Shown piece by piece: positions 1-44,757 of a stretch of DNA of 44,757 nucleotides. The notes below the pieces were generated by a model that was not told the DNA's origin, did no database searches, and saw only the letters and a program-made list of their open reading frames with translations. The stretch spans positions 1 to 44,757 of the forward strand of contig NZ_SDWW01000039.1 of the NCBI RefSeq assembly GCF_004168625.1, in the 5' to 3' direction. A program made the position numbers and the translations under genes. Within the stretch, counting starts at the first letter, position 1; each line of letters opens with the position of its first letter. The DNA is from Pengzhenrongella frigida. GTDB taxonomy: Bacteria; Actinomycetota; Actinomycetes; Actinomycetales; Cellulomonadaceae.

Positions 1-143
1 CGCGCCCGTGTGGCGCTTATCCCCGCATTTTGGTATCTCCACACGCTCATCATATCCACGCTAAGCGACACACTACAAGTGTACGAGTGAATCGACCCGA
101 CTCCACCCCGGCGACCAGCTCCGAGAGCGGGCCTTAGGTCCCC

Positions 144-160
144 GAGGTAAGGCTTACCTC
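144..160 (+). promoter_or_regulatory. DtxR/IdeR-type iron box upstream of feoA
   Basis: GAGGTAAGGCTTACCTC is a perfect inverted repeat with 8-bp arms around one central base, ending 17 bases before the feoA ATG. It agrees with most positions of the 19-bp DtxR/IdeR consensus (TWAGGTTAGSCTAACCTWA) that represses iron uptake genes in Actinobacteria when Fe(II) is plentiful. The site would overlap the promoter or transcript start. Repression by an iron-loaded IdeR/DtxR is inferred from the site and the genes behind it. Bases 1-143 upstream hold no gene I can support; they are locally more AT-rich. Confidence 0.8.
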
Positions 161-177
161 ACCACTACCGTGAGGGC

Positions 178-411
178 ATGACGCTGCACGAGAGCCCAGT
201 GGGCGCAAGCTTCCGGGTGACTGCCGTGCGGCTGTCCGCGCCGGCGGCCCTCCGGCTGAGCGAGATGGGGATCCGGCTCGGGACCCTGGCGTACGTGTCG
301 CAGCGCGCGGCGTTCGGGGGACGCGTGGTCGCCGTCGCGGGATCGCGGTTCGCGCTCGACGGCGGGACGGCGGGGCTCATCGACGTCGAGGCCCTCGCGG
401 GCCGGCCGTGA
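178..411 (+). CDS. feoA: FeoA, ferrous iron transport accessory protein
   Basis: A 77-residue SH3-like FeoA protein, the usual size for the family. It is a small cytoplasmic partner of the Fe(II) permease FeoB. The sequence has the expected pattern: an N-terminal strand with VTAVRLSAPAALRLSEMGIRLG (split here as VTAVRLSAP and LSEMGIRLG), then basic beta strands ending in IDVEAL. The start is the ATG directly behind the iron box. The stop overlaps the GTG start of feoB (GTGA), so the genes are translationally coupled. Identity rests on the fold pattern and on the adjacent feoB and feoC. Confidence 0.9.
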   Translation: MTLHESPVGASFRVTAVRLSAPAALRLSEMGIRLGTLAYVSQRAAFGGRVVAVAGSRFALDGGTAGLIDVEALAGRP

Positions 412-2522
412 GCTGTCACGGCACCGCGCCGCTGCCGCTCCCTGTGCTCGCCCCCGGGGCAGCCGCCCCGACCCGGGTGCTGCTCGTCGGGGGTCCGAAC
501 GTCGGCAAGTCGACCCTGTTCAACGCGCTCACGGGTGCACGTCAGCACACCACCAACGCCCCGGGCACCACCGTCGAGCTGGCCACCGGGAGCTGGCGCA
601 CGGCCGTCGCCGGTGGTCGCCCGGCCGTGCAGCGCGCTGTGGTCGACCTGCCGGGCACCTACAGCCTCCTGGCGCGCTCGGCCGATGAGCAGGTCAGCGC
701 GGATGCCGTGCGCGAGCTGGCGCAGCACGCGGGCGCCCAGGCCGGCACGCCGGGGGTCGTCGTCCTCGTCCTCGACGCCACGGCCCTCGCCCGGTCGCTG
801 TACCTGCTGGCGCAGGTGGCCGAGACCGGTGTCCCGGTCGTCGTCGCGCTGACCATGCTCGACCTCGCCGCCGCCACCGGCTCGCCCACGTCGCACGTGC
901 CGCCCGAGACGCTGGCCGCGGTCCTCGAGGGAGTCGTCGGCGTGCCGGTCGTCCCGGTAGAGGCGCGCAACCGGGCCGATGACGGCGTGCTCGAGCTCGC
1001 CCGCGCCGTCGACGCGGTCGCCGCGCACCCCCGGCAGGTCACCGACCTGAACCTCGCCGCGCCGGCACCGTCCTGCGGCTGCGCGACAGCGGGCGACCCG
1101 CCGGCGCCGGCGCCGGCCCGGTCCGGGATGGTCGGCGCGGACCTGACGCTCGAGCTCGCGCACGCTGAGGCCCTGTTCGCGTGGGTGGAGCAGGCCGTGG
1201 CCCGGGTCACCGCCGCGCTGACCCCCGACGCGGCTCCCGGGGACCGCCCGGCCACGAGCGCCTCCCCGCGACGGTCGTTCTCCGACCGGGTCGACGGCGT
1301 CCTGCTCAACCCGTGGGCGGGCATCCCCGTGTTCCTCGCGGTGGTGTGGGTGCTCTTCGAGCTCACGACCCGGGTCGCGGCGCCGTTGATCGACCTGATC
1401 GACCGGTTGGTCAGCGGACCGGTGGCCGGGGGGCTCACCGCGCTGCTCGGCGCGGTCGGGCTGGGCGACACCTGGATCCAGGGGTTCCTCGTCGACGGGC
1501 TGCTCGCCGGCATCGGCACGGTGCTGACCTTCGTCCCGGTCATCGCGGTGATGTTCGCGGCCCTCGGGGTCCTCGAGGACTCCGGCTACCTGGCCCGGGC
1601 GGCGTTCGTGGCCGACCGGGCGATGCGCTCCCTCGGCCTGGACGGGCGCGCGTTGCTGCCGCTGATCGTGGGGTTCGGCTGCAACCTGCCCGCCTTCGCC
1701 GCCACCCGCACGCTGCCGCACGCCCGCCAGCGGCTGCTGACCGGGCTGCTGATCCCGCTCACGTCCTGCTCGGCCCGCCTGACGGTCTACATCCTGCTCG
1801 CGGGGGCCTTCTTCCCGCGCCACGCGGGCACCGTCATCTTCGGGATGTACGTTCTCAGCGTGCTGCTGGTGCTCGGCGCCGGCCTGCTGCTGCGCCGGAC
1901 GGCGTTCCGGGACGTGCACGCCGGGCCGCTGATCCTGGTGCTCCCGCCGTACCAGCATCCGCACCTGCGCACCCTGGGCATGTCGGTCCGGATGCGCGTC
2001 GGCGCGTTCGTCGTCGGCGCCGGAAAGCTCATCGTGGCGACCATGCTCGTCGTGTGGGTGCTGATGGCGCTGCCCGCGTCCGGGCAGCACACGATCGGTG
2101 ACGTCCCGATCAAGGAGAGTGTGTACGGCGAGATCGCGGCCGGGATCGCACCGGTGCTCGCGCCGGCCGGGTTCGGCAACGAGCATGCGGCCGCGGCTCT
2201 CATGACCGGCTTCGTGGCCAAGGAGGTCGTGGTCGGTTCCTTCGCCCAGTCCTTCGCCGTCGACGAGCCGGGCGACCCGTCGGTGGCCGGAAGCCTCGGG
2301 GACCGGCTGCGCGACACGTTCGACGAGTCCTCCGGTGGCCACGGCGGCGCGGCCGCGCTGGCGTTCATGGTCTTCGTGCTCGCCTACACCCCGTGCGTCG
2401 CCGTGCTCGCCGAGCAGCGACGACTGTTCGGGTGGCGGCCGACGGCGAGCGCCCTGGGCGTTCAGCTCGTGGTCGCCTGGGCGCTGGCGGTCGCCGTGTT
2501 CCAGGTGGGTTCCCGGCTGTGA
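408..2522 (+). CDS. feoB: FeoB, ferrous iron permease with N-terminal G domain
   Basis: A 704-residue Fe(II) transporter of the cytoplasmic membrane. The N-terminal G domain (about residues 20-190) shows the P-loop GGPNVGKSTLFNALTG, the G2 threonine stretch TTNAPGTTVE and the G3 motif DLPGTYSL. The G4 region reads ALTMLDLA, the FeoB-style variant of NKxD. The C-terminal half carries the polytopic permease with two Gate-type repeats, including GFGCNLPAFAATR and LTSCSARL, the conserved cysteines proposed to line the iron path. The start is GTG, overlapping the feoA stop. A cysteine-bearing linker (CGCATAG) separates the G domain from the membrane part. Confidence 0.95.
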   Translation: MSCHGTAPLPLPVLAPGAAAPTRVLLVGGPNVGKSTLFNALTGARQHTTNAPGTTVELATGSWRTAVAGGRPAVQRAVVDLPGTYSLLARSADEQVSADAVRELAQHAGAQAGTPGVVVLVLDATALARSLYLLAQVAETGVPVVVALTMLDLAAATGSPTSHVPPETLAAVLEGVVGVPVVPVEARNRADDGVLELARAVDAVAAHPRQVTDLNLAAPAPSCGCATAGDPPAPAPARSGMVGADLTLELAHAEALFAWVEQAVARVTAALTPDAAPGDRPATSASPRRSFSDRVDGVLLNPWAGIPVFLAVVWVLFELTTRVAAPLIDLIDRLVSGPVAGGLTALLGAVGLGDTWIQGFLVDGLLAGIGTVLTFVPVIAVMFAALGVLEDSGYLARAAFVADRAMRSLGLDGRALLPLIVGFGCNLPAFAATRTLPHARQRLLTGLLIPLTSCSARLTVYILLAGAFFPRHAGTVIFGMYVLSVLLVLGAGLLLRRTAFRDVHAGPLILVLPPYQHPHLRTLGMSVRMRVGAFVVGAGKLIVATMLVVWVLMALPASGQHTIGDVPIKESVYGEIAAGIAPVLAPAGFGNEHAAAALMTGFVAKEVVVGSFAQSFAVDEPGDPSVAGSLGDRLRDTFDESSGGHGGAAALAFMVFVLAYTPCVAVLAEQRRLFGWRPTASALGVQLVVAWALAVAVFQVGSRL

Positions 2523-2776
2523 GCGCCTGGGCCGACGTGCTCGACGACGTCGCGACCCGCGGCGGGACCCCGGCGCAGGTCGCCGGGCGGCTCCGCCTGC
2601 CGATGCCGCTCGTGCTCGCGGTGCTCGACCACGCGGAGCGTCTCGGGGTGCTCGCCGTGGCCGGGCAGGGGTGCGGTTCGGGCTGCCCCACGGGGCCGGA
2701 CCTGCCCAGCGGGTGCACCGGGTGCCCGTTGGTCGCGTCCGGGCCCCGGCTCGGCAACCGCAGGATCCCCGGCTAG
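2519..2776 (+). CDS. feoC: FeoC-like winged-helix protein with C-terminal cysteines
   Basis: An 85-residue protein beginning at the GTG that overlaps the feoB stop (GTGA), so it is the third gene of a feoABC operon. Residues 1-50 fit a small winged helix (GTPAQVAGRLRLPMPLVLAV, then ERLGVLAVAGQ). The C-terminal part has four cysteines in the arrangement CxxxC-x9-CxxC, as in FeoC proteins that carry an oxygen-sensitive Fe-S cluster. In enterobacteria FeoC protects or regulates FeoB. A similar role here is inference. A longer upstream reading frame exists but would lie inside feoB and is unlikely. Confidence 0.8.
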   Translation: MSAWADVLDDVATRGGTPAQVAGRLRLPMPLVLAVLDHAERLGVLAVAGQGCGSGCPTGPDLPSGCTGCPLVASGPRLGNRRIPG

Positions 2777-2855
2777 GCTCACGTCCCTGCCCGGCTTCGG
2801 GCGCCGTGGACGCCGACCGCGCCCAGCACCCCGACCGCCGTGAGGTCCGCAGCTG

Positions 2856-4244
2856 ATGCCCGCCCCGCGCCCGCCCGCGACGCCACGGCAGCACAGCGCC
2901 CCCCGACGCCGAGCCCGCCCCGGCATCCGCCGACCGGGCCGCCTCATCGTGGTCGGGTTCGGCCTCCTGATCGTCCTCGGCACCCTCGTGCTGACCCTGC
3001 CCGTCGCCCACGCCGGACCCGGTCGGGTCACCCCGCTCGATGCGCTGTTCACGGCGACGTCGGCGGTCTGCGTGACCGGGCTCGCCGTGGTGGACACCGT
3101 CACCGCCTGGTCGGTCTTCGGGCAGGTCACCATCCTCGTGCTCATCCAGATCGGCGGGTTCGGGGTCATGACCCTGGCGTCGGTGCTTGCCCTGCTGATC
3201 TCCCGGCGGCTCGGTCTCGGTACCCGCCTGCTGGCGGCCGCCGAGACGAAGAGCGTCGGCCTGGGCGAGGTCCGTTCGGTCCTGATCGGGGTCGCCCGCG
3301 TCAGCCTCGTCGTGGAGGCGGGCACCGCCGTCGTGCTCGCGCTCCGGTTCGCGACCGCGTACGACGAGCCGATCGGTCGCAGCCTCTGGCTAGGGGTGTT
3401 CCATTCCGTGTCGGCGTTCAACAATGCCGGTTTCGCGCTCTTCAGCGACAACCTCATCGGGTTCGCCACCGACCCCTGGATCTGCCTGCCCATCGCCGTC
3501 GCCGTCATCGTCGGCGGGCTCGGCTTCCCCGTGATCCTCGAGGTCGTCCGGCAGCACAATCGGCCTCGACGCTGGAGCCTGCACACCAAGATCACCCTGC
3601 TCATGACGGCCGTGCTGCTCGTGGGCGGGACCGGGTTCGTGCTCGCGGCCGAGTGGGCGAACCCCGGGACGCTCGGCCCGCTGGACACCGGCGGCAAGCT
3701 GCTCGCGGGGTTCTTCCAGGGCGTCATGCCGCGCACCGCGGGCTTCAACAGCGTGGACACGTCCGCCATGAACACCGGCACCCTGCTGGGCACGGACATC
3801 CTCATGTTCATCGGCGGCGGCAGCGCGGGCACCGCGGGAGGCATCAAGGTAGCGACCTTCGCCGTGCTGCTGATCGCCATCTACGCCGAGATCACCGGCG
3901 ACCCCGACGTGACGATCTTCGACCGGCGCATGTCGGCCCAGACGATCCGGCAGGCGATGAGCGTGGCGCTGCTGAGCGTCGCAGCCGTCGTGGTCGCCAC
4001 GCTGACGATCGCGATGTCGAGCCCCTACACGCTCGACCAGATCCTCTTCGAGGTGGTCTCCGCATTCGCCACGGTGGGCCTGTCGACCGGGATCACGGCC
4101 GACCTCGCTCCCGCGCACCAGCTGATCCTCATCGCTCTCATGTACGCCGGTCGTCTCGGTCCGATCACGCTGGCGTCGGCCCTGGTCCTGCGCGAGAGCC
4201 ACCGCCTGTACCGCCGGGCCGAGGGCCGCCCCCTCATCGGCTGA
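2856..4244 (+). CDS. TrkH/KtrB-type potassium uptake channel subunit
   Basis: A 462-residue membrane protein of the TrkH/KtrB/HKT superfamily; the short length resembles KtrB. The four pore loops with their filter glycines are visible as TSAVCVTGLAVVDT, NNAGFALFS, MPRTAGFNSVD and FATVGLSTGITAD. The GGGSAGTAGGIK segment matches the gating-loop region after the third repeat. The N-terminal 30 residues are Pro/Arg-rich and cytosolic. These channels need a cytoplasmic RCK subunit (TrkA or KtrA) for nucleotide gating, and no such gene lies in this window. It sits between feoC and the kdp operon, about 80 bp after feoC, and is probably transcribed separately. Confidence 0.9.
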   Translation: MPAPRPPATPRQHSAPRRRARPGIRRPGRLIVVGFGLLIVLGTLVLTLPVAHAGPGRVTPLDALFTATSAVCVTGLAVVDTVTAWSVFGQVTILVLIQIGGFGVMTLASVLALLISRRLGLGTRLLAAAETKSVGLGEVRSVLIGVARVSLVVEAGTAVVLALRFATAYDEPIGRSLWLGVFHSVSAFNNAGFALFSDNLIGFATDPWICLPIAVAVIVGGLGFPVILEVVRQHNRPRRWSLHTKITLLMTAVLLVGGTGFVLAAEWANPGTLGPLDTGGKLLAGFFQGVMPRTAGFNSVDTSAMNTGTLLGTDILMFIGGGSAGTAGGIKVATFAVLLIAIYAEITGDPDVTIFDRRMSAQTIRQAMSVALLSVAAVVVATLTIAMSSPYTLDQILFEVVSAFATVGLSTGITADLAPAHQLILIALMYAGRLGPITLASALVLRESHRLYRRAEGRPLIG

Positions 4245-4256
4245 GTCGCGTCGATG

Positions 4257-4277
4257 CACCCGCCGACGTGTCGGGTG
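4257..4277 (+). terminator. possible weak hairpin terminator after trkH
   Basis: CACCCG and CGGGTG form a 6-bp stem with a 9-base loop starting 13 bases after the trkH-family stop codon. There is no T-tract, which is common in high-GC actinobacteria. Position is suggestive but the stem is short. Confidence 0.4.
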
Positions 4278-4326
4278 GCACTGACCGGGTCGCGTGCCGC
4301 GTCCCGACGCCGCAGGCGTAGAGGAT

Positions 4327-4369
4327 GCGTCAAGAACGCCGGGTGGGGCGTCAAGAACCCGTCAACGCC
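4327..4369 (+). promoter_or_regulatory. direct repeats upstream of kdp, candidate KdpE operator
   Basis: GCGTCAAGAAC occurs twice, at 4327-4337 and 4348-4358, exactly 21 bp apart. A third related half-site, CGTCAACGCC, begins at 4360, 11 bp in register after the second. Spacing of one and two helical turns on the same face is what OmpR/PhoB-family regulators such as KdpE use for direct-repeat half-sites. The cluster lies about 105-145 bp upstream of the first kdp-region start codon. The repeats are seen directly; binding by the KdpE encoded at the end of this operon is inferred. Confidence 0.55.
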
Positions 4370-4473
4370 CGGGCCCGGACGGCTAGGGCGCTGGTACGAA
4401 CGGTGGTGTGAGCGCTGCTCACCGGTCTGGTCGGAACTCGCCCGGACCGCCCGTCGTCAAAGGGTTGTGTGAC

Positions 4474-4557
4474 ATGGCCGACGTGGCCTACCTCGTGCTG
4501 ACAGTGGTCTTCTTCGCGGCAGTGGCGCTCGTCGCACGGACACGGGACCGGACATGA
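4474..4557 (+). CDS. 27-residue single-span membrane microprotein ahead of kdpF
   Basis: A 27-codon frame starting ATG with AAAGGG about 10 bases upstream. It encodes a short acidic start (MADVAY), one hydrophobic segment of about 15-18 residues and a basic tail (ARTRDRT). This topology suits a single transmembrane helix with the tail in the cytoplasm. Its stop overlaps the kdpF start (ATGA), so it is translationally coupled to the Kdp complex genes. I do not recognise a named family. A KdpF-like accessory peptide is a reasonable guess, and a leader peptide controlling kdp translation is the alternative. Confidence 0.65.
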
Positions 4558-4646
4558 TCGGCGAGGACTGGGCCGGCCTGGCGATCACAGCCGCGCTGCT
4601 CGTGTACCTGTTCGTGGCCCTGGTGCGATCGGACTCGACCCGATGA
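4554..4646 (+). CDS. kdpF: KdpF, small Kdp complex subunit
   Basis: A 30-residue peptide with one hydrophobic helix ([18 protein letters not shown]) followed by a short polar tail ending RSDSTR, the typical length and layout of KdpF. KdpF is a lipid-like stabiliser of the KdpABC potassium pump in the membrane. It overlaps the preceding microprotein by ATGA and its stop overlaps the kdpA start in the same way. Identity depends mainly on its position and hydropathy because KdpF sequences are short and weakly conserved. Confidence 0.85.
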
Positions 4647-6307
4647 GCGCCCCGTGGATCGCCGTCGGCCAGATCCTCGTGCTGGTCGCTGCCCTGGCCG
4701 CGGTGCACCTCCCGCTCGGCGGCTACCTGGCGCACGTGTTCATGTCCCCGCGGCACCTGCGCATCGAGCGGGCCGGCTACCGCGCGTTGCGGGTCGACCC
4801 GGACGCCGACCAGCGCTGGAGCATGTATCTGCTGTCACTGCTCGGCTTCTCGCTCGCGTCGGTGCTGCTGCTCTTCGGCCTCGAGCGCCTTCAGGACCGC
4901 CTGCCGCTGTCGCTCGGCGCGCCGGCGATGGACCCGGCGGGGGCCTGGAACACCGCGGTCTCGTTCACGACCAACACGAACTGGCAGTGGTACTCCGGTG
5001 AGGTCTCCGCGGGGCACCTGCTGCAGATGGCCGGGCTCACGGTCCAGAACTTCGCCTCCGCGGCGGTGGGGATCACGGTGGTCGTCGCCCTCATCCGGGG
5101 CTTCGCCCGGTCCGGCGGCGGCGGTCGGGTCGGCAACTTCTGGTCCGACCTGGTGCGGGCCGTGGTGCGCGTGCTGCTGCCGCTCGCCGTCGTCGCCGCC
5201 CTCGCGCTCATCGCGACGGGCGTGATCCAGAACTTCGCCGCCCACACCGAGGTCACCACCCTCGCCGGCGGCGGTCAGCACCTGCTCGGCGGCCCGGTCG
5301 CGTCCCAGGAGGCCATCAAGGAGCTCGGCACCAACGGGGGCGGCTTCTTCAACGCGAACTCGGCCCACCCGTTCGAGAACCCGACGCCGGTGAGCAACCT
5401 GCTCGAGATCTTCCTGCTGCTGGCGATCCCGTTCTCCCTGCCCCGGACCTTCGGGATCATGGTCGGCGACCGGCGCCAGGGGTGGGCGATCCTCGCCGCG
5501 ATGGGCACCCTGTGGCTCGTGGCCGTCGGCCTGCTGACCTGGGCCGAGCTCTCCGGGCCGGGAGCGGTGCCGCAGGCGGCCGGGGCCGCGATGGAAGGCA
5601 AGGAGACCCGGTTCGGGCTCGCCGCCAGCGCGCTGTTCGCAGCCTCGACCACGGCGACCTCGACCGGCGCGGTCAACGCGACGCACGACTCGCTGACCGC
5701 CCCCGGCGGGGGCGTGGCCCTGTTCAACATGATGCTCGGCGAGGTCTCCCCGGGCGGCACGGGGTCGGGCCTGTACGGGATGCTGGTGCTCGCCATCGTC
5801 GCGGTGTTCCTCGCCGGTCTGATGGTCGGGCGCACCCCGGAGTACCTGGGCAAGAAGATCGGCCGGCCGGAGATCACCGTCGTCGCGCTGTACGTGCTGA
5901 CCGTGCCCGCGATCATCCTGGTCGGGACGGCGGTCGCGATCGCCACCCCGGACGGCCGAGCCGGGATCCTCAACGCGGGGCCGCACGGGCTGTCCGAGGT
6001 CCTCTACGCGTTCACCTCGGCCGGCAACAACAACGGCAGCGCCTTCGCCGGGCTCGCCGTGGCCACCCCGTTCTACAACACCGCGCTCGGGCTGGCGATG
6101 CTGCTCGGCCGGTTCGTCCCGATCGCCCTCGTCCTCGCGCTCGCCGGCCGGTTCGCCGGGCAGACGACGACCCCCGCCGGCGCCGGGACCCTGCCGACCC
6201 ACGGGCCGCTGTTCGTCGGTCTGCTGGTCGTCGTGGCGCTCGTCCTGGTCGGCCTGACCTACATCCCTGTTCTTTCCCTCGGTGCGATCGCGGAGGCCCT
6301 GGCATGA
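4643..6307 (+). CDS. kdpA: KdpA, potassium-translocating subunit of the Kdp ATPase
   Basis: A 554-residue polytopic membrane protein, the normal KdpA length. It forms the K+-selective channel-like subunit of the KdpFABC pump and descends from the TrkH superfamily. Filter segments are visible: [44 protein letters not shown] and [14 protein letters not shown]. The [17 protein letters not shown] loop between the third and fourth repeats is also typical. The start ATG overlaps the kdpF stop and the stop overlaps the kdpB start, consistent with stoichiometric translation of the complex. Confidence 0.97.
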
Positions 6308-8526
6308 GCTCGACCCTGATGGACCCGGCGGACCCGGCGGAGCCGGTCGGCCCCATGAGCAGCGACGCGAGCCCGTCGCCCCGGGCCGAGGTCCGGCGCC
6401 GGGCGACCGGTCGCCAGGGGCTCGGCCCCCGGCAGCTCGCGGTCGCGCTCCCCGCGGCGCTGCGCAAGCTGGACCCGCGCGAGCTGCGCCGCTCCCCGGT
6501 GATGTTCGTCGTCGAGGTGGGCGCGGCGGCCTGCACGGTGCTCACCGTCGTCAGCCCCGGCGTGTTCGCGGTGTCGATCACCGCGTGGCTGTGGGCCACG
6601 GTGGTGTTCGCCACCCTCGCCGAGTCGGTCGCGGAGAGCCGCGGCAAGGCTCAGGCCGCGAGCCTGCGCGCCTCGCAGGCGCAGACCACGGCCCGCAAGG
6701 TCACCGCCCCGCAGGACATCCTCGAGTACACCGGCGGCCTCGCGGCGCTGCCGACGACCGAGGTGCCCTCCGCCTCGCTCCACGTGGGCGACGTCGTCGT
6801 CGTCGCTGCCGGCGAGACGATCCCCGGCGACGGCGACGTGATCGAAGGCATCGCCAGCGTCGACGAGTCGGCCATCACCGGCGAGTCCGCCCCCGTCATC
6901 CGCGAGTCCGGCGGGGACCGCTCGGCGGTCACCGGCGGGACCACGGTCCTCTCGGACCGCGTCGTGGTCCGCATCACGGCCCCGGCCGGCCACACCTTCG
7001 TCGACCGGATGATCGCGCTGGTCGAGGGCAGCGAGCGCCGCAAGACCCCCAACGAGGTCGCCCTCAACGTGCTGCTCACGTCGCTGACGATCATCTTCCT
7101 GCTCGCCGTCGCGACGCTGCAGCCGTTCGCCGTCTACTCGGGCGCGCGCCAGTCGCTCCTGGTGCTCGTCGCCCTGCTCGTGTGCCTCATCCCGACGACG
7201 ATCGGCGCTCTGCTCTCGGCGATCGGGATCGCCGGGATGGACCGCCTCGTGCAGCGCAACGTGCTGGCGATGTCCGGACGCGCGGTGGAGGCCGCCGGCG
7301 ACGTGGACGTGCTGCTGCTCGACAAGACCGGCACGATCACGCTCGGGAACCGCCAGGCGGCGGAGCTGATCCCGGTCGAGGGGGTGGAGCCGGCGATCCT
7401 TGCCGACGCCGCCCAGCTGTCGTCCATGGCGGACGAGACCCCCGAGGGGCGCAGCATCCTCGTGCTGGTCAAGGAACGGCACGGGCTGCGTGCACGCGAG
7501 TCGGGCGAGCTGGTGGGCGCCGAGCTGGTGGCGTTCACCGCCCGGACCCGGATGAGCGGGCTGAACCTCCCCGCGGGCGGACAGGGGCCTCGGTCTGGTG
7601 GTCCCGACGGCGGGAGCCAGGACGGGGTCCGGCGGATCCGCAAGGGTGCCGCGGCGGCGGTGACCTCGTGGGTGCACTCGACCGGGGGGCATGCGGGGCC
7701 CGACACGGCCCGCATCGTCGACGCGATCAGCGCGTCGGGCGGCACTCCGCTGGTCGTGGCCGAACAGCTCGGGTCGGCGCCTGCGCGGGTCCTGGGGGTC
7801 GTGCACCTCAAGGACGTCGTCAAGCAGGGGCTGCGCGAGCGGTTCGCCGAGCTGCGGGCGATGGGGATCCGCACCGTGATGGTCACGGGCGACAACGCGG
7901 TCACCGCCCGCGCGATCGCCCTCGAGGCCGGGGTCGACGACGTGCTCGCCGAGGCCACCCCGGAGGACAAGCTCGCGCTGATCCGCCGCGAGCAGGCCGG
8001 TGGGCGCCTGGTCGCGATGGCGGGGGACGGCACGAACGACGCCCCTGCCCTCGCGCAGGCCGACGTCGGGGTGGCGATGAACACCGGCACCACCGCGGCG
8101 AAGGAGGCCGGGAACATGGTCGACCTCGACTCCAACCCGACCAAGCTCATCGAGATCGTGCAGATCGGCAAGCAGCTGCTGATCACCCGCGGGGCGCTGA
8201 CGACGTTCTCCATCGCCAACGACGTCGCGAAGTACTTCGCGATCCTGCCGGCGATGTTCGTGCTCGTGTTTCCCCAGCTCGAGGTGCTCAACGTCATGGG
8301 GCTGTCGAGCCCCCGGTCCGCGATCCTCTCGGCGGTGGTCTTCAACGCGCTCATCATCATCGCGCTCATCCCGCTCTCCCTCCGGGGGGTGCGCTACCGC
8401 CCGGCGGCCGCCGCCGTGATGCTGCGTCGGAACCTGCTGCTCTACGGCGCCGGTGGCCTCATCGCGCCGTTCGTCGGCATCAAGGCAATCGACCTGCTCG
8501 TCTCCCTCCTCCCCGGGATCAGCTGA
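6304..8526 (+). CDS. kdpB: KdpB, P-type ATPase subunit of the Kdp pump
   Basis: A 740-residue P-type ATPase that phosphorylates itself to drive K+ import through KdpA. The actuator TGES motif ([14 protein letters not shown]) lies near residue 195. The phosphorylated aspartate is D340 in [11 protein letters not shown], and the hinge motif is [18 protein letters not shown]. The first 45 residues are a Pro/Ser/Arg-rich cytosolic extension before the [12 protein letters not shown] core. The nucleotide-binding domain carries a Gly-rich insertion near residues 420-440 ([17 protein letters not shown]) that looks like a lineage-specific loop. The ATG overlaps the kdpA stop. Confidence 0.97.
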
Positions 8527-8527
8527 C

Positions 8528-9223
8528 ATGACCACCACACCGAGCCCCACTCCGTCCACGATTGCGCACCAGGCCGTGTCGTCGGGGCGCACCTCCCGCT
8601 CCGGTGGCGCGACCGCCGTCGCGTTCACCCGCCAGACCTGGGCGGGCGCACGGGTCCTGATCGCGCTCACGCTCCTGCTCGGGGTGGCCTACCCGCTCGC
8701 GGTGACCGCCGTCGGGCAGGTGGCCTTCCCCTGGCAGGCGAACGGCTCGCTCGTCACCGCCGACGGCGGCCGTGCGCGGTCGCTCGCGGACGACGACGTC
8801 GTCGGTTCGGCACTGATCGGGCAACGGTTCGACGGGCCCGAGTGGTTCCACCCGCGGCCCTCGGAGGCGGGCGAGGGCTACGACCCGCTCGCCTCCGGGG
8901 GTTCCAACCTCGGCCCGCTCAGTCCCGACCTGCTGGCGACGGTGGAGCAGCGCCGGGCACGGGTCGCGGCCGAGAACGACGTCGCCCCGGCCGCGGTCCC
9001 CGCGGATGCACTGACCGCGTCGGCGTCCGGCCTCGACCCGGAGATCTCGCCCGCCTACGCCCGCCTCCAGGCCGCCCGCGTCGCCGTGGCGCGGAACCTG
9101 CCGGCGGACGACGTCGACGCACTGGTGGAGGGCGCGATCCGAGGTCGCGACCTGGGGCTCCTGGGCGAACCGCGCGTGAACGTGCTCGAACTGAACCTCG
9201 CACTGGAGACAATGGGCCGGTGA
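8528..9223 (+). CDS. kdpC: KdpC, accessory subunit of the Kdp ATPase
   Basis: A 231-residue protein with one N-terminal transmembrane segment (about residues 43-65, VLIALTLLLGVAYPLAVTAV) and a periplasm-facing domain. Conserved KdpC elements are visible: GSALIGQRFDGPEWFHPRPS, SNLGPLSPDL and the C-terminal DPEISPAYARLQAARVA and VNVLELNLAL. KdpC stabilises the complex and raises nucleotide affinity of KdpB. The N-terminal 40 residues are Ser/Thr-rich and longer than in E. coli. The start is the ATG two bases after the kdpB stop. Confidence 0.95.
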   Translation: MTTTPSPTPSTIAHQAVSSGRTSRSGGATAVAFTRQTWAGARVLIALTLLLGVAYPLAVTAVGQVAFPWQANGSLVTADGGRARSLADDDVVGSALIGQRFDGPEWFHPRPSEAGEGYDPLASGGSNLGPLSPDLLATVEQRRARVAAENDVAPAAVPADALTASASGLDPEISPAYARLQAARVAVARNLPADDVDALVEGAIRGRDLGLLGEPRVNVLELNLALETMGR

Positions 9224-11760
9224 GCACACCCGAAGCGGACGACGCCGCCCCCGACCGGGCCCGGAAGGGTCGGCTGACGGTCTACTTCGGTGCTGCGCCG
9301 GGGGTCGGGAAGACCTACGCGATGCTCGACGAGGCGCATCGGCGCGCGGCCCGGGGAACCGACGTCGTCGTCGGACTCGTCGAGACCCACGGCCGTGCCG
9401 CGATCACGGCACAGCTCGAGGGGCTCGAGATCCTGCCGCGCCGGGTGCTCGAGCACCAGGGCGTCGAGTTCACCGAGCTCGACCTCGACGCGCTGCTGCG
9501 ACGCGCACCCCAGGTCGCGATGGTCGACGAGCTCGCGCACACGAACGTCCCCGGCTCGCGCAACCCCAAGCGCTGGCAGGACGTGCACGAGCTGCTCGAC
9601 GCCGGCATCAACGTGGTCACCACGGTCAACGTCCAGCACCTCGAGTCGCTGAACGACGAGGTCGTGGCGATCACCGGTGTGCGGCAGCGCGAGACGGTTC
9701 CCGACCACGTGGTCCGCGACGCCGACCAGATCCAGCTGATCGATCTGCCGCCGTCGGCCCTGCGTCGTCGGCTCGCGCACGGCAACATCTACCGCGCGGA
9801 GCAGATCGACGCGTCGCTGTCGTCCTACTTCCGGCTCGGTAACCTCACCGCGTTGCGTGAGCTGGCGCTGCTCTGGCTCGCCGACCGGGTCGACGACGCG
9901 CTCCTGACCTACCGCCGGGACCACCGCATCGAGGGAACCTGGCCGGCCCGCGAACGGGTCGTCGTGGCCGTGACCGGCGGGCCGGAGAGCGAGACCCTCA
10001 TCCGGCGCGGTGCCCGGATCGCCCAGCGGGCAGCGGGCTCGGAGCTGCTGGCGGTGCACGTGCTGGCCACCGACGGGCTGCCGAGCGCCCCGCCGGCCGC
10101 GATCGCCGCGCAGCGCGCCCTGGTCGAGTCGCTCGGCGGGGTGCTGCACACCGTGGTGGGGGAGGAGGTGGCCTCGGCTGTCGTCGACTTCGCGACGGGG
10201 GTGAACGCGACCATGATCGTCGTGGGCGTCTCGCGGCGAAACCGGTTCCGCGAAGCCCTGTCGGAGAGCAACGGCGTGGAGATCGCCCGGCTCGCCGAGA
10301 CCATCGACGTGCACCTCGTCACCCACGCGGGCGCACGGGCCGGACGGCGACCCTCGGCGCACCCGACGCCACTCTCGGCGCGACGGACGGTAGCCGGCTG
10401 GACGCTCGCCGTGGCCGGTCCGGCCGCGCTCACCGCCCTCCTGCTACTCCCTCGAGCGCAGATCGCCCTGCCGACCGAGCTCATGCTCTACCTCGCGCTC
10501 ACGGTCGCGGTCGCCCTCGTCGGCGGGCTCTGGCCCTCCATCGTCAGCGCGATCACCGGCTTCCTGGCCCTCAACTACTTCTTCACCCAGCCGACGGGGT
10601 TCCTCACGATCGGCGACCCCGAGAACGTCCTGGCGCTGGCCGTCTTCGTGGTGGTGGCCGCCGCCGTGGCCTCCGTCGTCGACCTGGCCGCCCGTCGGAC
10701 CGGCCAGGCGTTCCGGGCGCGGGCGGAGGCATCCGCGCTGGCGGCGGTGTCCCGGTCGGTGCTCTCGGGCGAGGACACCACCCAGGCGCTCGTCGACCGG
10801 TTGCGCGAGACGTTCAACCTCTCCGGGGTCGCCCTGCTGGAGCGTGACTCCGATCGCGGCCCGTGGCGCGCGCTGGCCGCAGCCGGCACGGCCCCGGCCC
10901 GGAGCCCCGACCAGGCCCAGACGGTCGTCACCATCGACCCCCGTCGCGTGCTCGCCCTGGACGGTCGGGTGCTCCCGGCCAGCGACCGTCGGGTGCTCGA
11001 GGCCTTCGCGGCCCAGGCGGGCGTCGTGCTGGAGTACCGGCGCCTGCGGGAGGGGGCCGAGCGCGCCCGGGTGGCGGCGGAGGCCGATGTGGCGCGCACC
11101 GCGCTGCTCGCCGCGGTGTCGCACGACCTGCGCACCCCGCTCGCCACGATCCGCACCGCGATCGACGGCCTCGTCTCGCCGGACATGCAGCTGGACGCAG
11201 CCGACACGGCAGTCCTCGTCGGGACGGTCAACGACGCGACGGCCCGCCTGGAGCGCCTGATCGACAACCTCCTGGATCTGTCCCGCCTGCAGACGGGCAG
11301 CGTGCGCCCCGTGCTGCGAGCAACCAGCATGGACGAGGTCGTGCCGCTGGCGGTGGCGGACTTCGCTCCGGGAGACGTGCTCGTCGATGCGCCCGAGACG
11401 CTGCCGTTCGTGCGCACCGACCCCGGGCTGCTCGAGCGGGTGGTGGCCAATCTCGTCTCCAACGCCGTCCGTCACTCGCCCGCGGGGGTCCCGGTCCGGG
11501 TCACCGGCTCGGCCACCCGGCGCAGCCTCGAGCTGCGCGTGGTCGACACCGGTCCCGGCCTGACCGACGAGCTCAAGGAGCGCATGTTCGAGCCGTTCCA
11601 GCGCCTCGGGGACTCGTCCCCCGGCGGGCTGGGTCTGGGGCTCGCCGTCGCGCGCGGGCTCGCGGCCGCCGTCGGCGCGGACCTCGCTGCGGAGGACACC
11701 CCCGGCGGCGGCCTGACCATGGTGCTCGCGGTCCCGCTCGCGGTCGAGGACCTGTCATGA
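9220..11760 (+). CDS. kdpD: KdpD, sensor histidine kinase for potassium limitation
   Basis: An 846-residue sensor kinase starting at the GTG that overlaps the kdpC stop. Domain order: KdpD N-terminal domain with Walker-like GAAPGVGKT and the DELAHTNVPGSRNPKRWQD region (to about residue 235), a USP-like domain (about 245-375), four transmembrane segments (about 385-495), a GAF-like region, then the kinase core. The phosphoacceptor is H635 in AVSHDLRTPLATIR. ATP-binding boxes follow (NLVSNAVRHSP, DTGPGLTDELKERMFEPF, GLGLGLAVARGLA). It would phosphorylate KdpE and is co-transcribed with the pump it controls. Confidence 0.96.
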   Translation: MSTPEADDAAPDRARKGRLTVYFGAAPGVGKTYAMLDEAHRRAARGTDVVVGLVETHGRAAITAQLEGLEILPRRVLEHQGVEFTELDLDALLRRAPQVAMVDELAHTNVPGSRNPKRWQDVHELLDAGINVVTTVNVQHLESLNDEVVAITGVRQRETVPDHVVRDADQIQLIDLPPSALRRRLAHGNIYRAEQIDASLSSYFRLGNLTALRELALLWLADRVDDALLTYRRDHRIEGTWPARERVVVAVTGGPESETLIRRGARIAQRAAGSELLAVHVLATDGLPSAPPAAIAAQRALVESLGGVLHTVVGEEVASAVVDFATGVNATMIVVGVSRRNRFREALSESNGVEIARLAETIDVHLVTHAGARAGRRPSAHPTPLSARRTVAGWTLAVAGPAALTALLLLPRAQIALPTELMLYLALTVAVALVGGLWPSIVSAITGFLALNYFFTQPTGFLTIGDPENVLALAVFVVVAAAVASVVDLAARRTGQAFRARAEASALAAVSRSVLSGEDTTQALVDRLRETFNLSGVALLERDSDRGPWRALAAAGTAPARSPDQAQTVVTIDPRRVLALDGRVLPASDRRVLEAFAAQAGVVLEYRRLREGAERARVAAEADVARTALLAAVSHDLRTPLATIRTAIDGLVSPDMQLDAADTAVLVGTVNDATARLERLIDNLLDLSRLQTGSVRPVLRATSMDEVVPLAVADFAPGDVLVDAPETLPFVRTDPGLLERVVANLVSNAVRHSPAGVPVRVTGSATRRSLELRVVDTGPGLTDELKERMFEPFQRLGDSSPGGLGLGLAVARGLAAAVGADLAAEDTPGGGLTMVLAVPLAVEDLS

Positions 11761-12443
11761 CCGGGTCCCGGATCCTCGTGGTCGACGACGAGCCTGGGCT
11801 CGTCCACGCCCTGGCGATCAACCTGCGCGCGCACGGCTGGGAGGTCTGCACCGCCGCCGACGGCGCCCACGCGCTCGACCTGGCGGCGAGCTGCCACCCC
11901 GACGTCGTGCTCCTCGACCTCGGGCTGCCCGATCTCTCCGGGCTCGACGTCATCGCCGGGATCCGCGGCTGGAGCCGGGTGCCGATCGTCGTGCTCTCGG
12001 CCCGTCAGCACGGCGAGGACAAGGTCGAGGCCCTCGACGCGGGCGCGGACGACTATGTGACCAAGCCGTTCGCGATGAACGAGCTGCTCGCGCGGCTGCG
12101 CGCGGCCGTGCGCCGGGCGACCCCGGGCGACCTCACCGATGCGGTGGTCGAGGCGGGCGACCTCAGCATCGACCTGGCTAGGCGGCGCGTCCTGCGTTCC
12201 GGGGTCGAGGTGCGCCTCAGCCCCACCGAATGGGCACTCATCGAGGTGCTCGTGCGCAACCGGGGAAAGCTGGTGGGCCGGGTGCAGCTGCTGCAGGAGG
12301 TCTGGGGACCGTCCTACACGACCGAGACCGGCTACCTGCGCGTCTACACCGCGCAGCTGCGTCGCAAGCTCGAGCAGGATCCCGCGCACCCGCGGCACAT
12401 CATCACCCAGCCGGGGATGGGCTACATCTTCGAAACCACCTGA
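11757..12443 (+). CDS. kdpE: KdpE, OmpR-family response regulator
   Basis: A 228-residue response regulator with a receiver domain (residues 1-120; acidic pair DDE near the start, phosphoacceptor D54 in LLDLGLPD, conserved K in YVTKPF) and a C-terminal winged-helix DNA-binding domain (about 130-228, ending PGMGYIFETT). Its ATG overlaps the kdpD stop. It is expected to activate kdpFABC transcription in low K+, probably through the direct repeats near 4327-4369. The operon ends here and meets the convergent LysR gene after 21 bases. Confidence 0.96.
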   Translation: MTGSRILVVDDEPGLVHALAINLRAHGWEVCTAADGAHALDLAASCHPDVVLLDLGLPDLSGLDVIAGIRGWSRVPIVVLSARQHGEDKVEALDAGADDYVTKPFAMNELLARLRAAVRRATPGDLTDAVVEAGDLSIDLARRRVLRSGVEVRLSPTEWALIEVLVRNRGKLVGRVQLLQEVWGPSYTTETGYLRVYTAQLRRKLEQDPAHPRHIITQPGMGYIFETT

Positions 12444-12464
12444 CCGGTCGGCCGGGCGACCCGG

Positions 12465-13496
12465 CTACCGCCGGCCGCGACGGGACTTCGGCGCGGCCTT
12501 GGCCGGCTTGCGCGCCGACGGGGCCGGGCGCTTCGCACCGCCGCCGCCGCCCGACGCCCGGGAGCGCCCGGCCGCCGGCTCGGCCGAGCGGGCGCCGGCG
12601 TCACGGGCCGGGGTGGGGGTGGCCCGCGAGCTCTGCGCGGACCGGCCCCGCACGATGCCGATGAACTCCTCGATCTCCGGGGTCGTCCGGTCGGCGAGCC
12701 ACGCCAGCGCGACGTGCGACTCGGCGACGTCGACCACCGGGAGATACGTCACATCCTTGCGATGGTTCATCCGGGCAACCGACTGCGGGACGATCACGAC
12801 GCCGATCCCGGCGGCCACGAGCGCGACGGCGTCGGCCATCGTCCGCATCGCCGGGAGCGGGCGCCGTTCGACGGTGCGTCCGGTCGCGGCCGCATCGCGC
12901 CACTCGGGCACGGTGTTCGGGTCCTGGAGCAGGTGCTCGTCGACCAGATCGGCCACCGTCACCATGTCCAGCAGGGTCGCGGGGTGGTCCTTCGGGACGA
13001 CCACCACCGGGAGCTCGGCGTAGAGAGCGATCGTGCTCAGGCCGGCCTGCGCGATGGGCAGCCGGACGAAGCTCACGTCGACAATTCCGGCGTGCAGGGC
13101 GCTGACCTGGTTCTCTACATCGGTGCGCACCACCTTCAGCGGGGCGTCGGGCTTGCGATCGGCCCACAGCCGGGTCCACTTGGAGACCGTGACGCCGGGC
13201 ATGATGCCGATCGTGAACGGCTCGGGGGCGTCGTCGTCGCTGCGGGGAGCGGCCTGCGCGAGGTCGTCCTGCGCGATCCGGAGCCGGGCCTGCTCGAGGA
13301 GCTCCACACCGGCCGGGGTGAGCTCGGTGCGCTCGGACGGACGCACGAACAGCTCGACGCCGAGCTCGGCCTCGAGCTCGAGGAGCGCACGGCTGACGGT
13401 CGGGCGGGCCACGTGCAGCGCCGCCGCCGCCCGGCCGAAGTGCAGATGGTCGGCTACGGCGGCGAGGTATCGCAGCCTCACCAGATCGACGTCCAC
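12465..13496 (-). CDS. LysR-family transcriptional regulator with basic C-terminal tail
   Basis: A LysR-type regulator of 343 residues from the chosen GTG start, which has GAGGAG six bases upstream. A GTG at 13532 would add 12 residues but has no ribosome binding site. The winged HTH is at the N-terminus (LVRLRYLAAVADHLHFGRAA, then ARPTVSRALLELEAELG), followed by a periplasmic-binding-like effector domain to about residue 295. The last 45 residues are a Lys/Arg/Ala/Pro-rich tail with histone H1-like character (KRPAPSARKPAKAAPKSRRG), unusual for the family. It is divergent from the DUF5997 gene with about 80 bp between, so it may regulate that gene and itself. Confidence 0.88.
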   Translation of the reverse strand: MDVDLVRLRYLAAVADHLHFGRAAAALHVARPTVSRALLELEAELGVELFVRPSERTELTPAGVELLEQARLRIAQDDLAQAAPRSDDDAPEPFTIGIMPGVTVSKWTRLWADRKPDAPLKVVRTDVENQVSALHAGIVDVSFVRLPIAQAGLSTIALYAELPVVVVPKDHPATLLDMVTVADLVDEHLLQDPNTVPEWRDAAATGRTVERRPLPAMRTMADAVALVAAGIGVVIVPQSVARMNHRKDVTYLPVVDVAESHVALAWLADRTTPEIEEFIGIVRGRSAQSSRATPTPARDAGARSAEPAAGRSRASGGGGGAKRPAPSARKPAKAAPKSRRGRR

Positions 13497-13576
13497 GGCC
13501 TGCTCCTCGCTCCCGCCCGGCTCGGATGGCACGGTGTGGTCCCAGGCTAGGCGAGGCTGGCGGATATCATGACGGG

Positions 13577-13990
13577 ATGACCTCGGCCAAGACTCAGCAG
13601 ACCATGAAGCCGGTGACGGCTGCGAAGAAGCTGGGCATCCACCTCGCAGCAGCTCCGGAGTCCTTCCGGGACGCCCCGGCGGTGACCCGATCCGAGCTCG
13701 CCGGGCTGATGACCACCCCGCCCGCGTGGCTCAAGGAGCTGCACGAGAACGGCCCGCACCCCCGCGAGGTGGTGGCGAGCCGGTTGGGTGTCTCCATCGC
13801 CGGGCTCGTGCGCGGCGGGATCACCGAGCCGCTGCTGACCTCCGAGATCGTCGAGCTGAGCCAGAAGCCGCCGGCGTGGCTCGTGCGGGAGCGGGCGATC
13901 CAGGCCGACGTGCGAGCCGAGGACGAGCGCGTCGCGGCGCGTGACGCCGAGCGCCGGTCCCGTCCGACCGGTCCGCGCCCCACGCGCTGA
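13577..13990 (+). CDS. DUF5997 family protein
   Basis: A 137-residue soluble protein that I match to DUF5997, a conserved actinobacterial family commonly found beside a LysR gene. Visible features are an N-terminal KPVTAAKKLGIHL, a middle segment with TPPAWLKELHENGPHPREVV followed by a short HTH-like stretch (ASRLGVSIAGLVRGG), and a charged C-terminal helix rich in Arg/Glu. Its function is unknown. A TATCAT hexamer at 13565-13570 could be a -10 element placing the transcript start at or near the ATG, which would make it a leaderless mRNA. The start codon is not backed by a ribosome binding site. Confidence 0.8.
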   Translation: MTSAKTQQTMKPVTAAKKLGIHLAAAPESFRDAPAVTRSELAGLMTTPPAWLKELHENGPHPREVVASRLGVSIAGLVRGGITEPLLTSEIVELSQKPPAWLVRERAIQADVRAEDERVAARDAERRSRPTGPRPTR

Positions 13991-14146
13991 GCGCTCGACG
14001 GCGGCACGTCGTGACCTCCGACGACGACGCTGCTCGCCGGGGCAGGACGCGCGCGGTCGTCCGGTCGTCACCGGCGATCGCCCACCATGTCGGTGGCCCC
14101 ACCTAACGTTCCGCACATCGCATCGGGTGCGGACGCAGGAGGCACG

Positions 14147-14881
14147 ATGGACATCGACGAGGCACGGATTCTGGCTACCCAGCTCATGGGGCACCACCGG
14201 CTGACGGGATGGCGGCTGGTCTTCGACCACGCGCGCACCCGGGCCGGGGTGTGCCGGTACGACCGCCGCGAGATCGGGCTGAGCCGGGTGCTCACCGCGC
14301 TGCACCCGCCCGATCTGGTCCGCGAGACGATCCTCCACGAGATCGCCCACGCCCTGACCGGGCCGGGGCACGCCCACGACGCCGTCTGGCGCGCGACCGC
14401 ACTGTCCATCGGCGGGGACGGCACGCGGTCCGTAAGCGCCCACGCGCCCCGGCCGCCCGCGCCGTGGGTCGGCGAGTGCGCGCGTGGTCACCAGGTCACC
14501 AGGCATCGCCGGCCGACCCGGCCCGCCTCCTGCCTGCTGTGCGGCCCGAACTTCGACCCCGCGCACCTGGTCGACTGGCGGCTGCACGGTCGCACGGTGC
14601 CGCTGTCCGCGGCGTACGAGACCGAGCTGGCGCGGATCCGGGCGACCCAGGAGCGGGACCGGTCGACGGCTGCCCAGCGCGGCGAGGGCTCGGCGACCCG
14701 GCCCCGGTTGTCGGGCCAGACGCCGCTGCCCGTCGGGACGGTGGTCGTCCTGCACGGCGCGGGCAAGTACGCCGGGCTCACCGGTCGGATCGAGAAGCGC
14801 GGTCGCACCCGCTATCACGTGCGCACCCGGGTCGGCACGGTGACGGCTCCGTTCGCCCTGGTTCGGACCCTTCTGCGCTAG
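14147..14881 (+). CDS. SprT-like zinc metalloprotease-domain protein
   Basis: A 244-residue protein starting at an ATG with AGGAGG four bases upstream. The SprT-like domain spans about residues 1-150 with the zinc motif HEIAH (H64, E65, H68) in LHEIAHALTGPGHAHDAVW. A treble-clef zinc ribbon follows (GECARGHQ, then SCLLCGPNF). The C-terminal 60 residues form a KOW/SH3-like segment (LPVGTVVVLHGAGKYAGLTG to the end), suggesting nucleic acid or protein binding. Eukaryotic relatives (Spartan) cleave DNA-protein crosslinks; bacterial ones are mostly uncharacterised. A candidate -10 (TAACGT) is at 14104-14109. Confidence 0.82.
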   Translation: MDIDEARILATQLMGHHRLTGWRLVFDHARTRAGVCRYDRREIGLSRVLTALHPPDLVRETILHEIAHALTGPGHAHDAVWRATALSIGGDGTRSVSAHAPRPPAPWVGECARGHQVTRHRRPTRPASCLLCGPNFDPAHLVDWRLHGRTVPLSAAYETELARIRATQERDRSTAAQRGEGSATRPRLSGQTPLPVGTVVVLHGAGKYAGLTGRIEKRGRTRYHVRTRVGTVTAPFALVRTLLR

Positions 14882-14964
14882 TCCGTCGGCTGCGCGCGGG
14901 CGGGCTAGGGGGTGACAGGTCTAGCGTCAGGAGCACAAGACAGGACCACACGAAGGAGTGCGTC

Positions 14965-15318
14965 ATGGTGTCTCACGTAAACCCCGAGGGCCTCACCGGC
15001 CGGCAGCGCGACGAGACGGAGGCGGAGAAGCTCAAAGCCGACGCGCTCAATGAGCCGGACTCGGTCACCGGCGGTCGCAACGAGGACCCCGGGACCGAGA
15101 CGGACGCCGACCGCTTCCGCTCTGCAGGCCTGGACGAACCGAAGTCGGTGTCCGGGAACATCAACGAGGACCCCGGCACCGAGACCGATGCCGATCGCCT
15201 CCGTTCGGAAGGCCTGGACGAGCCGGCGTCGGTGTCCGGAATCACGAACCCGGATCCCGGCACGGCAGATGAGGCCGACCGGCTCCGCGCGTCCGGGATC
15301 GACGGCGCGGACGACTGA
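14965..15318 (+). CDS. acidic tandem-repeat hydrophilic protein (28-residue repeats)
   Basis: A 117-residue, strongly acidic, very hydrophilic protein with no cysteine, tryptophan or signal peptide. AAGGAG lies 6 bases before the ATG. After a 16-residue head (MVSHVNPEGLTGRQRD) it consists of three 28-residue repeats and a 17-residue partial fourth. The unit reads roughly ETDADRLRSxGLDEP, then xSVSGxxNEDPGT. Repeats differ at several positions, so the array is old or under selection. I do not recognise a family. Composition resembles disordered stress-protective hydrophilins, which is only a guess. It ends about 60 bp before a strong bidirectional hairpin. Confidence 0.75.
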   Translation: MVSHVNPEGLTGRQRDETEAEKLKADALNEPDSVTGGRNEDPGTETDADRFRSAGLDEPKSVSGNINEDPGTETDADRLRSEGLDEPASVSGITNPDPGTADEADRLRASGIDGADD

Positions 15319-15380
15319 CGACTAACGACCACGACGGACGACGGACGGCTCAGGCGAGCTACCTACCGCCGGCGCGTGCT

Positions 15381-15422
15381 ACCCGGCCCCGGATCGTGCA
15401 CTCGTGCGATCCGGGGCCGGGT
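15381..15422. terminator. bidirectional hairpin terminator between repeat-protein gene and deoC
   Basis: A perfect 15-bp stem (CCCGGCCCCGGATCG paired with its complement, 15382-15396 and 15407-15421, plus an outer A-T pair) encloses a 10-base loop. It lies between convergent genes, 62 bases after the repeat-protein stop and about 70 bases beyond the deoC stop, so it can serve both strands. No T-tract, as usual in GC-rich actinobacteria. Confidence 0.8.
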
Positions 15423-15438
15423 GTCGTTGCGCTCCAGA

Positions 15439-15513
15439 CGGCTCAGTACTGGTGGCAGACCGTCGGCTCGGTGCTGGTCGGAGCCTGTCGGCTCAGTACT
15501 GGTCGGAGCCTGA
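15439..15513. repeat. 25-bp tandem repeat, three copies, spanning the deoC stop codon
   Basis: Three copies begin at 15439, 15464 and 15489. The right-hand copy contains the last codons and stop of deoC on the minus strand (GSDQY then stop). The other two copies lie downstream of the stop and keep the CGGCTC(A/G)GT(A/G)CTGGT core, with the leftmost copy diverged in its last ten bases. The gene's 3' end has been duplicated in tandem. The period is not a multiple of three. Confidence 0.85.
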
Positions 15514-16215
15514 CGGTACGGCCGCCGTGGCGCCGTCGAGCTCGGCCAGGATCGCGGCGGTGCCCGACAGCCCGAGGCGGGTGGCGCCGGCGTCGATCAT
15601 CGCCTGCACGGCAGCGGCCGTGCGGATGCCGCCCGAGGCCTTTACCCCGAGCCGGCCGCCCACCGTGCGGGCCATGAGCTCGACGGCGTGCACGCTCGCG
15701 CCGCCGGCCGGGTTGAACCCGGTCGAGGTCTTGACGAAGTCGGCACCGGCGGACTCCGCCGCCCGGCACGAGCCGACGATCTGCTCGTCCGTGAGCAGCG
15801 CGGACTCGATGATCACCTTGAGCAGGTGCGGGGCGGGCACGGCGGACCGCACGGCGGCGATGTCCGCCTCGACACCCGACCAGTCGCCCGCCGCGACGAG
15901 CCCCAGGTTGATGACCATGTCGACCTCGTCGGCGCCGTCGGCGACGGACCGCGCGGCCTCGGCGCGCTTGATCTCGGTGTGGTGGGTACCCGCCGGGAAT
16001 CCGCAGACGGCGACAACGCGCAGACCGTCGGCGCTCACCGGGAGCAGCGAGGGGGACAGGCACACCGCACCGACGCCGAGCCGCTGCGCCTCGGCGACGA
16101 ACGCACTCGCCTGGGCCGCCGTCGTCTGCGGCAGCAGCAGCGTGTGGTCGACGATCCGCGCGAGCTCGTCGCGTGCGATCGGCGTCGATTCGGGGGCGTG
16201 CTCAGAACTGGTCAC
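15493..16215 (-). CDS. deoC: DeoC, deoxyribose-phosphate aldolase
   Basis: A 240-residue class I aldolase that splits 2-deoxyribose-5-phosphate into acetaldehyde and glyceraldehyde-3-phosphate during deoxynucleoside salvage. Family motifs are present: [12 protein letters not shown] near the N-terminus, [27 protein letters not shown], the Schiff-base lysine K162 in DFVKTSTGF, and the second lysine K192 in VKASGGIR. The start is GTG with AAGGAG (15 bases 221-226 of the 16.2-kb block, on the minus strand at 16226-16221) five bases upstream. Its last 25 bases are the first unit of a tandem repeat. It appears to be a single-gene unit here, without other deo genes nearby. Confidence 0.95.
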
Positions 16216-16427
16216 AAGATCTCCTTAGAGCGGTTCCAGCCGGAGAGCAGTCACTCGATCCAGCCGATCTTCACCGGGCGCGGTCCCTCGCCCGGCCTGT
16301 CCATGATAGGGCGCGACGAGCCGCCTGCCGGGCGCGGACCTCCAGGTCACGCCCCGGCCCGTGGACGGCGAGGCGAGGATGACGGGCTCTCGCCACCGGC
16401 GCTCGCCCGCCATGGTTCGGCGGCGTA

Positions 16428-16907
16428 CTACGTGGCCTGCTTCGCCTGTGCCCACGCGTCACCCAAGGTGACGGGCGCCTGCTGCCCGTGAGCTCGTGCG
16501 TGCGCATCGAGCAGCGCGCTCCTCTGGGCGTCGGACGCGGCCCGACGTCGCAGGTAGCTGTCGAGCGAGACGGGGGTGTGCGTGCCGAGCGGCGCCGCCT
16601 CCATGAGCTTCATGGGTGCGTGCGGGTGGGTCGCGATCTGCGCGCGCATCTCGGGGAAGCGCTCGAGCATCTCCTCGAGCGCGACCTGCGGCACGGCCTC
16701 ATTGGCGAGCAGTGCCCCGCGGATCCCTGGATCGGGGTCCCGTGCAAGCAGCGCAACTCCTTCTGCGGGCATGTTCGCGTCGCCGGCGACGTCGAGGCGC
16801 GCTGCCGTGTCACCGTGCCGCGCCACCTCCATCAGGTGAGTGGCCGTGAATCGGGGACCCGAGCGGCCCCGGTCGGACGTGCCTCCGGCGGCCTCGTGAT
16901 TCGCCAT
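16428..16907 (-). CDS. LRV-type leucine-rich repeat variant protein
   Basis: A 159-residue soluble protein from the ATG at 16907, preceded by GAAAGGGG. A longer frame reaches upstream but lacks a plausible start and coding-like composition. Residues 28-115 hold alpha-helical repeats of the leucine-rich-repeat-variant type, for example RLDVAGDANMPAEGVALLA, RDPDPGIRGALLANEAVP and FPEMRAQIATHPHAPMKLM. The repeats consist of short helices with conserved Ala, Asp-Pro and Pro positions. The C-terminal third is a charged helix (YLRRRAASDAQRSALLDAHA). LRV and HEAT-like proteins mediate protein binding, but the partner is unknown. The 212 bases between it and deoC hold nothing I recognise. Confidence 0.72.
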   Translation of the reverse strand: MANHEAAGGTSDRGRSGPRFTATHLMEVARHGDTAARLDVAGDANMPAEGVALLARDPDPGIRGALLANEAVPQVALEEMLERFPEMRAQIATHPHAPMKLMEAAPLGTHTPVSLDSYLRRRAASDAQRSALLDAHARAHGQQAPVTLGDAWAQAKQAT

Positions 16908-17065
16908 CCTGCTGCCCCTTTCCTCGGTACCGAGCGCGGACGCTGGGGGACCGTTGCTCGCGGCCCTCTCCTTGAAGTGTCGCGCGAAATGCCCCGGTCT
17001 GTGCTGATGATCTGGGCGACACCCGCGTGACGCGCTGCCACCGACGCGGTCCCCGACGTCGGACA

Positions 17066-17107
17066 TGAGATGGCCCCGGTGAGCGTCAGCTCACCGGGGC
17101 CATCTCA
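17066..17107 (-). terminator. strong hairpin terminator after nrdJ
   Basis: A perfect 19-bp stem (17066-17084 with 17089-17107, TGAGATGGCCCCGGTGAGC and its complement) closes a 4-base GTCA loop. It starts 12 bases beyond the nrdJ stop on the minus strand, and separates nrdJ from the LRV gene. This is a very stable rho-independent-type hairpin without a T-tract. Confidence 0.88.
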
Positions 17108-17118
17108 GCTACCCATTC

Positions 17119-20007
17119 TCAGCTGCAGCCGCTGGTGGAGCCGCAACCCTCACAGACGTAGCACGAGCCCGACGGACGCATCTTGATCCCGCACGAGAAG
17201 CACAGCGGGGCGTCGGCAGTGCGACCCTGCTGCAGCTCGAACAGCTCCATCGAGGAGTGGATCGCGGGCCGAGGGTGCACCGCGGGGACGACCGGCGTCG
17301 GCGTGGCCACGACCGGCTGGGACGTGAGCGCCGAACCGGTGGTCTGGTTCATCGATTCGAGATCATCGTTCTCGAGCGACTCGTAGGAACCCGTGTCGAG
17401 GTGCCGCGTGCGCTCCTCGGTCGTGTGGATCCCCATGCCGGCACGGGTCTCGTAGGGCAGGTAGTCGAGGGCGAGCCGGCGGAAGATGTAGTCGATGATC
17501 GACTGCGCCATCCGGACGTCCGGGTCGTCGGTCATGCCGGCCGGCTCGAAGCGCAGGTTGGTGAACTTCTGCACGAACGTCTCCAGCGGCACCCCGTGCT
17601 GCAGGGCGATCGAGATGGCGATCGAGAAGGCGTCCATCACCCCGGCCAGGGTCGACCCCTGCTTGCCGAGCCGGAGAAAGACCTCACCGAGGCCGTCGTC
17701 CGGGTAGGAACCGGCCGTCAGGTAGCCCTGCGCGCCCCCCACCGTGAAGGAGGTGGTGATCGACGGGCGGGACTTGGGCAGCCGCCGGCGCACGGGCCGC
17801 ACGGGGGCGGCTGCAGCTGACGCGAGGGCGGCCGCAGCGGCCAGCGCCCTGCTCGCCGTCGTCGACGCCTCGGCCGGGGCGTCCTTGCTGTCGGAGAGCG
17901 GCTGGCCGACCTTGCAGTTGTCGCGGTAGACCGCCAACGCCTTGAGGCCGAGCTTCCACCCCTCGTAGTAGATCTCCTCGATCTCCTCGACCGTCGCGCT
18001 CTCCGGCATGTTCACCGTCTTGGAGATGGCGCCCGAGAGGAACGGCTGGACGGCGGCCATCATCTTGACGTGCCCCATCGGGGCGATCGACCGGCGACCC
18101 ATCGCGGTGTCGAAAATCTCGTAGTGCGCCGGCTGCAACCCGGGCGCGTCCACGACGTGCCCGTTCTCGGCGACGTACTCGACGATCGCCTCGATCGTCT
18201 CGGCTGTGTACCCGAGCTGCTTGAGGGACCGGGGGATGGCCTGGTTGACGATCTGCATCGACCCACCGCCGACCAGCTTCTTGAACTTGACCAGCGAGAA
18301 GTCCGGCTCGATGCCGGTCGTGTCGCAGTCCATCATGAAGCCGATGGTGCCGGTCGGGGCGAGCACGCTCGCCTGGGCGTTGCGCCACCCGTTCGCCTCG
18401 CCGAGGGCGAGACTCTCCTGCCACTGCGCGGTCGCCGCGGCGTGGATCTCGGTGTCCATCGAGTCGATGGTCACCAGCGCGGCGTTCGCGTCGGCGTGCT
18501 TGTGCATGACGCGCTGGTGTGCGGAGGCGTTGCGGGCGTAGCCGTCATACGGGCCGACGACGCCGGCCAGCTCGGCGGAACGCTTGTACGCGGTGCCGGT
18601 CATCAGCGAGGTGATCGACGCGGCGAGCGCGCGCCCACCGGCGGAGTCGTAGCCGTGCCCGGTCGCCATCAGCAGCGCGCCGAGGTTGGCGTACCCGATA
18701 CCCAGCTGGCGGAAGGCACGCGTGGTCTCGGCGATGGCCTCGGTGGGGAAGTCGGCGAAGCAGATCGAGATGTCCATCGCGGTGATGATGAGCTCGACTG
18801 CCTTGACGAACCGCTCGGTGTCGAACGTGTCGTCCTCGCGCAGGAACGCCAGGAGGTTGAGCGACGACAGGTTGCACGAGGAGTTGTCCAGGTGCATGTA
18901 CTCGCTGCACGGGTTGCTCGCGGTGATCCGGCCGGACTCGGGGCTCGTGTGCCAGTCGTTGATCGTGCCGTCGTACTGGATGCCCGGGTCGGCGCAGGCC
19001 CACGCGGCCTGGGAGATCTTCCGGAACAGACCCTTGGCGTCGACCGTCTCGATCACCCGGCCGTCCTGGCGGGCCTTGAGGTCGAAGCCGGTGCCCTTCT
19101 CGACCGCGTGCATGAACTCGTCCGTGACCCGGACGGAGTTGTTCGCGTTCTGGTACTGGACCGAGATGATGTCCTTGCCACCGAGGTCCATGTCGTAGCC
19201 GGCCTCGCGCAGGGCGCGGATCTTGCCCTCCTCGAGGGCCTTGGTCTCGACGAACTCCTCGATGTCCGGGTGGTCGACGTCGAGCACGACCATCTTGGCC
19301 GCGCGACGCGTGGCGCCACCCGACTTGATGGTGCCCGCGGACGCGTCGGCGCCGCGCATGAACGAGATCGGGCCGCTCGCGGTTCCGCCGGAGGAGAGCA
19401 GCTCCTTCGACGAGCGGATCCGCGAGAGGTTCAGGCCTGCGCCGGAACCGCCCTTGAAGATCAGGCCTTCCTCGCGGTACCAGTTGAGGATCGAGTCCAT
19501 GGTGTCGTCCACGGCGAGGATGAAGCACGCGCTGACCTGCTGCGGCGACGGCGTGCCGACGTTGAACCACACCGGGGAGTTGAACGAGAAGACCTGGTGC
19601 ACGAGCATCCAGGTGAGCTCGTGCTCGAAGATCTCCGCGTCGGCGTCGGTGGCGAAGTAGCCGTTCTCGACCCCGGCCTTGGTGTACGCGAGCACGACGC
19701 GGTTGATCAGCTGCTTGAGGCTCCACTCGCGGGTCTCGGACCCGACGGCGCCGCGGAAGTACTTGGTCGTGACGATGGTGGCCGCGTTGAGCGACCACGA
19801 CTTGGGGAACTCGACGTCCTTCTGCTCGAAGATCGTCTCGCCCGACTTCCAGTTCGTCTGGAGGATGTCGCGACGTTCCCAGACCACGTCGTCGTAGGGA
19901 TGGACCCCTGCGGTGGTGAACACGCGACCGATCGTCAGCGCCGGATTCCGGGTGCCCTCGCCACCGTTCGTCCCGGTCTGCCCGGCTGCCTGCGACGTCT
20001 TGCTCAT
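17119..20007 (-). CDS. nrdJ: NrdJ, adenosylcobalamin-dependent (class II) ribonucleotide reductase
   Basis: A 962-residue class II ribonucleotide reductase that makes deoxyribonucleotides using a radical from adenosylcobalamin, without oxygen. The active-site NxCxE motif is NPCSE with C367. It is followed by HLDNSSCNLSSLNLL. Other family blocks are SFNSPVWFNVG, FKGGSGAGLNLSRIRS and VLAPTGTIGFMMDCDTTGIEPDFSL. The C-terminus ends in a zinc-ribbon-like cysteine cluster (CFSCGIKM, then CYVCEGCGSTSGCS), which regenerates the active-site disulfide. The ATG has GGGAG upstream. Two NrdR boxes lie 33-80 bases upstream, and a strong hairpin follows the stop. It sits directly downstream of a B12 importer operon on the same strand. 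Confidence 0.97.
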   Translation of the reverse strand: MSKTSQAAGQTGTNGGEGTRNPALTIGRVFTTAGVHPYDDVVWERRDILQTNWKSGETIFEQKDVEFPKSWSLNAATIVTTKYFRGAVGSETREWSLKQLINRVVLAYTKAGVENGYFATDADAEIFEHELTWMLVHQVFSFNSPVWFNVGTPSPQQVSACFILAVDDTMDSILNWYREEGLIFKGGSGAGLNLSRIRSSKELLSSGGTASGPISFMRGADASAGTIKSGGATRRAAKMVVLDVDHPDIEEFVETKALEEGKIRALREAGYDMDLGGKDIISVQYQNANNSVRVTDEFMHAVEKGTGFDLKARQDGRVIETVDAKGLFRKISQAAWACADPGIQYDGTINDWHTSPESGRITASNPCSEYMHLDNSSCNLSSLNLLAFLREDDTFDTERFVKAVELIITAMDISICFADFPTEAIAETTRAFRQLGIGYANLGALLMATGHGYDSAGGRALAASITSLMTGTAYKRSAELAGVVGPYDGYARNASAHQRVMHKHADANAALVTIDSMDTEIHAAATAQWQESLALGEANGWRNAQASVLAPTGTIGFMMDCDTTGIEPDFSLVKFKKLVGGGSMQIVNQAIPRSLKQLGYTAETIEAIVEYVAENGHVVDAPGLQPAHYEIFDTAMGRRSIAPMGHVKMMAAVQPFLSGAISKTVNMPESATVEEIEEIYYEGWKLGLKALAVYRDNCKVGQPLSDSKDAPAEASTTASRALAAAAALASAAAAPVRPVRRRLPKSRPSITTSFTVGGAQGYLTAGSYPDDGLGEVFLRLGKQGSTLAGVMDAFSIAISIALQHGVPLETFVQKFTNLRFEPAGMTDDPDVRMAQSIIDYIFRRLALDYLPYETRAGMGIHTTEERTRHLDTGSYESLENDDLESMNQTTGSALTSQPVVATPTPVVPAVHPRPAIHSSMELFELQQGRTADAPLCFSCGIKMRPSGSCYVCEGCGSTSGCS

Positions 20008-20039
20008 GCCATCTCCCTAGGACGGATTCGATGTGACCT

Positions 20040-20086
20040 ACCACTACTTGTGGTTACTCGTTTCCGGTGCACCACTATATGTGGTG
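20040..20086 (-). promoter_or_regulatory. pair of NrdR boxes upstream of nrdJ
   Basis: Two similar partly palindromic sites, ACCACTACTTGTGGTT (20040-20055) and ACCACTATATGTGGTG (20071-20086), start 31 bp apart, about three helical turns. This matches the paired 16-bp NrdR boxes with about 15 bp between them that lie upstream of ribonucleotide reductase genes and bind the ATP/dATP-sensing repressor NrdR. The nearer site ends 33 bases before the nrdJ ATG, so both probably overlap the promoter. Confidence 0.88.
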
Positions 20087-20144
20087 TGCGAGGGCGGCGG
20101 CGGGACCTCGACGGAGTTTTTCTCCGACGGCGTGTCGGGGCGGA

Positions 20145-21065
20145 TCAAGACCCAGTTCGCGGGCGCTTTCCGGTGTCCGCGGCGGCTGCGGCGGTCATGA
20201 AAACCGCGCGCGTCGCGCCGCGGCGCAGGATCGCCAGGACCGGTCGGCCGACGACGACGACGCCCAGCGCGGTCGTGATCGCTCGACCGACGTCCCAGCC
20301 GAGCGACGTCGCGATGCTGAACAGCCAGAACCTGCGCAGGTTCTCGACCGGCGGGTCCCCGGCCACGAACGACAGCGCCGTGTCCCCGCCCAGCTGGAAC
20401 GGCCACCAGGACATGTTCAGCGCCACCCCGTACGCGAGCCCGGCCACAGCGGCGTAGCCCGCGAGCGCCGCCACCTCGCCACGGCCCCGCAGGCGGCCGG
20501 GCAGGAGCCCGGCTCCGAGCCCGACCCAGGAGGCGCCGAGCATCTGGAACGGCAGCCACGGGCCCACCCCGCCGGTCAGGAGGGCGGACGCGAAGAGGGT
20601 CGTCGACCCGAGGGCGAACCCGAAGCCGGGGCCGAACACGCGCCCGCCGAGCACGATCACGAGGAACACCGTCTCGACGCCGGCGGTCCCGGCGGACAGC
20701 GGCCGCAGCACCGCACCCACCGCCGACAGCAGCCCCAGCATCGCGATCGCCTTGACGTCGATCCCGCCGTCACTGAGCGCGACGAAGACGACGGAGAGCA
20801 CCGAGAGCAGCACGACAGCGAGCACGAGCGGTGCATCCGTGCCCTGCGCCAGGGCCTGGTTCGGGTCGATCAGGAGCGGCCAGCAGAACGCCAGGACGCC
20901 CACGGCGGAGGCGAGCGCGAGCACCAGTGCGGTGCGCAGCGTCACCGGCACCGCCGGCACCGCCGGAGGTGCTGACACTCCTGGCCCTGCTGGCGCCGCT
21001 GGCACCGCGCGCGTCCTCGCCTCCGGCGCCGTCACCCCCACCGCGGAGCCGCCTGGCCGGCTCAT
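20145..21065 (-). CDS. ECF transporter S component, predicted cobalamin (CbrT-like)
   Basis: A 306-residue membrane protein with about six to eight hydrophobic segments (for example LVLALASAVGVLAFCWPLL, and AGVETVFLVIVLGGRVFGPG). It has the small-xx-small alanine/glycine pattern and GFALGSTTLFASALLTGGVGPWLPFQM stretch (split: GFALGSTTLF, ALLTGGVGPWLPFQM) of large ECF substrate-binding subunits. The first 40 residues are an Ala/Pro-rich cytoplasmic extension. Its ATG overlaps the stop of the ECF ATPase gene. Cobalamin as substrate is inferred from the riboswitch at the operon head, the transcobalamin-like protein and nrdJ downstream. The sequence alone would not decide between vitamins. Confidence 0.82.
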   Translation of the reverse strand: MSRPGGSAVGVTAPEARTRAVPAAPAGPGVSAPPAVPAVPVTLRTALVLALASAVGVLAFCWPLLIDPNQALAQGTDAPLVLAVVLLSVLSVVFVALSDGGIDVKAIAMLGLLSAVGAVLRPLSAGTAGVETVFLVIVLGGRVFGPGFGFALGSTTLFASALLTGGVGPWLPFQMLGASWVGLGAGLLPGRLRGRGEVAALAGYAAVAGLAYGVALNMSWWPFQLGGDTALSFVAGDPPVENLRRFWLFSIATSLGWDVGRAITTALGVVVVGRPVLAILRRGATRAVFMTAAAAADTGKRPRTGS

Positions 21066-22888
21066 CGGGTCGCCGCGGCCATCGCGTCACCGGCGAGCGC
21101 AGCACGCACCGCGTCGACGGTGAGCAGCTCGAGCGGGTGCAGCACCTTCGCGACCTGCGGGGCAAACACCGGCGAGGCCACGAGCACGTCCCGCGTGCTG
21201 CCGTCGGCGACGACATCGCCGTCGGCCAGCACGATCACCCGGCTGGCACACCCCGCCACGAACTCGACGTCGTGGCTCGACAGCACGACGGCGACACCGG
21301 CGGCGGCCCGCTCCGCGAGGACCTGGGTCAACCGCCGCTTGGCCGCGTAGTCGAGCCCACGGGTGGGCTCGTCGAGCAGCAGCACGGGCGGCCCCGCCGC
21401 CAGCTGCACCGCCAGCACGAGCGCGAGCCGCTGCCCCTCCGACAGGTCCCGCGGGTGGGCACCGGCAGGCACCGCGCCGGCGATCCGGGCAAGGAGGCTC
21501 CGGGTGGCGCCCGTGGTGGCCTGCCCCTGGGCGTCGCCTGCTTCGCACTCGGCGTGCACGGAATCCAGGTAGAGCAGGTCCGACGGCGTCTGCGGTACGA
21601 GCGCGACGCACCGACGGGCCTGTGACGGGCGCAGCGTCGCCGGGTCGACATCCCCCGCGGGAAGGTGCGCTCCGTCACCACGCGCGGCGAGCCGCACTCC
21701 GTCACCACGCGCGGCGAGCCGCACTCCGTCACCACGCGCGGCGAGCCGCACGGAACCCCCCGAGCGCGGGCCCGAGCCCTGCAGCGCCCAGAGCAACGAC
21801 GACTTGCCGGCCCCGTTTCGTCCCATCACGGCGACGATCTCGCCGGCCCGCACGTCCAGGTCGACGCCGCGCACGGCATGCACCCGCCCGTGGCGCACGT
21901 GCAGGCCGCGCACCGTGAGCGCCGGCGCGCCCAGCGGCGCTGTCGCCGGGGGCTCGCTCGCCGTGGCACCCACGGCTGGGCTCGACGACGCCGGGCCGAC
22001 CGGCGCCGACACCGGGGCGCGCTCCGCCGATCGCGGGCCGGTGCCGGGCTTCGCCGTCGGGACCAGCGCGATCGAGCCCGCGAGCCGGGCCCGCAGCGGA
22101 GCCGCTCGCCGTCGGGCGTCCCGCACGGACAGCGGCAGCGGGTCCCACCCCGCCAGCCGACCGAGCTCGACGATCGGCGGCACGACCAGCGAGCTGGCGA
22201 GCACCTCGGCCGGCGGCCCGTCGAACGCCGTCCCGTCGCCGCGCAGGCTGATCACCCGGTCCGCGTACTGCACCACGCGTTCGAGGCGGTGCTCGGCGAG
22301 CAGCACGGTGACTCCGAGGTCGTGCACGAGTCGAGTGATGGCGGCGAGCACCTCGTCGGCCGCCGCGGGGTCGAGCGCGGAGGTGGGCTCGTCGAGCACC
22401 AGCACGCGCGGCTGGCTCGTCATGACGGCGCCGAGCGCGACCCGCTGCTGCTCCCCTCCGGACAGGTCGGCGAGCGGCCGACCACGCAGGTCGCCCAGCC
22501 CGAGCAGGTCGACCACCTCCTCGACCCGCTTACGCATGACGCCCGGTGACAGCCCGAGCTGCTCCATGCCGTACGCGAGCTCCTCCTCGGCCGAGTCGGT
22601 GACGAAGCCGGCGAGCGGATCCTGACCCACCACACCGACGACGTCGGCCAGGTCGCGCGGCCGGTGGTCGCGCGTGTCCCGGCCCGCGACGAGGACGCGG
22701 CCGGACAGCAGCCCGCCCGTGAAGTGGGGCACCAGAGCGCAGGCGGCCTGCAGCAGGGTCGACTTTCCCGCCCCGGTCGGCCCGATGACGAGGCAGAGCT
22801 CACCCTCCTCGACGCGCACATCGATGTCGCGCAGCGCGGGTCCCGACTGCCCCGGGTAGGTCACTCCGACCTGCTCGAACGCGATCAT
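21062..22888 (-). CDS. fused double ECF ATPase (EcfA1-EcfA2 in one chain)
   Basis: A 608-residue protein with two ABC ATPase domains in one chain. Domain 1 (about 1-230) has Walker A GPTGAGKST, signature LSGGEQQRVALG and Walker B VLVLDEPTSALDP. Domain 2 (about 330-600) has Walker A GRNGAGKSS, a modified signature LSEGQRLALVLA and Walker B VLLLDEPTRGLD. An Ala/Pro-rich linker joins them. It powers vitamin uptake with the T and S subunits. The ATG overlaps the ecfT stop. Just after the second Walker A lies a triple 9-residue repeat (GVRLAARGD) coded by a 27-bp tandem repeat. A longer upstream frame is inside ecfT and is not used. Confidence 0.9.
   Translation of the reverse strand: MIAFEQVGVTYPGQSGPALRDIDVRVEEGELCLVIGPTGAGKSTLLQAACALVPHFTGGLLSGRVLVAGRDTRDHRPRDLADVVGVVGQDPLAGFVTDSAEEELAYGMEQLGLSPGVMRKRVEEVVDLLGLGDLRGRPLADLSGGEQQRVALGAVMTSQPRVLVLDEPTSALDPAAADEVLAAITRLVHDLGVTVLLAEHRLERVVQYADRVISLRGDGTAFDGPPAEVLASSLVVPPIVELGRLAGWDPLPLSVRDARRRAAPLRARLAGSIALVPTAKPGTGPRSAERAPVSAPVGPASSSPAVGATASEPPATAPLGAPALTVRGLHVRHGRVHAVRGVDLDVRAGEIVAVMGRNGAGKSSLLWALQGSGPRSGGSVRLAARGDGVRLAARGDGVRLAARGDGAHLPAGDVDPATLRPSQARRCVALVPQTPSDLLYLDSVHAECEAGDAQGQATTGATRSLLARIAGAVPAGAHPRDLSEGQRLALVLAVQLAAGPPVLLLDEPTRGLDYAAKRRLTQVLAERAAAGVAVVLSSHDVEFVAGCASRVIVLADGDVVADGSTRDVLVASPVFAPQVAKVLHPLELLTVDAVRAALAGDAMAAATR
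21667..21747 (-). repeat. 27-bp in-frame tandem repeat inside the ECF ATPase gene
   Basis: Three copies of 27 bp, 21667-21693, 21694-21720 and 21721-21747, identical except one base in the first. In frame they add three copies of GVRLAARGD just after the second nucleotide-binding P-loop, between it and the Q-loop. Because the unit is a multiple of three, copy number can change without breaking the frame. Near identity suggests recent slippage. Confidence 0.92.
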
Positions 22889-24048
22889 CGGGACCCGCCC
22901 GACCGGACGGCGCCCGGGTCCGTGGCGCGAAGCACTGCCGGCGCGGCGGCGAGCAGGGTCGCCACGAGGGCGACCGGCGGAACGCTCGGCCAGGTGAGCG
23001 GGCTCAGCGACGGATCCAGTCCGTCCGGGCTCATCCCGAGCGCGCCGGCGAGCAGCAACGCGACCGCCAGCCCGCACGCGGCGATGAGACTCTCCGGCAG
23101 ACCCCACGGGTCGGGCCGGTACCGGGTCCGCCGGACCCGGCGTCCCGCGAGCACGGAGCCGCCGACGGCGATCACCGCGCCCGCCGCGAGGAGCGGGAGC
23201 CCGAGCCAGTCGGGTGAGGTCCCGTCGAGCAGGCCGTAGGTGCCCAGGGCCGCGGCGACGAGCGACACCAGCAGCGCCGCCGTGATCCGCGCGTCGCTGC
23301 GACCGGACTGGGACCGGGCGTAGCCGCGCGAATCCATGGAGGCGGCCAGGGCCAGCGACCGGTCGAGAGCGTCAGCCAGCACGGGAAGCGCGCACGCGAG
23401 CACGGACCGCAGCCCCCGGTCGTCCTGGCCGCGCAGCCGCTGGGCGCGGCGCACCCGCACCACCGACGACACCAGCTGCGGGGTCACCGTCACGGCGATC
23501 ACGATGGCCGTGCCGATGTGGTGCAGCGACGCGGGCAGGCACCGCAGGGCTCGCTTCGGGTTCGCGAGCGCGTTGGCAGCCCCGAAGCACACGATGAGGG
23601 CCGCGAGCCGGAGGCCGCCGTACACAGCAGCGAGCAGACCCGTGAGGTGCACGGGCCCCAGCAGCTCGACGCCCGTGGCCCACCCGGGCATCGCGATGCT
23701 CGGCAGGTCGAGGAGCACCGGGCCGCCTGCCTTGATCCCGACCAGGATGTAGAAGGCCACGCGGACGGCGATGATCGCGACCCCGAGCACGAGGTAGGCG
23801 CCGAACGCACGGGCCCAGGGTGAGTCGTCCCGCCGCACCACGACGACGAGGACCGTCGCGGCGAGCAACATCCCGATCACGAGCGGGTTGGTCGTGCGGG
23901 TGACGGCCACGGCCAGCCCGAGGGCCCAGGCCCACCACGCGAGCGGATGCACAGATCGGTCGCGCCCGGTCGGCCGGCGGCGCGTCGAGTCCCGCCCGGG
24001 GGTGGGTTCCCCCGAGCGCGACCCGACCGCCGGCGCGACCGCGACCAT
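22885..24048 (-). CDS. ECF transporter T component (EcfT/CbiQ family)
   Basis: A 387-residue membrane protein that couples the ECF ATPases to the S component. It has about six to eight hydrophobic segments. The cytoplasmic coupling motif appears as SLALAASMDSRGYARS, the x-R-G signature of EcfT/CbiQ. A basic cytoplasmic loop precedes it (RVRRAQRLRGQDDRG). The ANALANPKRALRCLPASLH segment is another EcfT hallmark. The N-terminal 35 residues are Arg-rich. The C-terminal part has extra membrane segments beyond the usual 260 residues, so the protein is longer than classical EcfT. It starts 6 bases after the upstream gene's stop and overlaps the ATPase gene by ATGA. Confidence 0.88.
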   Translation of the reverse strand: MVAVAPAVGSRSGEPTPGRDSTRRRPTGRDRSVHPLAWWAWALGLAVAVTRTTNPLVIGMLLAATVLVVVVRRDDSPWARAFGAYLVLGVAIIAVRVAFYILVGIKAGGPVLLDLPSIAMPGWATGVELLGPVHLTGLLAAVYGGLRLAALIVCFGAANALANPKRALRCLPASLHHIGTAIVIAVTVTPQLVSSVVRVRRAQRLRGQDDRGLRSVLACALPVLADALDRSLALAASMDSRGYARSQSGRSDARITAALLVSLVAAALGTYGLLDGTSPDWLGLPLLAAGAVIAVGGSVLAGRRVRRTRYRPDPWGLPESLIAACGLAVALLLAGALGMSPDGLDPSLSPLTWPSVPPVALVATLLAAAPAVLRATDPGAVRSGGSR

Positions 24049-24054
24049 CCGGGC

Positions 24055-24729
24055 TCAGCCGCGACCGTCGTCGTCGGGCTGCCCGGCGGCGCGGCGGCGC
24101 CGCACCATGACCAGGACGGAGGCGAGCAGCACGGCGAGCACGCCGAGCCCCGCAACGGTCGCCCACGACGACGACCCGCTCTCGTCGCTCGGGTCGGCTG
24201 CGACCGGAGCCGCCGGAGCTGCGGTCTCGGTCGCCGCCCCCGCGGCGGGGTCCGCCGCCTCGAGCGCGGCCGGGGCGAGGCCCGGTCCGGTCGAGCCGTC
24301 GTTGTACCGCCAGCCCTCGAACGCACCCGGCACCGGGTCGCTCGAGCCGGCACCGACCGCGTAGGCCGTCCAGTCGGCGTCGGCCTCGGCCGACCAGTAG
24401 GACCAGTACGAGCCGTCGAACGTCTCGGGGCACGGGTCGGGTGCGGCGTTGATCGCGCAGATCATGCCGGGCGTCGAGTCGGCCACGGTGAAGCCGGCAT
24501 CGACGAGCGCCTGGCGCCCGGTCGCGGGATCGCCGTCGGCGCAGCTCACGACGACGTCACCGCCGAGGTCGGTGAGGTCGACGACGACGGTCACCCCGGA
24601 CGCGTCCGCGCAGGCGCCGGCTGCGGGAACCTCGCCCGGCAGGCTGGCGGCAGATGCGCCGGCGGCGGTCGCCAGGGACGCGGGCAGGAGGAGGGAAGTG
24701 AAGAACAGGACAGCCGTGGTCTTACGCAC
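24055..24729 (-). CDS. secreted membrane-anchored protein with transcobalamin/intrinsic-factor-like C-terminal domain
   Basis: A 224-residue exported protein from a GTG start with GAGAGG upstream. It has a signal peptide (residues 1-28, RKTTAVLFFTSLLLPASL), a globular domain (about 35-140), an Ala/Pro-rich stalk, and a C-terminal anchor helix (GLGVLAVLLASVLVMV) followed by RRRR, so it faces the outside of the membrane. The domain contains ATGRQALVDAGFTV, an ICAIN strand, a YWSYWSA segment and AFEGWRYNDG. This is the pattern I associate with the DUF4430 domain, related to the C-terminal domain of transcobalamin and intrinsic factor. It is the first gene after a cobalamin riboswitch, so B12 capture for the ECF importer is the likely role, by inference. 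Confidence 0.75.
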   Translation of the reverse strand: MRKTTAVLFFTSLLLPASLATAAGASAASLPGEVPAAGACADASGVTVVVDLTDLGGDVVVSCADGDPATGRQALVDAGFTVADSTPGMICAINAAPDPCPETFDGSYWSYWSAEADADWTAYAVGAGSSDPVPGAFEGWRYNDGSTGPGLAPAALEAADPAAGAATETAAPAAPVAADPSDESGSSSWATVAGLGVLAVLLASVLVMVRRRRAAGQPDDDGRG

Positions 24730-24821
24730 CGGGTGCCTCTCGTGAGCGGTCGGCGACGGCCCGGCACCGCGAGCTCCGAGGCGTGACCGGAGCGGTCGCG
24801 CGGGCGGAAGACGACGATCCG

Positions 24822-24854
24822 GACTCCGTCCCGCAGACCTCGGCGGATGGAGTC
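24822..24854 (-). promoter_or_regulatory. candidate expression-platform hairpin of the cobalamin riboswitch
   Basis: GACTCC (24822-24827) and GGAGTC (24849-24854) can pair, extended inward by a few more pairs past one A-C mismatch. The hairpin starts 4 bases after the end of the riboswitch core on the minus strand and about 80 bases before the ribosome binding site. It could act as the terminator or antiterminator arm. The pairing is weakly supported. Confidence 0.4.
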
Positions 24855-24857
24855 GAT

Positions 24858-24960
24858 CGCCTCGAGCAGGCGTTCCGGCTTGTCGTGACGGTCGAGCTGT
24901 CACGACCTACGGTTGCGGGTCAGCGCCGGATTCGGACCGGCTTCCCCTGAGCACGAGGCG
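24858..24960 (-). promoter_or_regulatory. cobalamin riboswitch (B12 box) for the ECF operon
   Basis: Read on the minus strand, this segment contains the hallmark cobalamin aptamer elements in order. They are GGGGAAGCCGGTCCGAATCC (as GGGGAAGCCGGT and GAATCCGG), then GCTGACCCGCAACCGT (core GACCCGCAAC at 24921-24909), a variable stem-loop, and the B12 box AAGCCGGAACGCCTGCT (24881-24865). CGCCTCG (24960-24954) and CGAGGCG (24864-24858) pair to close the structure. It lies about 130 bases upstream of the secreted-protein start. Adenosyl- or other cobalamins would switch off the importer operon when B12 is plentiful. The aptamer is compact and its 5' helices are less standard. Confidence 0.93.
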
Positions 24961-24973
24961 GGTGAAGCGCAGA

Positions 24974-25001
24974 GCAACCGGTCGGCGATCAGACCGGTTG
25001 C
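24974..25001. promoter_or_regulatory. 10-bp inverted repeat between the riboswitch and pduO
   Basis: GCAACCGGTC and GACCGGTTGC are perfect arms with an 8-base spacer. The element lies 13 bases upstream of the riboswitch closing stem and 46 bases before the pduO start. It could be an operator shared by the two divergent units or an upstream hairpin of the riboswitch transcript. The sequence does not say which. Confidence 0.6.
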
Positions 25002-25047
25002 GCGATTCTACGCCCGCACCCGGGCTCGCCGACGGCGATCATGGGGC

Positions 25048-25596
25048 ATGCGCATCTACACCAAGACCGGCGACGACGGCACGACCGGACGCTTCCTCGG
25101 CGGCCGGGTCTCGAAGGGGGACGAGCTGGTCGACGCGAACGGTGACGTCGACGAGTCGGTCGCCCTGCTCGGGGTGGCCCGCAGCGGCTGCAGCGATCCG
25201 GACCTGGCCGAGCTGCTGCTGCGCCTGCAGCGAGAGATGTTCGTGGTGGGCGCCGACCTGGCAGCCAACCCCGAGCGGCGCGAGCGGCTCACCGCCGGGG
25301 TCTCGTTGGTCACACCGGACATGGTCGCCGAGCTGGAGGAGATCATCGACCGGCTCGTGGCCGAGCGACCGCTGCGGCCGGTCTTCGTGGTCCCGGGCGC
25401 GACGCCGACCGGCGCGGCGATCGACCATGCCCGCACGGTCGTCCGCCGGGCGGAACGGCACGTGGTGCGGGCGCAGGAGCACGGTCACGCCGCCAGCCAG
25501 GACACGTTGCGCTACCTGAACCGGCTTTCCGACCTGCTCTTCGTGCTGGCACGCCGGGCGGCCGACGAGGTCGATGAGCCCGCCAGCCGACCGTGA
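25048..25596 (+). CDS. PduO-type cob(I)alamin adenosyltransferase
   Basis: A 182-residue adenosyltransferase that transfers the adenosyl group of ATP to cob(I)alamin, giving adenosylcobalamin. The N-terminal ATP motif is RIYTKTGDDGTTG, followed by GGRVSKGD. The ATP and cobalamin-site residues of the family appear as VFVVPGATP, HARTVVRRAERHVV (two conserved arginines) and YLNRLSDLLFVLARRA. The segment VDANGDVDESVALLG replaces the more usual AYGxVDELN pattern, a moderate divergence. The ATG at 25048 is chosen because homology starts there; no clear ribosome binding site is visible. It is divergent from the riboswitch-controlled B12 importer and supplies the cofactor needed by NrdJ. Confidence 0.9.
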   Translation: MRIYTKTGDDGTTGRFLGGRVSKGDELVDANGDVDESVALLGVARSGCSDPDLAELLLRLQREMFVVGADLAANPERRERLTAGVSLVTPDMVAELEEIIDRLVAERPLRPVFVVPGATPTGAAIDHARTVVRRAERHVVRAQEHGHAASQDTLRYLNRLSDLLFVLARRAADEVDEPASRP

Positions 25597-25677
25597 TCGG
25601 AATCGCAGTGAGGTCCGAACAGGTGACGTGACGTGACACAGCACCGTGCACGGAGGCATACATTGGAGGTGAGGGAT

Positions 25678-25694
25678 ATACCCCCCATGGGTAT
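25678..25694 (+). promoter_or_regulatory. CsoR operator upstream of csoR-copZ-copA
   Basis: ATACCC and GGGTAT are inverted arms around CCCAT, a GC-tract pseudo-palindrome like the known CsoR operator (TACCCnnnnnGGGTA type). It lies 24 bases upstream of the csoR ATG. Binding by apo-CsoR would repress the operon and Cu(I) would release it. Confidence 0.8.
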
Positions 25695-25718
25695 CTGTCG
25701 TCAGCGAGGGAGGGTCGG

Positions 25719-26009
25719 ATGGACCATTCGCCCGGCTACGCCGCCACGAAGGACGCCCAGCTCAAGCGCCTGCGCCGCATCGAGGGCCAGGTACGGGGCC
25801 TGCAGCGCCAGGTCGAGGCCGACACCTACTGCATCGACGTCCTCACCCAGGTCAGCGCGGCCACCAAGGCGCTCGAGTCGTTCGCGCTCGGGCTGCTCGA
25901 CGAGCACCTGAAGCACTGCGTCGCAGCCGCCCTCGCCGCCGGCGGCGCCGAGGCGGACGCCAAGGTGCAGGAGGCCTCGGTTGCCATCGCCCGGCTCGTG
26001 CGCAGCTGA
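25719..26009 (+). CDS. csoR: CsoR-family copper-sensing repressor
   Basis: A 96-residue all-helical DUF156/CsoR repressor. The Cu(I) ligands are C38, H63 and C67 (TYCIDVL and LLDEHLKHC), with the same spacing as C36-H61-C65 of the M. tuberculosis protein, which argues for copper rather than formaldehyde or nickel sensing. [18 protein letters not shown] is the DNA-binding helix typical of the family. The ATG has GAGGGAGGG upstream. It is first in an apparent operon with copZ and copA and sits behind its own operator. Confidence 0.95.
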
Positions 26010-26063
26010 CCGCCGATCGACCACCAACTTCACACCAACACATCACCACCAGGGGAGAGTTAC

Positions 26064-26291
26064 ATGACCACCACGACCGACTACATCGTCACCGGCATGA
26101 CCTGCGGCCACTGCGTCAGCGCGGTGACCAGCGAGCTGACCGCCCTGCCGGGGGTGAGCGGAGTGTCGATCAACCTCGTGGTCGACGGAAGCTCGACCGT
26201 GACGGTGCAGAGCGCGTCGCCGCTGCCCGAGCAGGCCGTGCGCGAGGCCGTGGACGAGGCGGGCTACGTGTTGCAAGGCGCCAAGGAGTGA
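26064..26291 (+). CDS. copZ: CopZ-like copper chaperone
   Basis: A 75-residue heavy-metal-associated (HMA) domain protein with the Cu(I)-binding motif GMTCGHC (C14 and C17). Helix and strand order match the ferredoxin-like HMA fold: [17 protein letters not shown] and [15 protein letters not shown]. It carries Cu(I) in the cytoplasm to CopA. GGGGAGAG lies just upstream of the ATG. The stop overlaps the copA GTG. Confidence 0.94.
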
Positions 26292-28606
26292 CAGTGCCCA
26301 TCTCGAGCACGCCCGCGTCGCCCCCACCAGCCACCGTCACTGGTGGCGGTGTCGGCAGCGTCGCCGGCACGGGAGCGCCGGCCGACACCGGGACGATCGA
26401 GCTGACCATCGGCGGCATGACCTGCGCGTCCTGCGCGGCCCGCGTCGAGAAGAAGCTCAACCGGATGGACGGCGTCAGCGCCACGGTGAACTACTCCACC
26501 GAGAAGGCCAAGGTCACCTTTGCCTCGACGGTGACCCCGGCCGACCTGGTCGCCACCGTCGAGGCCACCGGCTACAGCGCAGCCCTGCCCGCACCACCGC
26601 GGCGCGACGGGCAGCCAGGTGAGCCGGACCCGGCCGCCGCCGTACGTCGTCGGCTGATCGTCAGCGCCGTCCTGGCGCTGCCGGTGGTCGCGCTGGCGAT
26701 GGTGCCCGCGTGGCAGTTCGACTACTGGCAGTGGGTCTCGCTGGTGCTGGCGACCCCGGTGGTCACCTGGGGTGCGTGGCCGTTCCATCGGGCGGCGTGG
26801 ACGAACCTGAGGCACCGGGCCGCCACGATGGACACCCTCATCAGCCTCGGCGTGCTCGCGGCGTACACGTGGTCCCTGTACGCGCTCCTGTTCGGCGGCG
26901 CCGGCGAGCCGGGCATGGACATGCCGTTCACGCTCGTGCCCTCGAGCGGGACCGGGACGCCCGAGATCTACCTCGAGGTCGCCTCCGCGGTGACCGTGTT
27001 CATCCTGACCGGCCGCTACCTGGAGGCGCGCGCGAAGCGGACCTCCGGGCAGGCCTTGCGGGCGCTGCTCGAGCTCGGAGCCAAGGACGTCGCCGTCCTG
27101 CGCGACGGGGTCGAGACGCGGATCGCGGTCGACGATCTCGTGGTCGGTGACACCTTCGTGGTGCGCCCGGGGGAGAAGCTCGCGACCGACGGCGTCATCG
27201 TCGAGGGCGCCAGCGCGGTCGACGCCTCGATGATCACCGGCGAGTCCGTGCCGGTGGAGGTGGGCCCGGGCGACAGCGTCGTGGGTGCGACCACCAACGC
27301 CGCCGGTCGGCTCGTGGTGCGGGCGACGCGGGTGGGCGGCGACACGCAGCTCGCCCAGATGGCCCGGCTCGTCGCCGACGCCCAGAACGGCAAGGCCGAC
27401 GTGCAGCGGCTGGCGGACCGCGTCTCGGCCGTGTTCGTCCCGATCGTGATCCTGCTGGCGCTGGCGACGCTCGTCGGCTGGCTCGTGCTCGGCCCGAACG
27501 CGCAGGCCGCGTTCACGGCGGCCGTCGCCGTGCTCATCATCGCGTGCCCGTGCGCGCTCGGGCTGGCCACGCCGACGGCGCTCATGGTCGGCACCGGCCG
27601 GGGCGCCCAGCTCGGGATCCTGATCAAGGGTCCGCAGATCCTGGAGTCGACCCGCCGGGTCGACACGATCGTGCTCGACAAGACCGGCACCGTGACCACC
27701 GGCCGGATGAGCCTCGTCGAGGTCATCGCCGCGGACGGGGAGAGCGAGACGGAGGTGCTCCGCCTCGCCGGCGCCCTCGAGGACGCCTCCGAGCACCCCA
27801 TCGCCCGCGCGGTCGCGGATGGCGCCCGCCTCCGGCTCGGCGCTCTGCCGCCGGTCGACGGGTTCGCCAGCACCGAGGGTCGCGGGGTGGCCGGGGTCGT
27901 CGACTCGCGGGCCGTCACCGTCGGCCAGCGATCCTGGCTGGCCGAGGACTGGTCCCAGCACGCCCCGGCCACGCTGCTCGAGGCGTCGGACGCGGCCGAG
28001 CACCTCGGGCGCAGCCCGGTGTGGGTCGGGTGGGACGGCGCGGTCCGGGGGGTCGTGGTGGTGGCCGACACGGTCAAGCCGACGAGCGCCGAGGCGATCA
28101 CCGAGCTTCGCCGGCTCGGGCTGCGTCCGATCCTGCTCACCGGTGACAACGCCCGGTCGGCCGCCGCGGTCGCCGCTCAGGTCGGGATCGATGCTGCCGA
28201 CGTCGTCGCGCAGGTTCGGCCGGCCGAAAAGGTCGAGGTCGTCCGGCGGCTCCAGGCGGAGGGGGGCGTGGTCGCTATGGTCGGTGACGGCGTGAACGAC
28301 GCCGCGGCCCTGGCCCAGTCCGACCTCGGACTCGCCATGGGATCGGGCACGGACGTCGCCATCGAGGCGAGCGATCTGACCCTGGTGCGGTCGGACCTGC
28401 GCTCGGCCGCGGTCGCCATCCGGCTCTCGCGGCGCACGCTCGGCACGATCAAGGGCAACCTGTTCTGGGCGTTCGCCTACAACCTGGCCGCACTGCCGCT
28501 CGCCGCGGCCGGCCTGCTCAACCCGATGATCGCCGGCGCCGCGATGGCGTTCTCGTCGGTCTTCGTCGTGACCAACAGCTTGCGGCTGCGGCGCTTCGAG
28601 GAGTGA
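26288..28606 (+). CDS. copA: CopA, Cu(I)-exporting P1B-type ATPase
   Basis: A 772-residue heavy-metal ATPase. The Pro/Gly-rich first 35 residues precede one N-terminal HMA domain with GGMTCASC (C46 and C49). The membrane CPC metal site is C420-P421-C422, the phosphorylated residue D464 in DKTGTVTTG, the HP motif [11 protein letters not shown] and the hinge [15 protein letters not shown]. The C-terminal membrane segments contain [12 protein letters not shown] and [17 protein letters not shown], both typical of Cu(I) exporters. The start is GTG overlapping the copZ stop; a GTG two codons later is also possible. Confidence 0.96.
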
Positions 28607-28607
28607 G

Positions 28608-29432
28608 TCAGCCGATCCGGATGAAGACCGGGTTGGAGAAGTAGATCGCGCGGAACTGCACCGTCCCACCGGCCTGGGGCGAGTCGATCAGCTGGTCGCC
28701 GCCGGCGTAGATCCCGATGTGCCCCGGGTGCCAGACGAGGTCGCCCGGCTGGGCGTCCGCCCGGGAGACCACCGTGCCGGCCTCGCGCTGACCTGCGGAC
28801 GTGCGGGGCAGGGTGATTCCGAGCTGGGCGAAGACGTACGAGGTGAAGCCCGAGCAGTCGAACCCCGTCGGCGTCGTGCCGCCGGCGAGGTACGGGACAC
28901 CCACGTAGCGCGCAGCGATCTCGATCACGGCGCTGCCGTTCGCGCTGGCCGGCGCGGGCGCGCCGGTGGCGATCGGAGCGGCCGCGATCGCCGCACGTGC
29001 CTGGCTCCGCGAGGCCGCGGCCTGCGTGCGGGTCGGGGCCGGCGGGGGATCGGCGACGACCGTGAGCGTCGGCAGGTCCAGGCTCCACGCGGTATCGGCG
29101 GCCACGGTCACGACCGGAGCACTCGCGAGCACGGCCCGAGCCGCGGCGGTCAGCGCGGAGGTGTCCACGGCGGCCGGGGAGGCACCGAGCTCGGCTCCCG
29201 GCACGACGGAACCGGAGGCGGCGGGCGCCACGGCGGCTGGAGCTGCCACCGCAGGCGCGGTGAGGCCGGAGACGAGCATCCCGGACGCGGCGGCGACGAC
29301 CGCCGAGCGGCGACCGACCGAGGCGAGGCTGCCGGTGGCGCTCTCCGCGAGGTCCCCGAGCACGGTGCTGGGCCGACCGGCGGCGCGGTGACGGGCAGGG
29401 ATCTGGCTCACGGGTGACGGGCTCACGGGCAT
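28608..29432 (-). CDS. NlpC/P60 family cell-wall hydrolase, exported
   Basis: A 274-residue exported protein with a C-terminal NlpC/P60 endopeptidase domain (about 165-274). Catalytic residues are C193 in FDCSGFTSYVF and H238 in HPGHIGIYAG. The third polar residue is probably in LIDSPQ. The N-terminus is basic (about residues 1-40) with a late hydrophobic export segment SAVVAAASGMLVSGLTAPAV ending in an Ala-rich cleavage region. A long Ala/Pro/Val-rich linker separates it from the catalytic domain. The ATG has GGAGAGG upstream. The 5' leader carries a c-di-AMP riboswitch, as for other actinobacterial wall hydrolases. It converges with copA, two bases apart. Confidence 0.9.
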   Translation of the reverse strand: MPVSPSPVSQIPARHRAAGRPSTVLGDLAESATGSLASVGRRSAVVAAASGMLVSGLTAPAVAAPAAVAPAASGSVVPGAELGASPAAVDTSALTAAARAVLASAPVVTVAADTAWSLDLPTLTVVADPPPAPTRTQAAASRSQARAAIAAAPIATGAPAPASANGSAVIEIAARYVGVPYLAGGTTPTGFDCSGFTSYVFAQLGITLPRTSAGQREAGTVVSRADAQPGDLVWHPGHIGIYAGGDQLIDSPQAGGTVQFRAIYFSNPVFIRIG

Positions 29433-29444
29433 GGTGACCTCTCC

Positions 29445-29612
29445 GGTCGCCTGTGGGGTGAGCTGTCGGGTTCGGGCGGAAGTCGCGCCCGGCCGGTCAC
29501 GATCGACCGGCTTCACCCCAAGGACGCCATCGCGGCGTCCGGTGTTCGTGGTTCCCCCGCTCCTGCCAACGAGATGTCACGGTGCCCGAAGCGGTGGCAG
29601 GATTCGGCGGTC
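29445..29612 (-). promoter_or_regulatory. c-di-AMP riboswitch (ydaO-yuaA type) upstream of the NlpC/P60 gene
   Basis: On the minus strand the leader shows the conserved ydaO blocks in order: GCCGAATCCTGCCACC, GGCAGGAGCGGGGGAACCAC, TTGGGGTGAAGCCGG, and CCGCCCGAACCCGACAGCT followed by CACCCCACAGGCG. The complementary GGCAGGA/TCCTGCC arms form one of the helices. It ends about 13-20 bases before the ATG, overlapping the region of the ribosome binding site. High c-di-AMP turns such genes off in Actinobacteria and Firmicutes, so hydrolase synthesis is tied to cell-wall and potassium status. Confidence 0.92.
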
Positions 29613-29717
29613 CACCCCAGGCGTTCCCGGGGGTGGACCCCGGGGACGATCGACCATACCGCGCACCGGGCGGCCCGGGGACAAAAAGTCCACTGCCGGT
29701 CAAAGTTGCGGACGGAC

Positions 29718-30779
29718 CTAGCGGGCGAGCCGTTCGACCACGGCCCCAAAAGCGGTCGGCAGGTGCACAGCGGTCGGCACGATCGCCCGCCGCAGCGGTG
29801 AGGTCGCCACAGCCACCAACGCGGACGTGAGCGCCCGGTAGTCACGAGTCGACGCCGACCAGGCGCGTTCGTACCCGGCGGCGTCCTCGAGGTGGGCGAC
29901 GGCCGCGGCCGCCTGCGCCAGGCCGACCCGCAGCCCCTCACCCGTCAGCGCGTCGACGTAGCCGGACGCGTCCCCGACCAGGCGCACCCGGCCCGCCGTA
30001 CGGCGCGCGGTCCGCTGCCGGAGCGGACCCGCGCCCCGGATGCTGCCCGCGGGCTCGGCACCCCGCAGCCGCTCGGCGAGCTCGGGGACGGTGTCGAGCG
30101 CGGCGGCGTAGTCGACGTGGGGCGGTCCGAGGAGGGCCACGCCGACCACGTCGTCTGCCACGGGCGTGACGTAGAGCTCGACGGCCGGACCCCAGTGCAC
30201 CTCGACGAGATCGGTCCACGGCGCCACGTGGAAGTGCTGCCGCAGGCCGTAGCGGCGACGGTCGCGGGTGCTGCGACCGCGGGTGGGCGAGGCGGGCTGA
30301 TCGAGACCCGTCAGCCGTCGGACGTTCGAGTGCAGCCCGTCGCAGCCGAGCAGCCAGCGCCCGCGGACCCCGGCGGCCGTCACCGAGTCGGCGTCCTGCT
30401 CGATCTGCCGGACCAGCCCGACGACACGCCGGACGCCGAGCCCGGTCGCCCGGGCGGCCAGGGCCTGGTGCAGGGTGGTGCGCCGCACGCCGAGCCCCCA
30501 CCCGGACTCGAAGTGATGGTCGACGCGCCGGTCACCACCGCGATAGCCGATCCCGGTCAGCAGGTGACCACGCGGGAAGACCCCGAGGCGGGCGAGCGCC
30601 GCGACCGCCCCCGGCATCAGCCCCTCACCGCACGCCTTGTCGATCGCCGCCGCGCGCGGCTCGACCACCACGACGTCCAACCCGGCCAGCCGCGCCTCGA
30701 TCGCGGCGGCGAGCCCGATCGGTCCACCCCCGACGACGAGCACGTCGGTGTCGAGCTCCGGACCTCGCCCGGTGCTCAC
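29718..30779 (-). CDS. FAD-dependent oxidoreductase of the geranylgeranyl-reductase/hydroxylase superfamily
   Basis: A 353-residue flavoprotein with the N-terminal dinucleotide motif VGGGPIGLAAAIEARLAG and a second FAD block LVGDASGYVDALTGEGL near residue 275. The middle block is RWLLGCDGLHSNVRRL, the conserved DG motif. Its GTG overlaps the stop of the methyltransferase gene, so it is the third gene of the type III PKS operon. In Streptomyces griseus the analogous SrsC hydroxylates alkylresorcinols and leads to quinones. A similar ring oxidation is inferred here. Confidence 0.85.
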   Translation of the reverse strand: MSTGRGPELDTDVLVVGGGPIGLAAAIEARLAGLDVVVVEPRAAAIDKACGEGLMPGAVAALARLGVFPRGHLLTGIGYRGGDRRVDHHFESGWGLGVRRTTLHQALAARATGLGVRRVVGLVRQIEQDADSVTAAGVRGRWLLGCDGLHSNVRRLTGLDQPASPTRGRSTRDRRRYGLRQHFHVAPWTDLVEVHWGPAVELYVTPVADDVVGVALLGPPHVDYAAALDTVPELAERLRGAEPAGSIRGAGPLRQRTARRTAGRVRLVGDASGYVDALTGEGLRVGLAQAAAAVAHLEDAAGYERAWSASTRDYRALTSALVAVATSPLRRAIVPTAVHLPTAFGAVVERLAR

Positions 30780-31288
30780 GCCGCACCGACCAGCGCGCGC
30801 TCCTCGGTGGGGATCCGGAAGCGGAGCAGCAGAACGGCGTTGAGCACGGTGAACACGAGCGCGGTGAGCCAGGCGGTGTGCACCAGCGGCAGCGCGATCC
30901 CCTCGATGACGACCGCCACATAGTTCGGGTGCCGCAGCCACCGGTAGGGCCCGCGGTCGACCAGCGGCAGGCCCGGCACCACGATGACCCGGGTGTTCCA
31001 CTGCGGTCCGAGCGTGGCGATGCACCACCACCGCAGGCCCTGGCTCGCGAGTGCGGCGGCGAGCGCGACCCAGCCGAGGCTCGGCAGGAACGGCCGGTCG
31101 GCCGCGTACACCTCGACCACGCAGGCCACGAGCAGCGCGGCATGCAGCGCAACCATCGGCGGGAAGTGCCCCCGACCTGCTTCGACGCCACCTCGGGCGA
31201 ACGCCCACCGAGCGTTGCGGGTGGACACCACGAGCTCCGCGAGCCGCTCGAGGGCGACGACGACGATGAGCAGACCGTAGGCGGCCAT
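30776..31288 (-). CDS. isoprenylcysteine carboxyl methyltransferase (ICMT)-family methyltransferase
   Basis: A 170-residue integral membrane methyltransferase with about five hydrophobic segments. The SAM-binding region is YRWLRHPNYVAVVIEG with a later FRIPTEERAL, the RHPxY...EE signature of ICMT/YpbQ/SrsB proteins. In Streptomyces and Bacillus the partner of a type III PKS (SrsB, BpsB) O-methylates alkylresorcinols or alkylpyrones, and this is the likely role. It starts 4 bases after the PKS stop and overlaps the flavoprotein gene. Confidence 0.87.
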   Translation of the reverse strand: MAAYGLLIVVVALERLAELVVSTRNARWAFARGGVEAGRGHFPPMVALHAALLVACVVEVYAADRPFLPSLGWVALAAALASQGLRWWCIATLGPQWNTRVIVVPGLPLVDRGPYRWLRHPNYVAVVIEGIALPLVHTAWLTALVFTVLNAVLLLRFRIPTEERALVGAA

Positions 31289-31291
31289 CGA

Positions 31292-32371
31292 TCAGGACCC
31301 GTCCGGCCAGGACAGCAGGACGAGCTCGGCGCAGATGCCCGGGCCCAGCGCGAACAGCACGCCGGGCTCTCCAGGCTGCTGCCCACCGCGGGCGAGCGTG
31401 TCCGCGAGCACGTGCAGCACCCCCGACGACGACAGGTTGCCGACCCGTTCGAGCGACCGCCAGCTGAGGTCGAACGCACCGGCGGGCAGGTCGAGCGACC
31501 GGGCCGCCGCCTCGAGGATCCGCGGGCCGCCGGTGTGCGCGACCCAGGTGGGGACGTCGCCGATCTTGAGCTGGTGCGCGGCGAGCAGGTCGGCGACGTC
31601 GTTCCCGAGGTGCTGCTCGACGACGTCGGCCAGGCTGGCGGCGAGCACGATCTTGAACCCGCTGCCGCCGATGTCCCACCCGAGCACGCCCTGCGTGTCC
31701 GGGTAGAGGTTGCTCCGGGTCGCGACGACGTCGGGCCCCACCAGCCCCATCGCGGCGGCACGCGCGTCGCCGACCATGACGACGGCGCTCGCCCCGTCGC
31801 CGAACAGGCCGCTCGAGACCAGGTTGGCCATCGAGTCGTCGCCAGGTTGCATCGTCAGCGAGCACAGCTCGACGGAGAGCAGGACGGCGACCTCGGCCGG
31901 GTGACCCGCGAGGTAGTCGTGCACCCGCGCGATGCCCGCGGCGCCCGCGACACAGCCGAGCCCGAACACCGGGACCCGTTTGACGTCCCGCCGCAGGCCG
32001 AGCCGCGAGACGAGCAGCGCGTCGATCGACGGTGCGGAGATCCCCGTGACCGACGTGAACAGGATGAAGTCGACGTCCTCGGGCACGAGCCCGGCCGCGC
32101 TCAGGGCCCCACGCAACGCGCGCTCGGCCAGGTCCGTGCCGAGGGAGATGAACAGGTCGTTGGCCTGGCCGAAGGTGGTCAGGTCCCGGTAGTCCTCGAG
32201 CGGCATCGCCAGGTGGCGCGTGCGCACCCCGCTGCTCGCGTGCAGGCGTTCGAGCACGGCGCGGCGGGGCGACCCGTCGGCGGTCAGGAGCGAACCGATG
32301 GTGGCGGTGATCTCCTGCTGCGGGTAGCAGAACTCGGGGAGCACGGGGGTCACCGCCGCTATGCGTGACAT
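31292..32371 (-). CDS. type III polyketide synthase (chalcone/stilbene synthase family)
   Basis: A 359-residue homodimeric ketosynthase. The catalytic triad can be placed at C140 (VFGLGCVAGAAG), H279 (WVAHTGGPRIL) and N312 (VGNLSSSGVLHVL). The GDGASAVVMV and GPGICAELVLLSW blocks are also typical. The actinobacterial relatives make alkylresorcinols or alkylpyrones from long acyl starters and malonyl-CoA, giving membrane phenolic lipids. It heads a three-gene minus-strand operon with a methyltransferase and a flavoprotein, and is divergent from a UbiA gene. Product identity is inferred from the neighbours. Confidence 0.93.
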   Translation of the reverse strand: MSRIAAVTPVLPEFCYPQQEITATIGSLLTADGSPRRAVLERLHASSGVRTRHLAMPLEDYRDLTTFGQANDLFISLGTDLAERALRGALSAAGLVPEDVDFILFTSVTGISAPSIDALLVSRLGLRRDVKRVPVFGLGCVAGAAGIARVHDYLAGHPAEVAVLLSVELCSLTMQPGDDSMANLVSSGLFGDGASAVVMVGDARAAAMGLVGPDVVATRSNLYPDTQGVLGWDIGGSGFKIVLAASLADVVEQHLGNDVADLLAAHQLKIGDVPTWVAHTGGPRILEAAARSLDLPAGAFDLSWRSLERVGNLSSSGVLHVLADTLARGGQQPGEPGVLFALGPGICAELVLLSWPDGS

Positions 32372-32484
32372 GTCGGCATCGTGCCATGCTGCGCGTATTT
32401 CGGCCGAGGTTCAGGCCGGTTGATACGGTCCACGCGGAACCTCTCGCGCGAACGGCGAGCGCGAAACCCTCGAGCACAGGACGG

Positions 32485-33330
32485 GTGACGGTGCGACGTC
32501 TCGGGCACACCATCGGCGCGTTGGCACGGTCGTGCCACCTCGGCCCCACCCTGGCTGTGACCGCGCTGACCACCGCTCTCGCCCTCGGCGTGGGCGCGGA
32601 CGCCCGCACCTGCGCCCTGATCTGCGCGGCCATCCTGACCGGCCAGCTCTCGGTCGGCTGGTCCAACGACTGGATCGACGCCGCCCGGGACGCCGCCGTC
32701 GGGCGGCAGGACAAGCCGATCGTCGGGGGGTCGATCTCCACCGCGACCGTTCGCACCGCCGCGCTGATCGCCCTCGCGTGCTGCGTCCCGCTGTCGCTCG
32801 CGACCGGATGGCGCGCCGGGATCGTCCACCTCGCCGCGGTCGCGGCCGCCTGGGCCTACAACCTCGGGCTGAAGTCCACCGCGTGGTCCTGGGCGCCGTA
32901 CGCGTTCTCGTTCGGCCTGCTACCGGCCTTCGTCGCCCTCGCGCTCCCGGGGCACCCGTGGCCGGCAGGCTGGGCGGTGTCGGCCGCGGCGCTGCTCGGT
33001 GTCGGGGCCCATCTCGCGAACGTCGTCCCCGACCTCGACGACGACCGCTCCACCGGCGTGCGCGGCCTGCCGCACCGGCTGGGCGGCGCCGGATCGAGCC
33101 TGCTCGCACCGGCGGTGCTGCTCGGCGCGACGGTCCTCATCGTGCTCGGGCCGGTCGGCAGCCCCAGCGCAGCCGCCTGGCCGGGCCTGGCCGCCGCGAC
33201 CGTGATCGCCGTCGTGGGCGCCGTGGTGGCCCTCACGCGAGCCCGCAGCCGAGTGCCGTTCTACCTGACCATCGCCGTCGCGGCCGTGAACGTCCTGCTG
33301 CTGGTCGGTGCGGGGCCGCGGCTCGTGTGA
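32485..33330 (+). CDS. UbiA-family prenyltransferase
   Basis: About 281 residues from the GTG at 32485; a GTG at 32491 and upstream starts are possible. It has seven to nine hydrophobic segments. The two Asp-rich prenyl-diphosphate sites are SNDWIDAARDAAVGRQDKP (first motif) and VVPDLDDDRSTGVRGLP (second motif). UbiA enzymes attach polyprenyl groups to aromatic acceptors in the membrane. Because it faces the type III PKS operon across a short divergent promoter region, it may prenylate the phenolic lipid made there, or make a separate lipid. I cannot fix its acceptor. Confidence 0.87.
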   Translation: MTVRRLGHTIGALARSCHLGPTLAVTALTTALALGVGADARTCALICAAILTGQLSVGWSNDWIDAARDAAVGRQDKPIVGGSISTATVRTAALIALACCVPLSLATGWRAGIVHLAAVAAAWAYNLGLKSTAWSWAPYAFSFGLLPAFVALALPGHPWPAGWAVSAAALLGVGAHLANVVPDLDDDRSTGVRGLPHRLGGAGSSLLAPAVLLGATVLIVLGPVGSPSAAAWPGLAAATVIAVVGAVVALTRARSRVPFYLTIAVAAVNVLLLVGAGPRLV

Positions 33331-33344
33331 CGGTGCCGGATCGA

Positions 33345-33367
33345 GCCGGCTCCCGCCCGGGGCCGGC
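33345..33367. terminator. possible hairpin between convergent ubiA-like and phosphatase genes
   Basis: Two GCCGGC hexamers 11 bases apart can pair, with an inner CCCG/CGGG option. The element sits between convergent genes and is followed by short imprecise GGTCTGAGGGATCTGAGCGG-like repeats. The stem is short, so support is limited. Confidence 0.35.
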
Positions 33368-33406
33368 GGGTCCGAGGGGTCTGAGGGATCTGAGCGGTCC
33401 GAACGG

Positions 33407-34069
33407 TCAGAGGAAGCCCGGGTCCATCCCCGCCGACCCGTCGCCGACGCCGACGTCGAGGCCAGCCTCGACGTCCGCCCCGGTCCAGGACACCACGTGC
33501 CAGCCCCGGACCGGGTCGCCCTCGAGGATGACTACGCCGGTGTTCGTGAGCGTGTGCGTCGCGGCGAAGGACACGTCGATGTTGCGGGCGCGCGCGGCGG
33601 TCCAGACCCGGATCGCCGCCCCGTGGCTCACCATCAACGCCGTCCGGTCGCCGGCGCCGGCGACCTCGGCGACAACGGCGTCGAACCGCGCGAGGACCTC
33701 GGTGCCGTTCTCGCCGCCGGGCATCCGCCGGGCGAGGTCTCCCGCCGGCCAGGCGAACACCGTCGACAGGTAGCGCTCGACGGACGTCACGTCGCCCCGC
33801 ATCTCGAGCTCCCCGGCGGAGATCTCCCTGATCCCGGCCCGGATGTGGATCGGTAGTCCGAGCGCGCGGGCGAGCGGACCCGCGGTCTGCTGGGCCCGGA
33901 CCAGGCTCGAGGCATAGACCGCGTCAACCAGCTCCGCGGCGAGCTCCGGCCCGAGCGCGGCCGCCTGGGCGTGGCCGAGATCGGTCAGGCCCGGTCCCGG
34001 TTCGGCCGTGTCGAGCAGGTGCTGCACGTTCGAGGGGCTCTGGCCGTGCCGCACGAGGATGAGGCGCAT
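33407..34069 (-). CDS. histidine phosphatase family protein (phosphoglycerate mutase-like)
   Basis: A 220-residue cytoplasmic phosphatase of the histidine phosphatase superfamily. The phosphoacceptor is in the N-terminal MRLILVRHGQSPSN and the second histidine in LMVSHGAAIRVW. The conserved arginine is in ASSLVRAQQTAGPLA. The ATG has AAGGAG seven bases upstream. Substrate cannot be read from the sequence; it may be a sugar phosphate, a nucleotide or a cobalamin or lipid intermediate. It lies between the phenolic lipid locus and an MFS gene on the same strand, 82 bp from the latter. Confidence 0.88.
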   Translation of the reverse strand: MRLILVRHGQSPSNVQHLLDTAEPGPGLTDLGHAQAAALGPELAAELVDAVYASSLVRAQQTAGPLARALGLPIHIRAGIREISAGELEMRGDVTSVERYLSTVFAWPAGDLARRMPGGENGTEVLARFDAVVAEVAGAGDRTALMVSHGAAIRVWTAARARNIDVSFAATHTLTNTGVVILEGDPVRGWHVVSWTGADVEAGLDVGVGDGSAGMDPGFL

Positions 34070-34151
34070 CGTGGACTCCTTCGCTCTGGTCGCGGGGGCG
34101 GGCGGGGGGGGTGGGGCATCGGCCGGGAACGGCCGCGATGCCGAATCGAGT

Positions 34152-35570
34152 TCACTCCTCGAGCACGAGCCCGCGTCGCTCGGGCAGCCGCAGCGCGCCG
34201 AGCGCCGCGACGACGAAGACGGCGGCGAAGACCGCGAACAGGAGCGGGGTACCGCCGAGCTCGCGCAGCGGGGGGACCGCGAGCGGCGCCAGGATCGAGG
34301 CGATCCGGCCGACCCCGGCGGCCGACCCGGAGCCGGTACCGCGCAGGCGGGTCGGGTAGAGCTCGGGGGTGATCGCATAGAGGGCTCCCCACGCGCCGAG
34401 GTTGAAGAACGACAGCAGCATCCCGGCGAGCAGGACCTGGGTCGGGCTGCCCGCGATCGCGAAGAGGCCGGCCGCGCCCGCCGCACCGAGCAGGAAGGCG
34501 GCGAGGGTCGGCCGCCGACCCCAGCGCTCGACCAGGAGCGCGGACACGGCGTACCCGGGCAGCTGGGCCAGGGTGATCACGAGCGTGAACCCGAACGATC
34601 GTACGAGCGACATGCCGGAGGCGTACAGCAGGGTCGGTAGCCAGATGAAGGCGCCGTAGTAGGCGAAGTTCACGGTCAGCCACACGACCCACAGGGCGAG
34701 CGTACGGTCGCGCAGCACGGGCGACCACAGGTCGCGCAGACGGGGCGCGGTCGGTGCGGGATCGGGTGCGGCGGCGGCAGCAGCGGGGGCCGGGGGACTG
34801 CCCGGCGCGGGTGCGTCGTCGGTCCCGAGCCCGGAGCCGGGCCGCACCGGCGGGACGTCGTCGGGCAGGAGACCGGCCGAGGTCTCGAACCGCCGGACCG
34901 TCGCCTCCGCCTCCGCGTGGCGCCCCCGTGCCTCGAGGAAGCGCACCGACTCGGGCAGGCCGCGGCGTACGACGACGGCGTACAGCGCGGGCAGGGCGCC
35001 GAGCGCCAGCGCCCATCGCCAGCCGTTGGCCCCGGAGGGCACGACGAGGAAGCCGATCAGCGCGGCCACGGTCCAGCCGACCGCCCAGAACGCCTCGAGC
35101 GCGACGACCATCCGGCCCCGAATCCGGGGCGGGGCGAACTCGCTCACGAGCGTGGAGGCGACCGGTAGCTCGGCCCCGAGCCCGAGGCCGACGACGAAGC
35201 GCCAGACGATCAGCGACCCGATCGACCACGACAGTGCCGACGCGCCCGTGGCGAGCCCGTACACGAGCAGCGTCAGCGCGAAGACCTGGCGGCGGCCGAC
35301 GCGGTCCGCGAGCAGTCCACCGATCGATGCCCCGAGCGCCATGCCGACGAAGCCGGCCGACGCGATCCAGGAGAGCTCGGCGGGGGAGGCGTTCCAGGTC
35401 ACGGCGAGCTGGGCCAGGACGAACGAGATCAGCCCGACGTCCATCGCGTCGAACGCCCAACCCGCACCCGATCCCAGCAGGAGCCGGCGGTGCTCGCGGG
35501 TGAACGGAAGCGCATCCAGGCGGGCCGTGCGGGTCGTCGAACGGGGACCGGTCTCAGTCGTCGTGGTCAC
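34152..35570 (-). CDS. MFS transporter of the sugar porter/NiaP-like group
   Basis: A major facilitator of about 472 residues with 12 predicted membrane helices. Family motifs are GWAFDAMDVGLISFVLA in helix 1, GGLLADRVGRRQVF (motif A) after helix 2, ALVERWG-type LLVERWGRRPTL after helix 8, and PELYPTRLRGTGSG late in the protein. The helix-1 pattern resembles NiaP and aromatic acid/H+ symporters, so an organic acid or niacin-like substrate is possible but unproven. The central loop has an Ala/Pro-rich stretch. The start chosen is GTG at 35570 (TTTTETGPR); a GTG at 35588 adds six residues. Confidence 0.85.
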   Translation of the reverse strand: MTTTTETGPRSTTRTARLDALPFTREHRRLLLGSGAGWAFDAMDVGLISFVLAQLAVTWNASPAELSWIASAGFVGMALGASIGGLLADRVGRRQVFALTLLVYGLATGASALSWSIGSLIVWRFVVGLGLGAELPVASTLVSEFAPPRIRGRMVVALEAFWAVGWTVAALIGFLVVPSGANGWRWALALGALPALYAVVVRRGLPESVRFLEARGRHAEAEATVRRFETSAGLLPDDVPPVRPGSGLGTDDAPAPGSPPAPAAAAAAPDPAPTAPRLRDLWSPVLRDRTLALWVVWLTVNFAYYGAFIWLPTLLYASGMSLVRSFGFTLVITLAQLPGYAVSALLVERWGRRPTLAAFLLGAAGAAGLFAIAGSPTQVLLAGMLLSFFNLGAWGALYAITPELYPTRLRGTGSGSAAGVGRIASILAPLAVPPLRELGGTPLLFAVFAAVFVVAALGALRLPERRGLVLEE

Positions 35571-35799
35571 GTCGCGCCATGTTGCCACCCTTCGGCCACC
35601 GGGACGCGGTCAGCGCCCCGCCCGCGTCGCCGCGCACCGGCAGTCGAAACCCGCGATCAGCACCAGTCGCACCCAGCAAAGGCCCTCCCCGCGCCGGTCA
35701 GGGGGGCCATTGGTCCGTTGTCGCTCGGCGGATCCCGCGGCAGACTCGCAAGGAACGGGCCGACGACGAGGTCAGCCACGTTCGACGGGAGGCTCAACG

Positions 35800-38520
35800 G
35801 TGGCCGGATACGTTTACGACTTCAGCGCTGGCAACAAGGACATGAAGGATCTGCTCGGTGGCAAAGGCGCCAACCTTGCCGAGATGACGAACCTGGGGCT
35901 GCCGGTACCGCCGGGGTTCACGATCACGACCGAGGCGTGTCGTTCGTACCTGGCGAGCGGTGACGTCCCGCCCGAGCTGCGGGTCGAGGTGACCATGGCG
36001 GTGCGGCGTCTCGAAGACGCCCTGGGCCGGCGGCTGGGCGACTTCCACGAGCCGCTGCTGGTCTCGGTGCGCTCCGGGGCGAAGTTCTCCATGCCCGGCA
36101 TGATGGACACCGTCCTGAACATCGGGCTCAACGACGCATCCGTGCAGGGCCTGGCGCAGTACTCCGACGACGAGCGGTTCGCGTGGGACTCCTACCGCCG
36201 CCTGATCCAGATGTTCGGCAAGACCGTCCTCGGCATCGACGGCGACCTGTTCGCCGACGCGCTGGACAAGGCGAAGGCGGCCCGCGGCGTCACGAGCGAC
36301 GTCGACCTGTCCGCCTCCGACCTGCAGACGCTGGTCGCACAGTTCAAGGCCATCGTGCTGGACGTGTCCGGCCGGGAGTTCCCGCAGCACCCGCGCGAGC
36401 AGCTCGACCTGGCGATCGTCTCCGTGTTCGAGTCCTGGAACACCGATCGCGCGAAGATGTACCGCCGCCGCGAGCGCATCCCCAACGACCTGGGCACCGC
36501 CGTCAACGTGATGTCCATGGTGTTCGGCAACCTCGGCGCCACGTCCGGAACCGGCGTGTGCTTCACCCGGGACCCGTCCACCGGCGTGGCCGGCGTCTAC
36601 GGCGACTACCTGTCGAACGCGCAGGGCGAGGACGTCGTGGCCGGCATCCGGAACACGCTCACCCTGGCGGACTTCGAGGAGCTGGACCCGGCCGCCTACG
36701 CCGATCTCACGCTCGCGATGCGGCGCCTCGAGACCCACTACCGCGACCTGTGCGACATCGAGTTCACCGTCGAGCGCGGCAAGCTGTGGATGCTGCAGAC
36801 CCGCGTCGGCAAGCGGACGGCCGCGGCGGCGTTCCGCATCGCGACCCAGCTCGTCGACGAGCACCTCATCACGATGGACGAGGCGCTGGAGCGGGTGACC
36901 GGGGCCCAGCTGAGCAAGCTCATGTTCCCGCAGTTCGACTTCCGGTCCGAGAAGGTGCTGCTGGCCAACGGCATGGCGGCGTCGCCCGGTGCGGCCGTCG
37001 GTGCTGCGGTGTTCGACTCGGTCACGGCGCAGAAGTGGAAGGCGGAGGGCAAGGACGTGATCCTGGTCCGCCGGGAGACCAACCCGGACGACCTCGGCGG
37101 CATGATCGCCTCGGTGGGCGTGCTCACCTCCCGTGGCGGCAAGACGTCGCACGCGGCGGTCGTCGCCCGCGGCATGGGCACGACCTGCGTGGTCGGCGCC
37201 GACGACATCGTGGTCAACGCGGTGGAGCGGGTCTTCACCGCCGGCGGGCACATGGTGGCCGAAGGCGACACGATCGCCATCGACGGGAGCACCGGCGAGG
37301 TGTTCCTGGGCGACGTCGCCGTGGTCCCCTCCCCGGTGGCGCACTACCTGGAGCACGGGCTCGAGGCCGCGATCGACGCGGCCGGGGACGACTCGGAGAT
37401 CATCGACCTCGTCGAGGCCGTCGACCGGATCCTCACCCACGCGGACTCGGTCCGCCGTCTGCACGTGCACGCCAACGCCGACACGGCGGAGGACGCCCGG
37501 CGTGCCCGGTCGCTGAACGCGCAGGGCATCGGGCTGTGCCGCACCGAGCACATGTTCCTCGGCGATCGTCGGGTCATGATCGAGCGCGTCATCCTCGCCG
37601 TCGAGCCCGCGGAGAAGCAGGCCGCGTTCGACGCCCTCCTGCCGCTGCAGCGGGCGGACTTCACCGAGCTGCTCGAGGTGATGGACGGACTGCCGACGAC
37701 GATCCGATTGATCGACCCGCCGCTGCACGAGTTCCTGCCCGACCACACCGACCTCGCGGTCAAGGTGGCGCTGGCCCAGGCGCGCGGCGAGGCCGACGAG
37801 CACGACCTCGCGCTGCTCGCCGCGGTCCAGCGGATGCGGGAGGCCAACCCGATGCTCGGCCTGCGCGGGGTTCGCCTCGGGCTGGTCATCCCGGGGCTGT
37901 TCGCCCTCCAGATCCGCGCGGTCGCTGAAGCCGTCGCGGCGAGGCTGCTCGCCGGCGGGGATCCGCACGCCGAGATCATGGTGCCCCTCGTCGCCTCGGT
38001 GATGGAGCTGCATCTGGTGCGCGACCAGGCCCTCGAGATCATCCGGGAGGTCGGCGAGGAGGCGGGCGTCACGCTCCACATCCCGGTCGGCACGATGATC
38101 GAGCTGCCCCGGGCGTGCCTCACCGCCGATCGCATCGCCGAGGCCGCCGAGTTCTTCTCGTTCGGCACGAACGACCTGACCCAGACGACCTGGGGCTTCT
38201 CCCGCGACGACGTCGAGGGCGCGTTCTTCGACGAGTACACCTCGCTCGGTGTGCTCGCCGTGTCGCCGTTCGAGTCCGTCGACACCCGTGGTGTGGGTCG
38301 CCTGATCCGCATCGCCGTCGAGGAGGGCCGCAAGGTCCGCCCCGAGCTGATGATCGGGGTGTGCGGGGAGCACGGCGGGGACCCGGAGTCGATCCACTTC
38401 TTCCACGAAGCCGGCCTCGACTACGTCTCCTGCTCGCCGTTCCGTGTGCCGATCGCTCGGCTCGAAGCCGGGCGGGCGCAGGTCGCCGCGCCGGGGCTCG
38501 GATCGGGCGACAGCCGCTGA
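35800..38520 (+). CDS. ppdK: PpdK, pyruvate phosphate dikinase
   Basis: A 906-residue enzyme that interconverts pyruvate, ATP and Pi with phosphoenolpyruvate, AMP and PPi. Order: ATP-grasp domain (1-340; GGKGANLAEMTNLGLPVPPG, SVRSGAKFSMPGMMDTVLNIG as separate blocks), swivelling domain with the phosphohistidine H451 in GGKTSHAAVVARG, and the PEP/pyruvate barrel (500-880; GLCRTEHMFLG, C855 in GVCGEHGGDP). The GTG start is preceded by GGGAGG. In actinobacteria it supports PPi-linked glycolysis or gluconeogenesis. The 230 bases upstream hold no gene; a GGCCCTCCCC/GGGGGGCC pairing near 35690 is the only structure I noticed. A strong hairpin follows. Confidence 0.97.
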   Translation: MAGYVYDFSAGNKDMKDLLGGKGANLAEMTNLGLPVPPGFTITTEACRSYLASGDVPPELRVEVTMAVRRLEDALGRRLGDFHEPLLVSVRSGAKFSMPGMMDTVLNIGLNDASVQGLAQYSDDERFAWDSYRRLIQMFGKTVLGIDGDLFADALDKAKAARGVTSDVDLSASDLQTLVAQFKAIVLDVSGREFPQHPREQLDLAIVSVFESWNTDRAKMYRRRERIPNDLGTAVNVMSMVFGNLGATSGTGVCFTRDPSTGVAGVYGDYLSNAQGEDVVAGIRNTLTLADFEELDPAAYADLTLAMRRLETHYRDLCDIEFTVERGKLWMLQTRVGKRTAAAAFRIATQLVDEHLITMDEALERVTGAQLSKLMFPQFDFRSEKVLLANGMAASPGAAVGAAVFDSVTAQKWKAEGKDVILVRRETNPDDLGGMIASVGVLTSRGGKTSHAAVVARGMGTTCVVGADDIVVNAVERVFTAGGHMVAEGDTIAIDGSTGEVFLGDVAVVPSPVAHYLEHGLEAAIDAAGDDSEIIDLVEAVDRILTHADSVRRLHVHANADTAEDARRARSLNAQGIGLCRTEHMFLGDRRVMIERVILAVEPAEKQAAFDALLPLQRADFTELLEVMDGLPTTIRLIDPPLHEFLPDHTDLAVKVALAQARGEADEHDLALLAAVQRMREANPMLGLRGVRLGLVIPGLFALQIRAVAEAVAARLLAGGDPHAEIMVPLVASVMELHLVRDQALEIIREVGEEAGVTLHIPVGTMIELPRACLTADRIAEAAEFFSFGTNDLTQTTWGFSRDDVEGAFFDEYTSLGVLAVSPFESVDTRGVGRLIRIAVEEGRKVRPELMIGVCGEHGGDPESIHFFHEAGLDYVSCSPFRVPIARLEAGRAQVAAPGLGSGDSR

Positions 38521-38542
38521 GCTGTCGGCAGGGTGGGCTGAA

Positions 38543-38596
38543 CGAGCCACGGGCCACGGGCCGCGCACCGGAGACGGTGTCGCGGCCCGTGGCTCG
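38543..38596. terminator. bidirectional hairpin between ppdK and mog-like gene
   Basis: GCCACGGGCCGCG (38553-38565) pairs perfectly with CGCGGCCCGTGGC (38581-38593), with an inner CACC/GGTG stem and a short loop. An upstream CGAGCCACGGGCC offers an alternative left arm. It lies between convergent stops and probably ends both transcripts. Confidence 0.82.
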
Positions 38597-38610
38597 TGTG
38601 CGCAGCGCCG

Positions 38611-39123
38611 TCAGTGGTGGTCGCCGCCGGCGAGCTGATCGAGCAGGTGGGGGAGCAGGGGGATCAGGGTCGCCAGGCCCTGTTCGACCGCTGCGGGCGA
38701 GCCGGGCAGGTTGACCACGACGGCGCCGTTCGCCGTCACGCCGGCAAGGCCGCGCGAGAGCACCGCGGTGGGCACATGCCGGGACCCTTCGCGCCGCAGC
38801 GCCTCGGCGAGCCCCGGCAGCTCACGGGCCAGCAGACCGACGGTGCCCTCGGGGGTGAGATCACGGGGCGCGACGCCGGTACCGCCGGACGTCACGACGA
38901 GCTCCGCGCCGTCGGCCAGTGCCGCGCCCAGCGCACCCGCCACGGACTCCGCGCCGTCGGGCACGACCCGGACGGGGCCCACCTGGAAACCGGCCGCCGC
39001 GAGCAGCTCGGCGGCGCGCGGCCCGGAGCGATCCGTCGCGGCTCCCGTCGAGCACCGGTCGGACACGACGATGACGACGGTGCGGACCGCACGGTCAGGA
39101 CTCTCGGGGTGGGGCACCGGCAC
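38611..39123 (-). CDS. MoaB/Mog-family molybdopterin biosynthesis protein
   Basis: A 170-residue MoCF-domain protein, expected to adenylate molybdopterin before molybdenum insertion. Family blocks are TVVIVVSDRCSTG, the active-site loop LVVTSGGTGVAPRDLTPEGT, and VVVNLPGSPAAVEQGL. The GTG at 39123 is preferred because homology begins about 17 residues later; an upstream frame is Arg/Cys-rich and not convincing. No other molybdenum cofactor genes are in the window. It converges on ppdK. Confidence 0.9.
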   Translation of the reverse strand: MPVPHPESPDRAVRTVVIVVSDRCSTGAATDRSGPRAAELLAAAGFQVGPVRVVPDGAESVAGALGAALADGAELVVTSGGTGVAPRDLTPEGTVGLLARELPGLAEALRREGSRHVPTAVLSRGLAGVTANGAVVVNLPGSPAAVEQGLATLIPLLPHLLDQLAGGDHH

Positions 39124-39291
39124 ACGGTACCGGCCGCAGGGGGTCCATCGACGGCACCCCGTCCCGCATGGCGAGGGGCGGGAGCGCGCCTGACGGTAGG
39201 GGCGCTGCACTCACACAGATCCGGCGGGTGAGAGGATCTTGGTCGCCGCCGGGCCGCTCACAACCGGTCCGGTCCCGCCGATGAGGAAGAC

Positions 39292-41646
39292 ATGGGCCTG
39301 CCGATGACGACATGGCGTCGCTATGTACTCGCCGGCCTCCCGGCCGCCGTGGCCTGCGCCCTGCTGCCGATCGGGATCGGCCGCGATCTCGTCTACTGCT
39401 CGATCGCCGCGACCGGCACGGTCGCGATCATCGTCGGAGTTCGCCGACACCGCCCAGATCGTGCGATCGCGTGGTACCTGATGGCTTTCGGTATCGCGTC
39501 CTGGGTCGCCGGGGACGGGTTGTACTCCTGGTACGAGCACGTGGTCGCGGTGGCCCCGTTCCCCTCGTGGGCGGACGTCCTGTACCTCGCCGCGTACCCG
39601 CTGTTCGCCGCCGGCCTGCTGATCCTGCTGCGGAGCAAGGGGCCCGAACGCTGGCCGACGGCCGTCCTCGACAGCGCGATCCTCACGGTGGCCCTGGGCC
39701 TGCTGTCGTGGGTCTTCCTGATCGAACCGACCTGGGCGGTCAACGGCACCCCGCTCGTCGAGCGGTTGATCGCGGTCGCCTACCCGATTGCGGACGGGCT
39801 GCTCTTCGCCATCCTGATCCGTCTTGCCATGGGCGCGAAGCTGGCGCAGCACAACCCCGCGCTGCGCCTCCTGGCGGCCTCGGTCGCCGCTCTGGTCGCG
39901 GCCGACATCCTGTTCGAGCTGTCGACCTTCGTGCCCGTGATCGCCGAGAACGACACGGCGATCGACCCGATCTGGCTCGCCGCCTACGTGCTCTGGGGCG
40001 CCGCCGCGCTGCACCCGGCGATGCGCACCCTGTCGTCGCCGTCCACCGACCGGGCCTCCGTCGCCGACGGGAACCCGCTCATCGCGTTCGCGGCTGCGCT
40101 CCTGATCGGTCCCGCCATCCTCCTGGGGGAGGTGCTCGCCGCTGCCCGGCCGCATGTGGGGGCGGTCGTGTGCGCCTCGGGCTTCATGGTGCCGCTCGTC
40201 CTCGTGCGGATGACCCGCCTGGTGCACCTGCTCACGAACCAGACGCGCCGGCTGGGTGAGCTCGCTGACACGGACTTCGTCACCGGCCTGGCGAATCGGC
40301 GCAAGTTCGCCGACGCGGTGGGGGAGCACCTCGCGACGGGTGCCGACCGTGCCGCAGCACCCACAGCGGGCCTGCTGCTCATCGACCTCGAGCGGTTCAC
40401 CGAGATCGAGGAGACGCTGGGGCACCTGACCGGCGACGCGATCTTGCGCGCCGTGGGGGCCCGGCTGGCCGCACTGGCGGGCGCCAACGCTCTGATCGCC
40501 CGGTTGAGCGGTGACTCGTTCGGAGTGCTCGACTGCTCGATCACCTCGGCGACCTCCGCCGTCGAGGCGGCGGCGCGGATCCGCAGCGGGCTGGAGCTGC
40601 CCCTCGAGCTGATCGAGCTGAGCGTCTCGGTCGAGGTGAGCGTCGGGGTGGTGCTCCTGCCCGACGACGGGTCCGAGACCGCCGTCGTGCTCCGCCGGGC
40701 CGACGTCGCCCTGTCGGCGGCAAAGGAGCGGCCCGGCCGGACGGCGCGCTACGGGGTCGAGATGGAGACCGGCGGCAACCTGGCGCCCTCGCTCATCGGG
40801 GAGCTGCGCGGAGCGCTCGATCGCGGCGAGATCGTGCTGCACTACCAGCCTCAGGTCGAGGTGCGCACCGGCCGGGTCCTCGGCGTGGAGGCGCTCGCCC
40901 GCTGGCAGCACCCCGAGCACGGCCTGCTCGGGCCGGACTCGTTCATCGCCGCGGCCGAGCGGACCGGCATCATCGGGCCCCTCACGCAGTACGTCCTCGA
41001 CCGGGCACTGGCCCAGTGCGCGATCTGGCGGCGAGCCGGGCTCCCGCTGACGGTCGCCGTCAACCTGTCGGTGCGCAACCTGCTCGACCCGGGCCTCGTC
41101 GACGACGTTCGCGCCGCCCTCTCCCGCCACGGCCTCGAGGCGAACGTCCTCGAGCTCGAGATCACCGAGGGCACCGCGATGGTCGATCCGCGCCGCTCCT
41201 TGCAGGTGCTCGGGACCTTGGCGGACATGGGGGTGCTGCTCTCTATCGACGACTACGGCACCGGCCACAGTTCGCTGGCATACCTGCAGCGCCTTCCCGT
41301 GCGTCGCCTGAAGATCGACCGGTCGTTCGTCACCGGGCTCGTGGACGACGAGCCGAGCGCGGCCATCGTGCGCTCGACCATCGAGCTGGCGCGGCACCTC
41401 GGGCTCGACGTCGTCGCCGAGGGAGTGGAAGACGACGTGACCCTGCTCCGGCTCCACGCCATGGCGTGCTTCGCCGTGCAGGGCTTCGGCCTCGGGCGGC
41501 CCGTACCACCGCTGCTGCTCCCGGACCTCGTCGACCAGATCGAGGCAAGGGTTCCCGACGTCGTGCGCGGGCTCGGCGTCGTCGACATGGCCGCCGGCAC
41601 TGCCCGAGCCGTCCAGAGTCGTCCGAGCCAGGTCCTTCGCGCATAG
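39292..41646 (+). CDS. membrane GGDEF-EAL protein with degenerate GGDEF, likely c-di-GMP phosphodiesterase
   Basis: A 784-residue protein with about nine N-terminal membrane helices (1-310), a GGDEF domain (about 320-480) and an EAL domain (about 500-760). The GGDEF signature reads SGDSF near residue 406, so cyclase activity is unlikely. The EAL active site looks intact: E533 in VEALARW, VNLSVRNL, LEITEG, IDDYGTGHSS, KIDRSF, AEGVED and VQGFG. It should hydrolyse c-di-GMP in response to a membrane signal. The ATG has GAGGAAG upstream. A 14-bp minisatellite begins at its stop codon. Confidence 0.92.
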   Translation: MGLPMTTWRRYVLAGLPAAVACALLPIGIGRDLVYCSIAATGTVAIIVGVRRHRPDRAIAWYLMAFGIASWVAGDGLYSWYEHVVAVAPFPSWADVLYLAAYPLFAAGLLILLRSKGPERWPTAVLDSAILTVALGLLSWVFLIEPTWAVNGTPLVERLIAVAYPIADGLLFAILIRLAMGAKLAQHNPALRLLAASVAALVAADILFELSTFVPVIAENDTAIDPIWLAAYVLWGAAALHPAMRTLSSPSTDRASVADGNPLIAFAAALLIGPAILLGEVLAAARPHVGAVVCASGFMVPLVLVRMTRLVHLLTNQTRRLGELADTDFVTGLANRRKFADAVGEHLATGADRAAAPTAGLLLIDLERFTEIEETLGHLTGDAILRAVGARLAALAGANALIARLSGDSFGVLDCSITSATSAVEAAARIRSGLELPLELIELSVSVEVSVGVVLLPDDGSETAVVLRRADVALSAAKERPGRTARYGVEMETGGNLAPSLIGELRGALDRGEIVLHYQPQVEVRTGRVLGVEALARWQHPEHGLLGPDSFIAAAERTGIIGPLTQYVLDRALAQCAIWRRAGLPLTVAVNLSVRNLLDPGLVDDVRAALSRHGLEANVLELEITEGTAMVDPRRSLQVLGTLADMGVLLSIDDYGTGHSSLAYLQRLPVRRLKIDRSFVTGLVDDEPSAAIVRSTIELARHLGLDVVAEGVEDDVTLLRLHAMACFAVQGFGLGRPVPPLLLPDLVDQIEARVPDVVRGLGVVDMAAGTARAVQSRPSQVLRA

Positions 41647-41757
41647 CCGTTCACGCATCGCCGTTCGCGCGTCGCCGTTCGCGCGTCGCCGTTCGCGCGT
41701 CGCCGTTCGCGCGTCGCCGTTCGCGCGTCGCCGTTTGCGCGTCGCCGCTCGCGAGCC
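41646..41757. repeat. 14-bp tandem repeat (minisatellite), eight units
   Basis: Eight consecutive 14-bp units starting at 41646 with consensus GCCGTTCGCGCGTC. Units 2-6 are identical, unit 1 has two changes, unit 7 one change and unit 8 several. The array fills the gap between the EAL stop codon and the ligase gene. The unit is not a multiple of three. Copy number may vary between strains. Confidence 0.95.
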
Positions 41758-41783
41758 CGTCCGCCGCGCGCGAGACTGACGCG

Positions 41784-42887
41784 ATGGACCTGCCTGTGAT
41801 GCCGCCGATCGACCCGATGCTGGCCAAGTCGGTGCCCCAGATCCCTGCAGGACAGCGATACGAGCCCAAGTGGGACGGGTTCCGGGCAGTCATCTTCCGC
41901 GACGGCAGTGCGGTGGAGATCGGGAGTCGGAACACCCGATCGATCGCCCGATACTTCCCCGAGGTAGTCGCCTCCGCCCTGGCGCACCTGCCGTCCCGCT
42001 GCGTGCTCGACGGCGAGATCGTCGTCCCGAGTGCCACCACGACCGGTCTGGATTTCGAGGCGCTGCTGCAACGGATCCACCCGGCGGCATCGCGCGTCGA
42101 GATGCTCGCACGCACGACGCCGGCCTTGTTCGTCGCGTTCGACCTGCTCGCCCTGGACGATGACGCGCTGATGTCCCGTCCGCTGGCCGCGCGGCGCGCA
42201 CTCCTCGAGGACGCGCTCGCCCGGTCGGTCGGCGCGGGCACGGCGACGGGCGAGGCCGCGGCCGTCCACCTCACTCCTCAGACCGAGGATCCCGACCTCG
42301 CCGCCCAGTGGTTCGAGCGCTTCGAGGGCGCAGGTCTCGACGGAGTGGTCGCCAAACGAGCCGACGGGCCGTACCTGCCGGGCAAGCGGGGCTGGGCGAA
42401 GATCAAGCACGACCGGACCGCGGACTGCGTCGTCGCCGGCTACCGCGTGCACACCTCCGGCCCGGATGCGATCGGGTCGCTCCTGCTCGGCCTGCACACC
42501 GACGAGGGCGAGCTCGCCTCGGTCGGCGTCATCGGCGCGTTCCCGATGGCTCGTCGGCGCGAGCTCTTCGCCGAGCTGCAGCCGCTGCGCACCGAGCTGG
42601 CCGGTCACCCATGGGCCGCGGCGCTCGAGAGCGGTACCCGCACCCCGCGGGAGGCGGAGACGAGCCGGTGGAACCGCGGCAAGGACCTGTCCTTCGTCCC
42701 GCTCCGCCCCGAGCGCGTCGTCGAGGTCGCGTACGACCACATGGAAGGCACTCGCTTTCGGCACACGGCGCAGTTCCGTCGTTGGCGCCCGGACCGTGAC
42801 CCCGACTCGTGCACGTTCGCGCAGCTCGAGGAGCCGGTGAGCTTCGCACTTGCCGACGTCTTGAGCGCCGGACGCCCCTCGTCGTAG
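41784..42887 (+). CDS. LigC-like ATP-dependent DNA ligase
   Basis: A 367-residue ATP-dependent DNA ligase. The adenylated lysine is K29 in YEPKWDGFRA (motif I). Further motifs are IGSRNTRSIARYFPE (III-like), CVLDGEIVVP, AGLDGVVAKRADGPY (IV) and GWAKIKHDRTADCV (V). An OB-fold domain occupies the C-terminal third. Length and layout fit mycobacterial LigC, used in base-excision and short-patch repair. No Ku or LigD polymerase gene is adjacent. The ATG is 26 bases after the minisatellite. An AlkA-like glycosylase gene lies downstream. Confidence 0.92.
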   Translation: MDLPVMPPIDPMLAKSVPQIPAGQRYEPKWDGFRAVIFRDGSAVEIGSRNTRSIARYFPEVVASALAHLPSRCVLDGEIVVPSATTTGLDFEALLQRIHPAASRVEMLARTTPALFVAFDLLALDDDALMSRPLAARRALLEDALARSVGAGTATGEAAAVHLTPQTEDPDLAAQWFERFEGAGLDGVVAKRADGPYLPGKRGWAKIKHDRTADCVVAGYRVHTSGPDAIGSLLLGLHTDEGELASVGVIGAFPMARRRELFAELQPLRTELAGHPWAAALESGTRTPREAETSRWNRGKDLSFVPLRPERVVEVAYDHMEGTRFRHTAQFRRWRPDRDPDSCTFAQLEEPVSFALADVLSAGRPSS

Positions 42888-42959
42888 CTCGTCGGACAGA
42901 GCTGGGTAGTCCCAGATGCGCGCCCCTCGCCGCGGTGTCAGCGTGGAGCTAGCAGGGAG

Positions 42960-43331
42960 GTGAGCACGACGACGGACGACGGTGTACCGGTGCCCACGCA
43001 AGCGGGCCCAGCCAGAGGTGGCGTGGTGGTCATCGCGTCCGAGGATCGCGTGCGGGTGTCGTTCTGGGGTGTCGTCGATGCGGACGTCCGGTCCCAGTTC
43101 GTCGCCCCACTGTGGACCAACCCGACGCCCGGGCGGCCGTGCGAGATCGATTGCCGCGAGGTCACCCTGATGGACTCGATCGGGCTGTCGGTCTTCGTGC
43201 GGCTCGTGCAGGACGCCATCGCCGAGGCGCAGGACGTTCAGTTCCTGGGCGCGAGCAGTCAGGTAGCCGATCTGCTCGAGACCACGGGGGTCGAAGCGTG
43301 GATGCGCCACCTCGGCGTTCGTATCGTCTGA
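42960..43331 (+). CDS. STAS-domain protein, anti-anti-sigma factor-like
   Basis: A 123-residue protein with a STAS domain (about residues 22-123). The phosphorylatable serine would be in LMDSIGLSVFVRL, matching SpoIIAA/RsbV-type antagonists that release sigma factors from anti-sigma kinases. Strands VRVSFWGVVDADVRSQF and VQFLGASSQVADLLE fit the fold. The GTG start directly follows GGGAG, leaving almost no spacing, so a GTG at 42990 or a different start is possible. No anti-sigma kinase gene is adjacent. Confidence 0.8.
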   Translation: MSTTTDDGVPVPTQAGPARGGVVVIASEDRVRVSFWGVVDADVRSQFVAPLWTNPTPGRPCEIDCREVTLMDSIGLSVFVRLVQDAIAEAQDVQFLGASSQVADLLETTGVEAWMRHLGVRIV

Positions 43332-43460
43332 GGCGCCCAGGTGAACGGGGCACGACGAGCTGGGTGAGACCATCTGTGGATGAGTGTGCCGCACGCCCAG
43401 CCGTCCCGCTCCGGCCCGCAGCCCGTTCGATTCAGCCGGCACTGACGGCCATCTCGACCG

Positions 43461-44378
43461 ATGATCCCGCAGGAGACCTGCTCGTACCGACCCGACGCGG
43501 CCGTGGATCTGCGCCGGACCGTGCAGCGCCTCGCGCATGGTCCGGGCGATCCGACGTTCCAGACGTCTGCAGATGGCGTGACCTGGCGCGCGACGCTTCT
43601 GCCCTCCGGTCCGGCCACCTACCGGCTCGTCCAGGTCGACCCCCGCCGGATCGATGCCGAGGCGTGGGGACCAGGCGCCGAGCAAGCCCTCGCGCTCCTG
43701 CCCGACCTTCTCGGTGCGCGAGACGATCCGAGCTCGTTCGATCCGGGACCGGGGATCGTCAGTGAGGCGCATCGGCGTCACGGCGGCCTCCGCATCCCGC
43801 GTACGGGCCGCGTCCTCGAGGCCCTCGTTCCCGCAGTCCTCGAACAACGCGTCATCGGTCGGACAGCGACTGCCGCGTGGCGATGGCTGCTCCGTCGGCA
43901 CGGCGAGCCGGCCCCGGGCCCAGCCCCCGCCGGCATGCGTGTCCCACCGAGCCCGGAGGCCTGGCTCCGAGTCCCGAGCTGGGACTTCCACATGGCCGGG
44001 GTGGACCCCGGCCGCGCGCGAACCATCCGCTCGTGCGTCCGCGTCGCCGGCCGACTCGAGGAAGCCACGACGATGACCCCCGCCGACGCGGCCCGCCGGC
44101 TCCAGGCCGTCAGCGGTGTCGGCCCGTGGACGGCGGCCGAGGTGGCACAACGCGCACTGGGCGATGCCGATGCCGTGTCGGTCGGCGACTACCACCTGGC
44201 CTCCGCCGTCGGCTGGGCGCTCACCGGTGAGCGGGTCGACGACGCACGCATGCTGGTCCTGCTCGAGCCGTGGCGCGGCCACCGGTACCGAGTGATCAGG
44301 CTCCTCGAACTCTCGGGCGAGGCGCGTGCCCCGCGGCGCGGCCCCCGACTCGCGATCCAGGACCACCGCCGAAACTGA
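43461..44378 (+). CDS. AlkA-like DNA-3-methyladenine glycosylase (HhH-GPD)
   Basis: A 305-residue base-excision repair glycosylase. The HhH-GPD core is visible: LVPAVLEQRVIGRTATAAW, the hairpin LQAVSGVGPWTAAEVAQRAL and the catalytic aspartate D243 in SVGDYHLASAV. An N-terminal 100-residue domain precedes it. It removes alkylated purines. No Ada-type activator gene is present. A LigC-type ligase gene lies upstream, separated by the STAS gene. The 129-base gap before it holds no feature I can name. Confidence 0.88.
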   Translation: MIPQETCSYRPDAAVDLRRTVQRLAHGPGDPTFQTSADGVTWRATLLPSGPATYRLVQVDPRRIDAEAWGPGAEQALALLPDLLGARDDPSSFDPGPGIVSEAHRRHGGLRIPRTGRVLEALVPAVLEQRVIGRTATAAWRWLLRRHGEPAPGPAPAGMRVPPSPEAWLRVPSWDFHMAGVDPGRARTIRSCVRVAGRLEEATTMTPADAARRLQAVSGVGPWTAAEVAQRALGDADAVSVGDYHLASAVGWALTGERVDDARMLVLLEPWRGHRYRVIRLLELSGEARAPRRGPRLAIQDHRRN

Positions 44379-44449
44379 CGGCCGGTCTGCCGTCCGACTC
44401 TCGATCCGGCGCACGACATCGAGACTGCCGATCGTGGCCGACCCACCTC

Positions 44450-44757
44450 TCACTGCCGATCCTGGTTGCCTCGGGCACACCAATCGAGATCGAAGCCGTC
44501 GGGAGCCCCGAAGGACGCACCCCCAGCGAGTTGGGAAGGACTCCCGAACGACGACCCCGCCTCTGAGTGGTCGCCCGGTGGTGTCCCGGTCGGCGGTGGA
44601 TCCCCCTGCCCGGACCCAGAGTCGTGCCCGCCATGGCGTGTGGTTTCTTGTCCGATCGGGTGTCCGTTCCGGTCGCGGAGCTGGTAGCTGACCAGGGCGA
44701 TGCCGTCGCCGGTGTATCCGGGGGTGTGCTTGGGGTGGCGGGTGATGGTCAGGTCGC
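44450..44757 (-). CDS. unrecognised gene, C-terminal part, runs off the right edge
   Basis: A minus-strand frame open from the window edge for 101 codons to a TGA at 44450. The first 40 or so codons have strong GC at third positions and a sensible composition (LTITRHPKHTPGYTGDGIA, then LVSYQLRDRNGHPIG), typical of coding DNA. The last 55 residues are Gly/Pro/Ser-rich and low in complexity, like a disordered C-terminal tail. I do not recognise the family, and the N-terminus is outside the window. The bases 44379-44449 before it hold nothing I recognise. Confidence 0.5.
   Translation of the reverse strand, partial: DLTITRHPKHTPGYTGDGIALVSYQLRDRNGHPIGQETTRHGGHDSGSGQGDPPPTGTPPGDHSEAGSSFGSPSQLAGGASFGAPDGFDLDWCARGNQDRQ

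Follow-up and report, generated by a model that had tools for sequence, protein, structure and literature searches.

Actinobacterial cobalamin transporters of the ECF type were reportedly predicted by Rodionov et al. in 2009 to lie under the control of B12 riboswitches, and are said to have been named CbrTUV there. The human transcobalamin beta domain, when expressed separately, both binds cobalamin and forms an assembly with the alpha domain (PMC5599065). In Lactobacillus delbrueckii, a cluster with the order nrdJ-cbrS-cbrT-pduO is linked to the transporter ECF-CbrT, and its authors state, where their report deals with the cluster, the same functional logic as is considered below (PMC5997447). 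The concept of B12 for DNA has already been published for that organism, and the cassette analyzed here, from a stretch of 44,757 nucleotides of Pengzhenrongella frigida (the window), is a variant of it. Our preferred reading, to which we give a probability of roughly 0.8, is that of a self-contained module in which external corrinoid would be scavenged and spent on DNA precursors, with a riboswitch acting on the importer, separate NrdR control of the reductase, and B12 as an optional resource.

Every element named in the earlier note was found inside positions 17119 to 25596, and both its element list and its gene order were borne out, with curated family cut-offs passed. On the reverse strand, nrdJ (17119 to 20007) encodes an adenosylcobalamin-dependent class II ribonucleotide reductase with a full-length equivalog match (NF005122, residues 11 to 962, 1588.5 bits; cut-off, 859). 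A 137-bp gap, in which nrdJ has its own putative control sites, separates it from the importer genes of the same strand. These encode the substrate-binding component EcfS, of putative corrinoid specificity (20145 to 21065; PF12822, 38.3 bits; cut-off, 30.7; S-component fold), a fused double EcfA ATPase (21062 to 22888; PF00005 in two stretches, 151 bits), whose gene overlaps both ecfT and ecfS by 4 bases, and EcfT of the CbiQ family (22885 to 24048; PF02361, 38.3 bits; cut-off, 25); with S, T, and both A domains specified by adjoining genes, this is a group I ECF transporter. Upstream lies the gene for a short extracytoplasmic, transcobalamin-beta-like protein (24055 to 24729, reverse strand), recognized by a fold match of its predicted model. 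Divergent from the importer genes is pduO (25048 to 25596, forward strand; PF01923, 164.1 bits), whose N-terminal domain scores above the TIGR00636 cut-off (146.2 bits; cut-off, 108.45) and places the product among the PduO-type cob(I)alamin adenosyltransferases; its ATG at 25048 is a better start than the TTG of the open reading frame at 24913.

The leader of the importer genes contains the cobalamin riboswitch that had been noticed earlier from the sequence (24971 to 24848, reverse strand; RF00174, 34.7 bits; gathering score, 31.5). It is the only match at E ≤ 0.001 in the window genome (150 of 255 candidates scored). Our own model of the element, R1, gave 117.1 bits at 24847 to 24975, the window sequence itself being part of the model, and 10 of its 28 pairs change on both sides, a count as high being reached in none of 500 shuffles (nine relatives, with the structure taken from the same alignment). 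Compared with shuffled sequences, the window leader has no folding advantage (z = 0.78). The core of the importer is found widely across Actinobacteria. Sixty of the 80 EcfS-family relatives kept had at least 9 kb of upstream sequence, and all 60 yielded a match with our model (weakest, 46.6 bits), although five of them had served to build it and 55 lay outside it. Stock Rfam at the gathering score found the riboswitch in four of seven non-cassette loci sampled and in none of six other cassette or Occultella loci (L006, L007, L008, L033, L034, and L035); a permissive search gave subthreshold matches in two of two such loci. The presence of the riboswitch beside all 60 testable importer loci supports a corrinoid substrate.

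The corrinoid specificity of EcfS is putative and rests on this linkage and on the neighboring genes. EcfS showed no sequence match to solved B12 S components, and its 49-row profile recovered nothing at E ≤ 10 among PDB sequences, a sequence relation to CbrT included; CbrT was also absent from the 50 fold matches listed, the best of which are S components for other substrates. These leading fold matches would suit a transporter for a noncorrinoid substrate, such as folate, riboflavin, cobalt, or a lower-ligand base, that belonged to the B12 regulon for some other reason. EcfS is also weakly like the NCBIfam folate family (26.8 bits; cut-off, 60), its relatives are weakly riboflavin family-like, with one above the cut-off (L059, 33.1 bits; cut-off, 26.7), and cobalt transporters are among the known targets of cobalamin riboswitches listed in the pertinent part of PMC3766115. 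We nevertheless consider this alternative unlikely. EcfS belongs to PF12822 and not to CbiM, PduO and NrdJ adjoin the importer, and the operon of the importer also carries the gene for the transcobalamin-beta-like protein. Moreover, a PF00590 search of the window genome recovered three proteins, namely, two uroporphyrinogen-III C-methyltransferases (SUMT type) and one 16S rRNA methyltransferase, and no corrin-specific methyltransferase, so that imported cobalt or base alone could not give B12. The search for cobalamin synthesis genes that the earlier note had proposed thus supports a lack of corrin synthesis in this genome.

The surface protein has 224 residues, a signal-like N terminus, and a predicted helix (residues 196 to 215) followed by an RRRR tail. 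It had no Pfam match at E ≤ 0.01, and a sequence search for a solved relative returned nothing convincing. In contrast, when its model was compared with PDB folds, the 19 top-ranked matches were transcobalamin, intrinsic factor, haptocorrin, and one bacterial protein (3u7z), with probabilities of 0.97 to 1.00 and a best E value of 1.3 × 10−3, none being ≤0.001. The alpha/alpha-barrel domain of transcobalamin is absent from the protein, and the family likeness is one of the beta-domain fold only. The secreted transcobalamin-like protein proposed earlier is upheld in this fold but not in being freely secreted, since the helix and the RRRR tail point to a protein that is probably anchored in the membrane. 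Relatives occur in 58 of the 60 importer loci with at least 9 kb upstream. The protein is weakly like the NCBIfam family SCO2322 (16.4 bits; relatives, 26.8 and 36.1 bits; all below the cut-off of 85), and an SCO2321-like partner is absent from the cassette. As a separate observation, an alpha-toroid surface protein lies beside the importer in three of three non-cassette loci examined, hinting at a bacterial split transcobalamin. SCO2321-like proteins are encoded in L038 (4643 to 6232), L073 (4699 to 6219), and L059 (11146 to 12192).

Six other loci (L006, L007 [the same as L032], L008, L034, L035, and L036) show the full cassette order, and two truncated contigs (L057 and L071) show its EcfA-EcfS-nrdJ end; all of these are from Cellulomonadaceae. 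The synteny of importer and nrdJ, set beforehand as the point on which the proposal could fail, holds within this family and does not extend beyond it: nrdJ adjoins the importer in 6 of 80 EcfS-family loci, none outside the family, and the importer is adjacent to none of seven unlinked nrdJ loci outside it. This separation elsewhere is what would favor a neighborhood due to chance or position, with no shared function. However, the recurrence of an identical order in six other loci and of its end in two more argues against chance, and the order has been kept although none of the other six carriers matches the window at the flanks. Further, strong EcfS and PduO matches and a verified NrdJ occur together in 4 of 37 Cellulomonadaceae genomes, and none of the 37 has a strong match to just one of the three (the absence of nrdJ being judged from match scores). 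We therefore rejected chance neighborhood, which is highly improbable. A PduO match was present in all 11 genomes with a tblastn-verified nrdJ.

As to origin, a congener (G004) has the same neighborhood on the deoC side and the c-di-AMP riboswitch side, with an acyltransferase gene and no cassette. In trees of the cassette proteins, those of the family group as a single clade in which the window branches deepest (support of 100/100 for NrdJ and only 83/68 for EcfA), which makes loss with rearrangement as possible as horizontal transfer. Foreign base composition was considered as a mark of transfer and gave no clear sign (G+C, 67.7% in nrdJ, 72.7 to 75.9% in the importer genes and pduO, and 72.7% in the window).

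Upstream of nrdJ are two NrdR-box-like sites on the reverse strand, site 1 at 20072 to 20087 (ACACCACATATAGTGG) and site 2 at 20041 to 20056. They were scored against an NrdR-box consensus; the pair score of 22 was reached in none of 300 shuffles. Counterparts of the palindrome occur in all nine EcfS-nrdJ gaps, and a pattern written after the boxes had been seen matched only 10 times in 1.69 Mb, nine times in these gaps and once near another nrdJ; the L007 boxes are weak on their own (18 of 500 shuffles). The two putative sites are 31 bases apart, and nrdR is present in the window genome, as in all eight genomes (8/8); a pair about three helical turns apart is described for NrdR boxes in section 9 of PMC9110341. 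The single logic from external B12 to deoxyribonucleotides envisaged by the earlier note is thus too simple. Support for the predicted capture, import, adenosylation, and use of a corrinoid comes from conserved synteny as well as from the riboswitch, the adenosyltransferase, and the beta-domain fold. One shared regulatory circuit was rejected in view of the nrdJ sites, and two circuits are predicted instead, the riboswitch on the importer and the NrdR-box-like sites on nrdJ.

The cobalamin auxotrophy predicted by the earlier note was not supported for the window genome. The accompanying check for other reductases recovered class Ib NrdI, NrdE, and NrdF, intact by family score, and the genome also encodes the B12-independent MetE; given these, B12 should be optional for this cell and not a requirement for growth. 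NrdJ, described earlier as the main consumer, becomes more sharply the only B12 enzyme detected, as no protein with the B12-binding domain PF02310 was found in the genome (G000); diol dehydratase, EutBC, and QueG lie outside such a search. A true auxotroph with NrdJ as its main reductase would accord with the undetected de novo corrin pathway and with two other carriers, G025 (90% complete) and Actinotalea lenta (G061), in which NrdJ is the only detected large subunit and B12 may therefore be required. Set against this are NrdIEF and MetE in the window genome and a second large subunit in six of eight carrier genomes, and we regard auxotrophy here as quite improbable.

The optional module could then work as follows. 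The anchored beta-domain protein would trap corrinoid at the cell surface and pass it to EcfS, and the dedicated transporter of EcfS, EcfT, and double EcfA would, judging from families, fold, and riboswitch linkage, import it. PduO would produce adenosylcobalamin, with which NrdJ would reduce ribonucleotides, both activities being known for their families. Plentiful adenosylcobalamin would repress the importer through the riboswitch, as expected of this RNA family, and NrdR, sensing nucleotide levels, would control nrdJ separately through the conserved boxes.

More tentatively, we suggest that the cassette might be gained, lost, or moved whole, as a surface trap, importer, and adenosyltransferase serving one optional O2-, iron-, and manganese-independent reductase, the sole B12 enzyme. 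Bolder still is the possibility that importers of this family across Actinobacteria use a split transcobalamin of separate beta-domain and alpha-toroid proteins, a counterpart of the animal B12 carriers. If so, a bacterium imports an expensive vitamin to serve one optional enzyme, the cassette offers a clean whole-unit model for the gain or loss of B12 dependence, the uncharacterized families SCO2321 and SCO2322 acquire a testable function, and transcobalamin-like B12 trapping would be suggested beyond animals.

Among known systems, the transporters of Rodionov et al. likewise appear to form group I-style operons with their own T, A, and S components under riboswitch control. The surface protein shares its fold with the human transcobalamin beta domain (5no0 and 5np4) but has ~18% identity to it, lacks the alpha domain, and is predicted to be anchored in a bacterial membrane. 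The L. delbrueckii cluster also combines a B12-dependent reductase, an S component, and PduO with ECF-type corrinoid import, whereas its S component shares a common ECF module and its host is a B12 auxotroph (PMC5997447). No sequence relation was detected between CbrT and the cassette EcfS, and the cassette, unlike that cluster, has a T component and a double A component of its own, is equipped with a riboswitch, and encodes a beta-domain surface protein, in a genome that encodes a class Ib reductase as well.

All of the parts that the earlier note had claimed for a vitamin B12 island are borne out in the window. On the minus strand lie a cobalamin riboswitch (24971-24848), a short surface protein gene (24729-24055), EcfT (24048-22885), a fused double EcfA (22888-21062), EcfS (21065-20145), and nrdJ (20007-17119), encoding the adenosylcobalamin-dependent class II ribonucleotide reductase; pduO (25048-25596, plus strand) is divergent from the importer genes. 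As ecfT/ecfA and ecfA/ecfS overlap by 4 bases each and the surface protein gene is spaced 6 bases from ecfT, these four genes look like one operon; from ecfS to the start of nrdJ the distance is 137 bases. A P-type metal ATPase with an HMA domain (26288-28606, plus strand) lies between pduO and an NlpC/P60 gene (28608-29516), ahead of which is a c-di-AMP riboswitch (29434-29619, minus strand; 64.5 bits).

The complete order recurs in six other loci (L006, L007 [on the same contig as L032], L008, L034, L035, and L036), and truncated contigs of Actinotalea ferrariae (L057 and L071) show the EcfA-EcfS-nrdJ end. In two Occultella loci, the importer is accompanied by pduO and the surface protein but not by an adjoining nrdJ; in Virgisporangium (L049, 10001-14331), outside Cellulomonadaceae, nrdJ is found shortly downstream of ecfS in convergent orientation. 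The expected synteny of importer and nrdJ holds inside Cellulomonadaceae but not outside: a same-strand nrdJ within 2.5 kb occurs in only 6 of 80 importer loci, and seven genomes of other families have nrdJ away from any importer match, with PduO elsewhere in all seven. Among 37 Cellulomonadaceae genomes (G000 to G036), four (the host G000, G011, G025, and G035) combine strong matches to EcfS (507 to 521 bits) and PduO (156 to 170 bits) with NrdJ, as checked by tblastn. The remaining 33 show no strong match to EcfS or PduO, their lack of nrdJ being judged from reductase match scores rather than gene-by-gene reading; G012, G020, G022, G024, and G028 contain weaker EcfS relatives, and G012 also has a 37-bit PduO match. 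The cassette is absent from four congeners.

The 80 importer loci were kept from at least 574 EcfS relatives among at least 591 stretches matched in a scan of genome contigs. Of the loci with 3 kb or more upstream, all 70 carry EcfT, and of the 60 with 9 kb or more, 58 carry the surface protein. A riboswitch covariance model that we built from nine cassette or Occultella leaders matched the same strand upstream of EcfT in all of these 60 loci (weakest score, 46.6 bits), five of which also belong to the model. The distance to EcfT is 185 to 6263 bases over all 64 loci with both, and at most 3 kb in 46. Seven importer-less nrdJ loci used as a control gave no match below E = 0.001 (best, 18 bits in L014). 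Stock Rfam at its gathering score recovered the riboswitch in 4 of 7 sampled non-cassette loci and in none of 6 cassette or Occultella loci; a permissive search gave sub-threshold matches in both of two such loci. In the nine leaders, 10 of 28 pairs are altered on both sides, equaled by none of 500 shuffles, although this alignment also supplied the structure. Taken whole, the leader in the window is no more stable than shuffles (z = 0.78).

The surface protein matches no Pfam family at E ≤ 0.01, and its NCBIfam matches, one being SCO2322, are weak and all below cut-off. A structure model built from a 51-row alignment has a mean pLDDT of 78.7 (>90 over most of residues 41 to 150). Its best 19 PDB matches in Foldseek are transcobalamin, intrinsic factor, haptocorrin, and bacterial 3u7z, headed by the human transcobalamin beta domain (E = 1.3 × 10−3, probability 1.00, TM 0.58 on the target); none passes E = 0.001. 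The description as a secreted transcobalamin-like protein thus gains a fold match, but a predicted helix (residues 196 to 215) followed by RRRR suggests a membrane anchor instead, signal peptide and topology having been judged from the sequence by eye.

The alpha domain of transcobalamin is an alpha/alpha barrel. Beside the riboswitch-linked importer in all three non-cassette loci examined lie SCO2321-like proteins (L038, 4643-6232; L073, 4699-6219; L059, 11146-12192) scoring 85 to 108 bits, below the cut-off of 300, with weak matches to alpha-toroids of the squalene-cyclase type. The L059 protein also matches PF01122, the eukaryotic cobalamin-binding protein (E = 0.0014, below cut-off, over only 15 residues). 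SCO2321 matches turned up in three of three other genomes and in none of the 10 genomes of carriers or Occultella; of 14 control genomes, three likewise match below cut-off. As a lead rather than a result, these proteins could be the second half of a bacterial split transcobalamin. In Micromonospora (L073, 2201-11202), one importer is surrounded by several cobalamin riboswitches, two of which precede SCO2321-like genes.

Between ecfS and nrdJ, the window carries a pair of NrdR-box-like palindromes with a spacing of 31 bases, the arrangement known for NrdR, which is described in PMC9110341 as binding two boxes separated by about three helical turns. A matching palindrome lies within the ecfS-nrdJ gap of all nine carriers; the pattern, composed after the boxes had been viewed, has 10 occurrences across 1.69 Mb, of which the tenth is upstream of nrdJ in L014 (12530). 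With an NrdR-box consensus, the best single site was matched by 0 to 2 of 500 plain shuffles in eight loci and by 18 in L007, and six unlinked nrdJ loci had no NrdR-box-like site above chance within 600 bases. nrdR is present in all eight carriers tested.

The earlier note had predicted cobalamin auxotrophy and suggested searching the genome for cobalamin synthesis genes and for nrdAB or nrdEF. Corrin-specific methyltransferases were not detected there, since PF00590 yields only two uroporphyrinogen-III C-methyltransferases and a 16S rRNA methyltransferase. A second reductase locus, of class Ib, encodes NrdI, NrdE (1242 bits; cut-off, 750), and NrdF; MetE is present, and PF02310 (B12 binding) has no match. 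Of eight carrier genomes, G000, G025, G035, and G064 lack PF02310 and G011, G060, G061, and G062 have it; six encode a second large reductase subunit, and in G025 and G061 NrdJ is the only one detected. From this survey we conclude that, against the predicted auxotrophy, B12 is probably optional for the window's host and may be required in G025 and G061. In several genomes of the family, a differently sized second large-subunit reductase, not of the class Ib type, occurs at G001:C12, G004:C1:4139604, G011:C1:3294235, and G035:C18.

In G004, a congener without the cassette, the orthologous site has the flanks toward deoC and toward the c-di-AMP riboswitch, with an acyltransferase gene between them; the P-type ATPase gene was not seen there, its closest match lying elsewhere in that genome. 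None of six other carriers compared has flanks that match those of the window; several of the six match one another. Eight carrier rows group with full support in the NrdJ tree, the window being deepest, and weakly in the EcfA tree (83/68). Transfer, loss, and rearrangement are all compatible with these data.

Among the papers listed in our literature search for the cassette or its families, we recognized none on the actinobacterial cassette. The same logic is already published for the nrdJ-cbrS-cbrT-pduO cluster of Lactobacillus delbrueckii, which, in the account of PMC5997447, was used to argue for B12 transport, later shown.
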